64,000 nucleotides of DNA from Verrucomicrobiaceae bacterium. GTDB lineage: Bacteria > Verrucomicrobiota > Verrucomicrobiia > Verrucomicrobiales > Akkermansiaceae. This document shows, in pieces, positions 1 through 64,000 of this stretch. How positions within the stretch are numbered: the stretch's first letter is position 1; each line of letters opens with the position of its first letter. Location: assembly GCA_027484055.1 (NCBI GenBank), contig JAIXQH010000066.1, positions 1 to 64,000 of the forward strand, written 5' to 3'. Under the pieces are notes generated by a model. It saw nothing but the letters and a program-made list of their open reading frames with translations. It did not search any database and was not told the origin of the DNA. The translations under genes and the position numbers were made by a program.

Positions 1-1375
1 ATACATGTTGGATAGGCTGCGAGGACTTCGTGTTCCCGCAGTAGCCCACGAAAACCCTAAGCACGCCTATTTCTCTTTCAAAGGCTTTGCTCCCACTGAG
101 CTCCAGCCATAGAATCTCGAGCGCCTCCGCATTTTTAATGAGTACACCCAGTTGCGCACCGCGACCGACTCCGACCATGATTGACATCGGCGTGGCTAGG
201 CCGAGCGCACAAGGGCAGGCGATGATGAGAACCGCGACTGCATTGACGATGGCATGGGCAAGTCTGGGTTCCGGGCCGACCCACATCCAGACGGCGAAGG
301 TGAGCAGTGAAATGGCCAACACCGAGGGCACAAAAATGGCCGCGACCTTGTCGGCAAGACCTTGGATTGGCGCGCGACTTCGCTGCGCTTGGGCCACCAT
401 CGTCACGATCTGACCGAGCAGTGTGTCACGGCCTACACGTTCGGTTTTCATGATCAAACTACCCGTGCCATTGACGGTGCCGCCGGTCACTTTATCGCCG
501 ACGGCTTTCTCCACGGGCAGCGGCTCGCCGGTGATCATCGACTCTTCTACACTGGAGTGACCTTCGACGATTTCACCATCCACCGGCACCTTGTCGCCGG
601 GCACGACGCGCAACCGGTCGCCGACTTTGACCTGATCGAGCGGCACTTCATGATCGCCCCCATCGGCGACTTGTCGGGCGGTGGGAGGTGCTAGATTGAG
701 CAATGCCTTGATGGCGCTTCTGGTCCGGCTGCGGGCGCGGAGTTCGAGCACCTGCCCTAGCAGAACTAAAACCGTGACCATCGCAGCCGCCTCAAAATAG
801 AGCGCCACCTTTCCATCATGGCTCATCGTGGGCGGGAAAATCTCAGGTAGCAGCATGCCGACAGCGCTGAACACATATGCCGCGCCCACCCCAATCGCGA
901 TCAAGGTAAACATATTGAGATTCCAACTGACGATCGAACGCCAGCCACATTGGAAAAACGGCCAGCCCGCCCAACAGACCACCGGCGTGGCGAGTGCAAA
1001 TTGAAGCCAACGTGAAGCATCACCCGTCAGCCACGGCTGTCGGCCTAGCGGCGGGATCATGTGCGCCATCGTAAGAATAAACACTGGCAAAGCCAGCGCC
1101 GCGCCGATCCAGAAACGCAGGGTCATGTCCATGAGCTCTGCCTTTTCGCACTCATCTCCATCTGCAGCCGCGTCCATCGGCTCCAACGCCATGCCACACT
1201 TCGGACAGGGGCCGGGTTGACCCTGCTGCACTTCCGGGTGCATCGCGCAGGTGTAAGTTGTCTTGCGCTTAGTTTCCACCTCAGTCGACTTCGTTCCGGC
1301 ACCTGATAGGAATTCCTCCCACACTGCTAACTTCAATCGTGGGACGTCGCTTCGGTGATTATTCGGCTTTTTCAT
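1..1375 (-). CDS. copA: Copper-translocating P1B-type ATPase, N-terminal part
   Basis: Inner-membrane pump that exports Cu(I)/Ag(I) by ATP hydrolysis. The minus-strand frame opens with ATG at 1375 (MKKPNNH), carries a Cys/His metal-binding segment (TCAMHPEV then CPKCGMAL), membrane helices, the actuator motif TGEP, and the copper-site helix [11 protein letters not shown] at about 203-235. It then reads [13 protein letters not shown], which normally leads within about 15 residues to DKTGT. Here the frame instead continues for about 36 unrelated residues ([12 protein letters not shown]...) to the window edge, so no phosphorylation site is visible. The start overlaps the upstream Met-rich gene by 17 bases, suggesting translational coupling. 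The break near 111 may be an insertion or rearrangement. Confidence 0.85.
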
Positions 1376-1760
1376 CCGCGCCCTTCATCATCGGACACTT
1401 TGACCTGGCACCCTCGCCCTTCTCCATGTGTTCCATCATCTTCTCTTCCATCTTCGCTTTTTGAGCGTGCAGGGCTGTGCTTTGCTCGACCATACGGGTG
1501 ACGAGTGCTGCCGCTAAATCGAGTTTTTTATCTGGAGCCGCACTGTTCATGGTGGCTACGGCAATGGCGAGTTCGGCATCCTGCGCCTTCACCTCCGCCT
1601 GCATTTTTCGCTTCTCCTTCTTCATTTCTTCGCATTTCTGCATCATCTTGTTTTCCGTCGGTTCAGCGGACCATGAAGAAGCTGGAGTCCAGACGGCAAT
1701 CATTATGGCGAGTGCCATGCCTGAACTGAGGAGTGGGGATTTGGCAGTTGTGGTTTTCAT
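1359..1760 (-). CDS. Secreted Met-rich protein, probable metal-binding partner of CopA
   Basis: Not assigned to a named family. Starting at MKTTTAK (1760) gives about 133 residues with a signal peptide ending near ASSWSA. An upstream start at 1835 would bury that signal. The mature part is a charged, helical, probably coiled-coil protein rich in Met: [15 protein letters not shown], then [12 protein letters not shown], and a tail KCPMM. Such Met/Cys clusters are known in periplasmic copper and silver carriers, so a copper-handling role is inferred, supported by the 17-base overlap with the downstream copper ATPase. The precise function is unknown. Confidence 0.65.
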
Positions 1761-1835
1761 TGAATTGATGATTTCGGGGCTTACTTCAAACTCGTGGCGA
1801 GAGGTCTTTCTGAACCAACATCGACCGCCGGACAC

Positions 1836-2028
1836 GGTCCATCGGCAACCATGATTCTACCATGGGGTGCAACCCTACCTAGATTTGATATTCACTAACA
1901 TCATTCAATTTTTCTACTCCATTCTGGGTGTAACACCCCATTACCCGCACGCGGTGATTCGTTTGATCATGCGACGTGGCAGGTAAAAATATCTTACAAT
2001 CAAGCAACAGCACGGACCGTGAGGCAAG
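1836..2028. promoter_or_regulatory. Divergent control region with two related palindromes
   Basis: This gap separates the minus-strand copper genes from the plus-strand GH130 gene, so it should carry both promoters. It holds GGGTGT-A-ACACCC (1926-1938, perfect 6-base arms) and a related GGGT-GCA-ACCC (1865-1875). Their centres are about 62 bases apart, close to six helical turns. They look like operator sites for one dimeric regulator. The regulator is not encoded nearby, and the reading is inference. Confidence 0.35.
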
Positions 2029-3159
2029 ATGTCAAAACAAGAACCCGTGAGTGATTTTCAACCGCAGCGTCTGGGAATGATCATGGAACCCGAACCCGGG
2101 AATCCACATGAGACCGAAGGTGTGCTGAACCCAGCAGCCGTGCGTGGTCGCGATGGCGAGCTCTACTTGTTTCCAAGGCTTGTCGCGCCGGGGAATTATT
2201 CACGCATCGGCATCGCGCGTGTCCTCTTTAACGAGGCAGGCGATCCCACCGGAGTCGTGCGGCTCGGCGTCGCCATGGAGCCTGAGGCTGACTATGAACT
2301 CCTGCCCCACGGGGGTGGCGGATGCGAGGACCCACGCATCACCTTCATGGAGCCGATCCAGATCTATGTGATGACTTATACGGCTCGTACCGCGCTTGGC
2401 CCACGAATTGCCGTGGCGGTGTCTGCGGATTTGTTTCACTGGCAGCGCATGGGGCTGGTGAAGTTCGAGCCTTACCGCGGCATCGACTTCGCCCATGTTG
2501 ATAACAAGGACGCGTGTTTCTTTCCCGTCGCCATCCCGAATCATGCCGGGAAAATGCAGATGGCTCTCCTGCATCGACCGCTTTTCCCCGGCACACGCCC
2601 CGAAGAAACCGTCGGCAGGACCGATGACTTGGACCTCGATCTTGATCATGAAAGCATCTGGATTTCCTATTGCCCAATGCCGCAGGGCACCTGTGATCCG
2701 CAGCATCCGGGTCTCTTCAATTCGCATCATCGGCTCGCCACGCCAACCTATCCGTGGGAGATGCTGAAAATCGGCGGCGGCACACCACCGATGCTCACGC
2801 GGCATGGATGGATGATCATTTATCATGGCGTGCATGAAGTGGATGTGCCGGGAGGGCCCAAGCATCCGCTGTGTTACTCCGCCGGCGTTATGATCCTCGC
2901 CACTGAGCAGCCGCATCTCATCCGCTATCGCTCCGCCGAGCCTGTGCTTGTGCCGCTGCTGCATGAGGAATGCCACGGCATCGTGCCCAACGTCGTCTTC
3001 CCCACCGGCATCGACCGGCGTGACGATCTCGGTCAGCCGGACCGCTTCGACATCTACTATGGCATGGCCGACAGCCGCATCGGTGTGGCTCGTATCGACG
3101 TGCCCGAGCAATTGCCGATGACTGAGTTAGTCGAGACACCCAGCCCCATGAAGCCGTGA
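2029..3159 (+). CDS. GH130-family glycoside phosphorylase/hydrolase
   Basis: Cytoplasmic five-bladed propeller enzyme of glycoside hydrolase family 130, whose members phosphorolyse or hydrolyse beta-mannosides. At 376 residues it has a normal length. Family features seen are the early EGVLNPAAV segment, GGGGCEDPRIT with the acidic active-site residue, NKDACFFP, and a late IIYHGV segment followed by SAEPVLVP. There is no signal peptide, which fits intracellular use of imported mannooligosaccharides. The exact linkage cannot be read from sequence. It stands alone, divergent from the copper genes, with the cation ATPase 83 bases downstream. Confidence 0.85.
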   Translation: MSKQEPVSDFQPQRLGMIMEPEPGNPHETEGVLNPAAVRGRDGELYLFPRLVAPGNYSRIGIARVLFNEAGDPTGVVRLGVAMEPEADYELLPHGGGGCEDPRITFMEPIQIYVMTYTARTALGPRIAVAVSADLFHWQRMGLVKFEPYRGIDFAHVDNKDACFFPVAIPNHAGKMQMALLHRPLFPGTRPEETVGRTDDLDLDLDHESIWISYCPMPQGTCDPQHPGLFNSHHRLATPTYPWEMLKIGGGTPPMLTRHGWMIIYHGVHEVDVPGGPKHPLCYSAGVMILATEQPHLIRYRSAEPVLVPLLHEECHGIVPNVVFPTGIDRRDDLGQPDRFDIYYGMADSRIGVARIDVPEQLPMTELVETPSPMKP

Positions 3160-3242
3160 GGAACTTCGTTTTTCACCATGCGGTCGGAGTTTCATTCACC
3201 CGTGTCAGAGCACTTGCTGTCTTCAATCACCTATCTTAGTTT

Positions 3243-5984
3243 ATGGGCTTGGTTCCAGTTATCACATCTTGGCATCACTTGTCTTCCACCGCTGCCTGCG
3301 AGGAGATGGGTAGTGATCCCGCGAGCGGACTTTCTCAGGACGAGGTCTCTGACCGCCTTGCTCAACATGGCAAGAACACCTTGCCAGCAGACGCGAACAA
3401 ACCTGTGTGGCGTCTCTTTCTGCGTCAGTTCGCCAGTCCGCTAATCTATATTCTTCTCGCCGCCGCTGTCCTAGCGTTTGTGTTGGGCAAGCGTGAGGAT
3501 GCACTGGTCATTCTGATCGTCGTGCTGGTCAATTCGATCATCGGTTCCATTCAGGAGGGCCGTGCAGAGCGCTCGATGGAGTCGCTGCGCAAACTTTCCT
3601 CCACTCAGGTGCGCGTGCTGCGCGATGGAAAGGAGCGGATGATAGCTGCGAGCGATCTCGTTCCCGGAGACATCATGCTGCTGGTTGCCGGAGATGCCGT
3701 GGTGGGTGACGCGCGGCTGATTGAGGTGGCGGCGCTGAAAGCCGCAGAGGCCGCCCTAACAGGCGAGTCCATACCGGTTGAGAAACACCTAGAACCTCTG
3801 CCCCATGACACCCTGCTTGCAGATCGGGTGAACATGGTTTTCTCCGGCACTCAAATCACCGCCGGGCGCGCCAAGGCCGTGGTCGTGGCAACGGGCTTGG
3901 CCACTGAGGTCGGCAAGATCTCCGACATGACGACGGGCGCGGTGGAGCCGAAGACACCTCTCGAAGTGCGGATGAATCAGTTCGGTCGCCAACTGGTGGC
4001 GGCATCCGGGGTGATGGTGGCGCTCGTGATCGGCGCTGGGCTGCTGCGTGGCATGCCCATCGTGGATATTCTAATGGTGTCTATCAGCCAAATGGTCTCG
4101 CTGGTGCCGGAAGGATTGCCCGTGGCCTTGACGATCGCCTTAGCTGTGGGAATGCAGCGCATGGCCGGCAAAGGAGCAATCGTGCGCAGACTCGCGGCGG
4201 TTGAGACGCTTGGCTGCACGAACGTCATTTGCTCGGATAAAACCGGGACCTTGACCAAGAACGAAATGACCGTCACCACCTTTTGGCTGCCCGACGGTCG
4301 CAAGGTTGAGGTCTCTGGCTCCGGATACTCTCCAGAAGGAACGCTGTCTTGCGATGGGCATGATCTCTCGCCTTTGAACGACTCCGCGCTGCGCCTCGTC
4401 CTCGAAGGCGGCGCATTGTGCAATGATTCCCAACTCGTGCCACCGAACGCCGAGGAAACTCGATGGCGCTCGCTGGGCGATCCCACAGAGTCTGCATTGC
4501 TCACCGTGGCTTTAAAGGGTGGAATTGAGCCGACGCCGCTGCGTCAAGCGTGGGCGCGAAGTGCTGAGATCCCTTTCGATTCCACCACCAAGCTCATGGC
4601 CACGCAGCATGGTCACGTGCACGAGTCGAACCGTATTTTCATCAAAGGCGCACCGGAGATGCTTCTGCCACTCTGCGGTCATGTCCGGCACGGCGATCAG
4701 GTGCTGCCGCTTGAAACTGAGGCCCGCCAGCAGGCTCTTCACGCTGCTGAAAATATGGCGTTTCAGGCGCTGCGTATGCTTGCCGTGGCGATGGTCGATG
4801 ACGCGGAGATCGATGAAAACGCAGGCTTTGATCAATTCAAAGGACGTGCCGTCTTCCTCGGTCTCATCGGCCAGATGGACCCGCCACGTGAAGAAGCCAA
4901 AGTCGCCGTTGCCGCATGTAGGGCGGCTGGCATCCGGCCCATGATGGTGACGGGCGATCACAAAGCCACAGGCCTCGCCATCGCCCGCATGTTAGGCATG
5001 GCGACGGATGCAGATCGTGCAGTGGATGGGCGTGAGTTGGAGGCGATGTCCGAAAAGGAGCTCGACGCGCAGATTGGCGAAATCGCCGTTTTCGCCCGAG
5101 TGCTGCCGAAGCAGAAACTCCGCATCGTAAAAGCGCTGCAATCGCAGGGTAACGTGGTCGCCATGACTGGCGACGGCGTGAATGACGCACCCGCACTGGC
5201 GCGCGCGGATGTCGGGGTCGCCATGGGCATCACCGGAACCGATGTCGCGAAGGGCGCGGCCAAAATCATCATCACCGATGACAACTTCGCCACCATTGTC
5301 AAAGCCGTGGAGCAAGGGCGGCTCGTGTATGGAAACCTTCAAAAGCTGCTGCTCTTCCTTTTCGCCACCTCGATTGATGAAGTCATGATTCTGTTGGGAG
5401 CCTTGTTGTTTGGCTATCCGCTACCGCTGGCTGCCGTGCAGATCCTTTGGATCAATCTAGTCACCGAAGGCACGCTCACGCTCAATCTTGTGATGGAAGG
5501 CCCCGAGGGAGATGAGATGCAGCGCAAGCCCATCCGCACCAGCGAGCCGCTCATCACCCGGAGGATGGTGCGCCGCATGGCGGTCATGGTGCCCACCTCC
5601 GTCGCGGCCACGCTTGGCTACTTCATCTGGCGGCTTTCCACCGGTGCACCCTTTGCGGTGGTGCAGACCGAGACCTTCACTCTGCTCGCCGTGTGCCAGT
5701 GGTTCAATGTCTTGAACTGCGAGAGCGCCACCCACTCAGCTCTGCGTCTCGGCCTGCTGAAAAACCGGTGGCTGCTAGGCGGACTCGTTCTAGCAAACCT
5801 GCTTCAGCTCGCGGTCGTTTACACCGCACCGATGAACAAACTCTTTTACACCGTACCCATTTCATTGCCGCACTTTTTCCTCATAGGCACGGTTGCTAGT
5901 AGCGTGCTTTGGACGGAGGAGATTCGGAAATGGTTCGCGCGCCGACGAGTCGAGTCATCAGTAGCGGCGGCGCATCCCAAATAG
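3243..5984 (+). CDS. P2-type cation-translocating ATPase (Ca2+/Mn2+-like)
   Basis: Integral membrane pump of the P2 group (SERCA/PMR1-like). Of 913 residues, the first 70 form the cation-ATPase N-terminal domain (LAQHGKNTLP). The actuator carries TGES, the M4 motif is PEGLP (residue 289 onward), the phosphorylated aspartate is D332 in DKTGTLTKNEMTV, and the hinge has TGDGVNDAPAL. The C-terminus has further membrane helices including ILWINLVTEG. PEGLP rather than CPC argues against heavy-metal export and for Ca2+, Mn2+ or a related ion. The ion cannot be fixed from sequence. It appears complete and monocistronic. Confidence 0.88.
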   Translation: MGLVPVITSWHHLSSTAACEEMGSDPASGLSQDEVSDRLAQHGKNTLPADANKPVWRLFLRQFASPLIYILLAAAVLAFVLGKREDALVILIVVLVNSIIGSIQEGRAERSMESLRKLSSTQVRVLRDGKERMIAASDLVPGDIMLLVAGDAVVGDARLIEVAALKAAEAALTGESIPVEKHLEPLPHDTLLADRVNMVFSGTQITAGRAKAVVVATGLATEVGKISDMTTGAVEPKTPLEVRMNQFGRQLVAASGVMVALVIGAGLLRGMPIVDILMVSISQMVSLVPEGLPVALTIALAVGMQRMAGKGAIVRRLAAVETLGCTNVICSDKTGTLTKNEMTVTTFWLPDGRKVEVSGSGYSPEGTLSCDGHDLSPLNDSALRLVLEGGALCNDSQLVPPNAEETRWRSLGDPTESALLTVALKGGIEPTPLRQAWARSAEIPFDSTTKLMATQHGHVHESNRIFIKGAPEMLLPLCGHVRHGDQVLPLETEARQQALHAAENMAFQALRMLAVAMVDDAEIDENAGFDQFKGRAVFLGLIGQMDPPREEAKVAVAACRAAGIRPMMVTGDHKATGLAIARMLGMATDADRAVDGRELEAMSEKELDAQIGEIAVFARVLPKQKLRIVKALQSQGNVVAMTGDGVNDAPALARADVGVAMGITGTDVAKGAAKIIITDDNFATIVKAVEQGRLVYGNLQKLLLFLFATSIDEVMILLGALLFGYPLPLAAVQILWINLVTEGTLTLNLVMEGPEGDEMQRKPIRTSEPLITRRMVRRMAVMVPTSVAATLGYFIWRLSTGAPFAVVQTETFTLLAVCQWFNVLNCESATHSALRLGLLKNRWLLGGLVLANLLQLAVVYTAPMNKLFYTVPISLPHFFLIGTVASSVLWTEEIRKWFARRRVESSVAAAHPK

Positions 5985-6625
5985 CCCACCTAGTGTGGCT
6001 AGCCCCAGAAAAGCCACCGACGATGGTTCTGGGACGGTGCCTACGACTCCAATGTAGTAATATCAGGAAATTCAGCAGTCAGATTGGTCAGTGCTATACC
6101 GGTCACACCCAGACCACCGGTGTTGAAATCGGTGAATTCGAGCGAGAGGTTATAGTAATTGACGGGGGCAACCCCTGCTATCGGAAACGAGTAATTTTCC
6201 TGAGCGAAAGTCACGCTCTCCGAGATGCCCGTAGCCAGAAGGTCGGAATCGCTGAAGGAGATTCCCGGGGTGTATAAGCCATTGGAAAGCCGTAAACTCA
6301 CCGTAAATGAACTCCAAGCCGTCTGGGTATCATTACCGACTCCAACTATAACGATATCGTCACCCGTCATATTAAAATAAGAGCCTCTTCCGAAATCTCC
6401 TGCGAGAGCGCCTCCAGATCTTCCGACGTTGAGAACTCCGGTGGAGATTAAACTATCGGTGAGATATGAGGCTCCAGTTACTCCGGTGCGTGAAAGGCCG
6501 GATCCATCCGTGATATTGGTCAACCCAGCTTGGAATGAGGGAAACACTTATGCGGCATCGGCACAGTTAGCAAATGCACTGAACAGGCAAAGACCGTAAA
6601 TAACTTTGATGCGTTGATTTTCCAT
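5958..6625 (-). pseudogene. PEP-CTERM exported protein, broken by a stop and a frameshift
   Basis: An ATG at 6625 starts a 25-residue signal peptide (MENQRIKVIYGLCLFSAFAN, then CADAA). It is followed in the same frame by TAA at 6550-6548 and then a 168-codon open frame (VFPSFQAGLTN...) that ends at 6041. A neighbouring frame immediately downstream encodes a textbook PEP-CTERM sorting tail: VPEPSSVAFLGLATLGG then LFGMRRRY and TGA at 5960-5958. Signal, body and anchor are all present, but separated by one nonsense codon and one frameshift. PEP-CTERM proteins are normally exported and processed by an exosortase. This copy is probably dead. The body family is unrecognised. Confidence 0.8.
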
Positions 6626-7034
6626 AGGATTTAGAAACTAATAAGGACTATTCACTCCATTATTCAGTGAAAGTGATTACGTCAATCATGAAACCCGAAA
6701 TCCGAAGTTGGATCATATTTTATCGATAAGCGGCTTATGCTTGCTCAGCCCACCCTAACTTTCGGCAATGTAGAGCACGGGGGGAGGCGGCTCCGGTTGC
6801 CCAAAACTGCTGCTCCGGTGCCTTAGCGATTGGCAACAAAGACTCGGAAGGTGTGTGTGGTAAGCGGCGGCCTATCTAACTTCATATTTCGATTCAAATT
6901 AATTCGCCATCAATGATAACAAGTTGCTTGAATTTCTTGTCTATTCTGTCATGAATTCATCAGTTGTGACTATGGTAGGGCTATCGCCTAAATTCTATAG
7001 CAATCCTCATTCCATCGTTTTTACCTAGAACTCC
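6626..7034. other. 409-base gap without a recognisable gene
   Basis: AT-rich region between the start of the PEP-CTERM pseudogene and the DUF4256 gene. I see no convincing coding frame, RNA gene or strong hairpin. It must hold the upstream sequences of both divergent genes. Confidence 0.4.
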
Positions 7035-7607
7035 ATGAAAAGTCCCGCTTTGAAACATGCACTATCCTCGGAGCAGCGTGATGAATTGTTTAAATTGTTA
7101 GCCACCCGCTTCCGACTCCATGAGAGTCGTCATCCTGGGCTTGTTTGGGCAAAGGTGCAGGAACGACTCGAAGCGAACCCTTCGAAGTTGTTGTCTCTTC
7201 ATCTCATGGAAGAGACGGGCGGTGAACCCGACGTGGTGGGCTTCGATGAAAAGACCGGCGAATACCTCTTCTTTGATTGCTCAGCGGAAAGTCCCAAAGG
7301 TCGACAAAGCCTCTGCTACGATGGTGAAGCCTTGGCTTCCCGCAAAGAACATAAGCCCAAAGATAGTGCTGTGGAGATGGCGACTGCGATGGGCGTCGAG
7401 CTCCTAACGGAAGATCAGTATGCCGAGTTGCAACATCTCGGTGAATTTGATCGGAAGACATCCAGCTGGGTAAAAACGCCGACGGCCATGCGTGAACTCG
7501 GCGGTGCGCTCTACGGGGACCGCCGTTACAATCGCGTGTTTTTTGGCCATAACGGCGCGCAGTCTTACTATAGCGGTCGGGGCTTCCGCAGCTCGTTGAG
7601 GGTTTGA
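7035..7607 (+). CDS. DUF4256 family protein
   Basis: A 190-residue cytoplasmic protein matching the DUF4256 family over its full length. Conserved blocks are GEPDVVGFDEKTGEYLFFDC, SAESPKGRQSLCYDGEAL, the segment LLTEDQYAELQ, and near the C-terminus LGGALYGDRRYNRVFFGHNG followed by AQSYYSGRGFR. The biochemical role of this family is not established. There are no membrane segments or signal peptide. It stands alone with open intergenic DNA on both sides. Confidence 0.85.
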   Translation: MKSPALKHALSSEQRDELFKLLATRFRLHESRHPGLVWAKVQERLEANPSKLLSLHLMEETGGEPDVVGFDEKTGEYLFFDCSAESPKGRQSLCYDGEALASRKEHKPKDSAVEMATAMGVELLTEDQYAELQHLGEFDRKTSSWVKTPTAMRELGGALYGDRRYNRVFFGHNGAQSYYSGRGFRSSLRV

Positions 7608-7842
7608 GGTCGCCACCTAATTGATCTAGCATCTAACTTCGGGTGAAGGTCCAGCGAGGCACCTTGCCAGACTTAATGCTTGTCCGGCGAGTCGCTAAAA
7701 AAGCGTGGCGATCTCCGGGCTTGCGTTAGCCGTGCTCTACAAGGTGGATCATGAACCCGCCAGAGAATGTGCCGTGTGACGACGCATCTCCTATGCGGGG
7801 TGGTGGGGGGGGTGAGATTCGCGCCAAGCTGGGGCTTGGCGT
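7608..7842. other. Gap between convergent DUF4256 and DUF5069 genes
   Basis: About 235 bases with no convincing gene. A G-run tract (7800-7811) precedes the end of the DUF5069 gene. I see no clear terminator with a T tract. Confidence 0.3.
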
Positions 7843-8274
7843 TCACGGGTGCGAGTTAACTTTTCGGCCTTCGTCATATTCAAAATACTCGAACATCGTC
7901 TGAATCTCATGTCGGTCTTGCAGGCCGCTTTCGAGTTTCCGGCGGGTGAGGATTTCGCTGACGCCGTCGTTCCAGCCGACTTTCCGCATGAATTCATTCC
8001 AGATGAAACAATCACCCGGACTCAGTTCGCGCCCTTCTTGGTAGCACCAATGAAGTAGTTCTTCGTCCGAGCCACCTTGTAGGGTTCTCGTGCGGAGTGC
8101 GGCATAGCTGACGCGGAGAAAATTCAGGCAGCGGGCATCGAAGCCGGTCCCGAGGTTGTCGATGAAGTCTTCGCGCAAGGTGCCAGCGGCATGGAGGCGG
8201 ATTTTATCCAGCATTCTGGCGAAGTAAACGAGGCCGAGTGTCTCGGTGTAAGCGGAGCAGGGTGGGTTTTTCAT
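7843..8274 (-). CDS. DUF5069 domain protein
   Basis: A 143-residue soluble protein whose pattern fits DUF5069, a family frequent in Verrucomicrobiota. Typical blocks are the early LGLVYFARMLDKIRLHAAG, then FDARCLNFLRVSYAAL, and WCYQEGRELSPGDCFIWNEF. The family's function is unknown. There is no signal peptide. The next gene, the PhoX-like 8341-9693, lies upstream on the same strand only 66 bases away, so co-transcription is possible. Confidence 0.8.
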   Translation of the reverse strand: MKNPPCSAYTETLGLVYFARMLDKIRLHAAGTLREDFIDNLGTGFDARCLNFLRVSYAALRTRTLQGGSDEELLHWCYQEGRELSPGDCFIWNEFMRKVGWNDGVSEILTRRKLESGLQDRHEIQTMFEYFEYDEGRKVNSHP

Positions 8275-8340
8275 GAGGTTAGGTTACGGCTACCTTGATT
8301 GACCGCGCATGGCAAGGTGGAGCTTGGCCAATCCCTGACA

Positions 8341-9693
8341 TCATGCCTTTTCCCAAGGCCCGGTGATCGCGAGGGTGAGTCCAGGGTTCATGAGATTGAC
8401 GAAGAACCATTTCCCATCCGGAGAGAAGCACGCGCCGGCGAACTCACCGGCGAAGCGATTCCGCGCGAGGGTGATGATTTTTCCGGCGGGGGTGACGCAG
8501 CGGACATGGGCGGCGGGTGAGAAACTCGCGTCGATGAGATCTTCACAAATGACGATGCCGCCCCAGGGTGCGGGGCAGAGGTTGTCGCCATTGGTCAGTA
8601 GATCGCCGATTTCTGGTTGGAGGAAAAGTTCCAGTTGATCATCACTTTCAGTTCCTGAGGGCTGCAATCTGAAGATTTGGCCGCGGTGCGAGGGGCCGCC
8701 GTCGGTGCAGCAGATGAAGAAGGCGTCGCCGACCCAGTGGATGCCCTCGCCGCGGGCGAAGCGTGCGGCACCGGCGGCGTGACCGCGGTGGCGCAAGTCG
8801 TCGTTTGGCGACTCGATCTCTTCTAGGTCGATCCATGTGGCATGCAGTTTCTCCGCGAGGGCTGGCCAGGTGGATTCTGGAGAGTAGTTCCTCAGATCGG
8901 CGGCGGGCTTACCGCGGAGGGTGAGGGCTTGCAACTTACCACGGGTGAGGTCGCCTTTTTTCTCTGGAAGGAAGCGGTAAAGTAGGCCGTCGGTGCGGTC
9001 TTCTGTGAGGTAGAGCCAGCCGGTGCGTGGATCGAGAGCGACTGCTTCGTGGCGGAATCTGCCGAGTGCCTTCAGCGGGACGGGTGTCTGAATGCCCGGG
9101 CTGCTGGTGGCTTTGACTTCGAAGCACCAGCCGTGCTGTTTACCGCGCTCGCTGGTGAGTTCCTCGGGTTCTTCGCAGGTGATCCATGAGCCCCAAGGCA
9201 TCGCGCCGCCGGCACAGTTGCGATCGGTTCCAGTGAGACTTAGAAATTGGGAGAGGGTTTTCCCGTTCTTTGAGTCAAAAACGATGTTGGTGGTGCCGCC
9301 GAGCTGGGGCATTTTACCGCCTAGGCCGGGGTTGTAGGATTTTTGGAAATCGAAGTCTGCCGGGAGCTGGGAGTTGTCTGGGAACGGGCCTTCTGCTGAG
9401 TATTTTTGCGAGAGCTCGTGATTGCAGACGAGCACAAGTTGGTCCTGCGCCACAACGAATGCGGCCATGCCGTCGGGTTTGCCTGGGGTCTTAAAACCGT
9501 CAGCCATGAGGGTGCCGCGCTTGGCGAGGACTCGGTAGGTGAAGCCCTGCGGCAGATCGATGATGCCGGCCGCATCTGGGACCAACGGGCCGAAGGGCGC
9601 GATGAGTCGCGGCGACACCTGTGCATTCGCATAGCGCTGGAGTCCTAGAAAAGCGAGGCTGGTGGTGCTGAGGAAGGAGCGTCGGGTGAGCAT
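8341..9693 (-). CDS. PhoX-like (DUF839) Tat-exported protein
   Basis: Probable Tat-exported beta-propeller protein of the PhoX alkaline phosphatase/DUF839 group. The start chosen is MLTRRSFLSTTSLAFLGLQR (9693), a twin-arginine signal ending near YANA. A longer frame to 9900 adds 69 basic, Pro/Gln-rich residues that look non-coding. Family-like blocks are the central LDPRTGWLYLTEDRTDGLLY and the late LTNGDNLCPAPWGGIVICED. PhoX enzymes use Ca2+ and Fe3+ to cleave phosphomonoesters, but this 450-residue protein is shorter than classical PhoX and the metal ligands cannot be confirmed by eye. It lies between DUF5069 and a lactonase gene on the same strand. Confidence 0.75.
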   Translation of the reverse strand: MLTRRSFLSTTSLAFLGLQRYANAQVSPRLIAPFGPLVPDAAGIIDLPQGFTYRVLAKRGTLMADGFKTPGKPDGMAAFVVAQDQLVLVCNHELSQKYSAEGPFPDNSQLPADFDFQKSYNPGLGGKMPQLGGTTNIVFDSKNGKTLSQFLSLTGTDRNCAGGAMPWGSWITCEEPEELTSERGKQHGWCFEVKATSSPGIQTPVPLKALGRFRHEAVALDPRTGWLYLTEDRTDGLLYRFLPEKKGDLTRGKLQALTLRGKPAADLRNYSPESTWPALAEKLHATWIDLEEIESPNDDLRHRGHAAGAARFARGEGIHWVGDAFFICCTDGGPSHRGQIFRLQPSGTESDDQLELFLQPEIGDLLTNGDNLCPAPWGGIVICEDLIDASFSPAAHVRCVTPAGKIITLARNRFAGEFAGACFSPDGKWFFVNLMNPGLTLAITGPWEKA

Positions 9694-9764
9694 GGCGGTA
9701 GCAGTGGGTGGGGTGATACAGCTAGAGCTGCGCCAAGGAAAGATGAGCGGGCGTAATTCCGCCG

Positions 9765-10904
9765 TCACTGCCGGGCGAAGACCAAGCAAATCGGGCTGGG
9801 GCTGGTGACGGTGCAGCTGGCGGGGCTGAGTTTTCCGGTGCTGGGGTCGAGGGCGAGCACACTGATGGTGTTGGAGTTTTGATGGGCGCAGAGGATCCAT
9901 TTCCCGCTGGGGTCGATGGTGAAATGGCGTGGGGTTTTTCCGCCGCAGGGAATGTTTTGGACGATGGTGAGGGTGCCTGTCTGGGCGTCGCGAGCATAGA
10001 CGGTGAGGGAGTCGTGGCCGCGGTTGCTGCTGTAGATGAATTTTCCATTCGGGTGGACGGTGATTTCTGCCGAGGTGCTGACGCCGGTGAAGTCGGTGGG
10101 CAGGGTGGGGACGCTACCGAGCGAAGTGGTTTTTCCGTCGGCGTAGGAGGCTGCGAGCACAGTGTTTGACAACTCGTTAAGCACGTAGAGCTGCTTGCCA
10201 TCGGGGGTGAAGGCCAAGTGTCGCGGGCCGGCACCGGGGGCGGTGGTGATGGAGGGAAGGGGGCTACCGAGCTTGGAGGTGGCGGCGTCGAAGGGATAGA
10301 TGAGGACTTGGTCGAGCCCGAGATCTGGGACGAGCAGGTGTTTGTTTGCCGCGTCGAAGTAGACGCCGTGGGCATGCGGACCATCTTGGCGCGGCTTCAT
10401 GGGGCCTGAGCCGGTGTGGGCGACGGCGGAGGCGATGGCTCCAGGTGCCCCGGCTTCATTGAGTAAAACGGTCGCCAAGGTGCCGTCTCCATAGTTCGAC
10501 ACGGCCACGCATTTTCCAGTGGCGTCCACGGTTAGGTGGCACGCGCCCTTTCCGCCAGCGCTGGCTTCACCGAGGAAGCTGAGTTGGTGGTCCGGGCCGA
10601 TGCGAAAACCGGCGACGGAGGCTGAGCCATCAGGAAATGGAGCATTCGGCTGGCCGCAGGCGTAGAGGATGGGTTGCGTGGGGTGGAGGGTGAGGAAACC
10701 GGGGTTCTGGTATTCGGCGGCGAGGGTCGGCTCGCTGAGTTGGCCCGTTTCTGCGTTGAAATCCGCGAGGTAGATGCCCTTGCTGGTAGAGGATTTACCG
10801 GTGTTCGTACCGATGAAGACGGGGGCGGCTTGCACGGCGGTGGCGAGCAAGAAAATCGGGAAAAGATGATGCAGCATCGGTAGGTAACGCAGGGTGAGAG
10901 CCAT
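9765..10904 (-). CDS. Exported seven-bladed propeller lactonase family protein (Pgl/YbhE-like)
   Basis: A member of the lactonase family that includes the YbhE type of 6-phosphogluconolactonase and muconate lactonising enzymes. It has a signal peptide (LFPIFLLATAVQA). Family features are YIGTNTG-like VFIGTNTG at the mature start, GSGPMKPRQDGPHAHGVYFD, then LLVPDLGLDQVLIYPFD, GPRHLAFTPDGKQLYVLNEL, and near the end CGGKTPRHFTIDPSGKW. The start may instead be MLHHLFP at 10877; neither has a well-placed ribosome site. Export argues against the standard cytoplasmic pentose-phosphate role, so the substrate is uncertain. It is divergent from ureF. Confidence 0.8.
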   Translation of the reverse strand: MALTLRYLPMLHHLFPIFLLATAVQAAPVFIGTNTGKSSTSKGIYLADFNAETGQLSEPTLAAEYQNPGFLTLHPTQPILYACGQPNAPFPDGSASVAGFRIGPDHQLSFLGEASAGGKGACHLTVDATGKCVAVSNYGDGTLATVLLNEAGAPGAIASAVAHTGSGPMKPRQDGPHAHGVYFDAANKHLLVPDLGLDQVLIYPFDAATSKLGSPLPSITTAPGAGPRHLAFTPDGKQLYVLNELSNTVLAASYADGKTTSLGSVPTLPTDFTGVSTSAEITVHPNGKFIYSSNRGHDSLTVYARDAQTGTLTIVQNIPCGGKTPRHFTIDPSGKWILCAHQNSNTISVLALDPSTGKLSPASCTVTSPSPICLVFARQ

Positions 10905-10992
10905 TTCCTTCAGGTCAGGTAAATTTTCGCGTGGCGTGGGGGTTTTCAGGTTTCCTTTTGAGTGGTCGAATCTTAAGCATTGCCTGCGTGCG

Positions 10993-11658
10993 ATGACTTC
11001 CGACCCATGGCTATGGCTGCTTCAGGCTAACGACAGTGCTTATCCGTCTGGGGCCTATGCACATTCCTTCGGACTAGAAGAATTGGTGGAGGCTGGGGTG
11101 GTCAAGAACCCGGTCGATCTTGAACGCTTTCTGACGGCGCAAATCCTACCCGCTCTGCTCTCGTTTGAGCTACCCTTTTTCGCCCGTGCCCATGCCGCTG
11201 CGGTGGCAGGAAATGCGGCGGACCTATTGGCGATGGATTACGAGCTGGACGCTTGGCGCATCCCTGCCGAACTCCGCGATGCGTCGCGGCGCATCGGCTC
11301 ACAGCGGCTCAGCCTATTGGCTCAATTGCACCCGAGTGCGTTGATCCAAGAGCACTTGGCGGCAGCTCCTAGGAGTCACCACTTGGTGGTGACGGCACTT
11401 GAGTTATCGGGCGTGCCCGTGGCCCAAGCGGCGCGAGCCTTCGCCTTCCAAACCGTCGCCGGACTTTCTGCCGCTTCCATGAAACTGCTGCGCCTCGGCC
11501 AGACGACTTGCCAGCAGATCCTCTGCCGCACCTTGGCCTCGCTAAGCTGTCAGATCGACGAATCACTCGACCAGCCGGTGGATGGTTGGTTCAATCCACT
11601 GCTCGAAATCGCCTCACTCCGCCATGCCCGCGCCCATGCCAGACTCTTCATTTCCTGA
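10993..11658 (+). CDS. ureF: Urease accessory protein UreF
   Basis: UreF works with UreD and UreG in delivering nickel to apo-urease and acts as a checkpoint for UreG GTP hydrolysis. At 222 residues it starts at [20 protein letters not shown], with the family's [15 protein letters not shown] motif. The frame is open upstream to 10894, but that extension has no family match. The C-terminal region has [20 protein letters not shown], the usual P-x-L-[DE]-I-x-S-x-x-H end. The gene overlaps ureG by about 35 bases, so the cluster is a tight operon. Confidence 0.93.
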
Positions 11659-12268
11659 TTTGAAAAAACGTCCGTTCCGCCTCGGTGTCGGTGGCCCCGT
11701 CGGATCGGGGAAAACGATGTGCGTGCTGCGGCTGAGCCAATGGCTCAAGGACGAGTTCTCACTCGCGGTCATCACCAACGACATCTACACCCGCGAGGAT
11801 GCGGAATTCATGCTGCGGGAGGGGGTGCTGCCGGCTGATCGGGTGATCGGGGTGGAGACGGGGGGCTGCCCGCACACGGCGATCCGGGATGACACGAGCA
11901 TGAACATGGCGGCCGTGATCGATTTAGAAAATCGCCACCCGGACTTGCAGCTGATTCTCATCGAGAGCGGTGGCGATAATCTCTCGGCGACCTTTTCTCC
12001 AGAGCTGGTGGATGCCTACATCTACGTGATCGATGTGGCGGAAGGGGATAAGATCCCGCGCAAGGGTGGCCCGGCCATCCGCACCAGTGATTTACTGCTC
12101 ATCAACAAAACCGACCTCGCGCCCTATGTGGGAGCGGATTTGGAGGTCATGGCGCGGGACTCGAAGCTCCAGCGCGGCACTCGGCCGTTTTTGTTTGCGG
12201 ATTTGAAATCGGAAAAAGGGAAAGAAGACCTACTCGCCTGGCTCAAGCATGAATACCTCTTCGTCTAG
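11624..12268 (+). CDS. ureG: Urease accessory GTPase UreG
   Basis: SIMIBI-class GTPase that carries Ni2+ and drives urease metallocentre assembly. The first good start is [10 protein letters not shown] (11624), inside ureF; MPDSSF at 11636 is possible too. Visible motifs are the P-loop [11 protein letters not shown], switch-region [12 protein letters not shown], the [13 protein letters not shown] segment holding the metal-binding Cys-Pro-His, [16 protein letters not shown], and the guanine-specificity motif [10 protein letters not shown]. All key residues are present. The stop overlaps the ureD start by 20 bases. Confidence 0.95.
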
Positions 12269-13124
12269 TCCAAGCGTGGAGCGCGCCACGGCGGGGGCCG
12301 TTTCAGGATCTTCGCTGAATGGGCATCTCAAGCTGCGCTGCACGGTCCGGGCCGACGGCACGCCATTCATCTCTCAGCAGAGCTTCCGGGCGCCGATTCA
12401 TTTGAGTAAAAGCCACGTGGACCATGGGCATCTGGTGCAAAGCATCGTCAATCCGACCGCAGGATTTTTCGACGGCGACCGCTTAGAGGCCTTTGTGGAG
12501 GTCGGCGCTGGGGCGAAACTCGTGCTAAGCACGCCCTCCGCCTCACGAGTCTATCGGACACGCTCGGGTCAAGCGGCGCGAAATCAGCAGACCTTCCACG
12601 TCGGGGAAAATGCCGCATTTGAATGGATTCCCGAGCCTTTCATCCCCCATGCCGGTGCGTGCTATGTGCAGCAGACGACGATTTCGGTGCATCCGTCTGC
12701 CAGTCTCTTGTTCTTCGACTGGATCGCTCCTGGACGGGTGGCGATGGGAGAAATCTTCGCCTACAAACAGCTCCGGTGGGAGCTCGACCTCAGGCTCGGG
12801 GAGACGCTTCTTGCGCGCGAGCGGTACGACTTGTGCCCCGGGGGCCTCAGCTTGGAGGCGCTGCGGGTAAAATTCCCTGCGGCTCACTATTTATCCGTGT
12901 ATGCGGCGGGTGAAATGACCCGGCAGTGGCCGAGCGAGCGGCTCGATGCCCTAAACTCCGAAGACACCTACCTCGGCCACGGGCCGCTGACCGGTGGCGT
13001 GCAGGTCATCCGCGCGCTGTGCCGGGACAGCTTGGCGGCGCGGCGCTTATTGGAGGCGTTACGGCCGATGTTGTATGATGCCGCAGGTCTCAAGCCGCCA
13101 TCTGTGGGACGCCTTTTCCTTTAA
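12249..13124 (+). CDS. ureD: Urease accessory protein UreD (UreH)
   Basis: Scaffold that binds apo-urease and recruits UreF and UreG. The 291-residue protein has the family blocks [18 protein letters not shown], then [39 protein letters not shown], the central [15 protein letters not shown], and [13 protein letters not shown]. The order ureF-ureG-ureD with overlaps indicates one transcript. No ureA, ureB, ureC or ureE lies in the window; the structural genes must be elsewhere if the enzyme is made. Confidence 0.92.
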
Positions 13125-13138
13125 GGGTAAAAAGAGAA

Positions 13139-13166
13139 GGCGCGGATTCGTTTCCGAAATCCGCGC
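13139..13166 (-). terminator. Hairpin terminator for the HAD gene
   Basis: Perfect 10-base stem GGCGCGGATT / AATCCGCGCC with an 8-base loop. Read on the minus strand it is followed by TTCTCTTTTT, so it best serves minus-strand transcription coming from the HAD gene; on the plus strand it has no T tract. It may also block read-through from ureD. Confidence 0.6.
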
Positions 13167-13202
13167 CCTATGTATACCCCCCCCGAGCACTGAATGGCGT
13201 TA

Positions 13203-13258
13203 TAGTGAAGTAGGTCTTCCCCCCGGAACCCTACTTCCCGCACAAACTTGCGGGGTTG
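13203..13258. other. Two further stem-loops in the ureD/HAD convergent gap
   Basis: After the terminator come a GAAGTAGG / CCTACTTC stem with a C-rich loop and a CCCGCA / TGCGGG stem with a 6-base loop. Together with 13139-13166 this makes three hairpins in 120 bases. No coding frame is convincing. They could be bidirectional termination or a small structured RNA. Confidence 0.35.
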
Positions 13259-13316
13259 GAGATAAGCTGGGTTTATAGTTAACTTTTGTAAACAAATAAA
13301 TTCATGGTCTTGAAAA

Positions 13317-14123
13317 TTATTGAGGGCGACTCGGGAAATAATGTAACAGCGCCTCAACGGACCCGTGGCCATGGGCGGCATGGGTGATGAGGCCACCAGA
13401 GGCGGCGACTTTTTCCTTGATGGCGGCGACGGAATTGGACGGGCAGGCGCTCATCTTTGCGTAGACCGGATCGATCATTTCGAGGTCGTTGTGCCCGTCG
13501 CCGATGGCGAAGCACTCTGCGGCAGTGAGGCGGTAGTGGGTGGCGATTTGGCGCAGGGAGCTGCCTTTTTGATAATCCCGGTGGCCGAAGCGCAGCCAGA
13601 TGGAGTTCCGCTGCCATGAGAGATGCGGCTGATCCTGAACCATCGGCTCAATCTGCGAGAGCAGCCATTCCATTTCCTCAAGGTTCTGGGTGATGAAGCC
13701 TGCGGGTTCACCATCCATTTCTTGCCAGAGGGCGCCGGTGCGCTCTTCGACCAACTTGCGGATTTGGCGTAGAAGTGGGCGCGCTTGGGCGAATAGGTCG
13801 TGAATTTCTCGGTGACATTGCTCATTCCACTCCGCCTGCGGCTGCCACTCACCGAGCTGGGTTGGGAAATAGATTTCACGTTCCCGGGCGACCACCCAGT
13901 CGGGTAAAAAGGGGAACTCGCTCTCGATAAAGCCCTCGACGAGTAGCGGCATGGAGCGGCCGGTGTTGATGCCCCAGACAATATTTCGCTCCGCGCGGAG
14001 TTTCCGGATCAGCTCGAAAAACGCAACCGGCACTGGCGGGGAGTCGCCCGAGTGGTGGAGCGTGCCGTCGAAGTCGAAAGAAAGAATCGCTGAGGGTGAG
14101 GAAATGGCAGGTAGGGCAAGCAT
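13317..14123 (-). CDS. HAD-superfamily (Cof/IIB-type) phosphatase
   Basis: Soluble phosphatase of the haloacid dehalogenase superfamily. With the start at MLALPAISS (14123) it is 268 residues; the longer frame to 14234 runs into the upstream gene and adds no family sequence. Motif I is FDFDGTLHHSG with the nucleophile and acid/base aspartates, and motif IV is GDGHNDLEMI. The central cap is of the C2 (IIB) kind, as in sugar and mannosyl-phosphate phosphatases. The substrate is unknown. It lies 11 bases after the upstream 14135-15307 gene, so both are likely co-transcribed. Confidence 0.85.
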   Translation of the reverse strand: MLALPAISSPSAILSFDFDGTLHHSGDSPPVPVAFFELIRKLRAERNIVWGINTGRSMPLLVEGFIESEFPFLPDWVVAREREIYFPTQLGEWQPQAEWNEQCHREIHDLFAQARPLLRQIRKLVEERTGALWQEMDGEPAGFITQNLEEMEWLLSQIEPMVQDQPHLSWQRNSIWLRFGHRDYQKGSSLRQIATHYRLTAAECFAIGDGHNDLEMIDPVYAKMSACPSNSVAAIKEKVAASGGLITHAAHGHGSVEALLHYFPSRPQ

Positions 14124-14134
14124 GAGATCGAGGC

Positions 14135-15307
14135 TTAGGGAGTGGTGAGAGTGTCGCGGCACCAAGCAAGTGCCATCATCGCGTAGCCTGTTCCATAGGC
14201 TTGGTGGTAGTCGTAGAGGGGGTAGTCCCACCAAGAGCCGTCTTTTTCTTGATGTTCGAGTATGATGGTGGCAAGCGCCTTGGCGTAGTAGGCGTGCTTC
14301 TCGGGTGGTAGAAGTTTTACGGATTCCGTGAAGTAATAGATGCCGTAGTAGTAGAAATACCCGGCGATGCGGAAGGCTCCCTCATGCGGAACTGGGCGCT
14401 TTCTCGCGTCGCTCAGGAAGCCCTCGCGTGCTAGGAATCGATCCGCCCAAGTGGTGAGAACCTCGTCGGTGATGGCCTTTTCTCCGAAGATTCGCAGGGC
14501 GGCGTTGCACGACTGAGAGCGAGCGAGTGAGCCTGCTGGGCGGTTGATATCGAGGCGCGGGCGCATCCGGTGGTCGAACGAATAGGTGTAGGAGAAATCC
14601 GGAGTGCGCTGGTAGTTGATTCCGGCGATGGCATGCTTGATGAGTTTTTCGTTGAGCGTGGAGCCCATGGTCCGGCGAGCTTGGTCCATCCCTAGCAAGA
14701 CGGTGGCCGTCGTAAATGAGGTGGGTATGCCGGAGGGTTTTTGGGTCGCGATTTCGTCAAACACATCGAGGTAGCCCCAGCCGCCGTTGATGTCTTCGTA
14801 ACGGTCCACAAGGTCGATTTGTTCTTGGGCGAGACGCGCCCATTCCGACCGTTTGGTAGGATCATTTTCCCGCACATACAGCCGTGACATGGCGCGAATT
14901 GCATAGGCGTGCCCCCAGACATTGTAGGTGGTGGTGAGATCGGCCCGTCTGAGCTTCGGCAGCTCCGTGGCCGTCCAGATAGCAGCCTTGGAAATTGCGG
15001 CATCCGCCATCGGGCGTGGATCCTTGGCATCGATCAAGCCACACAGCGCGAGTTCTGAGGCCCCGGCTTTGAACGCTTGGTGGGCACCAGGAAGTGGCGC
15101 GTAGATGTTAAGATCCTTCGTTTTTCGCGCACTGCCCCACGAGCCATCGGGGTTCTGGTGCGAAAGTAGAAAATCCGTGCCGCGTGTGATGGCGGCGTTG
15201 ATTTGCCCGACTTGGACTTCGGCATGTGCCGTTTGTGAAGCACCGAGCACCATCGCGAGTGAAAGGCAGGATCCCGCACGCAGCAACGATAAGGGGCTGA
15301 AAATCAT
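14135..15307 (-). CDS. Exported protein with prenyltransferase/squalene-cyclase-type repeats
   Basis: Secreted alpha-toroid protein related to the prenyltransferase/squalene oxidase repeat superfamily. A start at MIFSPLSLLRAGSCLSLAM (15307) gives a clear signal peptide ending at TAHA. QW-like repeats are seen at both ends: LSHQNPDGSWGSA near the start and EHQEKDGSWWDYPLYDYHQA near the end, with NGGWGYLDVFDE between. No DxDD-type cyclase acid motif is evident, so enzymatic cyclisation is unlikely to be claimable. Such exported proteins are common in Planctomycetes and Verrucomicrobia and have no agreed function. It sits between plsX and the HAD gene on one strand. Confidence 0.72.
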   Translation of the reverse strand: MIFSPLSLLRAGSCLSLAMVLGASQTAHAEVQVGQINAAITRGTDFLLSHQNPDGSWGSARKTKDLNIYAPLPGAHQAFKAGASELALCGLIDAKDPRPMADAAISKAAIWTATELPKLRRADLTTTYNVWGHAYAIRAMSRLYVRENDPTKRSEWARLAQEQIDLVDRYEDINGGWGYLDVFDEIATQKPSGIPTSFTTATVLLGMDQARRTMGSTLNEKLIKHAIAGINYQRTPDFSYTYSFDHRMRPRLDINRPAGSLARSQSCNAALRIFGEKAITDEVLTTWADRFLAREGFLSDARKRPVPHEGAFRIAGYFYYYGIYYFTESVKLLPPEKHAYYAKALATIILEHQEKDGSWWDYPLYDYHQAYGTGYAMMALAWCRDTLTTP

Positions 15308-15388
15308 GGGGCTGAGCACGCTGCACCTAAGCAGAAAACGGGGCACAATGCCCGAAAAAATCCGCGTCAAAGTAATTTATCCCCACGC

Positions 15389-16426
15389 TCACCCAACTTC
15401 CACCTCGGCAGCTGCCTGCTCCGCGATCGCGGCCAGTGCTTCTTGAATGCGAGGATTCACGCCTTTTTCCACCGTTTCTAAGCTGACACGGATCGCATTC
15501 CGCACGGCCAAAGCCGTGGAGGAGCCGTGGGCGATGATCACCACCCCGTTCACTCCGAGCAGCGGGCTCCCGCCGTAGGTTTCATAACTACTCTTCTCCT
15601 TGAGCGCCTTGAATGCCCCTTGAGCGAGCATCGCCCCAGCAATCCGCAACGGGTTGCCTTTAATTTCCGTTTTGAGCCACTTGGAAACCGCTTTGGCCGT
15701 GGCCTCAATGGTTTTCAGCATGATGTTCCCGACAAATCCGTCGCAGAGCACGATGTCTAATTCCGTTTCAAACAAATCCCGCCCCTCGACATTTCCGACG
15801 AAATGAATACCAGGCGTTTTTTTCAGCAGTTTGAAGGTCTCTTTGGTGAAGGTGGTGCCTTTTTCATCCTCCTCGCCGTTTGACATCAGCCCGACTTTCG
15901 GTTGCTTCACCCCCAGCACACCACGCGCGAAGGCGCTGCCCATCACCGCGTAGGCAACTAGGTGCTCAGGCTTCGCTTCTGGATTCGCGCCCGCGTCGAG
16001 GATGTGACAAATGCCATATTCATTCGGGATTGCCGAGGCGATTCCGGCACGATCCACACCGGGTAAAGTCCGCAGTTTCAATGTCGCCGCGGCCACCGCC
16101 GCCCCGGTATTTCCTGCGGAGACAAAAGCGTCTGCACGCCGATCTTTCACCATGTCCATGGCGACGCCGATGGATGAAAGCTTCTTGCGCCGCACCGTTT
16201 TTGCACCCGGTTCTGCCATCCCGATGACTTCCGGCGCGTGAACGATGCTCACCCGTGGGTCATTCAAATCCAGCCCTTGGCGCTTGCACTCTTCTTGAAG
16301 AATTTCCTCAACTCCCACCAGGTAAAGGTGTTCCAGCTTCGGGTAATACCTCAGCGCATCAATCGCGCCTCCGATGTTTACGGCGGGGGCACTGTCCCCA
16401 CCCATGGCGTCAAGGGCGACTTTCAT
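15389..16426 (-). CDS. plsX: Phosphate acyltransferase PlsX
   Basis: Makes acyl-phosphate from acyl-ACP, the first step of phospholipid synthesis by the PlsX/PlsY route, at the inner membrane face. The 345-residue length is normal. Typical blocks are MKVALDAMGGDSAP at the start, MAEPGAKTVRRKKLSS, DAFVSAGNTGAAVAA, the middle LDAGANPEAKPEHLVAYAVM, and GGSPLLGVNGVVIIAHGSS near the end. It follows rpmF and DUF177, the standard bacterial gene order. The 3' side continues to the terpenoid-cyclase-fold gene. Confidence 0.95.
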   Translation of the reverse strand: MKVALDAMGGDSAPAVNIGGAIDALRYYPKLEHLYLVGVEEILQEECKRQGLDLNDPRVSIVHAPEVIGMAEPGAKTVRRKKLSSIGVAMDMVKDRRADAFVSAGNTGAAVAAATLKLRTLPGVDRAGIASAIPNEYGICHILDAGANPEAKPEHLVAYAVMGSAFARGVLGVKQPKVGLMSNGEEDEKGTTFTKETFKLLKKTPGIHFVGNVEGRDLFETELDIVLCDGFVGNIMLKTIEATAKAVSKWLKTEIKGNPLRIAGAMLAQGAFKALKEKSSYETYGGSPLLGVNGVVIIAHGSSTALAVRNAIRVSLETVEKGVNPRIQEALAAIAEQAAAEVEVG

Positions 16427-16528
16427 GCGGCTTGTTCAAAGAGTTTTTAGTGGGTTCTGGAATACGAAAAATACCGCCAGAGGAATTTCCCCAAGCGGTA
16501 GTTTTGACGAATTCACGAGAGCTTAGCT

Positions 16529-16711
16529 TCAGAGAGCTTCGACTTCGAGCACTTGGCGACCGCGATAGTATCCACAGGATGGACACGCGATGTGCGAAGG
16601 GACTCGGCTACCGCATTCAGGGCAGCTCTTGAAGATAGGTGCACGCCAGCGGGTGGCGCCACGGCGCATTTTTTGGCGGCTTTTAGATTGGCGTCTTTTT
16701 GGTACGGCCAT
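16529..16711 (-). CDS. rpmF: 50S ribosomal protein L32
   Basis: 60-residue ribosomal protein with the usual MAVPKRRQSKSRQKMRRGAT start and a zinc-ribbon: CPECGSRVPSHIACPSCGYY, that is two CxxC pairs, so this is the zinc-binding form. It sits 13 bases after the DUF177 gene and about 100 bases before plsX, the conserved order of this cluster. Confidence 0.96.
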   Translation of the reverse strand: MAVPKRRQSKSRQKMRRGATRWRAPIFKSCPECGSRVPSHIACPSCGYYRGRQVLEVEAL

Positions 16712-16724
16712 GGTCGTTGTTCAG

Positions 16725-17228
16725 TTAGGGTTGGTCCTTTAGGTCCTTAAAAATGTCGAGAGCAGACCAGCGGTCATCACTCTCGGCGCGGGGGGGAGTG
16801 GGTAGCCCATCTTCTGGGGACTTGTCCACTGATAAATATCGGGAATCGATTTCACATTTCTGCGGCACGTCCCCTTCCTCGCATTTCGGGTCCGTCGGGA
16901 AATTGATTAAGACCTCCTCTCGCATCGCTTCCGTCGCGTCGATTTCGCCCTCGCGCTCAATCTCGATGGATACTGCGGCGTCTTCTAAACGGATCGTTTG
17001 CACGAACGGATGCAGCGTTCTCACACAGGTGAATTCAAATGCAGCACTCAGCGATCCCGTCAGAAGTAACTCAGAGCCAAAGCGTTGCGCCCACACTTCA
17101 TAGACCAGCGGACCCACCGCCTGCGCGTCGTCCTCCGCCAACCCGAAGATCTCCTGCGGCAGCTCGCCTGAATACAGTTTCCCTTCATCTGGCAAGCTCG
17201 CCAGATCGATCATTAAATGTCCTTTCAT
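16725..17228 (-). CDS. DUF177 (YceD-like) protein
   Basis: Conserved protein encoded just upstream of rpmF in most bacteria; YceD-family members are linked to 23S rRNA maturation or accumulation. Starting at MKGHLMIDLASLPDEG (17228) gives 167 residues; the frame is open to 17279. The family's Cys motif is partly visible as FTCVRTLHPFVQTI and the second conserved block as EEVLINFPTDPKCEEGD. The divergent M42 peptidase starts 88 bases away, so the gap holds both promoters. Confidence 0.85.
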   Translation of the reverse strand: MKGHLMIDLASLPDEGKLYSGELPQEIFGLAEDDAQAVGPLVYEVWAQRFGSELLLTGSLSAAFEFTCVRTLHPFVQTIRLEDAAVSIEIEREGEIDATEAMREEVLINFPTDPKCEEGDVPQKCEIDSRYLSVDKSPEDGLPTPPRAESDDRWSALDIFKDLKDQP

Positions 17229-17316
17229 CGCCAGACGGTAACTGACCACTCCGTTCCGCCAAGTCGGATTTTTTCTCACTCGTCAGCGGGTCGTGGCGCG
17301 CTAATTTCCTCTCACC

Positions 17317-18375
17317 ATGCCCATCGATATTCCCTTGCTGGCCCGTATTTGCGAAGCCCCCGGCGCTCCTGGATTTGAAAAAGTCATCCGCTCGCTCGTC
17401 CTCGAAGAACTCAAAGGCCTCTGCGAAGAGGTCCGCACCGACAACATGGGCAACGTCATCGCCCTGAAAAAAGGCAAGTCCTCGGCCCACAAAACCATGG
17501 CCGCCGCCCACATGGACGAAATCGGCTTCATCGTGACCTACATCGACGACAAGGGCTTCATCCGCTTCAATCCCGTCGGCGGCTTCGATCCCAAAACCCT
17601 TACCTCCCAGCGCGTCATCATCCACGGGCGCAAGGACCTCATGGGCGTCATGGGCTCCAAGCCCGTCCACATCATGTCCCCGGAGGAAAAAAACAAGGTC
17701 GTGAAAATCACCGACTATTTCATCGACACCGGCCTGCCGAAAAAGGAGGTCGAGAAACTCGTTGCCATCGGGGATTTTGTCACCCGTTTCTCCCCACTCA
17801 TCGAGCTAGGCGACTGCATCAACGTGAAATCCCTCGATAACCGCGCCTCCGTTTTCGTCCTCATCCAGACCCTCCGCGAGTTGAAAAAATCCAAGCGCAA
17901 GCCCGCTTACGACTTCTACGCCGTCTTCACCGTGCAAGAAGAAGTCGGCCTCCGTGGCGCCCAGGCCTCCGCCCTCCAAATCCAACCCGATTTCAGCTTC
18001 GGCCTCGACACCACCATCGCCTACGACGTCCCCGGATCAGCGCCACAAGAACGCTGCACCAGCCTCGGTGAAGGCGCGGCCATCAAGCTCATGGACTCCT
18101 CTGTCATCTGTGATTACCGCATGATCGAATTCATGAAGGCCGCCGCCACCCGTCATAAAATCAAATGGCAGCCAGAAATCCTCGCCGCAGGTGGCACCGA
18201 CACCGCCAGCCTCCAGCGCATGGTCGCCGGCGGATCCATCGCCGGTGCCGTCTCCATTCCCACCCGCCACATCCACCAAACCATCGAGTCCTGCCATAAG
18301 GAAGACCTCGCCGCCTGCATCCAGCTCCTCACCGCCTGCGTCTGCGACCTCGACCAACACGACTGGAAATTCTGA
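17317..18375 (+). CDS. M42-family metallo-aminopeptidase
   Basis: Cytoplasmic dinuclear metallopeptidase of family M42 (PepA/FrvX/TET type), which trims N-terminal residues from peptides. The 352 residues are full length. Metal and catalytic motifs are AAHMDEIGF, SLDNRASV, the general base pair in VQEEVGLRGA, GLDTT, and late IPTRHIHQTIESCHKED with the last histidine ligand. A strong terminator follows 30 bases after the stop, so the gene is probably transcribed alone. Codon use is strongly C-ending, like the following nrd genes. Confidence 0.92.
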   Translation: MPIDIPLLARICEAPGAPGFEKVIRSLVLEELKGLCEEVRTDNMGNVIALKKGKSSAHKTMAAAHMDEIGFIVTYIDDKGFIRFNPVGGFDPKTLTSQRVIIHGRKDLMGVMGSKPVHIMSPEEKNKVVKITDYFIDTGLPKKEVEKLVAIGDFVTRFSPLIELGDCINVKSLDNRASVFVLIQTLRELKKSKRKPAYDFYAVFTVQEEVGLRGAQASALQIQPDFSFGLDTTIAYDVPGSAPQERCTSLGEGAAIKLMDSSVICDYRMIEFMKAAATRHKIKWQPEILAAGGTDTASLQRMVAGGSIAGAVSIPTRHIHQTIESCHKEDLAACIQLLTACVCDLDQHDWKF

Positions 18376-18404
18376 TTTTCTCTACATTTACCCATCCCCA
18401 CTCG

Positions 18405-18438
18405 ACCGCCACCCCATCCACGGGGCTGGCGGTTTTTT
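18405..18438 (+). terminator. Rho-independent terminator after the M42 peptidase
   Basis: ACCGCCA / TGGCGGT arms enclose a second CCCC / GGGG pairing and are followed by a run of six T. This separates the peptidase from the nrd operon. Confidence 0.85.
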
Positions 18439-18849
18439 CGTTAAATCCCCCAGCAAATAAACCTCAAACCCACCGGATCCTAAGCCTGCAAAAACTTTTA
18501 TACTTCTAAACCAAGATCTTCTGCGGAAAACCCATCCCTAAACCCCGTTGATTCATAAAAATTAACTATTTTTTTCAAATTTTCATCCCTCCCACTCAAT
18601 CCACCGCTCCGCAAAAAAAATTGATACCCCTAGATGACCCTTCCGATTTCCCGCACCGCCGTCATAAGTCCTAGATCCTCCTTGTGATTTACATGGTAAA
18701 CACTAACTCATAAGCACTACATCTTGTATTGTGAATAATTTGTGGATACCACATGAGCAAAATCGGATTGACCCGGCCCGCCATTTGCTACCACTCTGCA
18801 AACCGCTGAGATTGTTTCTCGACGCTCCAATTCTCCACCATTCACGCCC
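18439..18849 (+). promoter_or_regulatory. Leader of the nrd operon
   Basis: 411 bases, AT-rich, with no convincing gene. It includes a perfect TGTGG-ATA-CCACA palindrome (18741-18753) and, just upstream at 18719-18733, a partial likeness to an NrdR box ending in TATTGTG. Only about 11 of 16 consensus positions fit, and no well-spaced second box is seen, so NrdR control is only a possibility. Confidence 0.35.
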
Positions 18850-19953
18850 ATGTCCGCCATCGCTTCACCCGCCACCACCACCGTCTCTCTCGGAAACAAA
18901 ACCTTCGTCCTCGACCGTGAAAAAGCCGAACTCGCCTATGCCGGCAAGCGCGTGATCAACGGCAAGGAAACCATGTTCTTCAACATCCTCCCGCTGAAAT
19001 ACCAGTGGGCATATGACCTCTACAAGACCATGAAGAACAACCACTGGGAACCAGAGGACGTCACCATGCAAAAGGACGTCGAGCAGTGGCGCTCCAATGA
19101 AATCTCCGATGTCGAACGCTGGATCATTAAAATGGGCATCGGCTATTTCTCCGCCGCAGAAGGCATCGTCGGTGACAACGTGCTCCACGTCGTCCGCGAA
19201 GTCGTCACCGCCCCCGAGCTGAAACTCGTGCTCGGCCGCCACGCCCACGAGGAAAACATCCATGCAGATTCACTCGTTTACATGATTTCCTCCCTCGGCA
19301 TCAACCCACACGAGTGCGAGGCGATGTTCGAGGACATCCCCTCCATCCAGGCGAAAAACCACTTCGTCACCTCCAACAGCCGCGCCCTCCGCCGCGACAT
19401 CGACCTCACCATCACCGAGAATAAACAGGCGCTCGCCAAGAACATCTTCATGTTCGGCCAGGTCATGGAAGGCACCCAGTTCTATGGCCTTTTCGGCATG
19501 ATCCTCAGCCTTTACCGCCAGAACAAATTCCCCGGCATCGGCCAAATGTTCCGCTACACCCTGCGCGACGAGTCGAACCATATCGAAGTCTTCCGCAACC
19601 TGCTCATGGACCTCATCGACGAAAATCCAGACATCTGGACCGAGGATTTCCGCGAGGACCTCCGTGCCACCATGAAAGAAGGCATCACCCTCGAAAAATC
19701 CTTCATCCGCGACTGCCTCCCCGTCGGCGGCCTCGGCCTCAATTCCGCCGATTTCGAGACCTACATCGACTACATCGCCGACCGCCGTCTCACCAGCTGC
19801 GGCCTCGCCCCCCTCAACGAATCCGTCTCCAACCCCTTCCCCTGGCTCGCCGAAATGATGGACATCAAAAAGGAGACCAACTTCTTCGAAGGAAGAGTCA
19901 CGGAATATCAGAAGGCATCGGCGCTGGCCTCGGTGGATGATGATGAGCTGTGA
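18850..19953 (+). CDS. nrdB: Ribonucleotide reductase small subunit, class Ic-like
   Basis: R2 subunit that supplies the radical or oxidising equivalent for deoxyribonucleotide synthesis. Metal ligands are E104 (where E. coli has Asp84), E135 and H138 in EENIHADSL, E207 in MEGTQFY, and E241 and H244 in RDESNH. Four residues after H138, where class Ia has the radical tyrosine, there is L142. Glu for Asp84 plus loss of the tyrosine is the signature of class Ic enzymes, first known from Chlamydia, which use a Mn/Fe centre. The C-terminal EYQKASAL keeps a tyrosine for radical transfer. It lies upstream of nrdA with a repeat-bounded element between. Confidence 0.93.
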   Translation: MSAIASPATTTVSLGNKTFVLDREKAELAYAGKRVINGKETMFFNILPLKYQWAYDLYKTMKNNHWEPEDVTMQKDVEQWRSNEISDVERWIIKMGIGYFSAAEGIVGDNVLHVVREVVTAPELKLVLGRHAHEENIHADSLVYMISSLGINPHECEAMFEDIPSIQAKNHFVTSNSRALRRDIDLTITENKQALAKNIFMFGQVMEGTQFYGLFGMILSLYRQNKFPGIGQMFRYTLRDESNHIEVFRNLLMDLIDENPDIWTEDFREDLRATMKEGITLEKSFIRDCLPVGGLGLNSADFETYIDYIADRRLTSCGLAPLNESVSNPFPWLAEMMDIKKETNFFEGRVTEYQKASALASVDDDEL

Positions 19954-19954
19954 A

Positions 19955-20476
19955 GAAGTGCTGAGTGATCAGTGAGCAGTGATCAGAAAAGAGTAAGGAC
20001 ATGTCCGATAACATAAACACATTTGAAGACCTCGAAGTCTGGAAGCGCGGCTGCCAGCTCGCGGTGGATGTTTATGTCGCAAATCACGCGTCAAAAGATT
20101 TCGGGCTCAAGGATCAGATGCAGCGTGCAGCCGTCTCCATCCCATCCAACATCGCGGAGGGCTGCGAACGCGATAGCACGCCGGATTTCATTAAGTTCCT
20201 CCGCTACAGCAAAGGCTCCTGCGGCGAACTTCGCACCCAGCTCTACATCTCCGACCGGGTTCGCAAAAAACTCAACCAATCCACCCTCGAAGGCTCTCGC
20301 GAAATGATCACCGAAACCAAAGAACTCTCAAAAATGCTTCAAGGTCTCATCAACTCCCTCAAACGCCGCAGCGCTTCCTAGTCCTATCTCCACCTCTTCT
20401 CTGCTCACTGCTCACTCGGCACTTCTTTCATCTCATCCTCTTCTCTGATCACTGCTCACTGATCACTCTGCACTTC
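19955..20476. mobile_element. 522-bp element: four-helix-bundle gene between 39-bp inverted repeats
   Basis: Left arm 19955-19993 and right arm 20438-20476 are inverted copies that match at 37 of 39 positions (GAAGTGCTGAGTGATCAGTG... and complement). A shortened 32-base copy of the right arm lies at 20394-20425. Between them is the gene at 20001-20381. No target duplication is obvious. Read as RNA the whole unit would form a long stem enclosing the gene, like intervening sequences in 23S rRNA. The placement between nrdB and nrdA makes it an insertion into an operon. Confidence 0.75.
20001..20381 (+). CDS. Four helix bundle protein (23S rRNA intervening-sequence type)
   Basis: 126-residue all-helical protein of the S23/four-helix-bundle family, first seen encoded in intervening sequences of 23S rRNA genes and related to diversity-generating retroelement Avd proteins. 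Family blocks: FEDLEVWKRGCQLAVDVY, then AAVSIPSNIAEGCERDST, and DFIKFLRYSKGSCGELRTQL. It is basic and likely a pentamer that binds nucleic acid, by family knowledge. The role outside rRNA is unknown. It is bounded by inverted repeats and interrupts the nrd operon, so it is probably a selfish passenger. Confidence 0.9.
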   Translation: MSDNINTFEDLEVWKRGCQLAVDVYVANHASKDFGLKDQMQRAAVSIPSNIAEGCERDSTPDFIKFLRYSKGSCGELRTQLYISDRVRKKLNQSTLEGSREMITETKELSKMLQGLINSLKRRSAS

Positions 20477-20500
20477 CAAAAAACCTCATCCCAAAATTCC

Positions 20501-23500
20501 ATGTACCGCTCCCTTAACTTAAACGAAGACCTCGCCCTCAAACAAGTCGTCACCGATCGCTTCTCTTTGACCGACCGCGGCTTCGCGTGGCGTGACGTCC
20601 TTTCCACCGAAAAACGCGCCCCTGTCACCGACATCACCATCACCCGCGGCACCACGGACTCGCATTTTTCCCTCGAAGATGTCGCCGACGCCATCGGTGA
20701 CTCGCTTGCCGACCTCCTCATTTCCCGCCAGCAGGACGCAAAATCCATCTTCTCCGACGTCAATCGCCAGTTCGTCTCAGACGTCGCCCACACCGTCGCC
20801 TCCTCGCTCACCAAGTCCCTCGACACCGGCGGTCGCCTCCGTCTTTCCGAAGCCGATCTCTACCTCCTCATCGAGAAAGCCCTGCTCGAAAACGAGGCCT
20901 ACGACGTCGCGAAATCCCTCGCCTTCCGCCGTTCCATGGAAAAAACCGGCACTGTCGATGTCCACACCACCTTGAATTCACTCCCGGTCCGCCTCATCCG
21001 CCGCAATGGCAACGTCGTCCCTTGGTCCGAGACCAAAATCGAAATCGCCGTCCGCAAAGCCTTCCTCACCATCAAGGAAAATCCAGAGCCATCCGTCGAA
21101 GTCGCCAGAGGCGTCACCGACCGCATCCGCCGTGGCGACTCCTCCTTCGTCCACATCGAGGACGTCCAGGACATGGTCCAAGAAGAACTCATGCGCCAAG
21201 GCCATTTCAAGGCCGCGACCCACTACGTCCGCTACCGCGACGAACGCGCTCGCCTCCGCCAGGAGGAAGAAGATCTCGCCGACGATCCGAACCAGGAGTT
21301 GATGGTCACCGTCATTTCCGACGAAGGCATTTCCTCCTTCTGGGACGGCACCGATCTCCGTAAGCGCATCGCCTACGCCTCCATCGGCCTCGATCTCAAT
21401 CTGAACGACGCCGAAATCGAGCGCGAACTCCGCCGCTCCGTCGGCAATGAAATTTCCGCCAAGGATCTCAAAAACACCGTCATCCTCAACGCCAAGGCCC
21501 TCATCGAGAAAGACGCAGACTTCGCGAAATTCGCCGCCCGCATCCTCCTTTCCTACATCTACGAAGAAGTCCTCGACTGGTCGATCCTCCGCGATGGCAT
21601 TGATAAATTGAAGCAAGCCCACAAAGCCGCCTTCAAGTCCTACCTCAAGCACGGCGTCGCCATCAAGCGCCTCACCCCCGAGCTGCTCGACCTCTACGAC
21701 TTGGAAAAAATCTCCGACGCCTTCGACCCCACCGCCGACCTCGACTTCGACTACCTCGGCATTCAAACCCTCTACGATCGTTATTTGATCGTCGATAAAA
21801 CCGGCGACAAACACCGCCGCATCGAGACCCCGCAATTCTTCTGGATGCGCGTCGCCATGGGCCTCTTCAAGCGTGAGGAAAAAGACGCCGAAGGCTGGGT
21901 CATCCGCCTTTACAACCTCTACAAAGGCCGCCGCTTCTGCTCCTCCACGCCCACCCTCTTCAACTCCGGCACCCTCCACAGCCAGCTCTCCTCCTGCTAC
22001 CTCTACAAGGTGGACGACTCCATCGAGTCCATCATGTATCGCGGCATCGCCGAAAACGCCTTCCTCTCGAAATGGGCCGGCGGCCTCGGTGGCTCATGGA
22101 CCGCCGTCCGCGGCACCGGCGGCTACATCCAGGGCACCAATGGCGAGTCCCAAGGCATCATCCCCTTCCTCAAGCTCCACAACGACCAGCTCGTCGCCGT
22201 CAACCAAGGCGGAAAACGCCGCGGCTCCGGCTGCGCCTACCTCGAAACGTGGCACAACGACATCGAAGACTTCCTCGACCTCCGGAAAAACACCGGTGAC
22301 GAACGCCGCCGCTGCCACGACATGAACACCGCCAACTGGGTTCCCGACCTCTTCATGAAACGCATGGAAGAGCGCGGCACCTGGACCCTCTTCCGCGCCA
22401 ACGAAGTCCCCGATCTCCACGACCTCTACGGCTCCGCCTTCGAGCAGCGCTACTGCGAATACGAGCAAATGGCCGCCGATGGCAAAATCTGGTCCCGCCC
22501 CCTGCCCGCCCTCGAGCTCTGGAAATCCATGCTCAAGATGGTCTTCGAAACCGGCCACCCATGGATCACCTTCAAGGACCCCTGCAACGTCCGCAGCCCG
22601 CAGGACCACTGCGGCGTCATCCACTCCAGCAACCTCTGCACCGAGATCACGCTGAACACCTCCGCCGACGAAACCGCCGTTTGCAACCTCGGCTCCGTCG
22701 TCCTCGATACCCACATCACCCGTGACGGCGCGCTCGATCACGAGATGCTCAAGGAAACCATCACCGTCGCCATCCGCGCCCTCGACAACGTCATCGACAT
22801 CAACTTCTACCCCACCGAAGCCGCCCGCACCGCCAACACCCGCCACCGCCCCATCGGCCTCGGCGTCATGGGCGTCCAGAACGCCCTCTACAAGCGCAAC
22901 CTCGCCTTCGCCTCCGATGCCGCCGTCGAGTTCAACGACGAGTTCATGGAAGCCATCGCCTACTACGCCTACAACGCCTCCAGCGACCTCGCCTCCGAAG
23001 TCGGCACCTACAGCAGTTACAAAGGCAGCAAATGGGACCGCGGTCTCCTCCCGCAGGACACCATCGATCTCCTCGAGACCGAGCGCGGCCGCAAGATCGA
23101 CGTCCCGCGCGGCGGGAAAATGGACTGGTCCGTCGTCCGGGAAAAAATCGCCAAACACGGCATGCGCAACTCCAACGTCCTCGCCATCGCCCCCACCGCC
23201 ACCATCTCGAACATCATGGGCACCACCCCCTGCATCGAGCCCAACTACAAGAACCTCTACGTCAAATCCAACCTCTCCGGCGACTTCATCGTCCTCAACA
23301 GCGAGCTCGTCAAAGACCTCAAGAAGGCCAACCTCTGGAACCAGGAAATGCTCGACCAGCTCAAGTACTTCGACGGCGAGCTCGACGCCATCGACGACAT
23401 CCCGGAAGCCCTCAAGCACAAGCACAAGACCGTCTTCGGCATCGACTACGAATACATCATCGACGCCGCCGCCCGCCGCCAGAAGTGGATCGACCAAAGC

Positions 23501-23782
23501 CAGAGCGTCAACCTCTTCCTCGCCACCCCCGAGATGAAGACCCTCTCCCACATGTATCGCCGCGCCTGGGACAAAGGCCTCAAGACCACCTACTACCTCC
23601 GCACCCTCCAAGCCTCCAACATCGAGAAATCCACCATCGACGTCAAAAAGGAACAACGCGGCGTCATGGCCACCCAAACCGCCGCCACCGCCGCCGAAGC
23701 CAAGCAATACACCGCAGCCGAGAAAAACGCCTGCAGCATCGACGCCATGCTCAACGGCGGCACCTGCGAGGCCTGCCAATAA
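20501..23782 (+). CDS. nrdA: Ribonucleoside-diphosphate reductase large subunit
   Basis: R1 subunit that reduces NDPs to dNDPs and carries the active and allosteric sites. At 1093 residues it is longer than E. coli NrdA because two N-terminal ATP-cone-like regions precede the core: one degenerate at about 60-150, and one starting VRLIRRNGNVVPWSETKIEI. Catalytic features are all present: C499 in SSCYLYK, NLCTE (711-715) with C713 and E715, C728 in CNLGS, the radical-path Y1031-Y1032, and the C-terminal C1089/C1092 pair in GGTCEACQ. ATP cones imply dATP feedback. It follows nrdB after the inserted element and is intact. Confidence 0.96.
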   Translation: MYRSLNLNEDLALKQVVTDRFSLTDRGFAWRDVLSTEKRAPVTDITITRGTTDSHFSLEDVADAIGDSLADLLISRQQDAKSIFSDVNRQFVSDVAHTVASSLTKSLDTGGRLRLSEADLYLLIEKALLENEAYDVAKSLAFRRSMEKTGTVDVHTTLNSLPVRLIRRNGNVVPWSETKIEIAVRKAFLTIKENPEPSVEVARGVTDRIRRGDSSFVHIEDVQDMVQEELMRQGHFKAATHYVRYRDERARLRQEEEDLADDPNQELMVTVISDEGISSFWDGTDLRKRIAYASIGLDLNLNDAEIERELRRSVGNEISAKDLKNTVILNAKALIEKDADFAKFAARILLSYIYEEVLDWSILRDGIDKLKQAHKAAFKSYLKHGVAIKRLTPELLDLYDLEKISDAFDPTADLDFDYLGIQTLYDRYLIVDKTGDKHRRIETPQFFWMRVAMGLFKREEKDAEGWVIRLYNLYKGRRFCSSTPTLFNSGTLHSQLSSCYLYKVDDSIESIMYRGIAENAFLSKWAGGLGGSWTAVRGTGGYIQGTNGESQGIIPFLKLHNDQLVAVNQGGKRRGSGCAYLETWHNDIEDFLDLRKNTGDERRRCHDMNTANWVPDLFMKRMEERGTWTLFRANEVPDLHDLYGSAFEQRYCEYEQMAADGKIWSRPLPALELWKSMLKMVFETGHPWITFKDPCNVRSPQDHCGVIHSSNLCTEITLNTSADETAVCNLGSVVLDTHITRDGALDHEMLKETITVAIRALDNVIDINFYPTEAARTANTRHRPIGLGVMGVQNALYKRNLAFASDAAVEFNDEFMEAIAYYAYNASSDLASEVGTYSSYKGSKWDRGLLPQDTIDLLETERGRKIDVPRGGKMDWSVVREKIAKHGMRNSNVLAIAPTATISNIMGTTPCIEPNYKNLYVKSNLSGDFIVLNSELVKDLKKANLWNQEMLDQLKYFDGELDAIDDIPEALKHKHKTVFGIDYEYIIDAAARRQKWIDQSQSVNLFLATPEMKTLSHMYRRAWDKGLKTTYYLRTLQASNIEKSTIDVKKEQRGVMATQTAATAAEAKQYTAAEKNACSIDAMLNGGTCEACQ

Positions 23783-23820
23783 GCAGAAGCGACACACCTA
23801 TCGCTTCCAGGACCTAGACT

Positions 23821-25047
23821 ATGATTACACCAGAATATCTTGCGAAATTTGGACTTCAGATGGTCCAAGAAAAGGTTGGAGAAGGAGGATCGGCAGTTGT
23901 TCACAAATGCCGCATTGTAGATACCATTGTACCTGGCTTTCCTCAAAAGGGCAGTTATGTAGCCGTGAAAGAATTTCGGCAAGAGATGCTAGCGACTCCA
24001 GGACAGTTGCAGCGAATTGAACAGGAAGCAGAAATTGGTGCTACTTTGGCATCCGACTACTTGGCAAAAATTTATGCAAAAGATGTTGGCGATGGTGTTC
24101 CTCCAAGTCAGTGCGTTCTATTCATGGAATGGATGACCGGCCCTACATTGCACCATTGGGCCACAAGTAAGAAATCAGATAGACCAGGGCGCTGGGATAT
24201 CGTCCGTAACTTCTGTCGACAGATTGTGAAAGGTGTCCAGCATCTGCACACCTCAGGGATCCACCACCGAGATTTGAAGACCGAGAACATCATGCTCAGG
24301 TCTGGAAATCAGCCTGTTATAATGGATGTCGGAGTTGCTGAAATCGCCCGAGGCACTGAACACACAATGCATACCCGTGTGAAAGATTTTCTCGGGAGCG
24401 TCCGATACTCATCCCCGCAGTTTCTACGAGGCGAAGAATTCGATCCTAGTGATGATGTGTATTCATTGGGATGCACGTTTCTTGAGCTCATTACCGGAAA
24501 ACAACCCTACCACCAGGAGGAACGCAAAGTGTTACTGCCATCGATTGTAATGCAAGGGCCGCCTGAAATCCCTGATTCAATTGCGGAACTCGCAGATGGA
24601 CTTGATGTATTGCTTCGTGGTTGCACTCACTCACAGCGTTCACGACGCCCAACGCTTCATGAGTTGGGTGAGTATCTCGAAGTCGGCAAGTCAACGGATT
24701 ACATCCAACTGGAACGAGGGCGTCAATATGAAGATCAACGCGGATGGACCGTTCTTCACGTTGACGGCTACGACATCTATCTTGATGTGGGGAAGACTTC
24801 TATATACACACATCAAGACTACAAAGTTGTGCGATTGGGAGAGCCAATCCTTCTTCCCAGCACGGGGCAAAAGCAATTACCACAGCGGCTGATTGGAAAA
24901 GCTAAACATCTCCACACAAGCAACACTCTGGCTCACTTCCGATACACGCCAAATATCGAGCAAAAGATGAATATTGATGCCGAAATTTACGGATTGCCCA
25001 ACCCTGTTTTGGATATGGTCAAAGTGGGTGACCGAGTGGTATCGTAG
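23821..25047 (+). CDS. Soluble eukaryotic-like Ser/Thr protein kinase
   Basis: 408 residues. The kinase domain (about 12-270) has a Gly loop VGEGGSAVVHK, K50 in VAVKEF, the catalytic HRDLKTEN (D151, K153, N156), DVG in place of DFG (D169), SPQ in place of APE, and DDVYSLGCTFLELITGKQPY. All catalytic residues are present, so it is likely active. Residues 285-408 form a domain I cannot place, including WTVLHVDGYDIYLDVGKTSI. There is no membrane helix or extracellular sensor. Base composition is clearly more AT-rich than nrdA, 38 bases upstream, suggesting acquisition. Substrates are unknown; proximity to a NACHT remnant hints at a defence role. Confidence 0.88.
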   Translation: MITPEYLAKFGLQMVQEKVGEGGSAVVHKCRIVDTIVPGFPQKGSYVAVKEFRQEMLATPGQLQRIEQEAEIGATLASDYLAKIYAKDVGDGVPPSQCVLFMEWMTGPTLHHWATSKKSDRPGRWDIVRNFCRQIVKGVQHLHTSGIHHRDLKTENIMLRSGNQPVIMDVGVAEIARGTEHTMHTRVKDFLGSVRYSSPQFLRGEEFDPSDDVYSLGCTFLELITGKQPYHQEERKVLLPSIVMQGPPEIPDSIAELADGLDVLLRGCTHSQRSRRPTLHELGEYLEVGKSTDYIQLERGRQYEDQRGWTVLHVDGYDIYLDVGKTSIYTHQDYKVVRLGEPILLPSTGQKQLPQRLIGKAKHLHTSNTLAHFRYTPNIEQKMNIDAEIYGLPNPVLDMVKVGDRVVS

Positions 25048-25524
25048 TTTTTGCCCACATAAAAAGGGCCAGGGCTCTGCCAGAACTTCCCTTCCGTTCC
25101 CCGTCAGCCCCGCTTCATTCAACTCCCGATCCACCACTTACGTAATTCATCGGGCCGAGCATTGTGTGCCTTTTGCTTGCCCGTCCCATGAATTTACCCC
25201 GCCCGACTGCCTGCAATCCCCTAACGCGCTCCATAAATTCCCACACTCGCACCTTTCGTTCATTCCACAGACAGCTTTTTTCAAACGCCGTTTTCAGGTT
25301 CAAGCCTTGCATTCCCTCATTCTTCCGGTATTTTGAATAGGGATGGATGAACGGGCAGGGTCAGATCTCCCCCCATGTTGGGCATTGAAGTGGCAATCTA
25401 TGCTCGCAGGGAGGGGAGCGGGCCCTCGATGCACGTGCATCATATGACATCCTTGATTCGACCATCAGCGTTATGCCGTCGGTCAGATCACACCATCGAC
25501 AATTAAAGAACAAAAGGTTAACCG
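25048..25524. other. Gap after the kinase gene
   Basis: About 480 bases with no convincing gene. The first 280 are pyrimidine-rich on the plus strand. No transposase or RNA gene is recognised here. Probably eroded island DNA. Confidence 0.35.
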
Positions 25525-25593
25525 ATGAAAAAACTAGTAGTGAAGAGCCTGAAGACGTGCCGGGTTCCTGGAACAAAATACGTTCCTTGGTAG
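25525..25593 (+). CDS. Possible 22-residue peptide gene
   Basis: ATG preceded by AAAGG seven bases upstream opens a short frame (MKKLVVKSLKTCRVPGTKY, then VPW). It ends just before a strong hairpin at 25601-25629. The basic, single-Cys peptide is not recognised. It could be chance, but start, ribosome site, stop and hairpin are neatly arranged. Confidence 0.25.
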   Translation: MKKLVVKSLKTCRVPGTKYVPW

Positions 25594-25600
25594 AAATCGA

Positions 25601-25629
25601 AGCCAGCGTCTCCATTGGAGACGCTGGCT
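25601..25629 (+). terminator. Strong 12-bp hairpin
   Basis: Perfect AGCCAGCGTCTC / GAGACGCTGGCT stem with a 5-base loop, followed by AGTTTATTCATTTG. The T tract is poor, so this is either a terminator or a REP-type hairpin near the RAYT elements. Confidence 0.5.
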
Positions 25630-25675
25630 AGTTTATTCATTTGCAAATTTTTTTGCGCCGGACATCTTACAGTCA

Positions 25676-25868
25676 ACGGGGTCAGTCCTCGCATGGTAAC
25701 ATTCGACTTGATTTGGACGGGAACGCGTAACGAATGGATTTCGCAACGTCTGGAAATGGGCCACAAGCGCTGGGTGAGTCACCTCATCCGACAGATCAAT
25801 GACAACCCGAAAATCAAAAGGCTCTGCTCGAAACTCCTGAGGATGTACCATGCGAGGACTGACCCCGT
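25676..25868. mobile_element. 193-bp element with perfect 23-bp terminal inverted repeats (RAYT remnant)
   Basis: The ends 25676-25698 and 25846-25868 are exact inverse complements over 23 bases (ACGGGGTCAGTCCTCGCATG...). Between them one frame (25693-25881) reads NEWISQRLEMGHKRWVSHL, similar to the C-terminal helix-turn-helix end of REP-associated tyrosine transposases. The Y1 catalytic part is gone. It looks like a MITE-like derivative that another RAYT could move in trans; an intact RAYT lies 1 kb downstream. Confidence 0.65.
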
Positions 25869-25976
25869 CCATTCGCGATAGCAAAGTAAATTGGCGTCAG
25901 TTCTATCCGATTTACATTTCCTGCTCGTCGGCTACCCTGATCAGTGAAACTACCTGTCCCTTCGATAATTCATCCT

Positions 25977-26801
25977 TCAAAGCTTGGTTTGCCTCTTTTG
26001 ATGGCTTGTAGAATTTATGATTGCAGTCCAAAAATCACTTCTTACAGTAATAAAATCCGGTAGGTAGCGGTCCGGGCTGTCGCTTACTTTGGGAATGGTC
26101 TGGAACAATTCGCCATTTGGAGAGAATCGGAAATGAAATCCCACATCGACCACAGATTTCGCATATTGGACAATCGTTCTCTCCAGGCCTCGCTGTACCT
26201 CGACGTGCCCCCGCTCCATGGTGGTCAGTGACCGATTAATTATTGAGTATAGTTCTGCCAGAACCCAAAACGAATTCTCATCAAGCCTTAAATCCACCTT
26301 TTCCGACAAGAATCTTGTTGTATAGGCGAAGAAGAAGCTTGAAACATCTCTGCCGCGCCCATAGATCCTCACAACGAAACTAAGGTAGTTATATGGATCG
26401 GAACTTATCCCGGTGGCTATCGCGACTTCATTTGGCATACCGCGGACTTCTGTAAAGTCCGGAGGGACGGGCAATCGAACAAGATATTCTGCAGTGAGAT
26501 ATTCTTGGAGTGATTTGTGAGAAAACTCGAAAGTGTCGTAGCCTGATTGGATGAATAGGCCGGTATGGCTCTCGATTTCCTTTGTCACCTGAAATGCTTC
26601 GTCCAGAGGAAGATCAAATATGGTGCAAGATTGACGATAATATTCAAGAATTGTTGAAGTGGAGAATGTCAATGCACGAAATTGAACCTGTAAATAGTAC
26701 GCCATTCGAGCTAGAAAATCAAGTTTTCGAAGTGCGCTGAAGTTCGCATAGCGACTTCTTCGTTTAACCGAGCGCTCATCGTCCCAGTCAGTTAGAAGCA
26801 T
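25977..26801 (-). pseudogene. C-terminal fragment of a NACHT-type STAND NTPase
   Basis: 274 residues starting LLTDWDDERSVKRRSRYANF and including FEFSHKSLQEYLTAEYLVRL. The latter is the characteristic F-x-H-x-S-x-Q-E-Y-x-x-A block that follows the NACHT ATPase core. The P-loop, Walker B and the N-terminal effector are missing. The frame opens (codons for ACPFV) directly at the REP-like hairpin 26805-26821 and meets a stop inside it, so the gene was probably cut there. NACHT proteins are known in bacterial anti-phage defence and signalling; the original function here cannot be told. AT-rich like the kinase. Confidence 0.65.
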
Positions 26802-26804
26802 TAC

Positions 26805-26821
26805 AAAGGGACAGGCCCTTT
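26805..26821. repeat. REP-like hairpin at the NACHT/RAYT junction
   Basis: AAAGGG-ACAGG-CCCTTT stem-loop, exactly where the NACHT frame begins and 43 bases before the intact RAYT start. The following TTGCAAATTTTT (26836-26847) recurs at 25641-25652 before the 193-bp element, so both carry the same leader-like sequence. Confidence 0.5.
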
Positions 26822-26863
26822 ATCAGAATCTTTTCTTGCAAATTTTTAGCGACTGGGTAGTCG

Positions 26864-27967
26864 TTGGGCATGAGACGTGCGCGATGGTTGGCTGAATGGC
26901 GGGGAACTGCTGGGAAGCCGGTGCTGTACCACGTGATTTCTCGGGTGGTGGATCGCCGTTTTGTGTTGGGGACTGCGGAAAAGGAGAAATTCCGGACCCT
27001 GATGCGGATGCAGGAGAATTTCACGGGTTGCCGGGTTTTGTCTTACTGCCTCATGGACAATCATTTCCATCTATTGCTGGAGGTTCCGCAGGTTACGGAG
27101 GGTGGGCTGTCCGATGAGGAGCTGCTGCGTCGGCTTTTGGCGATTTATGATGAGGGTGCCGTGGCGTTTGTGGCCAAGGAGTTGGCGGATGCCAGGGCGG
27201 CGGTTTATCAGAATGAGGGCGGTTTGGCCGGTGCGCTAGCGGCGATTCACCAGCGGTTCACGTATCGGATGCATGATTTGGGTGAGTTCATGAAGGGGCT
27301 GCTGCAACGTTTCACGCAGTGGTTCAATCGGGTGCAGGCCCGTTCGGGGACGCTATGGGAGGAACGATTTAAGAGCGTGATCGTGGAAGATGGCGTAGCC
27401 GCACGAACCATTTCAGCTTACATCGACTTGAATCCCGTGCGCGCTGGGATGGTGCAGGATCCGGCAGCTTACCGATGGAGCAGTTATGGCGAAGCGGTGG
27501 GCGGTGGGAAGAAGGGAAATGGTAGGAAGGCGCGCGAGGGTTTGGTCCGGGCGTATTTTTGCGATCAGGGAGTCGGTTTCGATGTTGGCAAATGGGCCGA
27601 CGTTTCGCGGTTGTATCGGCGTTTGATGGGCCTTGCGCTGGGCCGGAATCCCGGACGCGCGGATGTGTCTCAGGAGGCAAAAGGACTCGGGCAGACGACG
27701 AAGAACACGGCTGAGTTCTTGGAAAGCGAGGACAGCGAAACGCCTTTAAAAGATCTGGGCACCGCGAAAATGTTGCGTTGTAGGATTCGTTATTTCACGG
27801 ACGGTGCGGTGATCGGTAGCAGAGATTTTGTGAACGAGGCCTTTGCGAGTGCGAGGGATCGATTTGGCCCAAAGCGCAAAGACGGGGCGAGAAGGCTGAG
27901 AGGCGAGGGAGCAGCTGCGGGCAGAGCGCTATGGAGCTTGAGGGATCTGCGGAAGGGAATTCTGTGA
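26864..27967 (+). CDS. REP-associated tyrosine transposase (RAYT, Y1 HuH family)
   Basis: 367-residue single-strand-DNA transposase of the Y1 (TnpA/IS200-like) fold that processes REP palindromes. Catalytic features: the HuH motif NHFHLLLE (H67, H69) and the tyrosine Y186 in AYIDLNPVRAGM. Other family blocks are YHVISRVVDRRFVLG near the start and FTQWFNRVQARSGTLWEERF. Starting at 26864 or at the third codon makes little difference. It is full length and probably active. The C-terminal 170 residues extend beyond the common RAYT core. It adjoins the cut NACHT gene and two RAYT fragments. Confidence 0.9.
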   Translation: MGMRRARWLAEWRGTAGKPVLYHVISRVVDRRFVLGTAEKEKFRTLMRMQENFTGCRVLSYCLMDNHFHLLLEVPQVTEGGLSDEELLRRLLAIYDEGAVAFVAKELADARAAVYQNEGGLAGALAAIHQRFTYRMHDLGEFMKGLLQRFTQWFNRVQARSGTLWEERFKSVIVEDGVAARTISAYIDLNPVRAGMVQDPAAYRWSSYGEAVGGGKKGNGRKAREGLVRAYFCDQGVGFDVGKWADVSRLYRRLMGLALGRNPGRADVSQEAKGLGQTTKNTAEFLESEDSETPLKDLGTAKMLRCRIRYFTDGAVIGSRDFVNEAFASARDRFGPKRKDGARRLRGEGAAAGRALWSLRDLRKGIL

Positions 27968-28094
27968 ATGATGAGGGCTGTTCGACAGTTTCGCCCAGAA
28001 GTCCAGTCCCGGCTTGAGGTGGTGGTCGGAAAAAACTCCCTTACCAAGCTTGAATCTTGCAGGTAGCGTGTTTCAAACAAAGTGGCTACACCCA

Positions 28095-28988
28095 ATGCAT
28101 CGCCGAAGCTTTATCATGAATACCGGAAAAACCGTTGCCGTCACCGCCGCCGCCACTGCTCTTGCCACTCGTCTGGCAGCTGCTGATTCCGCCGCCCAGG
28201 GCGCCAAGATCAACCACTCCGTTTGTAAGTGGTGCTATGACACAATTCCCTTGGAGGATCTCTGTATCGCAGGCAAGGAAATGGGTCTGAAATCCATCGA
28301 ACTCCTGATGCCCAGGGATTTTCCGACGCTTCAAAAGCATGGACTCACCTGCGCGATGGTGACTGCACCCTCCGCGTCCACCGCTGCGGGTGTCCAACTG
28401 GGGGGGATTGAGCGGGCTTTCAATCGATTGGAACACCACGATACGCTGGTCGCCGTGTATGAGGCGCATCTCAAGGCATCCGCCGAGGTCGGCGCGAAGC
28501 AGGTGATTTGTTTTTCCGGGAATCGCGATGGGATGAGTGACGAACAGGGCCTTGAAAATTGTGCCATCGGCCTCAAGCGCTTGCTGCCTCTAGCGGAGAA
28601 ACTTGGAATTACCCTCGTGATGGAGCTCCTCAACAGCAAGGTGGACCACAAAGACTATCAATGTGATCACACGGCATGGGGGGTGGAGCTTTGTAAACGA
28701 ACGGGAAGTGAAAACTTCAAGTTGCTCTATGACATCTACCATATGCAAATCATGGAGGGTGATGTGATCGCGACCATTCGTGAAAACCATTCATTCATCT
28801 CCCATTACCACACCGGCGGGGTTCCGGGGCGCAATGAAATCGATGACTCCCAAGAGCTTTTTTATCCAGCCATTATGCGGGCCATCTTGGCGACCGGCTA
28901 CACGGGCTACGTCGGCCAGGAATTCATTCCAAAACGCGGCGATAAACTTGCGAGTCTCAAACAAGGAGTGGACATTTGCACGGTTTAG
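28095..28988 (+). CDS. Tat-exported TIM-barrel isomerase (hydroxypyruvate isomerase-like)
   Basis: Sugar phosphate isomerase/epimerase-type xylose-isomerase-like barrel, closest in pattern to hydroxypyruvate isomerases. The start MHRRSFIMNTGKTVAVTAA (28095) gives a twin-arginine signal ending near LAAA; the frame is open to 28014. Family blocks: NHSVCKWCYDTIPLEDLCI, then VICFSGNRDGMSDEQGLENC, LVMELLNSKVDHKDYQCD, the metal-site LLYDIYHMQIMEGDVI, and IGHYHTGG-like ISHYHTGGVPGRNEIDD. Metal ligands (Glu, Asp, His, Glu) appear in place. Export suggests action on an external sugar or acid; substrate uncertain. Confidence 0.85.
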   Translation: MHRRSFIMNTGKTVAVTAAATALATRLAAADSAAQGAKINHSVCKWCYDTIPLEDLCIAGKEMGLKSIELLMPRDFPTLQKHGLTCAMVTAPSASTAAGVQLGGIERAFNRLEHHDTLVAVYEAHLKASAEVGAKQVICFSGNRDGMSDEQGLENCAIGLKRLLPLAEKLGITLVMELLNSKVDHKDYQCDHTAWGVELCKRTGSENFKLLYDIYHMQIMEGDVIATIRENHSFISHYHTGGVPGRNEIDDSQELFYPAIMRAILATGYTGYVGQEFIPKRGDKLASLKQGVDICTV

Positions 28989-29018
28989 ATCTGCGCAGAT
29001 GAGGCAGGATATCCCTCG

Positions 29019-29246
29019 ATGGAGCAAATAAAGCAGCCTTCCTTTTACGAAGATGCAACGGCATCACCCTTGCGATACGAAGCGGCGGGAGCGGTTTACC
29101 ACGTGATGGCGCGCGGTGATGGCGGCAAGACGGTGTTTGAGGACGACTAGGACCGCAGCGGTTGGGTGGATTTGATCGAACGAGCCTGCGCCAGGTTTGG
29201 TTGGCGGGTCCATGACTGGGTTCTGCCGGGCAACCATTTCGACTGA
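29019..29246 (+). pseudogene. N-terminal RAYT transposase fragment with two stops
   Basis: Frame from ATG 29019 reads PLRYEAAGAVYHVMARGDGG, then an in-frame TAG, then GWVDLIERACARFGWRVHDW and VLPGNHFD followed by TGA. This matches the first 75 residues of typical RAYTs, where NHFH(L/I)LL is expected, so homology breaks exactly at the HuH motif. The rest of the gene is absent. It is a different RAYT lineage from the intact one at 26864. Confidence 0.75.
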
Positions 29247-29373
29247 TATCAACTTTCCGGGCTTGCTCCCTGCATTTCACTGCCAACGATCCACCCCTTG
29301 ACCGCGCACCGGGCGAGGGCATGATAGAACTCGATCGAAACCGCCACCACCGAGACCATTTATTCCCAACCAC

Positions 29374-29730
29374 ATGACCCTCCAGCATCTCATCCCCGCC
29401 CTCGCCTTGTGTCCGCTTGCCGCCTGCTCGCCCGGCCCCGGCACTGCCATCCCGGAAACACGCTCCGAGAGGCAAATGCTCGGGCTGATGGAAAAATTCG
29501 ACCGTTGGGATTACAACGGCGACGGCGAGCTCAGCAGCAAGGAAATCAACGTCGGCATCATAGGCATTCAAGGCACCTCCAAGGCTGTAACCTACAAGGC
29601 TGCAGATGTGGTGAAGTATTACGACAAGAATGGCGACAAGACGGTTTCCCTGCGCGAAGCTCAGGCAGGATACTACAGCACCACCCAGGACGGTGCCGCC
29701 CCACTGCCGCAACGGGGTAAAGTGCAGTGA
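29374..29730 (+). CDS. Small EF-hand lipoprotein
   Basis: 118 residues. An N-terminal lipoprotein signal ends at LAAC, so it is probably anchored in a membrane facing the periplasm. Two EF-hand-like loops follow: DYNGDGELSSKE, matching the D-x-[DN]-x-D-G pattern, and DKNGDKTVSLREA. It probably binds Ca2+; the partner is unknown. EF-hand lipoproteins are common in Verrucomicrobiota. It stands alone after the RAYT fragment, with a 146-base gap before the oxidoreductase. Confidence 0.75.
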   Translation: MTLQHLIPALALCPLAACSPGPGTAIPETRSERQMLGLMEKFDRWDYNGDGELSSKEINVGIIGIQGTSKAVTYKAADVVKYYDKNGDKTVSLREAQAGYYSTTQDGAAPLPQRGKVQ

Positions 29731-29876
29731 GCAACATATCACAGATGGGCCAATCCTTTGGTCACAGCCGGAGAGTCATTCATCGATTTATCGAAGGGGT
29801 CAGGAAAATAAGCGCCCCATTAATCCATCCGGGGATTTGACAAACCGGTCCCCCTCCCTTCATCATCACTTCGACT

Positions 29877-31034
29877 ATGGAAAACGTCAGAATTGGATTA
29901 ATCGGTCTCGGGAATATGGGTAAGGCGCACCGCGCGAATCTCCGCGCCGGAAAAGTGCAGGGCCTGCAACTCACCGCGATTTGTGGTAAGCCCGCCAGCT
30001 TGCCGGCCAAGGAGGAGGGCGAGCACCAGTTCACGGACTTCCAAGAGATGATCACCAGCGGCACGATCGACGCCGTGTTGATCGCCACGCCGCACTTTTC
30101 CCACACCACCTTGGGTATCGCTGCGCTGGAAGCCGGGCTGCATGTCATGGTGGAGAAACCGCTTTCCGTTTCCAAGGCGGACTGCGAGCGCCTCATCGCC
30201 GCGCACAAGGGCGGATCGCAGGTCTTCGGCGCCATGTTTCAGCTGCGCACCGATCCACTGTATAAGCAGCTCAAGAGCATCATCGCGGAAGGCGAACTCG
30301 GCGAGATCCGCCGCATTTTGTGGGATTGCACCGACTGGTTTCGCACCCACACCTACTACGCCAGCGGCGGTTGGCGGGCCAGTTGGAAAGGCGAGGGCGG
30401 CGGCGTGCTGCTGAATCAGTGTCCCCACAATCTCGATCTCTATCAATGGCTCTTCGGCGTGCCGGATCAGGTCACCGGCTTCTGCCAGTTCGGTCGCTAT
30501 CACGACATCGAAGTGGAGGATGACGTCACCGCCTACTTCCGTTATCACAATGGCACCCACGCCAGCTTCATCACCAGTACCGGCGAGGCTCCCGGCAAAA
30601 ACCTGCTGCAGATCACCGGCGAAAACGGCCTGCTTTCCGTCAATGGCCGCACCCTGACCTTCCAGCGGAACCGCCAGCCCATGTCCCTGTTCAGCTATGA
30701 CTGCGGCGGCGGCTTCTCCAAACCGGAGAATTGGACCATCGAAATCCCCGTCCCCGAAGGCGCGTCGAGCCACATCGAAGTCCTGCAAAACTTTTCCAAC
30801 GCCATCCGCCACGGCACCCCGCTCATCGCCCCCGCTGCCGATGGTATCCGCTCCATCGAGCTGGCCAATGCCATACTCCTCTCCACCTGGAAAAACTGCA
30901 CCATCGACCTCCCGTTGGACAGCGCCGAATATCAGGCCGAGCTGGACCACCGCATCAACACCAGCACCTTCGTCAAAAAGCCCCACACCCCCAAACACGC
31001 GGCCACGGACGACTTCGCGAAGAGCTTCAAGTGA
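29877..31034 (+). CDS. Gfo/Idh/MocA-family oxidoreductase
   Basis: NAD(P)-dependent sugar dehydrogenase-type enzyme of 385 residues. The Rossmann fold starts at once (IGLIGLGNMGKAHRANL, GxGxxG) and the family's catalytic EKP is seen in HVMVEKPLSVSKADCERL. A C-terminal alpha/beta domain includes WRASWKGEGGGVLLNQCPHN with the active-site-type N-x-x-x-H region. There is no signal, so it acts in the cytoplasm. The substrate is unknown, but the nearby isomerase and DUF1080 genes suggest sugar or inositol breakdown. Full length. Confidence 0.9.
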   Translation: MENVRIGLIGLGNMGKAHRANLRAGKVQGLQLTAICGKPASLPAKEEGEHQFTDFQEMITSGTIDAVLIATPHFSHTTLGIAALEAGLHVMVEKPLSVSKADCERLIAAHKGGSQVFGAMFQLRTDPLYKQLKSIIAEGELGEIRRILWDCTDWFRTHTYYASGGWRASWKGEGGGVLLNQCPHNLDLYQWLFGVPDQVTGFCQFGRYHDIEVEDDVTAYFRYHNGTHASFITSTGEAPGKNLLQITGENGLLSVNGRTLTFQRNRQPMSLFSYDCGGGFSKPENWTIEIPVPEGASSHIEVLQNFSNAIRHGTPLIAPAADGIRSIELANAILLSTWKNCTIDLPLDSAEYQAELDHRINTSTFVKKPHTPKHAATDDFAKSFK

Positions 31035-31065
31035 AGCGGTGAGGAGGGCGGACTTCGAAGGGGTC

Positions 31066-31137
31066 AGCCCGACTAACCATCAATGGATGGTGCCAGTCCT
31101 CTATTCTTTGAAACTAGGACAGAGTTACAGGACTTTG
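31066..31137. repeat. Dispersed imperfect repeat, copy 1
   Basis: Holds CGACTAACCATCA, GCCAGTCCT and GACAGAGTTACAGGACTTT in order. The same three blocks recur at 48911-48970. It follows GGGGTCAG (31057-31064), the start-like core of the 25676 terminal repeat, so a REP/RAYT link is possible. Confidence 0.55.
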
Positions 31138-31229
31138 CTCACGGCGGGACAGTTCTCTAGTCAGATTTTCTATTTAAGTGACCTCAACCGGCAATCGTGT
31201 TACCTAGCTCCCGTAGAACGGAAACAAAA

Positions 31230-32369
31230 ATGAGGTTCCAATCAAAATGGCTATTTTTGGTCTTTCTGGCTGGAGGATTGATAGGCGCTTTTTTCGGGAG
31301 AATCACCGCTGTTTCCGATCATCCGCGGCACTTGGGACAACTTGCCAATCAAGCCGAAACGGATTCAAAACCCACTTTCTCGGGCCACTTGCGGGACAGT
31401 GGCACGAACACGAAGTCGCTGTCAGCACGTTTCAAATCAGAGCGGCCTCTGGAGAGGGCCAAGATGGAGACCCTTCTCGGCCAAGTGGGCACAGGTAGCA
31501 TGTCTTCGGGGATCACAATCACCGCATCCGCAGTTGAAAACCTGAGCATCGAAAACCTTGATGGAGCGATTCAGGCGTTGAAGAACGCTCGCGATGCCGG
31601 CAAGGACTTCGGGATTACGGAGAGGGCGATATGGGAGAGGATCGGGGAGATTGATGGGGCACGACAACTGGCGAAACGGATGCCTGAACATCCTGACGAT
31701 TCCCCGGCATGGGGCGTGAAAAGCTGCGTGGAGGGGTGGGCTCTCGGTGATCCGGAAGCGGCGAAAACCTGGTACTCCAGCCTGCCGGATGGCAAATGGA
31801 AGAACAGCATCTTTGAGAATCTCGTCACGGGCTTGTCCCGCAAGGATCCGGCGGATACGGCCAAGTTTCTAGGCAGCCTGCCTGCGGAAGTCCAATTGTC
31901 CAAAGCGGGTTATATCGCCTATCACCTGGTTCAGTCCGGGGGAGGGGCTGCCGCAGATAATTGGATACAGAATCTAGAGGTCACATCCGGGAAGGCCCAA
32001 GCCCAGAAGGCGTTTGATTCCGTTTATGGAAGAATGATTCAAGACCATGGTTATGCCGCAGAGTGGCTGGCTGGAGCAAACGCGGCGCCCTACTTCGATG
32101 AAACACGACAAGCTCGATTTGCTTCAAGCTGGGCTAAAAAAGAACCGGACAAAGCAGCCGATTGGGCCGTTGCCCGTGGCTCCGCAAATTGCCTGAGTGC
32201 TGTTATCGCATCCTGTCCTGAAGAGAATTTCACGAAACTCGCCAGATGGCTTGGAACGCAACGGGGCACGAGTATTTACAACGAGGCTGCGGTGGCCTTC
32301 GCGAACCGGATTCAATCCACCGATCCTGAGAGTGCAGGCCAATGGAGGAAGGCGGGCAGCAATAAGTGA
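31230..32369 (+). CDS. Membrane-anchored protein with DP-x-A-x-x-W repeats, function unknown
   Basis: Not recognised as a named family. The start MRFQSKWLFLVFLAGGLIGA gives an N-terminal membrane helix or uncleaved signal (frame open to 31197). The rest is helical with TPR-like degenerate repeats, e.g. GDPEAAKTWYSSLPDGKWKN, KDPADTAKFLGSLPA, KEPDKAADWAVARG and TDPESAGQWRKAG. Such Ala/Trp repeat proteins are abundant in Luteolibacter-type Verrucomicrobia. It is probably a periplasmic scaffold. No catalytic motif is visible. Confidence 0.65.
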   Translation: MRFQSKWLFLVFLAGGLIGAFFGRITAVSDHPRHLGQLANQAETDSKPTFSGHLRDSGTNTKSLSARFKSERPLERAKMETLLGQVGTGSMSSGITITASAVENLSIENLDGAIQALKNARDAGKDFGITERAIWERIGEIDGARQLAKRMPEHPDDSPAWGVKSCVEGWALGDPEAAKTWYSSLPDGKWKNSIFENLVTGLSRKDPADTAKFLGSLPAEVQLSKAGYIAYHLVQSGGGAAADNWIQNLEVTSGKAQAQKAFDSVYGRMIQDHGYAAEWLAGANAAPYFDETRQARFASSWAKKEPDKAADWAVARGSANCLSAVIASCPEENFTKLARWLGTQRGTSIYNEAAVAFANRIQSTDPESAGQWRKAGSNK

Positions 32370-32563
32370 TTTGGATCAATGGACTCATTGTGACGCAGCA
32401 GCCACGACTCCAAACAAGCGTCGAGAAACTCTTCGGGTGCTTATCTATGCGTCTGAGGATGCTCCGATACAGATCCAACGTTACGAACAAAAGCGAAAGT
32501 CACTCAAAGACCAAGGCTATCGATTCCGTCCCTTAAATTGACGCTCATGGGCAATCGGTCTAA

Positions 32564-33271
32564 TCAATCTGTTCCGGATTTTTCAGGGGATTCACGGTAG
32601 TCCGGGAACCCCATGATTCGTGGGATCCGGCTTTCTGGCACGGGCAGCACGAAAACGACATTCTTGATTTTGGGATCATGGAGCCAGATGGTTTCACAAA
32701 CCGGTTCCGTGCGTTGGGTTCCGGCGGGTACATAGCCGATCTTGACATTATAATCGCCAATGTTGGTGGCCGGGGTCTTGAGAATGGCTTTGGAGTTCGG
32801 CGGGAGATCAAGCGTCTCGGAGCCGATTTTACCGCTGATGCGGTGGGGGCTGAGATTGAACCAGAGCAATTGTCCATTCCTGAATCCGTCGACATTCGCA
32901 TTAATGACTTGGAAACGAACCGGTGCGGTCTTGTTGGCGGGATCCGAGGAGACGAGCAGATAGATATCCCGGATAGCCTCCGCCACGGTGGCTTTCGGTG
33001 CGTCGGCAGGCAGCGGCACCTGCGGTAGAGGCATCGCTGGGAGCATCGTCAAGGTGATGTCGCCGTTGGCCAACGGGTAAATCTTTGAAAGGTTCATGCT
33101 GGGCAGTTCGATCTGTTGGGTGGAGCTACCATCTGATAGAAAGAGCGTTTTCGGCGCGTCGGGAGGGGCGGCGAGGAAGAGGATCCTGCAAGTCCGCTTC
33201 GCCTTCTCTTGGGCAGTTGCTGGTGCCAATTGGCAAACGCTGGCAATGAATACAATAAGTGGAAGACGCAT
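32564..33271 (-). CDS. Secreted protein of unknown function, downstream of VccA
   Basis: 235 residues with a signal peptide ending at PATAQ. The rest looks all-beta with several NV/VxF strands (FQVINANVDGFRNGQLLWFN). No family recognised. It starts 12 bases after the stop of the Verru_Chthon cassette A gene, so it is very likely in the same operon and may be a partner in the same surface structure. Confidence 0.65.
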   Translation of the reverse strand: MRLPLIVFIASVCQLAPATAQEKAKRTCRILFLAAPPDAPKTLFLSDGSSTQQIELPSMNLSKIYPLANGDITLTMLPAMPLPQVPLPADAPKATVAEAIRDIYLLVSSDPANKTAPVRFQVINANVDGFRNGQLLWFNLSPHRISGKIGSETLDLPPNSKAILKTPATNIGDYNVKIGYVPAGTQRTEPVCETIWLHDPKIKNVVFVLPVPESRIPRIMGFPDYRESPEKSGTD

Positions 33272-33283
33272 GGGATGGAGATT

Positions 33284-36200
33284 TCAGATTTCGGTCGGAT
33301 TAAGCCAGCGGAATGAAACGGTTTCGAAACGACGGCCGAAGGACTTGTTCATAGGCAGGACTGATGGGGTTGCTAGATCCGGTGCCTCGGTAGAGTCACA
33401 GTAATTTCGGCTGCGCCGGACCACCACCTCGCAAACAGCGCGGGCGACGATCTTATCTGAGACATCCCGGGAGTCTCCGTAAGCGCGGATGACGAACGTG
33501 TCGTCGCGAGCGGAGAGGATGGGAGCCAGAGGGCGGAGCACATCCGCTTGGCGGGTCCAGCCGGGTATGCCGTAAACGCAGATGCCTACTGCGGCGTTAG
33601 GAAATTTGTATTCGGCAGCTCCGGCTCCAGGCGGGGTGCCGGTGGCGTATTTTTTTGCCGGAGGGGCGTCGAGCGCAGCGATCAATCTGGAGTAGAAATT
33701 GGTAGAGGAGCTTGCGGCCATTTCGTTTAAAGCGGCTTGGATGGTGCCTGCCAAGGCGGTGTCACCGTTCGCAAGCTGGCGGTTGACAAACTCCGAGAGT
33801 GATAGGAAGGGACCTCGTTTACGGATCTGGTCGACGATTTTCCCGGCGAAGGCATCGAGCAGCCCGGAATCGAGTTCCCGGTAACCCGAGCACTCCGTGG
33901 CACCGGAGAAACTTCCAGAGCTACCCGGGGAGCCAGCCTTGGAATCGGGGGCGATGGTGGAGCGGCTGATGGCATAATCCCCTTCGCCTCCGAGAGCGAT
34001 TCCGCCGGAGCCATTGGTGTAGGGGACTTTGTGGTTCCGGGCATGGCCCAGCAGCGCCCGCCAGGCCGTGACCGAGGTGGAATTCACATTGAACATGCCT
34101 TCCACCTCAAAGCGTGACGCGATGTTTTTCCACGCATTGCCATGGTTCACGTGTTCATTGAAGAGGCTGTTCGCATTCGTGGTGGAGCCCTTGGCGAACG
34201 CCATGTCTTGCGGCAGCGGTTTGTAGGCACGGTTGATCAGCGGGGTGGTGTTGGTTAGAAAATCGGTGAAGGGTTCCTGAAGCGAGGTGGATGATGCCAT
34301 ACCGAACCCGGTGGGATTGCCGGCGGCGATGGACGAGAAGAACCAGTCATCGAAAAGGAGGTGGTTCGCGCAATAGGAGTCATCATGCTGGAGATTGGTA
34401 GTGATGCCTGAATCCGCTGAATTCAATACGGCGTTGGAGGGAATCAGTGGTGTGGCATCGCTGTTTCCAATGATGTTGAAGGAATAGGGCGGGATGGGAT
34501 TTTCATAACGGAGGTCCCAGTGTTGGAGTTCGGCAAGCGACGCGAGAGGACGGGTGGGAACTTCCGCCGCGATGCAGCGGGACAATCCGTTTCCTGAGGT
34601 GAATCCGCTGATGATGTAGCCGCTCTCACCGGACAAGCTCGGGAAATAACTATCCAGTCCGGTGTGGGCCACGAAGCTGTAGTCGAACGGCGAGTTCACC
34701 GGGTGGTTGGTTCCGCCGTAATGACGGGCGATGGTCCTTTCCGCGAGGTCCTTGCCACCCATGGCGGTGTAGTTCACCAGGGGACTGGTCTGCAGGAATC
34801 CCTTCGCAGGGATGTGAGTGTTGCTCGCTAGGCGGGCTCCGAACATCGTTGAAAGGAATGGCTGCGGAGTGGTCTGCGCGCTGTTGAGCGATGTCGCTTC
34901 CGCGAGGTCACTGAGTTCCGGATAGGTTTGGGTGGCCACCGACGGTTCGTAAACCATGCGGTAGACTAGGTGGGCTTGGTTGCTGTCGGCGAGGGAATTC
35001 ATGTCCAGATAAATTCCGACGCCCTTCGCGACATCCGAGTAGATATTGTCAAATTTGGCAGCGGCCTTGATGGAGGAAGAGCCGCTTACCACGACCGGCA
35101 TGTCGTTGTCATCCAACACCGTGAAAAAATGGCCGCCCGTTCTGCGGAAGCCGGGGGTGACGATCAGACTGGCATTCCCGGCAGCCACCGCTGTGGCGGC
35201 CGGGCCATAGACACGCGTTTGTCCCGGATCGAGTGTCACGGCCGTATTGATGGTGTAACTCAATATTGCGGCGTCCGAGAGGGGCTTGGAAGTGTAGTTG
35301 ATACTTCCGGCGGTGAGACTTCTGAACTTGGTGTATGCAACTCCGTTGACTGTGTATTTCAGCGCGCATGGCAAAGGCCGTCTCAGGTTGAAACTGTATC
35401 CGGCCGTAGTGGTGAGTTTCACGTTGTAGGGATTCCAAAGCGTGATCAAGGGCGTGACCAGCAGACGCGGGGTCAAGCTGCCTGGTGGATTGGGGGGGCT
35501 TCCGGCGGGTGGTGCGGCCGCAGGTCCGGCGGAGTGTGAGAAGATCCACTGGACACGGGCGATCACCGGGAGAAGCCTTACCTTGTGGAGAAAAGCACCG
35601 CGATCAGGGGAGTTAATGCGGACGGACCTTGCGCTGAGGTTTAATGGCGACGGGTTTTGATAGAGGAGCGCGTAGTCCTTGAGGTTCTCCCAGCTCGCTA
35701 CGGCTCCATGCTGATAGATCGGTGGGTCGCCCGTGGTGCCGCGATAGTCGCTCCATGGATAGAGGATAGATTTCGCGGCACGGTAGTTCGAACTCACGCC
35801 CTTGGGAATCGAGCAACTGGTGTCGGAATCAGGCGTCAGCCGGAACAAGGGCAGGCCGGAACTTGCGAGCGACGAATAGTTTTCCGTGAAGAGCGAGAGA
35901 TCCTTGCGCCAGCCGCCAGTGGCGGTGTTGGTGAGCAGGCCCACCGAGACGGCACTGAGATCGTGGAAGTATTTGAACGAGGCTCTTTTCGAAGCGGTGG
36001 TGGTGGAGTTAATCAAATCAGATTGTTTGAGATTGATGGCATTTTGGGCAATGGCGGGATCCGTTAAGACTTTTTCAAGGTCGAAAGGCTTGGGGTCTGG
36101 AGTCGGGTCGCTTTTCAGGGTGGACGCCCACTGCGCTTCATTTGACGGGGCATTGACGGGCGGCTTGGGTAGGTGCGCTTTTTGATTTTCACCACCCACC

Positions 36201-36787
36201 CACCAGGCGTATCCGCCGTTTCTTCCATTGGCGGTGATGGCGACCCGGGGAAGGTGGATCTGAAGCTTCGCATCCGCAGAATCCACCGTATTTTCGCCGA
36301 CCAGTGCCACGGAAGTCGCGGTCTTTGCGGCACCGGGCGGGTTTGTACTGTTTTTCAGCGTTGCAGGATCTCCTGAAACGAGCCAGCGAAGAAACCTGCC
36401 TTCCTTGGTGGCTTGGTAATTTCCCGGAGAAATCGGGCGGCCTGCGTAGGTTCCCGTCATTTCATGATCGGTGCCTTCCCAGCTTTTCCAAACGCCGAGG
36501 ATGGGCGGATTCTTCGTATTGTTTTGTTCGTCGAGAATATCAGCGCGGGCGGTGACCCGGGTGTCCGGCCCGGCTTGCACCTGCAACTCGCCGATGGCCA
36601 GCATCATCGCCATACGAGCATTGCTTCTGGCGATGGCGAGGTCGGATGTTTGGGAAGATTCACGGATGCTGATGCTGGAAAGTGACAACAATCCCACGGC
36701 GATGACCGTGAGCAGAATCATGAGGGACAAGGTGATGATTAGCGCGAAGCCCCGGGGTTGGATGCTTTTTTGAAATTGATGGTTCAT
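33284..36787 (-). CDS. Verru_Chthon cassette protein A
   Basis: Very large pilin-like protein of about 1167 residues, a family confined to Verrucomicrobiota. Starting at MNHQFQKSIQPRGFALIITL (36787) puts a type IV prepilin-like leader, RGFALIITLSLMILLTVIAV, near the N-terminus; the frame is open to 36841. After the helix comes LAIARSNARMAMMLAIGELQ, characteristic of the family, and a long beta-rich, Ser/Thr/Gly-rich body. It is thought to be assembled by a pilus or type II-like machine. Cassette partners B, C and D, usually adjacent, are not seen here; only a 235-residue secreted protein follows. Confidence 0.85.
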   Translation of the reverse strand: MNHQFQKSIQPRGFALIITLSLMILLTVIAVGLLSLSSISIRESSQTSDLAIARSNARMAMMLAIGELQVQAGPDTRVTARADILDEQNNTKNPPILGVWKSWEGTDHEMTGTYAGRPISPGNYQATKEGRFLRWLVSGDPATLKNSTNPPGAAKTATSVALVGENTVDSADAKLQIHLPRVAITANGRNGGYAWWVGGENQKAHLPKPPVNAPSNEAQWASTLKSDPTPDPKPFDLEKVLTDPAIAQNAINLKQSDLINSTTTASKRASFKYFHDLSAVSVGLLTNTATGGWRKDLSLFTENYSSLASSGLPLFRLTPDSDTSCSIPKGVSSNYRAAKSILYPWSDYRGTTGDPPIYQHGAVASWENLKDYALLYQNPSPLNLSARSVRINSPDRGAFLHKVRLLPVIARVQWIFSHSAGPAAAPPAGSPPNPPGSLTPRLLVTPLITLWNPYNVKLTTTAGYSFNLRRPLPCALKYTVNGVAYTKFRSLTAGSINYTSKPLSDAAILSYTINTAVTLDPGQTRVYGPAATAVAAGNASLIVTPGFRRTGGHFFTVLDDNDMPVVVSGSSSIKAAAKFDNIYSDVAKGVGIYLDMNSLADSNQAHLVYRMVYEPSVATQTYPELSDLAEATSLNSAQTTPQPFLSTMFGARLASNTHIPAKGFLQTSPLVNYTAMGGKDLAERTIARHYGGTNHPVNSPFDYSFVAHTGLDSYFPSLSGESGYIISGFTSGNGLSRCIAAEVPTRPLASLAELQHWDLRYENPIPPYSFNIIGNSDATPLIPSNAVLNSADSGITTNLQHDDSYCANHLLFDDWFFSSIAAGNPTGFGMASSTSLQEPFTDFLTNTTPLINRAYKPLPQDMAFAKGSTTNANSLFNEHVNHGNAWKNIASRFEVEGMFNVNSTSVTAWRALLGHARNHKVPYTNGSGGIALGGEGDYAISRSTIAPDSKAGSPGSSGSFSGATECSGYRELDSGLLDAFAGKIVDQIRKRGPFLSLSEFVNRQLANGDTALAGTIQAALNEMAASSSTNFYSRLIAALDAPPAKKYATGTPPGAGAAEYKFPNAAVGICVYGIPGWTRQADVLRPLAPILSARDDTFVIRAYGDSRDVSDKIVARAVCEVVVRRSRNYCDSTEAPDLATPSVLPMNKSFGRRFETVSFRWLNPTEI

Positions 36788-37558
36788 GTGGGCGGAAGGG
36801 TTTCGATCCGGGTTTAGAGATTTTCGCCAAAAAGTGATCAACGTAATCGACCCACCGCCGCAGCAGTGGATTCTACGGCTTCATCCGACGCAAGCTGGAA
36901 GATTCCAGAGAATCCCACTGAAGCGCTTGGAACTTAGACTTTGCGGATTGGCCGGTGCGCTGACTGAAAGTTGAACGCGGAGGGTCTTCACTGATCAGGG
37001 TTAAGTGACCTTGAAACTTACAAAGAGTTTACCGACGGGACCGGCGGCGGATTTGAAGATCGTGACGGTGACGGCCTGCAATCCGCCTGCGGTCGTACCG
37101 AGGGTGACTTACGGGGCGTTGGGCGGACGGAGTGATGAGGCGCTACCACAACGTCTATCAGGTGTTTATATTCCAAGGCGTTTGCAAATGCGAGAGACCA
37201 CTTCGCAGCGAAGCGGAAAGGTGGTGCGAGGAAATTGCGCAGTGGCACATTTTCCCATAAAACAAGGCACACTTATTTCGCTAGGGGACTGACCAAGAGA
37301 GAGCCGCAGGCACCCCGCTTGTTTTCACAATCCGCCCTTCGCCGAAAGAAATCTTGGCTAAACGGTCCCGAGAGATACGCTCGCGTGCCGATGAATGTCA
37401 TTACCAAAACTAGAAATGGCGACTGCAGCTCCGCTGTTACACTGCGTTTATCACTTCTTCCTCTCCGCTTTTCACGCTCTCCGGTCAGTGCAGCAGCAAA
37501 GTGCCTTTGCTTCCTTCGTCTTGGAGAAAGCTTAACTCAGTGATAAACTCTCTTCACC
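36788..37558. other. 770-base gap with a degenerate dispersed repeat
   Basis: No convincing gene. Bases about 37341-37490 are similar to 47251-47415: both carry AATCTTGGC-like, GCTCGCG, ATGAAT, CCAAAA and CACTTCTT blocks in the same order with small gaps. Both lie 70-160 bases upstream of exported-protein genes. It could be a repeat family or decayed paralogous 3' gene ends. Confidence 0.4.
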
Positions 37559-38212
37559 ATGACCAAACACATCGCCACTACCATCATCGCCGCCTTGCTC
37601 GGCTTCTCCTCACTTCATGCCGCCGTTCATCCCGACACTACGGGCTGGCCGAGCCTGATCGCGCCAGATTTCTCCAACTGTGTGGAGGCCGGGCACTGGT
37701 CCATTACGGATGGTGTGATGGTGGCCAAGGATCATGAGACCCTGTGGACCAAGGAGTCGTATGGAAACTTTATCTTGGACCTAGAATTCAAGGTCGCCGC
37801 CGAGTCCAACAGCGGTGTGTTCTTGCGCTCTAGGGACATCAAGAACGTGCTCGCGGCGCTGGAGATCCAAGTGCATGAGTCCACAGACGGCGGTAAATAC
37901 GGCATGGTCGGCGCGATCTATGATGCCTGCCCGCCGAGCAAGAGCATGTCGAAGCCCATCGGTGAGTGGAACCATTTCACAATCACCTGCAAGGACAGCC
38001 TTGTGTCCTTGATCTTCAATGGCGAAGAAGTCCTTCATGCCGACCTCAACAACTGGCCCGAGGTGAAGAAGAACCCCGATGGCACGCCGAACAAGTTTCC
38101 CGTGGCGCTGAAGGACTTCGCACGCAAAGGCCCACTCGGCTTCCAAGGCCTGCATGGCAAGGCTCAAGCCCCGGTATGGTATCGCAACGTGAAGATCAAG
38201 TCGCTGGACTGA
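37559..38212 (+). CDS. DUF1080 (3-keto-disaccharide hydrolase-type) exported protein
   Basis: 217 residues, with a signal peptide ending near SLHA and a single concanavalin-like jelly-roll of the DUF1080 family, members of which hydrolyse 3-keto-glycosides. Family blocks: WSITDGVMVAKDHETLWTKE, then NFILDLEFKVAAESNSGVFL, LEIQVHESTDGGKYG, the central PIGEWNHFTITCKDSLVSLI, and at the end GPLGFQGLHGKAQAPVWYRN. It appears complete. The substrate is unknown. The Gfo/Idh/MocA gene 6.5 kb upstream could supply keto-sugar chemistry, but they are not in one operon. Confidence 0.88.
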   Translation: MTKHIATTIIAALLGFSSLHAAVHPDTTGWPSLIAPDFSNCVEAGHWSITDGVMVAKDHETLWTKESYGNFILDLEFKVAAESNSGVFLRSRDIKNVLAALEIQVHESTDGGKYGMVGAIYDACPPSKSMSKPIGEWNHFTITCKDSLVSLIFNGEEVLHADLNNWPEVKKNPDGTPNKFPVALKDFARKGPLGFQGLHGKAQAPVWYRNVKIKSLD

Positions 38213-38712
38213 CCATGGCATAGTCAGGCTACGGTCACTTTGATACGGTTTTTCCTCCGTCAGTGATCATGGCCACTGGCTCCGGCCCATCTCGCTGAAT
38301 TGCGCGGGTCTCGGGCTATTCAGCGGTGCCTTCAAAGGGTTTGATCCAGTGCATGGCGCGAACGCCATTCTCTCCACGGACAGTTCCCGAATCCCGGCTG
38401 GGGCGAACTGTGCGTCATTGAGCGCAAGCACCTCTTTTTCCACGCTCTCCGGTCCGGCCATCCGCTAGTCCAGCAACCTTCACTCCCAAAGCCAATTCCT
38501 AGGAATCATTCTATTTCAATTTGCATGTTGGCGTCCGGTTGCGCTAAAAACGATTCGGAAAAAGACAACTGTATGAAATTAAATCGTGGGGAGTTATACC
38601 TTTCGCACCATGCTGAAAAAGGCCGTCCAAATCACGAAGCGGACGATGCAGGGCGAAGATGAGCTTTTCAACGATCTGGATGTCACCAAATATGAAGTGA
38701 TACTGGCCGATT
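38213..38712. other. 500-base gap with eroded sequence
   Basis: No convincing gene. CACGCTCTCCGGTC at about 38438 recurs exactly in 37465-37490, and 38467-38502 resembles 47420-47452 (TTCACYCCYAAAGC...), so this is a third partial copy of the dispersed repeat. A 38-codon frame at 38610-38726 (MLKKAVQITKRTMQGEDELF...) looks gene-like but is too short to assign. Confidence 0.35.
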
Positions 38713-41700
38713 ATGAGGACCTTTGATTTTAGACAGATCTGCGCTGCGCTGCTTTACACCGGCACGGTCTTCGCCCAAGCGCCTTACGGCATGGGGACCC
38801 GCCCTACCTTTCCGGCGTATCTGGGCACGTTGCCAACGACCGCCCCGACGTTTTCCGGCACGTGGACCGCGGTGCCGGTATGGGAGAATCTGACTTTTCT
38901 GAATCCGATGGGGATCGCCCAAATTCCTGGCAGCACGCGCATGATGGTGTGGGAGCGAGAAGGGCGGATTTACACGTTCGAAAAGGCCGCCGGCACCAGC
39001 ACCAAAACCAAAGTACTGGATTTGTCCCCGAATTGCCAAGGCTGGGATGACTGCGGGCTACTGGCGGTGGCGTTTCACCCGTCCTTTACCACCAATGGTT
39101 ACATTTACGTTTACTATAACTGGGTGCCCACCGGCACCGTGGCGGGCAGTCCCACCGCCCGGCCCGATACCAACACACCCAACCGTAATCGCCTGAGCCG
39201 CTTCACCTGGAATTTCGGGTCACAGGTGCTGAATCCGGCGTCGGAAACGGTTCTGATTGATCAGATTGGCGAGACGGTTTGGCACGAGGGCGGCGGGATG
39301 TTTTTCCACCCGGATACCGGATTTCTGCACCTCACGATCGGGGATGACGCCCGCAGTCAGAACGATCAGCGGATCAATACCAGCCTGCACAGCAGCATGA
39401 TACGCATCGATGTGGATCAGCGGGGAGGAGCCATCAGCCATGCCCCGCCGCGCAGTCCCTTGCCCGCCGGCAGCACCACGGCCGGTTATTTTATCCCGAA
39501 TGATAACCCTTTTACCGGCCAGGCCGGGGTGCTGGAGGAATTCTGGGCGCTGGGATTGCGCAGTCCGCACCGCGCCACGATTGATCCTGTCAGCAAACGC
39601 ATTTTCATCGGCGACGTCGGGGAGGGAACGAAGGAGGAAATCAGTGTGGCGGAGCCGGGCGATCCCTTCGGCCTGAACTTTCAGTGGAACCGCATTGAAG
39701 GGCTGAATGGCGATTTGACCGCGCCTTACATCGGCGTGAACAAGCGCCCGATCCTCGACTACCCGCGGAGCGATGGCCGCGCCGTGATCGGTGGGTATGT
39801 TTACCGAGGCACGGAGTTCGCTAGCGATCTTTACGGCAAATACATCTTCGCCGATAACATTACTAACACCGTCTGGTATCTGGATGAGAGCACCACCCCG
39901 CCGGCCAAGCGCCCGATCTGTACCGTGCCAAGAGGCACCGGCCCTAACCCCGGCTCGGACTACGTGGGCATCTCCAGTTTCGGGGTAGATGCCCAGCAGG
40001 AACTCTACATTTGCCAACTCTCCAGCCTCGGCGGGAAAATCTATAAGTTTTCCCGCACTGGACCTCCACCGGTCAATCTGCCGGCGACCCTTTCTGCGAC
40101 CGGCACTTTCTCCAGTCTGGCCAACCTAACGCCGCGCTCCGGCCTGATCGGTTATTTGCCAAACTCGCCGCTGTGGTCGGATGGTGCCGTGAAGACTCGC
40201 TACATGGGCATCCCGGATGGTCGGACCATCGGCTTCACCCCGACCGGCGAGTGGTCCTTCCCAGAAGGCTCCGTCTGGGTGAAACACTTCGAGCTGCCCG
40301 TGGACGATAACAATCCGGCCGTGCTGAAACGACTCGAAACCCGCCTCCTCGTCCGTAACACCGAAGGCTATGTTTATGGCGCGTCCTACCGTTGGCGGGC
40401 GGACAACTCGGACGCTGATCTCGTGGAAACCGGCATCACAGCCGACGTCACCATCGCCGCCAGCTACAACCTGCCTGGCACCCTGACCAGTGCAGACATC
40501 GGCTCGCCTGCACCTGGCAACACCGCTTTGCTGGCGGATGGGGTGCAACTGGCCAGCGGGGGCACCGATATTTGGGGGAATGCCGACAGCTTCCGCTTCG
40601 CCTATGAGGCCCGCAGCGGCGACTTTGATGTGCGCACCCGCATCAGCTCTCTAACGCAGACAGATCTTTACACCAAGGCGGGACTGATGGCGCGGGAGTC
40701 CATCGCCCCCGGTTCCCGCCATGTCTTCGCCGTCGTCTTTCCATCCAATGCCGCACGAAATAACAACAACGGCGGCTACGAATTCCAAACCCGCGAAACC
40801 ACCAACGGTAACAGCACCGCGATCTATCCGCCGCAGCCGCAACCCACTGTTTCTTTTCCCAACGGCTGGGTCCGCTTGAAACGTGTCGGCCAGGTCTTCA
40901 CCAGCTATGCCAGCACCGATGGAAACCAGTGGACCCTCTTCGCCACCAAAACCCTGGACCTGCCCACCACTCTATTCTTCGGAACCGCCGTCACTGCCCA
41001 TGCCGCCAGCCCAGTGCTGGCCACCGCCGCCTTCCATTTCCCGCCGCCCACCCGCTCGCAGTCTTGGTATTTTCCGGGGCGGAATGACTGCCTGCAATGC
41101 CACACCACCGCCTCCTCGGGCGTGCTTGGCGTCAATACCCAGCAGAGCCACCGCGACTTCACCTATCCTGACGGCGTGACCGATAACCAACTCCGCACTT
41201 GGAACCACCTCGGCCTTTTCACCACCCCGCTGCAGGAAGCCAGTCTCCCCGCCTTGACCAAACTGGCTTCCCTGCACGACCCCGCCGCCTCCCTCGAAAC
41301 CCGCGCCCGATCCTATCTGGATTCCAACTGCTCGCATTGCCACCGGCCCGGCGGCGTCAATGCTTTTTGGGACGGACGGTTCGAGACCTCCCTCGCTGCC
41401 GCGGGCCTCATCAATGGCACCGCGCAAAACCTCCTCGGCATCACGGGGGCCAAGATCATCGTGCCCTCCGATGTCACCAAATCCGTCCTCCACAAACGGG
41501 TCAGCACCGCCACCGAAGCATGGCAGATGCCCCCGCTTTCCAAAAGCGTGGTCGATACGGAAGCGGTCGCCGTCCTGACGGAATGGATCAATAGCATCTC
41601 CCCCCCGCTTGTGCAGCCTCTACCCGCACCCTGGCTGCACCAAGACATCGGCAATACCGCCCTCGCTGGCGATGCCACTTACAGTTCCGGAAATTTCAAT

Positions 41701-43062
41701 CTCAGCGGCAGCGGCGATGACATCTGGGGCACGGAGGATGCCTTCCACTATGTTTACGTCAGCCTGACAGGAGATGGCGAAATCTCCACCCGCGTTTCCA
41801 CCCTGACCAACACTGACGCGTGGGCGAAAATGGGCGTGATGATCCGGGAAACTCTGAGCGCCAACTCCACCCACGCCGGCACCTACATCACTCCAGGCCA
41901 GGGTGCCGCCTTCCAGCGTCGGCCCGGCACTGGCGCGGAAAGCCTCCACACCGCCGGACCCAACGTCACGGCCCCGCTCTGGCTGCGCGTGAAACGAGAG
42001 GGCAATCTCTTCACCTCGTCCACCTCACCCGATGGTGCCGCTTGGAGCGTCATCGCCACCGATACCATCCCCATGGCCAGTCAGGTGTTCATCGGTCTCG
42101 CCCTCACAGCGCATAACAACACCCTGATTGCTAACGCGACGGCGGACAGCACCAGCGTCACCGGCATCACCGCAGGCACTACCACAGGCGGCACGAGCAT
42201 CACTGCCCATATCAACTTCCAACCCGCTAACGCCAACGGCACCCTGCCCACGGGCTACCTCGTGGACAACGGCCTCGTCTTCGACGTCCGCTCCGGCGGA
42301 CTTTCCTACGGCTGGAATCTGGATAACTCGGCCAACCTGCGGGACCGCGACAACCCCATCTCCGCCGATCAGCGCTACGATACCCTCGCCCACCTCCAAA
42401 AACCCGGTGGCCCCTGGTTCTGGGAAATCGCCCTACCCGCTGGCCGTTACCGCATCCACGCGGTCGCCGGGGACCCCAGCTTTGGCGATGGAATTCACCA
42501 CCTCACCGCCGAAGGCTCCACCGTGCTGGAAGGCCCACAGTCCGGTAATGCGCCCAACGCTTTCCTCGAAGGAGAAATCGAAATCAACGTCAGCGACGGC
42601 CGCCTCACCCTCGCCGCCGGCCCCAACGGCACGAACACCAAACTCGCCTTCGCCGATATTGAGACTGTCCTGACACCGTGGGAAACTTGGCGGCTGGCCT
42701 GCTTTACCCCCGCCCAGCTGGCCGACCCCATCATCAGCAGCGAAACCTCCGATCCCGATCAGGATGGCCTCGCCAATCTGTTGGAACAAGCGATGGGCAC
42801 CCTGCCCCTCACCAGCAGCCTAGCCGCCCTGCCGCCTCTCACCCGCGACGGAGATACCCTCATCATGGAATTCCCGCGCAGCACCGCCGCCACCGATGTC
42901 GAACTGCACATGGAGTGCTCCACCAATCTCAATATCTGGAACCGCACTGGCATTTCTGAAACCGTCATCACCACTCTCAACGGCATCCAAACCGTCCGCG
43001 CCACGCTCGCCCTGCCCCCCGACAGCTCCCGCTGCTTCGCCCGCCTCCGCGTCTCCAAGTAG
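38713..43062 (+). CDS. Exported sugar dehydrogenase-cytochrome c multidomain protein
   Basis: 1449 residues with a signal peptide ending near VFAQ. Order: a glucose/sorbosone dehydrogenase-type propeller (about 45-450; e.g. HEGGGMFFHPDTGFLHLTIG and EFWALGLRSPHRATIDP); a domain with LPNSPLWSDGAVKTRYMGIP; a DUF1349-like segment; a haem-binding region with two CxxCH sites (CLQCH 793-797, CSHCH 873-877); a second DUF1349-like segment; a jelly-roll (GPWFWEIALPAGRYRIHAVA); and a DPDQDGLANLLEQA tail typical of secreted Verrucomicrobial proteins. It probably oxidises a sugar outside the cytoplasm and passes electrons to its own haems. Substrate and PQQ binding are unproven. Confidence 0.8.
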   Translation: MRTFDFRQICAALLYTGTVFAQAPYGMGTRPTFPAYLGTLPTTAPTFSGTWTAVPVWENLTFLNPMGIAQIPGSTRMMVWEREGRIYTFEKAAGTSTKTKVLDLSPNCQGWDDCGLLAVAFHPSFTTNGYIYVYYNWVPTGTVAGSPTARPDTNTPNRNRLSRFTWNFGSQVLNPASETVLIDQIGETVWHEGGGMFFHPDTGFLHLTIGDDARSQNDQRINTSLHSSMIRIDVDQRGGAISHAPPRSPLPAGSTTAGYFIPNDNPFTGQAGVLEEFWALGLRSPHRATIDPVSKRIFIGDVGEGTKEEISVAEPGDPFGLNFQWNRIEGLNGDLTAPYIGVNKRPILDYPRSDGRAVIGGYVYRGTEFASDLYGKYIFADNITNTVWYLDESTTPPAKRPICTVPRGTGPNPGSDYVGISSFGVDAQQELYICQLSSLGGKIYKFSRTGPPPVNLPATLSATGTFSSLANLTPRSGLIGYLPNSPLWSDGAVKTRYMGIPDGRTIGFTPTGEWSFPEGSVWVKHFELPVDDNNPAVLKRLETRLLVRNTEGYVYGASYRWRADNSDADLVETGITADVTIAASYNLPGTLTSADIGSPAPGNTALLADGVQLASGGTDIWGNADSFRFAYEARSGDFDVRTRISSLTQTDLYTKAGLMARESIAPGSRHVFAVVFPSNAARNNNNGGYEFQTRETTNGNSTAIYPPQPQPTVSFPNGWVRLKRVGQVFTSYASTDGNQWTLFATKTLDLPTTLFFGTAVTAHAASPVLATAAFHFPPPTRSQSWYFPGRNDCLQCHTTASSGVLGVNTQQSHRDFTYPDGVTDNQLRTWNHLGLFTTPLQEASLPALTKLASLHDPAASLETRARSYLDSNCSHCHRPGGVNAFWDGRFETSLAAAGLINGTAQNLLGITGAKIIVPSDVTKSVLHKRVSTATEAWQMPPLSKSVVDTEAVAVLTEWINSISPPLVQPLPAPWLHQDIGNTALAGDATYSSGNFNLSGSGDDIWGTEDAFHYVYVSLTGDGEISTRVSTLTNTDAWAKMGVMIRETLSANSTHAGTYITPGQGAAFQRRPGTGAESLHTAGPNVTAPLWLRVKREGNLFTSSTSPDGAAWSVIATDTIPMASQVFIGLALTAHNNTLIANATADSTSVTGITAGTTTGGTSITAHINFQPANANGTLPTGYLVDNGLVFDVRSGGLSYGWNLDNSANLRDRDNPISADQRYDTLAHLQKPGGPWFWEIALPAGRYRIHAVAGDPSFGDGIHHLTAEGSTVLEGPQSGNAPNAFLEGEIEINVSDGRLTLAAGPNGTNTKLAFADIETVLTPWETWRLACFTPAQLADPIISSETSDPDQDGLANLLEQAMGTLPLTSSLAALPPLTRDGDTLIMEFPRSTAATDVELHMECSTNLNIWNRTGISETVITTLNGIQTVRATLALPPDSSRCFARLRVSK

Positions 43063-43292
43063 GGAGGCCCGCATCAGCGGAACGGGGGACTATGAGGATG
43101 GAGTGATGTCTATGAATTCTATCGTAGATAAGTCGGTGCCGTTGTCATTGTGGGCGTCATCCTGAAAGTCTTGGGGTTGTTCGAACCCACCACTTCCGGG
43201 GGGGCGGCGCGAGGCGACGAGACTTGGCGGATCACCCTACTTGGTTGGAGAGATTTCACCAAAAAGTCCCAGCGCCGCTGTAAACCAAATGT
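43063..43292. other. Gap between convergent genes
   Basis: 230 bases without a convincing gene or terminator. Confidence 0.3.
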
Positions 43293-43709
43293 TTAACGCT
43301 TCGTCCCAAACGACGCGCCGACACCCGCCGTCAAAGCCATGGCCAACGCTCCCCAGAACGTCACTCGGGCGATGGATTTCAAAATGGGCGCTCCACCCGC
43401 GCGGGCAGCCGTAGCACCTAACAGCGCTAGAAAGAATAGCGAACTGCCGGAAACCACCCAATCGAGTTTGGACGTGGGCACAGCCAAAACGAGCAACAAG
43501 GGTAGAGCGGCCCCGACCGTGAAGGCGGCTGCCGAAGCAATGGCCGCTTGAACTGGACGGGCGCTTGAGGTGTCGGAAATACCTAATTCGTCGCGGGCAT
43601 GAGCGCCGAGCGCGTCCTTGGCCATCAATTGCACTGCGACCTGTTCGTTGTGCCAGCCACCTACGCGGATATGTCCGTCATTCTCAACATGCCCACGGCC
43701 ACTGCGCCT
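43293..43709 (-). pseudogene. VIT1/CCC1-family transporter, C-terminal fragment
   Basis: Reads QVAVQLMAKDALGAHARDEL then GIS, RPVQAAIASAAAFTVGAALP and three C-terminal membrane helices, the second half of a VIT/CCC1 iron/manganese transporter. The frame is open only to 43709, where a TAA lies, and lacks any N-terminal helices (normally about 110 residues more) or a good start. It is a truncated remnant. The nearest Met is 43634. Confidence 0.75.
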
Positions 43710-44173
43710 TTAGCGTTTCCTCGTCTTTGATAAATGGGTGACGAGTGATGGAGGCCAGGACCTTATTTCCCTCCCTCTTACTGAGTTTCAACATAAATGA
43801 CGGCGCAACCCAAGGGGCTGCGTTTTTTCACTTATCGATAATTATGCAAGCTAGGATGGCGCACTACCTCCCCAATGATAGATTCTTGAGGTTGCCATCT
43901 TTTTTGATCGTTCTCGCTGTGAACCATGTGTTTACCTTGAATGCTGCGAGCCAATCCCTTGCGGCGGGCTGGGCATGCTGACCTATTGCCGTCGCCGCGT
44001 GGCAGCCTAACGTGTGAGAGTCTCTCACCCTTCGCCACTTCCAATCACCACCGCCCGCCGAGAAGTGCTTTGAAAATGGACGCAGCATAGTGGCAGAAAC
44101 CCCAGAGATTGACCATCTAGTTTTCACATCACGATATCATCTAACCAATGAATCGGCACAATCCGAGTTGCCA
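43710..44173. other. Gap with a perfect 15-base palindrome
   Basis: No gene recognised in 460 bases. GTGAGAG-T-CTCTCAC at 44014-44028 is a perfect inverted repeat that could be an operator or a remnant of a repeat. It does not sit next to a gene start, as the flanking genes converge. Confidence 0.3.
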
Positions 44174-45772
44174 TCAGGGTGAGCTGAGAGAGGGGTCGTG
44201 GGCTTTGAGGCGGCCGAAGGCGCAGGCACTGGAGGGAAGCGGGACGGAGTAATCGTATGTCGACTCGGTAAAACTCGGAGGACTGGACCACGGACCGGCG
44301 GGGTGGGTGGCGACTTGGCCGGTGAGTTCGATATTGAGGCCGGAAACGGAGGCAGTGCTCCAACGGAGTCTCGGGCCGACGGAGGAGAAGACAATGCGGG
44401 GGGCGTTGGGGTTGGTGGCGTCGGCGCGTTCGAGATGGGTGCCGCAGGCCAGTTCGACCAGATTGGGGAGGCCGTCGCCATCTGGATCTGCATCGGGGAG
44501 GCGTTGTTCACCGGCCAGTCGGAAGAAGGCTTTCTCGTCGAGATTTTGAAAGTAGGTGGATTCGGTGGTGGCTGGATGGATGTTGATTTCCGCACGGATG
44601 CAGCGGTTGGAGTAGGTGAGGACTTTCACCCAATAGGTCGTGCCCGCATTTGCCGAAAAGCGCGCACCACTCGGCTCGATCGAGGCGCCGAGCGGAGAGA
44701 GAGACGAGGGCGTTCCGGTGTAGATGTAAACTTGCGTATATCCGTCACTGCCATAAGTGGAAACGCGGTGGAACCCTGAGCTGGGGCAGGTCCACTTCCA
44801 CCAGACGGTGGAGTCACCGGGAACCCCGGAGGAGGGCATGCCCACGTTTTCATGGGGCACGCCAGCTTCGGAGGTTGCCAAGTAGAGCCATGCACCGGCG
44901 CAAACGATCGGTTCTGAGCCGAGGTTGGTGGCTTTGGCGATCATGTCGTTAGGAGGCGCGCCTGCCGGGAAACGCTCCATCCAGAGGTTGATTTCGCCGC
45001 CGAGACCGGCGGTATCGTCGAGGCGGATGCAATACGTGGTGCCTTCGGTGGCGAGCCAGGCGACCGCCTTGAATCCGGCGGTCTCTTGGGTGAGCACACC
45101 GCTGGAGTCGGTGGTGAACACATCCATGAGGGGGTAAAACTGGCAGCGCCGGTTGTCTATCCGGACGGGTCCGGAAAAGGTGGCGGTCCATTTCCACCAG
45201 ACAGTTCGGGTCGGGGGGTAGATCAAGCGAAAATTGCCATCAAGGGATGAGGTGGTGGCTAGGACGTTGTTGCCGGCGATGGCCACGGGGTCGCTTTTGA
45301 ACGTAATTTCATCGGCATCTGCCAATTCATCGGCCCCTCCGACAGGGTAGGTGCGGAGATAAAAAGAATCGGGTCCCGGCGTATCCAAGGCGATGCGATA
45401 GGTGTCGCCTTTGGCGGCGATGAAGGCGACACGATCCAGTCCTTGGGCAACGAGAACAAGATTTTTCAAAGTGTCTCCCGTGTAGATGGCGATGCGGGCA
45501 GATCCAGGGTGGAGCCATTCTCCGAACGCATAGAGGCCGGAAGCGGGGGCGGTCCAGCGGAACCAAATCGAGGCCGCTGCCGGGCTGCCGGCGTGAGGTG
45601 GCTCGCTCGGTTCGGCGGTGGCGGTGCTGCCGTTGAAACTGTTGAGCGGGAGCGGCAGACCGGTGAGTTCGGTGGGGGTCGCGAAGGTATCGTTACTTTG
45701 GGCGGACGCGAGAGGTGTAAGCATCAGAAGGGTCGTGCAAAGCCCGATAAAGAGGTGCAGAGGAAGCATCAT
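44174..45772 (-). CDS. Secreted three-domain beta-sandwich protein with DPDGDG tail
   Basis: 532 residues with a signal peptide ending at LASA. Three similar extracellular beta domains (PPC-like) repeat, each with a W-x-W block: AAASIWFRWTAPASGLYAF, then RTVWWKWTATFSGPVRID, and STVWWKWTCPSSGFHRVST. The C-terminus has DADPDGDGLPNLVELACGTH, the Verrucomicrobial calcium-type tail also seen in the 38713 gene. No catalytic motif is visible. It is probably a surface or carbohydrate-associated protein. Divergent from the 45823 gene. Confidence 0.7.
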   Translation of the reverse strand: MMLPLHLFIGLCTTLLMLTPLASAQSNDTFATPTELTGLPLPLNSFNGSTATAEPSEPPHAGSPAAASIWFRWTAPASGLYAFGEWLHPGSARIAIYTGDTLKNLVLVAQGLDRVAFIAAKGDTYRIALDTPGPDSFYLRTYPVGGADELADADEITFKSDPVAIAGNNVLATTSSLDGNFRLIYPPTRTVWWKWTATFSGPVRIDNRRCQFYPLMDVFTTDSSGVLTQETAGFKAVAWLATEGTTYCIRLDDTAGLGGEINLWMERFPAGAPPNDMIAKATNLGSEPIVCAGAWLYLATSEAGVPHENVGMPSSGVPGDSTVWWKWTCPSSGFHRVSTYGSDGYTQVYIYTGTPSSLSPLGASIEPSGARFSANAGTTYWVKVLTYSNRCIRAEINIHPATTESTYFQNLDEKAFFRLAGEQRLPDADPDGDGLPNLVELACGTHLERADATNPNAPRIVFSSVGPRLRWSTASVSGLNIELTGQVATHPAGPWSSPPSFTESTYDYSVPLPSSACAFGRLKAHDPSLSSP

Positions 45773-45822
45773 TCCGATGTGATTACTATGCCACGGAGAG
45801 GAATGCGACCCTAGAGATTAAA

Positions 45823-47163
45823 ATGTTGGATAAGCGAACCGGGGGACTAAGCTCGCGGCAAATGAATATCGCTATAAAACTCACTACAACCGCCGGATTC
45901 CGGTGTTCTTCGGAGCATTCTTTCTTTCATCATTTCAGATTTGCCCTGACTTACCTTTTCTCCCGCGCCTCCCATTTCCCCGCCATCGGGGCCGGCCGTC
46001 AGTTCTTTCCAGGGCTCTCATCCCAAAAGCAATGCATTGCCCACACGCTGCTCTTTGCCTGTCTTGCTAGTTTGCTCACGATCACGGGACTCGCAGCTGA
46101 GCCACTCAGCGCTGCCGAGCCAGATCGCGTCGCGATACTGCTGCGCGAAGCCACGCTCAAAGCACTCGCAGAACCTTTGCGGACTTACATCACGGACGTG
46201 GAGCAGCGTTTCCCAGCGAAGCTTCAGATCGTCGCAGGTAATTGGAAGACCGCAGAGGAGGTGAGAGCGGCCATCAAGGACTTGCACGAAAAGCAAAAAA
46301 TTTCCGGTGTGATCTTGGTCGGAGCCATGCCGATGCACCGCTTTTACATGCATGAGTTTGCCAATCCCAATCCTCTTTATTACGAGGACTTCGATCTCAA
46401 GTTTAGTGATCAAAATAAAGATGGAGTCGCGGACGGCTATCAGGGCAAACCGCAATTGAAAGTCTGGGTGGCTAACCTACGCAGCTCGGTGAAAGCCAAT
46501 GACGACGATATCGCCACTCTGAAACTATTTTTCGCCAAGACTCACACTTACTATCATGCCAAAGAAGCCATGGAACCACGAGCCCTCGCGCTGAGTGGCT
46601 CTGACTGGCCTGAAGGCGGCACTTGGTTCAAAGAACAGATCGGAGGCAAGCTCCTTGGCAAGCGAGCGATTACTGTGCTCGAGAACAAAGCCTGCACGCT
46701 CAAGTCCGCTGAGAAAGCACTCAAAGAACATAACTACACACTCACCTACATTCAGGTTCACTCGAACTGGAATGCCCAGAGCACGGAGGGTGGAGATTTA
46801 ACCGCAGAACAAGTCATCAAACTCAAGACAGGCTCACTTATCACGATCAACCACGGCTGCTCTACCGGAAATTGGATGCACAACGAAGCCGAGAGGACCA
46901 GCCCGAACATGGCCATGAGTTTCGTGTTTGGAAGAAATATTGGGCAAGTTGTTGTTGCACAGGTTCGCTCAGGAATGATCGATTACCAAGACGTTCTCTA
47001 TGATGGATTGTCCGGAAGGGAATGGTTTGGAAAAGCCTACTTCAACACCAAACAAAAAGCAGAGTCTCAAGCCTCTTCGGGCGATCACGTCCCCGGCGAT
47101 ATTGTTTCCGGTATTCTCATGATCGGCAATCCCTTCGTCCAAATCAGACCTTTCAAAAACTGA
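45823..47163 (+). CDS. Exported protein, possibly caspase-fold (C25-like) peptidase
   Basis: 446 residues in the longest frame; the signal-like stretch CIAHTLLFACLASLLTITGL lies at about 71-90, so the true start is probably a later, non-ATG codon. The mature part has alpha/beta character with GVILVGAMPMHRFYMHEF, an EF-hand-like DQNKDGVADGYQ, IQVHSNWN and INHGCSTGNW. A His in HSN and a Cys in HGC after beta strands are like clan CD (gingipain/caspase) catalytic pairs. This assignment is tentative. It may alternatively be an uncharacterised Verrucomicrobial secreted family. Confidence 0.5.
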   Translation: MLDKRTGGLSSRQMNIAIKLTTTAGFRCSSEHSFFHHFRFALTYLFSRASHFPAIGAGRQFFPGLSSQKQCIAHTLLFACLASLLTITGLAAEPLSAAEPDRVAILLREATLKALAEPLRTYITDVEQRFPAKLQIVAGNWKTAEEVRAAIKDLHEKQKISGVILVGAMPMHRFYMHEFANPNPLYYEDFDLKFSDQNKDGVADGYQGKPQLKVWVANLRSSVKANDDDIATLKLFFAKTHTYYHAKEAMEPRALALSGSDWPEGGTWFKEQIGGKLLGKRAITVLENKACTLKSAEKALKEHNYTLTYIQVHSNWNAQSTEGGDLTAEQVIKLKTGSLITINHGCSTGNWMHNEAERTSPNMAMSFVFGRNIGQVVVAQVRSGMIDYQDVLYDGLSGREWFGKAYFNTKQKAESQASSGDHVPGDIVSGILMIGNPFVQIRPFKN

Positions 47164-47571
47164 ACTCGACCGCACCGACTCCGCCGCGCCCAAGAATCCT
47201 AAGTAGAGTCTTTCTGAGAGACAGGTCTTTAATATGCCCAGCCGCTGAAAATAGCCGCCAAAAGATATCTTGGCAAAGCGGCCCGAAGAACTAGGCTCGC
47301 GATCCATGAATTTGACTGCCAAAATCAGCAGCGACGTGCGCCATTCGGAAGTCTCGCCACGGATTTTATGTCGGGTCACTTCTTTTGTCTACGCTTTCCC
47401 CGCCCTTCGGTCCTTTCAACGGACTTCACCCCTAAAGCAAATTTCTAGAAAGATCACCTCCCATGCCTTCGTAGCCACGGATGTCTGGCTGCCGATCAAT
47501 ATCGAGAACGACAAGCCCGTCCTCAAGTGGCAGGACGGAAGAAACCTTAACGTATTTTTATTTTACTGCCC
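47164..47571. other. Gap with repeat copy and a probable gene tail
   Basis: Bases 47251-47415 resemble 37341-37490. Further on, 47480-47545 reads DVWLPINIENDKPVLKWQDG, which resembles the C-terminal end of family 43 glycosidases (VWLPI...PVxxW). No upstream gene body remains, so this is probably debris of a deleted glycosidase. Confidence 0.35.
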
Positions 47572-48852
47572 ATGAACACGCGAACTATGACCCGCCGGGA
47601 TGCCGTGAAACTTTGTGCCCTCGGGGCCGGTGCGTTGTGGCCGGGGGTGAGCCGGGCAGCGGAGCCAGCGATGTTTCCGGTCCGGACCATTACGCGCGGT
47701 CCCAAGCATCATTGGTTTGGGTATTATGACAAACTGCAGTTTGACCCCACTCAGCGGTATGTGCTGGGGATGGAGGTCGGGTTTGAGCACCGCCCGCCCA
47801 CGGCTGACGACGAGATTCGCGTCGGCATGGTGGACTTGAAGGACGGGGACAAGTGGATCGACCTAGGGTCGAGCCGCGCTTGGGGCTGGCAGCAGGGCTG
47901 CATGCTCCAGTGGGTGCCGGGATCGACGGAGGAGGTCATCTGGAACGACCGGCAGGACGGGCAGTTCGTCTCTCACGTGTTGAATGTGAAGACCGGCAAG
48001 AAACGCACGCTGTCCAAGGCCGTGTATGCGTTAAGTCCAGACGGCACCTGGGCCATCGGCACCGAGTTTTCGCGCATCCAGAACCTGCGCCCCGGCTACG
48101 GCTACGCGGGTGTGGACGATCCCCACGAGAATGTGAAGGTGCCGAAGGACATCGGACTCTATCGGGTGGACCTCGCCACAGGACAAGCCTCGCAGTTGTT
48201 CTCGTTAGCAGACATCGCGGCAATCCCACTCGATGGGAAGTCGGTGTTGGATAATTTTCACTGGTTCAACCATCTCCTGGTGAACACGGACGGCACGCGC
48301 TTCACGTTCCTAAACCGATGGCGGGCGGCTCGCGGGGACCGTCAGGAAATGGCAGCGCGCGGCTTCGTGACGCGCATGTTCACCGCAAACGCTGACGGGT
48401 CGGACCTGCATTGCATCGATGCGTCGGGCGAGACGTCGCACTTCATCTGGCGCGATCCGACGCATATCACGGCCTACACGAAGCCCGCCGGTCAGCCGTT
48501 TGGGTTTTATGTGTTGGAGGACAAGACCGGGAAGATCGAGCGCATCGGCGAGGGACGCATGTTGGCGAACGGGCACCAGACTTATTTGTCGAAGGGAAAC
48601 GGCCAGGACTGGATCCTGTGCGACACCTATCCGGAGGGTCCGGAGCGACTGCAAACACCGTATTTGTACCACGTTCCCAGCAAGCGGCGCATTGACTTGG
48701 GTCGCTTCCCGTCGCCGAAGGAGTATGTGGGCGAGTGGCGGTGCGACACCCATCCGCGCTCCAGTCCCGACGGCAATCTTGTGTGCATCGACTCACCTCA
48801 TGGAGGCAACGGGCGACAGTTGCACCTGATCGACGTGAGCGGTGCGTCCTGA
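47572..48852 (+). CDS. Tat-exported beta-propeller protein (PD40/TolB-like)
   Basis: 426 residues starting MNTRTMTRRDAVKLCALGAG, a twin-arginine signal ending near SRAAE. The rest is a WD40/PD40-like propeller with blades such as FGYYDKLQFDPTQRYVLGME, EVIWNDRQDGQFVSHVLNVK, FVTRMFTANADGSDLHCIDA and HPRSSPDGNLVCIDSPHGGN. Related propellers act as oligogalacturonate lyases or as scaffolds. The HWF-type residues of the lyases cannot be confirmed, so only the fold is called. No operon partner. Confidence 0.7.
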   Translation: MNTRTMTRRDAVKLCALGAGALWPGVSRAAEPAMFPVRTITRGPKHHWFGYYDKLQFDPTQRYVLGMEVGFEHRPPTADDEIRVGMVDLKDGDKWIDLGSSRAWGWQQGCMLQWVPGSTEEVIWNDRQDGQFVSHVLNVKTGKKRTLSKAVYALSPDGTWAIGTEFSRIQNLRPGYGYAGVDDPHENVKVPKDIGLYRVDLATGQASQLFSLADIAAIPLDGKSVLDNFHWFNHLLVNTDGTRFTFLNRWRAARGDRQEMAARGFVTRMFTANADGSDLHCIDASGETSHFIWRDPTHITAYTKPAGQPFGFYVLEDKTGKIERIGEGRMLANGHQTYLSKGNGQDWILCDTYPEGPERLQTPYLYHVPSKRRIDLGRFPSPKEYVGEWRCDTHPRSSPDGNLVCIDSPHGGNGRQLHLIDVSGAS

Positions 48853-48910
48853 GATATCGTGGAGTTACTCGGCCTTCACCTTGAAATAAGGCGGGCTCAG
48901 TAAACGGGGG

Positions 48911-48970
48911 GGCGACTAACAAGCATTTGTGGCCAGCCCTTCTCTAACCATGACAGAGTTACAGGCCTTT
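48911..48970. repeat. Dispersed imperfect repeat, copy 2
   Basis: Carries CGACTAACAAGCA, GCCAGCCCT and GACAGAGTTACAGGCCTTT, in the same order as at 31066-31137. It lies between convergent genes, as does the other near a gene end. Confidence 0.55.
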
Positions 48971-49003
48971 AATCGTGAGGGCTTCCGTAATTTAGGCGGG
49001 TCC

Positions 49004-49801
49004 TCAGCGGATTTTGTCAGTCATTTCGAGATAGGCCTTCGCATAGCCGTCGGCGAGGCGGCGCAGTGTTGGTGTGTCGAAGTGGAGATTGTCTCCGATG
49101 GAAATCGGCTCGCTGATGGGGACGAATGCGACGTTTTTAAGACGTTTGGCAACGGCCTGCTGTGCCGCGTCAACGGCCTTTTGGTCCTCGGTCCAGGTTT
49201 TTCCAGGAAAGTTTCCCAGCTGGCCTATGATGAAGGGAAGGTCGGGAGCATCGAGTTCGCGGCGGAATCGCTGAATGAGATCTTCGAGATTTTTCCCGTA
49301 GGCAGCGGATAATCCGGGGCTACAGTCCGCTTCTCCCTGATGCCAGAGGATGGCCTTCAGGGTGCCGTCACGCATGGCTTTTTTCGCGGCGGCGATGGAG
49401 TCATCCCACGGGTGGTTTTTTGTTTGTTCCCAGTATTTCCCCGGTTCCCAGATTGCGATCGGAGATCCTCCGCAGGCCGTGGGAATGAGGCCGATGGAGA
49501 TCCCCGGCTTTTTCTCACGGATGATGGCAGCAAAGGATCGACCGATGCCGGTGCCGGCGGATGGTTTGTCCCAGTGGAGCGGATCGGTGGCAATTTTCCA
49601 TTCCCCGTTCTTGTCGAGGGCGATGACCTTGGGGGTCGTTTTTTTGGACGTCGCGTCGATTTTGCCGCGTCCCGCCATGTTGGATTGCCCGGCGAGGAGG
49701 AAGAGGTGGAGCTTATCCTTTGAGGGGAGTTTGACTTCCTCCGCTGAAACGGCGTTATGAAAAAGGGCGTAAATGAGAAATAGGCGCGAAAGGTATTTCA
49801 T
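49004..49801 (-). CDS. Exported sialate O-acetylesterase-type SGNH esterase
   Basis: Carbohydrate esterase (SASA/DUF303, CE6-like) that removes acetyl groups from glycans. Starting at MKYLSRLFLIYALFHNAVSA (49801) gives a clean signal; the frame opens at 49816. The nucleophile Ser lies in LFLLAGQSNMAGRG and the catalytic His in ILWHQGEADCSPGLSAAYGK. GQLG and DNLHFDTPTLRRLADGYAKA follow near the end, as in the family. Full length at about 265 residues. The acetylated glycan is unknown. Confidence 0.88.
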   Translation of the reverse strand: MKYLSRLFLIYALFHNAVSAEEVKLPSKDKLHLFLLAGQSNMAGRGKIDATSKKTTPKVIALDKNGEWKIATDPLHWDKPSAGTGIGRSFAAIIREKKPGISIGLIPTACGGSPIAIWEPGKYWEQTKNHPWDDSIAAAKKAMRDGTLKAILWHQGEADCSPGLSAAYGKNLEDLIQRFRRELDAPDLPFIIGQLGNFPGKTWTEDQKAVDAAQQAVAKRLKNVAFVPISEPISIGDNLHFDTPTLRRLADGYAKAYLEMTDKIR

Positions 49802-49816
49802 GGGGTTTGTTTTCAT

Positions 49817-50084
49817 GGGCAGCGAGATCGTGTGCAGTTGGGCAGCGGACGTCGATTGTCCTTTCGAAGTGATCCATCTAGTTTCTTCGAATGCCGCCCC
49901 TACGAACCATGGCTGGGCAACGGCCCGTCGGAAAACAGCGTGATTCCTCCTAGCCGTCGAGCTCGACGCTCTCAGGATGACAGAGAGACATGGTCTTCCA
50001 TCATGACGCGATGTGAATCGAGCCTGTTGGAAAATAACGATTGCCTGCGTATGAGACCGTTCCTGACACTACCCTTATTAACTC
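49817..50084. other. Gap between divergent acetylesterase and phosphatase genes
   Basis: 268 bases that must hold both promoters. No gene or clear operator seen. Confidence 0.3.
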
Positions 50085-50933
50085 ATGATCTCCAAAATCC
50101 TCGCGGCTTTTGCCCTCCTCACCAGCCTCTCGCACGCCGAGTCCGTACCTCTGCGGGTCCTCACCTACAACCTACGCTACATCACGCCCGGTGATATCGG
50201 CGAACGGTCGTGGACTGCGAGGCGGGATCTGCTCGGAGCCATGGTGGCGAAGGATCAACCGGACATCATTGGGGTGCAGGAAGCTTTTCGGCCGATGCTC
50301 GACGATCTGGAGGCACGCGCACCGGGCTATGCAGAAATCGGCTGCGGCCGCGAGGATGGATTGGCGAAGGGTGAATACTCCGCGATCCTGGTGAAGACGG
50401 ATCGTTTCACCGTGCAGAACTCCGGGACCTTCTGGCTTTCGGACACCCCGGAGGTCGTGGCCTCCAGCTCATGGGGAAACCGAGTGGTGAGAATCTGCAC
50501 ATGGGCGAAACTTTACGACCGCAAGAGCAAGCAATCCTTCCACTACTTCAACACGCACCTCGACCATGAGACACCGCTGGCACGCCAAAAGGGAACCGAG
50601 CTAATCCTCGCACGCATGGCCGCCACCGGTTCCCGCGGGCCTTTCGTCCTGACCGGTGATTTCAATGCCGGGCCTGAGGATCCGCTCCACGCCCTGATCA
50701 AGGGTGAGCCGCACAACCTCGTCGAAACCTGGGCGGTCCTCCACCCCAATGCGCAGCCTAGAGAGTCTGGCACGGCCCATGGCTTCAGCGGCAAAACCGA
50801 CAAGGGACACATCGATTACATTTACGCCTCCAAGTCCTTCGGCATCGTCGACTCCGAGATTCTCCACGATCATGAGGGAACGACCTACCCCTCTGATCAC
50901 TTTCCGGTGCGCGCGACGCTGACGCTTCCTTAG
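50085..50933 (+). CDS. Exported endonuclease/exonuclease/phosphatase family protein
   Basis: 282 residues with a signal peptide ending at SHAES. The EEP (DNase I-like) fold is clear: LRVLTYNLRYITPGD, DIIGVQEAF with the metal-binding Glu, YFNTHLDHE, VLTGDFNAGPEDPLH, then GHIDYIYAS and TYPSDHFPVRATL with the final catalytic Asp-His. Export suggests an extracellular phosphodiesterase or phosphatase rather than DNA repair. The substrate is unknown. Confidence 0.9.
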   Translation: MISKILAAFALLTSLSHAESVPLRVLTYNLRYITPGDIGERSWTARRDLLGAMVAKDQPDIIGVQEAFRPMLDDLEARAPGYAEIGCGREDGLAKGEYSAILVKTDRFTVQNSGTFWLSDTPEVVASSSWGNRVVRICTWAKLYDRKSKQSFHYFNTHLDHETPLARQKGTELILARMAATGSRGPFVLTGDFNAGPEDPLHALIKGEPHNLVETWAVLHPNAQPRESGTAHGFSGKTDKGHIDYIYASKSFGIVDSEILHDHEGTTYPSDHFPVRATLTLP

Positions 50934-51285
50934 GAAATCCCCCCGGCAATCTCGGTCTGGCCACCACGATCGGTGTGGAAACCTCATAATGACGCTAGAA
51001 TCCGCAGTTGGAAACTGCGGGTGGCGAGAGCACGTGGGTCAAGTGACGGCTGACGGGGGGGCTTGGGCGCCGCGTGATGGATCATTTGCTCGACGGGAGC
51101 AAACCAGGCTTCCACTGGGAGTCATCGAGTCCTGCGCAAAGCCGACCTACGTGCATGCCGGGGATTTTGGCCACCACCTCGTCATCTTGAGGACGGCGGC
51201 CACGGGCGAGGCGTTCGGACTGGTGCGAGGCAAGGGGCAAGCTCGGCGCTTAAGTCGTCCTGCTGAACCAAGAGTTTTGAAACGC
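50934..51285. other. Gap with a small hairpin
   Basis: 352 bases. CCGCAGTT-GGA-AACTGCGG (51002-51020) is a perfect 8-base stem with no T tract. A 104-codon frame here (50989-51303) has no recognisable features and overlaps thiE, so I do not call it. Confidence 0.35.
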
Positions 51286-51912
51286 TTAAATCGGGGGGAT
51301 TGATTCTAGCGCCTGGCGGGTGGCGGCATTTACGTCGCTGGCGGTGAGTAGGTCGGAGACGATGACGACGCGGCGTGCGCCAGCGGCGATGACAGTGGGA
51401 AGAGTTTCCCGGTTGATGCCGCCGATGCAGAAGGCGGGTAATGCTTTCCCGACTTCTTGCTCCATGGTGACGATGTCTTGGAGGCCGATGGCGGGGCGAC
51501 CGGGCTTGGTGGGGGTGGGGAAAATGGGACCGAAGCCGATATAGTCGAAGCCTTCTGCAAGGGCAGCTTGGGCTTGGGCGAGGGAGTGAGTGGAGCGTCC
51601 GACAAGCTTGCCCTCTCCCACGACCGCGCGGGCGGCGGCAAGTGGTCCGTCTTCCTGGCCGATGTGGACGCCGTCGGCATCTAGAGCTGCAGCGAGGACG
51701 GGGAAGTCGTTGATGATGAAAGGGATGCCTGCTGCGCGGCAGAGAGGGAGGAGTTTCTCGGCGACGCGCTGGATGACGGCTTGGTCTTTCCCCTTGGCAC
51801 GGAGTTGGAGGATGTCTGCGCCACCGGCGATGAGGGAGGCGGTGACTTTCTCGGCATCTTCCCCGGGGGTATAGCCGAGGTCTAGGATGGCGTAGAGGCG
51901 GGCGGAAGTCAT
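51286..51912 (-). CDS. thiE: Thiamine-phosphate synthase
   Basis: Couples the pyrimidine pyrophosphate and thiazole phosphate to thiamine phosphate. 208 residues, normal length. Family blocks: the early LQLRAKGKDQAVIQRVAEKL, then FIINDFPVLAAALDADGVHI, GRSTHSLAQAQAALAEGFDY, and IGFGPIFPTPTKPGRPAIGL, with IGGINRETLP near the end. It follows accC by 34 bases, and that gap is filled with an ATAGGTCC palindrome, so the ribosome site lies in or beside a hairpin. No TPP riboswitch is seen; it may be co-transcribed with accBC. Confidence 0.93.
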   Translation of the reverse strand: MTSARLYAILDLGYTPGEDAEKVTASLIAGGADILQLRAKGKDQAVIQRVAEKLLPLCRAAGIPFIINDFPVLAAALDADGVHIGQEDGPLAAARAVVGEGKLVGRSTHSLAQAQAALAEGFDYIGFGPIFPTPTKPGRPAIGLQDIVTMEQEVGKALPAFCIGGINRETLPTVIAAGARRVVIVSDLLTASDVNAATRQALESIPPI

Positions 51913-51942
51913 AGGTCTTATAGGTCCGCGTATAGGACCTAT
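51911..51942. repeat. ATAGGTCC palindrome in the thiE leader
   Basis: ATAGGTCC (51920-51927) pairs with GGACCTAT (51935-51942) across 7 bases, preceded by another ATAGGTC (51911). The core ATAGGACCTAT (51932-51942) recurs at 59155-59165 inside a coding region. A looser variant, GGTCCTTTAGGTCC, lies near 16732. Confidence 0.55.
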
Positions 51943-51946
51943 TTTT

Positions 51947-53299
51947 TCACTTCACTCGCTCTTCTAGGTATCTGGCGACCCAGCCGATGTCGTAGGTGCC
52001 GGCGGCGAAGTCGGGGTGGGCGATGATTTCCTGTTGGAAGGGGATGGTAGTCTTGATGCCGCGGATCATGAACTCACCGAGCGCGCGCTTCATGCGGGCG
52101 ATGGCGATTTCACGAGTGGCACCGGTGACGATGAGCTTGGCAATCATCGAGTCGTAATACGGCGGGACGGTGTAGCCAGAATAGACGTGGGTATCGACGC
52201 GGACGCCTTTTCCGCCGGGAGCGTACCAGAGCTCGATGGTGCCGGGGCTGGGGGTGAAATTGTTAAAGGGGTCCTCGGCATTGATGCGGCACTCGATGGA
52301 ATGGCCGCGCGGGGAGGCTTCGAGAACGTGATGGGAGAGAGATTCGCCGGCGGCGACGCGGATTTGCTCCTTGATGAGTTCACAGCCCATGACCTCCTCG
52401 GTGACCGGGTGCTCGACCTGGATCCGGGTGTTCATCTCCATGAAGTAGAAATTTTCCGCTGCTTCGTCGACGAGGTATTCGATGGTTCCGGCGTTCTGAT
52501 AGCCGATGTTTTTGATGAGATTCACGGAGGCCTCGCCCATGCGAGCACGGAGCTCGGGAGTGAGGAGGGGAGATGGGCATTCCTCGATGATTTTCTGGTT
52601 GCGGCGCTGCATCGAGCAGTCGCGTTCACCGAGGTGGATGAAATGGCCATGAGAGTCGCCGATGACTTGGAACTCGACGTGGTGGGGGTTGAGAACGAGT
52701 TTTTCGAGGTAACAGGAACCATTTCCGAAGCAGGCGATCGCTTCGTTGGAGGCGGCTTGGAAGAGGGAGATGAATTCTTCTTCTTTAAAGCACGGGCGCA
52801 TACCGCGACCACCGCCGCCGGCAGTGGCTTTGATCATGACGGGAAGGCCGATTCTCCGTGCCTCGATCAAGGCGGTCTCGGCGTCTGGCATGATGTCGGT
52901 GCCGGGGGTGATGGGGACACCATTGGCGATGGCGGTGGCGCGGGCGGTGGCCTTGTCACCCATCATGGAAATGACTTGATGGGAAGGACCGATGAAGGTG
53001 ATGCCGGAGGACTCGCAAATCTCGGCAAAGCGGGCATTTTCCGAGAGGAATCCGTAGCCGGGGTGGATGGCGTCGGCACCGGTGATCTCGGCAGCGGCGA
53101 TGATGCGGTCGATTTTCAGGTAGGACTCCTTGCTGGAGGCGGGGCCGATGCAGACGGATTCGTCGGCAAGCTGGACGTGCATGGAGTCCACGTCTGCCTC
53201 GGAGTAAACGGCGACGGATTCGACACCGAGTTCGCGGCAGGCGCGGATGATGCGGAGGGCAATTTCGCCGCGATTGGCGACTAGGACACGCTTGAACAT
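51947..53299 (-). CDS. accC: Acetyl-CoA carboxylase, biotin carboxylase subunit
   Basis: ATP-dependent carboxylation of biotin on AccB, the first half-reaction of fatty acid synthesis. 450 residues, typical. Motifs: start MFKRVLVANRGEIALRIIRA, HPGYGFLSENARFAEIC, the ATP-grasp loop KATAGGGGRGMR, then ERDCSMQRRNQKIIEECPSP, and MNTRIQVEHPVTEEVMG with catalytic Arg and Glu. It begins 21 bases after accB on the same strand, the normal operon. All key residues are present. Confidence 0.97.
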   Translation of the reverse strand: MFKRVLVANRGEIALRIIRACRELGVESVAVYSEADVDSMHVQLADESVCIGPASSKESYLKIDRIIAAAEITGADAIHPGYGFLSENARFAEICESSGITFIGPSHQVISMMGDKATARATAIANGVPITPGTDIMPDAETALIEARRIGLPVMIKATAGGGGRGMRPCFKEEEFISLFQAASNEAIACFGNGSCYLEKLVLNPHHVEFQVIGDSHGHFIHLGERDCSMQRRNQKIIEECPSPLLTPELRARMGEASVNLIKNIGYQNAGTIEYLVDEAAENFYFMEMNTRIQVEHPVTEEVMGCELIKEQIRVAAGESLSHHVLEASPRGHSIECRINAEDPFNNFTPSPGTIELWYAPGGKGVRVDTHVYSGYTVPPYYDSMIAKLIVTGATREIAIARMKRALGEFMIRGIKTTIPFQQEIIAHPDFAAGTYDIGWVARYLEERVK

Positions 53300-53320
53300 T
53301 TGAAGGAGTGGAAAGATCCG

Positions 53321-53785
53321 TTATTTGATGCGGAAGAGGACGTCGCCGTATTGGACGGGGGTGCAGTCTTCGGCGACGCAGGCGATGATGGTGCCGGAGC
53401 GTTCGGCTTTGATCTCGTTCATGACTTTCATGGCCTCGATGATGCAGAGTGTCTGGCCGACGGAGACGGAGGAGCCGACGTTGACGAAATTCGGCGCATC
53501 AGGAGCAGGCTTGACGTAGAAGGTGCCGACCATGGGTGAGGTGATTTCTGCGCCCTCGGCGACAGGGGTGGCGACGGCGGCAGCGGCGGCGGGACTAGCG
53601 ACCGCCGGAGCGGAAATGGCAGCGGGGGTTTGGGCGCTGGGGAAAGCGGAGAGGAGACCACGGAGGTCATCGAGATCGGCTCCCTTTTTCAGCTTGAGGT
53701 GGAAGTCCTTCTTGGTGAGATCGAAGTGGGTGAGACCGTGCTCATTCATGAGTTCGACGATTCGACGGATTTCCTGGAGTTCCAC
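53321..53785 (-). CDS. accB: Acetyl-CoA carboxylase, biotin carboxyl carrier protein
   Basis: 154 residues. N-terminal helical region (MELQEIRRIVELMNEHGLTH), an Ala/Pro-rich linker and the C-terminal biotinyl domain with IIEAMKVMNEI, whose Lys is biotinylated. The thumb-like segment ITSPMVGTFYVKPAPDAPNF is present. It heads the accB-accC(-thiE) operon, divergent from trmB. Confidence 0.96.
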   Translation of the reverse strand: MELQEIRRIVELMNEHGLTHFDLTKKDFHLKLKKGADLDDLRGLLSAFPSAQTPAAISAPAVASPAAAAAVATPVAEGAEITSPMVGTFYVKPAPDAPNFVNVGSSVSVGQTLCIIEAMKVMNEIKAERSGTIIACVAEDCTPVQYGDVLFRIK

Positions 53786-53942
53786 GTGATTAAAAGGTTT
53801 GGAGTTAAAAGGGTGAGAATACAGCCTTGGCGCATTCCCGATGCGGCTAGCTAGGAGTAGGGGGTAAAATGCGTCAAGCGGAATGGCGGTGAGAAATCGA
53901 TGAAGGGTTGCGGAGTGGGTTCGGAGGATTTTAAATCGCGCC

Positions 53943-54572
53943 GTGATAGCGACTCAGCCATTTAACATACTTCCCCGGGATGGGATGCCTGGGGAATTCG
54001 TGCCGGGAGATTATTTTCGGAAACTTGAGCGCGAAGAGATCTGCAAGGGGGCGCGCCCTCTGGAGGTGGACTTGGGTTGTGGTGATGGCTCATTTTTGAT
54101 GACAATGGCGCAACAGTATCCAGAACGTGATTTCCTAGGAGTGGAGCGTTTGCTAGGGCGGGTGAGAAAAGTGTGCAAGAAAATCACTCGGCGGCGGCTT
54201 GAAAATGCAGGGGTCCTCCGGCTCGATAGTAAGTATGTCGTCGAGTGGCTTCTACCGCCGGAGAGCGTCTCGCGGCTGCATTTACTCTGTCCAGACCCAT
54301 GGCCGAAGCTGAAGCATCATCGGCGGCGTTTGGTGCAGGTGGATTTCTTGGAAGCGGTCCGTAAAGTCCTCATTTGTGGGGGTGAATTTCTGTTCATGAC
54401 GGATCACGAGGAGTATTACCGTTGGTCGGTGGCTCAAGTGGCAGAGCATGGGAAATTTGAGATTCTCGAGTGGGAGGAGGCTTCCTTTTTTTATCCAAAG
54501 ACCGATTTCCAGGTCCAGTGGGAGGCCGAAGGCAAGCCGATGTGGCGTCTGCGGTGCCGTAAGACCGCCTAG
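53943..54572 (+). CDS. trmB: tRNA (guanine-N7-)-methyltransferase
   Basis: SAM-dependent enzyme forming m7G46 in tRNA. The start is GTG at 53943 after a GGAGG about ten bases further upstream. 209 residues with the SAM site LEVDLGCGDGSFLMTMAQQY, the acidic RDFLGVERLLGRV, the signature LLCPDPWPKLKHHRRRLVQ, and late FYPKTDFQVQWEAEG in place of the usual T-x-[FY]E. The 3' end overlaps that of comEC by four bases, tail to tail. Confidence 0.93.
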   Translation: MIATQPFNILPRDGMPGEFVPGDYFRKLEREEICKGARPLEVDLGCGDGSFLMTMAQQYPERDFLGVERLLGRVRKVCKKITRRRLENAGVLRLDSKYVVEWLLPPESVSRLHLLCPDPWPKLKHHRRRLVQVDFLEAVRKVLICGGEFLFMTDHEEYYRWSVAQVAEHGKFEILEWEEASFFYPKTDFQVQWEAEGKPMWRLRCRKTA

Positions 54573-56833
54573 CGAGCCATGGGCGACAAGGTGATCTGCG
54601 AGTGATCGACAAATCCTTCGAGGCGCAGCGCACCTGCTGCGTCGATGTACACCGAAACACCGCCAGTCTCGCCTTGATGCATGACTTGGATGCCACGCGA
54701 GCGCCAGTAGGCGACGTTCTCGGGCTTGAGTTTTTCCGAAATCGGGAAATCCGAATGCGAGGCGATGATGACTTGGGGACGCACCGCATCGAGGAATAAG
54801 TCGCTAAGGCTTAAATCACTCCGATTCCGCCCGGCGATGATAAGGTCTGCGGCTAGATCTTGGCCGGATGCGAGCATGAGGCTCTCTGCTTTCATGCCGG
54901 CGTCACTGGTGAAAAGAATTTTCCAGCCCCGCCAGTGCAGCCGGTAAATAGCAACTCGCTCGTCGGCGAGGGTGTCTTGATTTCGCGATTCAGGAACGTG
55001 GAGAATTTCTAGTCGCGCCCCGTCAGGCATCGACAAGCTGCGGGCATTCTCGACAAAGCGGACTTTCACCCCTGCTTTCGGAGCATCCTTGACCCATGAG
55101 CGAAAGGTGGCGCTGCGTGATTGCAAGACGGGCAGCAGCGCTTGCTTGACCGGGAAGGTCTCCCAAACGGATGCACCACCACCGAGATGGTCACCATCTG
55201 GATGACTCACGATCACCGAGTCAGGAAAAATCCCGAGGTCACGGAGCGACGGCACGATGAGCCCCTTAAACTGGAACGCATCACCACAATCGAACAACAC
55301 CGCTCCAGTTTTACCACCGTAGAAACAACTCGCTCCCGCTCCATGCTCTAAATCGTAAACCAGTAGAAATGGCTGACTCGGCTGCCGAAGTTGAAGATGC
55401 CCACCAGGAACCGCTGCGAAGCCCTGCGCCGTCAGGACACAGGCCTTCGCGACGTAGGCATTTCCTCGGTTGATCCACTGTGATGCATCCGGCAGCCATG
55501 GATAAAAGGCCGCGGAAATGAGCGCCGCGCTCAGCAGCACGAACACCCAAGGCACCAAGAAAATTCCCGCGATCACCGAAATCGGCGTGATCATGCCGAA
55601 GTGAAATGCTGTCAGCGGTGCCGAGCCGATTCCCGCTGCTAGGGAGACACCGAGTGACTTCGCCAGATGTTTCCGGAGCCACAGCCACGCCCGCTGACGG
55701 CGATTCATCTGGGTCATCGGTAAATAAAGTTCGGGCTTGGCCATCCACGCGAAGGTCCGCGTCGCCCAGCTGCTGCCGATCGCGATGGCAGCGACTACGC
55801 CATAAGAAAGTTGCACCCCGGGCTGGAATAGCAGCCGACCGTCCCACAGCGTCGCCACGAGTAGGACTGCGCCCAGAGCATTGAGCAAATCCGGCCGCCT
55901 GCGGAATACGAAAGCCCCGAGGAAAACCGCCGCCATCCACGCGGAGCGCAGGGCGGGCTGGCTATTTCCGCTCAACCACGAGTAGCCGAAAATGAACGGC
56001 AGTAGGATCGCCACCGCCCAGCGGCGCGGCACCCCGAGACTACGGAGCACCAGCCACGCGATGCTGCCAACCATCGCCACATGCAGGCCGCTCACGGAAA
56101 AAGCATGCAAGGTGCCGCTGCTGCGGAAGGCAGTGATGAGTGCATCCGCGTCGAAGGGCTGCTCGCCGATGACCACCGCGCGGATCACCATTGCGGCTTC
56201 TGCATTTTCATCGAGGCCCGCCGTCACCGCCTCGCGGAATCCACTCCGGAAATCCGCACCGAGCCTAGCCAGCGGACTCGTCACCACGTCTCCATGCACC
56301 CAGCTCGCATCGAAGTTGGCGGCTATGCCTTGATTTTTCAGCCAGGTTGCCGGATCAAATTCACCGGGATTCCTCGCCTTGGGTAAGGGCGTAAAAGCGC
56401 CGGATGCACTCACCCTAGAACCCGCCACTGGCAGCTCGTCTCCCCTGCCCTGCCAGCGGACGATCTCGCCACTGGCGACTTCCACGACGGCGGTCCAGCG
56501 GTTTGCTTGGCCTTTTGCATCTTTCAAGAGCACTCCAGTCACCAGGCCCGGCGGCCTCATTAACAAATCTCGCTCCGCCTCCATGCAGACCTGAGTCCGC
56601 CACTGCCACACGGTCACGGCTAGGGCACTGCACAGCAGCCAGGCCGCGCCCAGTCGCCAGCCATTCAGAACCGCTCCGAGCAGCCCGCAGAAGCCTGCGA
56701 ACACAAAGCCGAACGGAACATTCCACGCCGCCACGCCCACGGCAGACGCAGCCGCCATGGCCAGCAGAAACAGAGGATGCCTCTGCTCATAGGCTCCCGC
56801 CCTGCGCTGGATGTTTGGTAAAATCGCCCACAT
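54569..56833 (-). CDS. comEC: ComEC/Rec2 DNA-uptake channel protein
   Basis: 754-residue inner-membrane protein for passage of single-stranded DNA during natural competence. Order: a short N-terminal membrane region, a DUF4131/OB-like periplasmic part (WQGRGDELPVAGSRVSASG), the Competence membrane core with GTLHAFSVSGLHVAMVGSIA and SWLSGNSQPALRSAWMAAVF, then a C-terminal metallo-beta-lactamase domain (VIVSHPDGDHLGGGASVWET; LIIAGRNRSDLSLSDLFLDA). It looks complete. No other com genes lie in the window. Confidence 0.92.
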   Translation of the reverse strand: MWAILPNIQRRAGAYEQRHPLFLLAMAAASAVGVAAWNVPFGFVFAGFCGLLGAVLNGWRLGAAWLLCSALAVTVWQWRTQVCMEAERDLLMRPPGLVTGVLLKDAKGQANRWTAVVEVASGEIVRWQGRGDELPVAGSRVSASGAFTPLPKARNPGEFDPATWLKNQGIAANFDASWVHGDVVTSPLARLGADFRSGFREAVTAGLDENAEAAMVIRAVVIGEQPFDADALITAFRSSGTLHAFSVSGLHVAMVGSIAWLVLRSLGVPRRWAVAILLPFIFGYSWLSGNSQPALRSAWMAAVFLGAFVFRRRPDLLNALGAVLLVATLWDGRLLFQPGVQLSYGVVAAIAIGSSWATRTFAWMAKPELYLPMTQMNRRQRAWLWLRKHLAKSLGVSLAAGIGSAPLTAFHFGMITPISVIAGIFLVPWVFVLLSAALISAAFYPWLPDASQWINRGNAYVAKACVLTAQGFAAVPGGHLQLRQPSQPFLLVYDLEHGAGASCFYGGKTGAVLFDCGDAFQFKGLIVPSLRDLGIFPDSVIVSHPDGDHLGGGASVWETFPVKQALLPVLQSRSATFRSWVKDAPKAGVKVRFVENARSLSMPDGARLEILHVPESRNQDTLADERVAIYRLHWRGWKILFTSDAGMKAESLMLASGQDLAADLIIAGRNRSDLSLSDLFLDAVRPQVIIASHSDFPISEKLKPENVAYWRSRGIQVMHQGETGGVSVYIDAAGALRLEGFVDHSQITLSPMAR

Positions 56834-56875
56834 TGCTTTGATTTTTCAGGCAAAGCAGATACTGGGCGCAAAGAG

Positions 56876-57670
56876 TCAACCCGGCTGATTCTGATTCATT
56901 TTTGCCAGAAACTCCGCCTCCTCCGCAGCGAGGATCTCCGCTTCGCTGAGCGCGGTCACTACTGGCTTACTTGAGGAAACGCCCGTGCTCCACTCATGCA
57001 GCTTGTGCGTCGCATTCGCCGAATGGCGCGTTTGTGGGAAGTCGGTGATGACTTGGTTCATGATGCCGACGGCCATTTCACGATCGCCCAGCACCTCGTC
57101 ATACAGCTCCGCAAGGCGGAAGAGGAAATACGCGGCATCGTTCACCTGCCATTCCTGACTCTCCAGAGCCAGTCGGATCGTCGCGATGGCAGCGTGCGGA
57201 TCTTCCAAGCTGTCTTTCTGGAGCTTCACAATCTCCACCCACGGCAATCGATTCAGCGGATCGGCAGCGGCGGCCAAGCGGTAAGCCTCGATCGCCCCTT
57301 CGTAATCGCCCTGGGCCACCAGCGAGCGCGCTTCATTCATCGGGTCTTTCTCAGCGACTTCGCCACTGTCATAGACCGACTGGGTGACTCGGTCTGCCAT
57401 GAACGGAATCACATGGGCCACGAGAACCGTGCCGACTAAGCCTGCGGTGAGAAAGGTGAGGAGGATGCCATTGACCGTCTTATCGCCTTCGAGGTCTTGG
57501 AGTTTTTTCTCCATATCGGGCAAGAGTCCTTCTGGATCGTCGTCACCCAGCTCCTTCAATGCCGTGATTTTCTCAAGTTGCTTGCGGCTTTCTGCGCCTT
57601 TCCCGGCATACATCAGCCAACTACCGCCCACACCCACGATGAGCACTCCATATAAAATCCACTTCAGCAT
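56876..57670 (-). CDS. Membrane-anchored TPR protein
   Basis: 264 residues with two membrane helices (about 4-22 and 68-88) separated by a helical segment with ELGDDDPEGLLPDMEKKLQD. The C-terminal two thirds contain TPR-type repeats: ARSLVAQGDYEGAIEAYRLA, AADPLNRLPWVEIVKLQKDS and LAELYDEVLGDREMAVGIMN. Probably a protein-binding scaffold at the inner membrane. It is 42 bases upstream of comEC on the same strand and may be co-transcribed. No specific partner known. Confidence 0.75.
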   Translation of the reverse strand: MLKWILYGVLIVGVGGSWLMYAGKGAESRKQLEKITALKELGDDDPEGLLPDMEKKLQDLEGDKTVNGILLTFLTAGLVGTVLVAHVIPFMADRVTQSVYDSGEVAEKDPMNEARSLVAQGDYEGAIEAYRLAAAADPLNRLPWVEIVKLQKDSLEDPHAAIATIRLALESQEWQVNDAAYFLFRLAELYDEVLGDREMAVGIMNQVITDFPQTRHSANATHKLHEWSTGVSSSKPVVTALSEAEILAAEEAEFLAKMNQNQPG

Positions 57671-57721
57671 GGCTCAAGATGCTCCGACGCCAAGCCGCCA
57701 TGGAAGCGAAATATGATAAAT

Positions 57722-58084
57722 TTAGAGTCGCCGGGCGTTGCGCCCTTCGTCGATGAGTTTCCAAAACGACTTCGAACCCGCCAGCGCCTCATCCTCCGCC
57801 AGTGGCATTTTCGAGCGGAATTTAAAATCTGAAAACGTGCCCTTATGCAGCACGCGGTGGACGATGACTGAGCCCTCCTTCACCTCGAAGTAGAACCGGT
57901 AGTCCTTGGCCCGGAAGCGATACAGCACGCGCCCGTCGCGATCAATTTTTCCGTATCGCTCGCCGTTCAAATTCGCGAGATCCTCCTTACCGACTTTAAA
58001 CTCTTCGAGCAGTTCCAACTGTTCGAGAGTCCCAAGGGCAGAGAGCTCGGCGGCGCTGATTTCGTTAAAGACGATTTGAAACAC
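57722..58084 (-). CDS. RelE/ParE-fold-like small protein
   Basis: 120 residues. The core YGKIDRDGRVLYRFRAKDYR then FYFEVKEGSVIVHRVLHKGT resembles RelE/ParE toxin folds (R-x-L-Y-R-x-x-x-x-DYR-x-Y). There is no small antitoxin gene next to it, and its C-terminal extension (ALAGSKSFWKLIDEGRNARR) is not usual for toxins. Conserved Verrucomicrobial relatives may have another RNA-related job. Full length. Confidence 0.6.
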   Translation of the reverse strand: MFQIVFNEISAAELSALGTLEQLELLEEFKVGKEDLANLNGERYGKIDRDGRVLYRFRAKDYRFYFEVKEGSVIVHRVLHKGTFSDFKFRSKMPLAEDEALAGSKSFWKLIDEGRNARRL

Positions 58085-58193
58085 CCCGGCAAGTTAGCGA
58101 GGCAGCCCGCGCCTGACTAGTGCCAAGTTCATCGGTGAAATCGTGCACCAATTTGAGTTTGGGAATCCCGATCCCGGACTCTAGGATCGCCCC

Positions 58194-60239
58194 GTGAGCA
58201 AGGAAATGGGCACAGCACGGTGGCTGACGGACGGGAAATTTTTCCGCGCCGGTGGACAGCGTGTATGGATGCGGGCCGTGACCTACGGCCCCTTCCCCGG
58301 TGGCTGGCCGAAGGATTTTTCTAAGGATTTCTCACAAATCTCTGCCGCTGGCTTCAACGCGATCCGGCTGTACAGCCTGCCCGGACAGCACCTGCTCGAT
58401 GCCGCTGCCGCGCAAGGACTCAAGGTCTTCGGCGGGCTGGCTTGGGGGCAAAATGCGGATTTTTTCCAAAATCCCAGCCTCTACAGCAGCGCACGGGTCG
58501 CCCTCGCGGAGTGCTTGCGCTCGCACCACGCCCACCCGGCGCTGGCGGGTATCTACGTCGGGAATGAGGTGCCCGCAGACCTCGTAAAATGGATGGGTCC
58601 GCTGAAGGTCCGCCACGCGCTCGAAGCGCTGATCCGCCTTGGCAAAGAACTCGCACCCGAGCTGTTGTTCGCCTACGCCAGCTACCCCAGCACTGAGTAT
58701 CTGGAACCAGAAAATGCCGATTTCACCGCATTAAACGTCTATTTGGAGGAGGAAGCCGCCTTCCGCAGCTACCTCAAGCGGCTGCACCACATCGCCGGGG
58801 ATCGGCCACTGGTCATCTCTGAGTTTGGCCTCGATTCCCGGCGAAATAGCCTAGAACAGCAGGCGGCTACCCTCACCTGGGCGGTGCAAGCAGCCCGCGA
58901 CTTAGAAACGGCCGGCCTGACCCTCTACGCCTGGAGCGACCGTTGGTGGAATGCAGGGGCGGAGGTGTTGGACTGGGATTTCGGGCTGACGGACCGTGAG
59001 TACCGGCCGAAGCCTGCGCTTGCAGCGGTGCAAGCGCTGACTGCCCAACCGAGCCTGCCGAAGATCGACTCATTTAGCGTCATCGTTTGTACTCGGAATG
59101 GGCGGTCGAGAATCGGCGCGTGCTTGCAGGCCATTCATAAGTCCTATGGGGCCAATAGGACCTATGAAACCCTCGTCGTGGACGACGGCTCCACCGATGG
59201 CACGGCGGACTTTGTGGAGGCGCATTTCCCATGGGTGCGCCTGATCCGCCTCGCTCCAAGTGGCCTCAGCGCTGCGCGAAATGCCGGTGCCGCAGCGGCT
59301 TCTGGTGCCATTTTCGCCTTCACGGATGATGACTGCGTGCCGGACCACGAGTGGATTTCGCGACTGGTCCCCTGCTTCCTCCGTGGCGACTTCGCCGCAG
59401 TCGGTGGGCCGAATCTTCCGCCGCCGCCGCGAAATTGGCAAGCGGCCGTGGTGGCCGCTGCGCCTGGGGCACCGAGCCATGTTCTCTTGGACGACGAGGA
59501 GGCCGAGCATCTCCCGGGCTGCAATCTCGCCGTCACCCGCGAGGCGTTTGAGGCGGTCCGTGGCTTTGACCCGCAGTTCCACACCGCTGGGGATGATGTG
59601 GACTTCTGCTGGCGGCTGCGGGATGCAGGCTTCCGGCTCGGCTTCGTGGCGGGTGCCTTCGTCTGGCACTCGCGGCGGCCGACGCTCGGAGCCTACCTCC
59701 GCCAGCAACTCGGCTACGGACACGCCGAGCGGCTGCTACTGGCCAAGCACCCCACCCGCTTTTCCAAACACGGCGGGGCAAAATGGCAGGGCTTCGTCTA
59801 TGGCGGTGGCCCCGTCCGCGTCATGGCGGACTCGATCATTTATCACGGCCCGCTGGGTGATGCCGCTTACCAGTCGATTCACAACCGGATGCTACCGCTG
59901 CGTGGCTTGGAGCCTCCGTTCGACACGCCGCTGGCCAGATTTTCGCTCCGCTGGGTCACTCCTCTGCAAGCGCGACTCCGCTCCTGGGCGAGAAATCGCA
60001 GCTTGGGTGGCCTCCCCCGCCGCGCTGCGAAAATCGAGCCCCCTAGCGCCACGACTGAGTGGGCGATGATGGCCAGCCGCGAGTCAGTCCTGCATGATTT
60101 ACTGCTTGATGGTTGGCGGCCCGCCAGTACCGACGCCGCTTGGGATCTCGAAAAATCCGGCAGTCGCCTGCTCATGGCCACCGAAAAAGGCGAGGGCATG
60201 CCGACTCGCACACTCGTGCGAATCTGGGGGCCATCATGA
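58194..60239 (+). CDS. Glycosidase-like TIM barrel fused to a family 2 glycosyltransferase
   Basis: 681 residues from a GTG at 58194 (ATG at 58206 is an alternative). Residues 1-290 form a TIM barrel like GH2/GH5 clan A glycosidases: ITYGPFPGG-type start, FNAIRLYSLPGQHLLDAAAA, GIYVGNEVPADLVKWMGP with an N-E acid/base, and PLVISEFGLDSRRNS with a second Glu. Residues 295-600 are a GT-A glycosyltransferase: FSVIVCTRNGRSRIGACLQA, VVDDGSTDGTADFVEAHFPW, DDDC and WRLRDAGFRLGFVAGAFVWH. No signal or membrane helix, so cytoplasmic. A palindromic repeat lies within the GT2 part (59141-59161). A rare fusion whose product is unknown. Confidence 0.85.
   Translation: MSKEMGTARWLTDGKFFRAGGQRVWMRAVTYGPFPGGWPKDFSKDFSQISAAGFNAIRLYSLPGQHLLDAAAAQGLKVFGGLAWGQNADFFQNPSLYSSARVALAECLRSHHAHPALAGIYVGNEVPADLVKWMGPLKVRHALEALIRLGKELAPELLFAYASYPSTEYLEPENADFTALNVYLEEEAAFRSYLKRLHHIAGDRPLVISEFGLDSRRNSLEQQAATLTWAVQAARDLETAGLTLYAWSDRWWNAGAEVLDWDFGLTDREYRPKPALAAVQALTAQPSLPKIDSFSVIVCTRNGRSRIGACLQAIHKSYGANRTYETLVVDDGSTDGTADFVEAHFPWVRLIRLAPSGLSAARNAGAAAASGAIFAFTDDDCVPDHEWISRLVPCFLRGDFAAVGGPNLPPPPRNWQAAVVAAAPGAPSHVLLDDEEAEHLPGCNLAVTREAFEAVRGFDPQFHTAGDDVDFCWRLRDAGFRLGFVAGAFVWHSRRPTLGAYLRQQLGYGHAERLLLAKHPTRFSKHGGAKWQGFVYGGGPVRVMADSIIYHGPLGDAAYQSIHNRMLPLRGLEPPFDTPLARFSLRWVTPLQARLRSWARNRSLGGLPRRAAKIEPPSATTEWAMMASRESVLHDLLLDGWRPASTDAAWDLEKSGSRLLMATEKGEGMPTRTLVRIWGPS
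59141..59165. repeat. Palindromic repeat inside the GT2 coding region
   Basis: GTCCTAT (59141-59147) and ATAGGAC (59155-59161) pair around a 7-base loop, and ATAGGACCTAT (59155-59165) equals the thiE-leader core. It encodes the residues KSYGANRTYE, a few more than most GT2 proteins have here, so it looks like a repeat accepted in frame. Confidence 0.5.
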
Positions 60240-60244
60240 AGCAC

Positions 60245-60278
60245 AAAAAGCCCCCTACGATGAAGTAGGAGGCTTCGT
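60245..60278 (-). terminator. Terminator of the glycine-zipper gene, perhaps bidirectional
   Basis: AAGCCCCCTAC (60248-60258) and GTAGGAGGCTT (60265-60275) form a stem with one mismatch and a 6-base loop. On the minus strand it ends in TTTTTG, fitting termination of 60297-60755. It also sits 5 bases after the stop of the plus-strand fusion gene. Confidence 0.7.
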
Positions 60279-60296
60279 TTGGATAGGAATCTGCGC

Positions 60297-60755
60297 TTAA
60301 TAAGCGACGCGGGTGCGACCACCGCTGGAGAGAATCCGCACGCGGTCACCCACGTTGAACTGCTCGTTCTTGCTGACTTCTTGGACGATGGCGGTGGAGC
60401 CACCTTGGTCGAGGCGCACGGTAATTTCCACGCCATTCCGCGAGCCCACGCCTTGTTGGGCGTGGGAGCCGATCGCGCTGCCGAGCAGAGCGCCGCCGAT
60501 AGCTCCGGCGGTGTTTGCCGTTCTGCCGCCGCCGAGCTGGCTGCCGAGGACGCCGCCGGCGAGACCACCAACGATGGTGCCTGCTTGGCTGCCGCCTTCG
60601 ATTTTCACACCACGGAGCGCGGTGATGCGGCCGGTGGAGACGCTCTGAGCTTGGCGGGCTTCGTTACGTGAGTAGGTATCTCCGCTCATGCTGTCTTGGG
60701 CGCATGAGGAAAAGAGGAGGGCGACAGGAAGGCACAGGATGAGTTTGGAATTCAT
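60297..60755 (-). CDS. Glycine-zipper lipoprotein (SlyB-like)
   Basis: 152 residues. Lipoprotein signal (LIFSSC-like LLFSSCAQDS) followed by VKIEGGSQAGTIVGGLAGGV and LGSQLGGGRTANTAGAIGGA, repeated GxxxG glycine zippers of the SlyB/17-kDa antigen family, and a C-terminal small beta domain (NEQFNVGDRVRILSSGGRTR). Predicted outer-membrane lipoprotein with a role in envelope integrity, by family likeness. Followed by a good terminator. Confidence 0.85.
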   Translation of the reverse strand: MNSKLILCLPVALLFSSCAQDSMSGDTYSRNEARQAQSVSTGRITALRGVKIEGGSQAGTIVGGLAGGVLGSQLGGGRTANTAGAIGGALLGSAIGSHAQQGVGSRNGVEITVRLDQGGSTAIVQEVSKNEQFNVGDRVRILSSGGRTRVAY

Positions 60756-60799
60756 CTCGGAAAACTAAGAGGCGACTCTTCCAAGTCAAGTATGCGATT

Positions 60800-61991
<1,192 letters not shown>

Positions 61992-61993
<2 letters not shown>

Positions 61994-62234
61994 GAAAATT
62001 TCCGATTTCTCACAACCTAACGGACACCCGCCTGTGCAAACCCAGCTCGCGCTGATGGCCAGTCAGCTGGTTCCAGGAATCCTACTCGCCGAAGAACCCG
62101 ATGTGAGAATGGGGGCTGGCTTCGAGTCGAACTTCGACGGAGCCTTGAAAAACCAGAAGTGCGACCCTTCCTGCTGGAAGGTGGAAAATGGCACCCTCAT
62201 CAGTGAGGCCATGCCGGATCAAGCTCGGAAGTGA
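61992..62234 (+). pseudogene. Truncated DUF1080-like fragment
   Basis: An 80-codon frame whose end, FESNFDGALKNQKCDPSCWK then VENGTLISEA, resembles the N-terminal entry of DUF1080 proteins (FDG..L..W...W.V.DG). The remainder of the domain is absent and the frame stops at 62234. It starts within the divergent helicase start. Probably a remnant; a small genuine gene cannot be excluded. Confidence 0.4.
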
Positions 62235-62256
62235 GCTGATCCGGGGCCAACGGGGC

Positions 62257-62451
62257 TTATTGATTGAGGGCCTTGTCGATTTTTTCACCGGCTTTTTCCA
62301 CCGGGCCTTTGGGATCGACGGCGTCTTTGACGTTTTCGACGGCCTTGTCGAAGCTTTCACCGGCTTTTTCCGCAGGGCCTTTTTCCTTGCAAGAGACGAA
62401 GCCCGCAGCGAGAGGGAGCAATAAGGTGAACGCTAGATGGTTGATTTTCAT
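62257..62451 (-). CDS. Small lipoprotein with an internal repeat
   Basis: 64 residues: a lipoprotein signal ending at FVSC and a charged, helical remainder with the repeat AEKAGESFDKA...VEKAGEKIDKA. The repeat is also visible in DNA (about 29 bases at 62281 and 62354, few differences). The start MKINHLAF (62451) is preferred; the frame opens further to 62613 without sense. Such Lys/Glu repeat lipoproteins resemble small entericidin/CsbD-like envelope proteins, function unknown. Confidence 0.7.
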   Translation of the reverse strand: MKINHLAFTLLLPLAAGFVSCKEKGPAEKAGESFDKAVENVKDAVDPKGPVEKAGEKIDKALNQ

Positions 62452-62521
62452 ATATTTGTGCTTGGACTGAATGAGCCCGATGCAACTTGCCACTCTTTTG
62501 AGAGATAGCGAGCGGCGAGAT

Positions 62522-62785
62522 TCAGCGGTAGCGAGAACGCTGTCTCGAATAGCCACCGTAGTAATTATTGTGATAATGGTGATTATTCCTGCGGTGGTAG
62601 TGATCGTCGTCATCCCCCGCCGCGTAGCCGATCAGCCCTGCGGCGGCGATACCTGCGATGGCTAAGCCGGGATCGACCGACTGCACGGGGCGCCCGTAGG
62701 AATCATAAGTCGTCATGCAGCTCACACTGGAGAGAGCTGTGAGCGCAAGCGCTGAGGCGAGGAATAGAGAGGATAGCGTTTTCAC
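62522..62785 (-). CDS. His/Tyr-rich small lipoprotein
   Basis: About 87 residues from GTG at 62785: signal KTLSSLFLASALALTALSSV then SC lipobox, a Gly/Ala-rich segment (GLAIAGIAAAGLIGYAAGDD), and an aromatic/His-rich tail (DDDHYHRRNNHHYHNNYYGG). The latter could bind metal ions. A longer frame from ATG 62824 would put 13 polar residues before the signal and is less likely. No known family. Confidence 0.65.
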   Translation of the reverse strand: MKTLSSLFLASALALTALSSVSCMTTYDSYGRPVQSVDPGLAIAGIAAAGLIGYAAGDDDDHYHRRNNHHYHNNYYGGYSRQRSRYR

Positions 62786-62930
62786 ACCCCAACAGACGTG
62801 GCATTCGGAACGATATTCATCCAAAATTTTCAGATCCGGGAAAAAAGTTCTCAGCCGCTTCAGCCATCATAAATAGTTGAAATAAATGTCAGCCGTGCAG
62901 TTCATATACACGTAACGTAATTTTACCGCC

Positions 62931-63451
<521 letters not shown>

Positions 63452-63455
<4 letters not shown>

Positions 63456-64000
63456 AACTCCGCCGCCTATTTCTCACCCTAAGTCTCTGCGCGCCTAGCC
63501 TACTTTCTGCCGCAGAAATGAAGCAGGCCACCTTCGCAGCGGGTTGCTTCTGGTGCATGGAAGCCATCTTTGACCGGGTGCCCGGCGTGACAAATGTCGT
63601 CTCTGGCTACACCGGCGGCCCAGAAAAGAATCCAACCTACGAGCAAGTCGGAAGCGGCTCCACCGGCCACTGCGAAGCGGTGGAAATCACCTACGACCCA
63701 GAGAAAACCAGCTACGCCAAGCTGCTCGATGTCTTCTGGCGCAGCCACGACCCCACGAATGGGCGGGGTGTCGCACCCGATTTCGGCAAACAATACCGCT
63801 CCGCATTGTTCTATCGCACGCCGGAAGAGAAGCAGGAGATTGAGACTTCAGCGGCGGCCTTAGCCAAGAAGCTGGGGAAAAAAGTGGCCACGCAGATCGT
63901 TGCTTTTGAGAAATTTTACCCAGCCGAGGACTATCACCAAGACTACGTCAAACATCACCCAGACGTGCCTTACGTGCGGAACGTTTCCATCCCACGGCTC
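63452..64000 (+). CDS. msrA: Exported methionine-(S)-sulfoxide reductase, 3' end outside window
   Basis: Starts at ATG 63452 with a signal peptide ending at LLSAAEM. MsrA motif [15 protein letters not shown] has the catalytic Cys, followed by [56 protein letters not shown] and [10 protein letters not shown]. About 183 codons are visible and the frame is still open at the window end, so only the extreme C-terminus is missing. Translationally coupled with msrB. Confidence 0.95.

Follow-up and report, generated by a model that had tools for sequence, protein, structure and literature searches.

S23 genes between inverted heptamer arrays: an element in the nrdB-nrdA spacer of a Verrucomicrobiaceae bacterium and its probable kinship with dispersed repeats

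S23 proteins are widespread in bacteria and structures have been solved, and we know of no function for them. Heptameric repeats, which include the STRRs of cyanobacteria, have been reported separately for decades; to our knowledge, a cause was never given. The rRNA intervening sequences (IVS) of Coxiella and Leptospira hold an S23 gene within complementary ends that form a long stem. In the Coxiella IVS three tandem GACAGAT heptamers adjoin the S23 ORF, the first of them holding an RNase III site (PMC4990558), and published work has regarded these heptamers as something local to that IVS; S23 (IVP) ORFs are also known from rRNA insertions in CPR bacteria (PMC11270868). REPIN/RAYT systems are made of short dispersed inverted pairs cognate to a gene with the same flanking sequence. 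The heptameric repeats of Xanthomonas, Nostoc and Beggiatoaceae are intergenic, with a period of 7 and a lineage-specific word: GGGAATC is abundant in Xanthomonas and a related GGGGA(C/T)T word is found in Nostoc (PMC4692102), and TAACTGA repeats are known from Beggiatoaceae, cyanobacteria and Bacteroidetes in a report that leaves S23 unmentioned (PMC4679880).

The locus analysed here, within a 64-kb stretch of DNA (the window), is an S23 gene between nrdB and nrdA (Table 1). Like the rRNA IVS it has its S23 gene within complementary ends that are predicted to form a long stem; unlike the IVS it is located in a protein operon rather than within a 16S or 23S rRNA gene, its heptamer is TGATCAG or TGAGCAG, and its arms are dispersed in the genome. 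No Rfam match was obtained in 18000-24000. With REPIN/RAYT the locus shares dispersed inverted pairs and a gene whose flanks carry the sequence of those pairs, whereas the gene is S23 rather than a Y1 transposase and the arm is a heptamer array rather than a REP palindrome. The S23 arms have the period, the intergenic position and the lineage-specific word of the heptameric repeats. A literature search limited to open-access articles turned up none on a general link between S23 and heptamers.

Table 1. Features of the nrd locus, in window coordinates
Feature	Coordinates	Strand	Description
nrdB	18850..19953	+	context; class I ribonucleotide reductase beta
left arm	19955..19993		heptamer array GAAGTGCTGAGTGATCAGTGAGCAGTGATCAGAAAAGAG; inward-pointing strand AG-rich
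S23 / 23S rRNA-IVP four-helix-bundle protein gene	20001..20381	+	126 aa; PF05635, TIGR02436
third arm	20394..20425		oriented like the right arm, one heptamer fewer
right arm	20438..20476		inverted copy of the left arm, 37/39 pairs
nrdA	20501..23782	+	context; ribonucleotide reductase alpha

The outer arms are 39 nt each, 95% complementary and spaced 444 nt apart, compared with 27 nt and 70% for the runner-up, an unrelated inverted pair in the same 2.5 kb; the left arm was also retrieved as half of the flanking inverted pair in two further comparisons. Both the arms around an intact S23 gene and the shorter third arm were found as originally predicted. The “14-base unit” proposed for the arms consists of two heptamers, TGATCAG+TGAGCAG; the repeating unit is the heptamer. 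Judging from the sequence, the purine-rich inner end of the left arm merges into the likely S23 ribosome-binding site. The RNA of the region is predicted to fold as a single long stem closing the S23 gene (-174.7 kcal/mol, z=-5.3), as had been expected of the transcript, and the suspected likeness to an rRNA intervening sequence is borne out by the S23 ORF and tandem GACAGAT heptamers of the Coxiella IVS (PMC4990558). A scan across the 64-kb window yielded no long clean heptamer array, and the nrd locus is therefore the sole one noticed in it. Elsewhere in the window a 367-aa ORF (26864-27967) has a weak Y1_Tnp match in its N-terminal part (26924-27091), one among 13 such matches genome-wide.

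The S23 protein matched PF05635 (E=3.7e-31; 107.9 bits vs the curated cut-off of 33.8) and TIGR02436 (E=1.1e-31; 109.3 bits vs the curated cut-off of 24), in each case at full length. The solved structures closest to its AlphaFold2 model (pLDDT 96) are the four-helix bundles 2GSC, from Xanthomonas campestris, and 2RLD (Foldseek TM 0.70-0.78 by query length), followed by Avd of the diversity-generating retroelements (4DWL; TM about 0.70-0.72 by query length, E only 0.2-0.3). The fold is like that of Avd, whereas identity is about 11% and no reverse transcriptase is present among the genes adjoining the window S23. The Avd-like fold of the model suggests that S23 may work in a nucleic-acid-protein complex. 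Purifying selection on S23 was estimated in seven pairs, with dN of 0.04-0.21 and dS of 0.9-1.8 (near saturation); the resulting dN/dS of about 0.05-0.15 suggests that the protein is useful, or at the least kept up actively. This, and the lack of a recognised catalytic domain in S23, count against the explanation favoured below.

The association of S23 genes with heptamer arrays was assessed for 115 loci from the family of the window, which includes Persicirhabdus and Roseibacillus, and for 102 further loci from other collections (Pseudomonadota, Bacteroidota, Acidobacteriota, Planctomycetota, Chloroflexota, Bacillota, candidate phyla, viral contigs and cyanobacterial plasmids). Inverted arms (score of at least 12) flanked 75% of the family loci vs 6% when flanks from different genes were paired, and 75% of the further loci vs 3% for mismatched flanks; the mismatched-flank controls are conservative because orthologs are among them. 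Lag-7 self-match was 0.37-0.40 beside the family genes vs 0.24 at 400-600 bases, and 0.36-0.51 by group vs 0.25-0.28 in the second set. A pooled set of 212 loci, about half from the family of the window and drawn from sampled genomes that span more than 10 bacterial phyla, had a heptamer array on one or both sides in 78% of cases vs 2.4% of far flanks; these loci are phylogenetically related, come mostly from draft genomes or MAGs, and were taken from the best S23 matches, with the most divergent S23 genes, several of them armless, under-sampled. The inward strand was purine-rich in 73 of the 91 upstream and 72 of the 86 downstream arrays of the pooled loci, and 82% of their array consensus heptamers contained AG, vs 58% expected from composition. 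The heptamer word differs by S23 lineage, and arm similarity tracks S23 similarity, which is largely a matter of orthology. A position outside rRNA, to which the original prediction drew attention, is not exceptional: none of the 40 scanned loci from other groups was inside an rRNA gene.

Within the genome of the window (G000; 4.4 Mb, 70 contigs) the arm recurs as a dispersed repeat. With up to 3 mismatches, the pattern CTGMTCACTGMTCACTSGGCA gave 37 matches, vs 3 for the reversed control pattern, and with up to 1 mismatch it was found at 13 places outside the nrd locus, dispersed copies being counted by pattern search only. These copies approximate GAAGTGCCGAGTGA-(KCAGTGA)n-KCAG-AGAAGAG and have their ends in common. 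Several are in frame within two uvrA genes (G000:C61:177188-180481, L015; G000:C10:48116-48209, L017); the frame of one of them spans about 1,900 codons and holds five or more arrays. An inverted arm pair in uvrA makes up 32 extra codons between WLAV and WLGIQDF, a position where 19 of the 29 compared relatives have, by alignment, just the basal 8 residues, so arrays do enter new sites. At the same codon other relatives have different inserts, including AACATCG arrays (G001, G183, G186) and, in G153, an AGAGACC-like array similar to the arms of one of that genome's own S23 genes (L213); the codon is an insertion hot spot across the genus. Composite clusters were also seen in G000 (G000:C10:101876-104660, L016), in which arms stand beside other short words in tandem, AATCTCC and one resembling CGCAGAGG, with three near-copies inside 1.4 kb.

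Dispersal was likewise found in other genomes. The S23 arms of Dyella are GGGAATC/GGGAATA, matching the Xanthomonas-type heptamer of PMC4692102, which is silent on S23, and the same heptamer occurs at about 20 other places. Many of these Dyella copies are inverted pairs between genes, about 55-75 bases apart, so that dispersed inverted arm pairs, as in REPINs, are present in Dyella and other genomes as well as in the uvrA of G000. The hairpin loops vary by copy and are not conserved, unlike those of simple MITEs, and this counts against the explanation favoured below. AGTGATC-type arms were detected in 1 of 35 genomes without S23 vs 48 of 110 with it. Genome G092, 96% complete and well assembled, has 25 AGTGATC-type and 17 AGTTTTC-type arm matches; no S23 was detected in it at that completeness, which may be a real absence or a gap.

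An S23 gene between nrdB and nrdA is present in many genera, and the Verrucomicrobial nrd copies group together on the S23 tree with few exceptions (5 label changes vs 22 in shuffles). The nrd element is largely an old, vertically inherited resident across genera. Movement of the S23 gene is rare, since outer flanks are common to 290 of the 340 S23 pairs with at least 60% identity. At this spacer S23 is missing from some relatives, the arm sequence is not conserved among them and the arm recurs elsewhere, so neither of the outcomes named in the original prediction as refuting it came about. Four close sisters (G001, G009, G011, G171) have no S23 there. One of these, G171, has an empty nrd spacer and carries at another locus, with the same kind of arms, the closest relative of the window S23 (L248; 88% aa identity, sister with support 92/96); similarity between L248 and the window stops within the arms. 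The comparison indicates that S23 was lost from nrd in some sisters and relocated once. The mobile unit of the original prediction thus stands as far as arm copies at other genome sites and a closest relative elsewhere are concerned, and fails as a fresh insertion of the nrd copy, which belongs largely to one old clade. A search at nrdB-nrdA for a clean unoccupied site showing target duplication gave no readable insertion junction, since the S23-less sisters have unrelated spacers; no target-site duplication was found. Pseudoalteromonas flanks were tried as an empty-site test and rejected, their left and right flanks being non-adjacent in the other species. In one assembly two nrdBA operons occur, one with S23 and one without (G042:C71 and G042:C60), which may represent duplication or a mixed assembly.

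Among 13 nrd loci the heptamer families of the arms differ, and the left and right arm of one locus match better (22.5) than orthologous arms from different loci (15.5 and 12.0). These comparisons indicate that the two arms of a locus switched heptamer in step, mostly to the one that is scattered through the same genome. Genomes with AGTTTTC-type nrd arms have a higher ratio of dispersed AGTTTTC to AGTGATC than AGTGATC-armed genomes (exact P=0.0016; P=0.015 with the arms of the locus itself left out), a comparison of five vs eight genomes with G035 and G055 as exceptions; given the relatedness of these 13 genomes and the assignment of arm types by eye, the P values are descriptive.

We consider that the window probably holds an S23-heptamer element, of a kind that has until now been described only from rRNA, as the intervening sequence, and that its arms are REPIN-like copies. 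Such elements, which would make up a very widespread class, consist of an S23 gene between two inverted heptamer arrays with the AG-rich strand usually inward; their arms would also travel on their own, one at a time or in inverted pairs (hairpins), to intergenic spacers and to in-frame coding sites, in the manner of REPINs with RAYT transposases. Besides the points noted above, the rarity of gene movement, the orthology behind much of the arm similarity, the heptamers of G092 and the lack of a target-site duplication tell against this reading. S23, a pentamer by homology with an Avd fold, would recognise its own heptamer array, either as DNA or as an RNA stem; joined by a host activity (candidates are reverse transcriptase, recombination and RNase III), it would allow arms to be copied to new sites and keep the two arms of one element alike. 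The copy in the nrd operon is an old vertical resident whose transcript would fold into the long stem and might be cut by RNase III.

The same locus could be read as a domesticated RNA element, in which S23 and its arms form a fixed nrd regulatory cassette whose mobility is past, RNase III cuts the stem and so separates nrdB from nrdA or sets S23 output, and selection keeps the pairing. Vertical inheritance at nrd across genera, the low dN/dS of S23, the strong predicted stem and the RNase III cut at the first heptamer of the Coxiella IVS stem (PMC4990558) all agree with this, yet close sisters with short spacers have lost S23 and the identical architecture is found at unrelated genes in many phyla. 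Compensatory change alone, moreover, leaves unexplained both why the new heptamer is usually the one dispersed in the genome and why arm pairs occur in uvrA, and we regard domestication as an unlikely account. That another enzyme, a RAYT/Y1 or other transposase, moves the arrays with S23 as a passenger or binder is less likely again. Y1_Tnp genes were indeed present in 10 of 10 genomes tested, and heptamers persist in G092, where S23 was not detected. However, the flanks of about 20 Y1_Tnp loci in ten genomes of the group had no heptamer periodicity (lag-7 0.27-0.28), and the strong inverted repeats that these Y1_Tnp/RAYT genes do possess are separate, GC-rich REPs; no cognate Y1 (TnpA_REP) gene flanked by the arm repeat was found, and RAYT was rejected as mover of the arms. 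It is S23 that heptamers flank across phyla, and S23-bearing genomes that have AGTGATC-type arms (the 48 of 110 vs 1 of 35 above). Simple polymerase slippage, with S23 genes merely near or inside the repeats, was proposed earlier for heptameric repeats, going by the citation in PMC4692102, and would suit the variable length of the arrays. As the sole cause it is rejected because the arms are inverted, and insertion into one tandem array cannot yield inversion; arms of one family also have common ends, and arrays turn up as inverted pairs at new sites. We give this account hardly any credence.

For the S23-heptamer element a wider reading may be offered, tentatively and with some doubt on our part: S23 could be the active part of an unrecognised cross-phylum mobile element, with heptameric repeats as its non-autonomous copies and the rRNA IVS as a special site. 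If so, long-unexplained repeats of cyanobacteria, Xanthomonas, Beggiatoaceae and others would be non-autonomous copies of S23 elements. The strong, specific and phylum-wide link between S23 and heptamers offers a testable explanation for both, namely that S23 recognises the arrays and causes or regulates their spread. The link would also provide a second REPIN-like system, with a non-transposase as partner, and would point to where in-frame insertions in uvrA and similar genes come from.

Cyanobacterial plasmids gave some further settings. On Nostoc edaphicum plasmid pNe_5 (L350) nrdA and nrdB enclose an S23 gene with AGTAGGG arms that is encoded on the opposite strand; it is separate from the Verrucomicrobial nrd copies on the S23 tree, and seems to have entered this gene pair independently of the window copy. 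Heptamer-flanked S23 genes were also seen on a Pseudanabaena galeata plasmid (L356) and on Nostoc plasmids (L351, L352 and L355, the last without clear inverted arms), where they lie between cas6 and cas4 or among hypothetical or conjugation genes.
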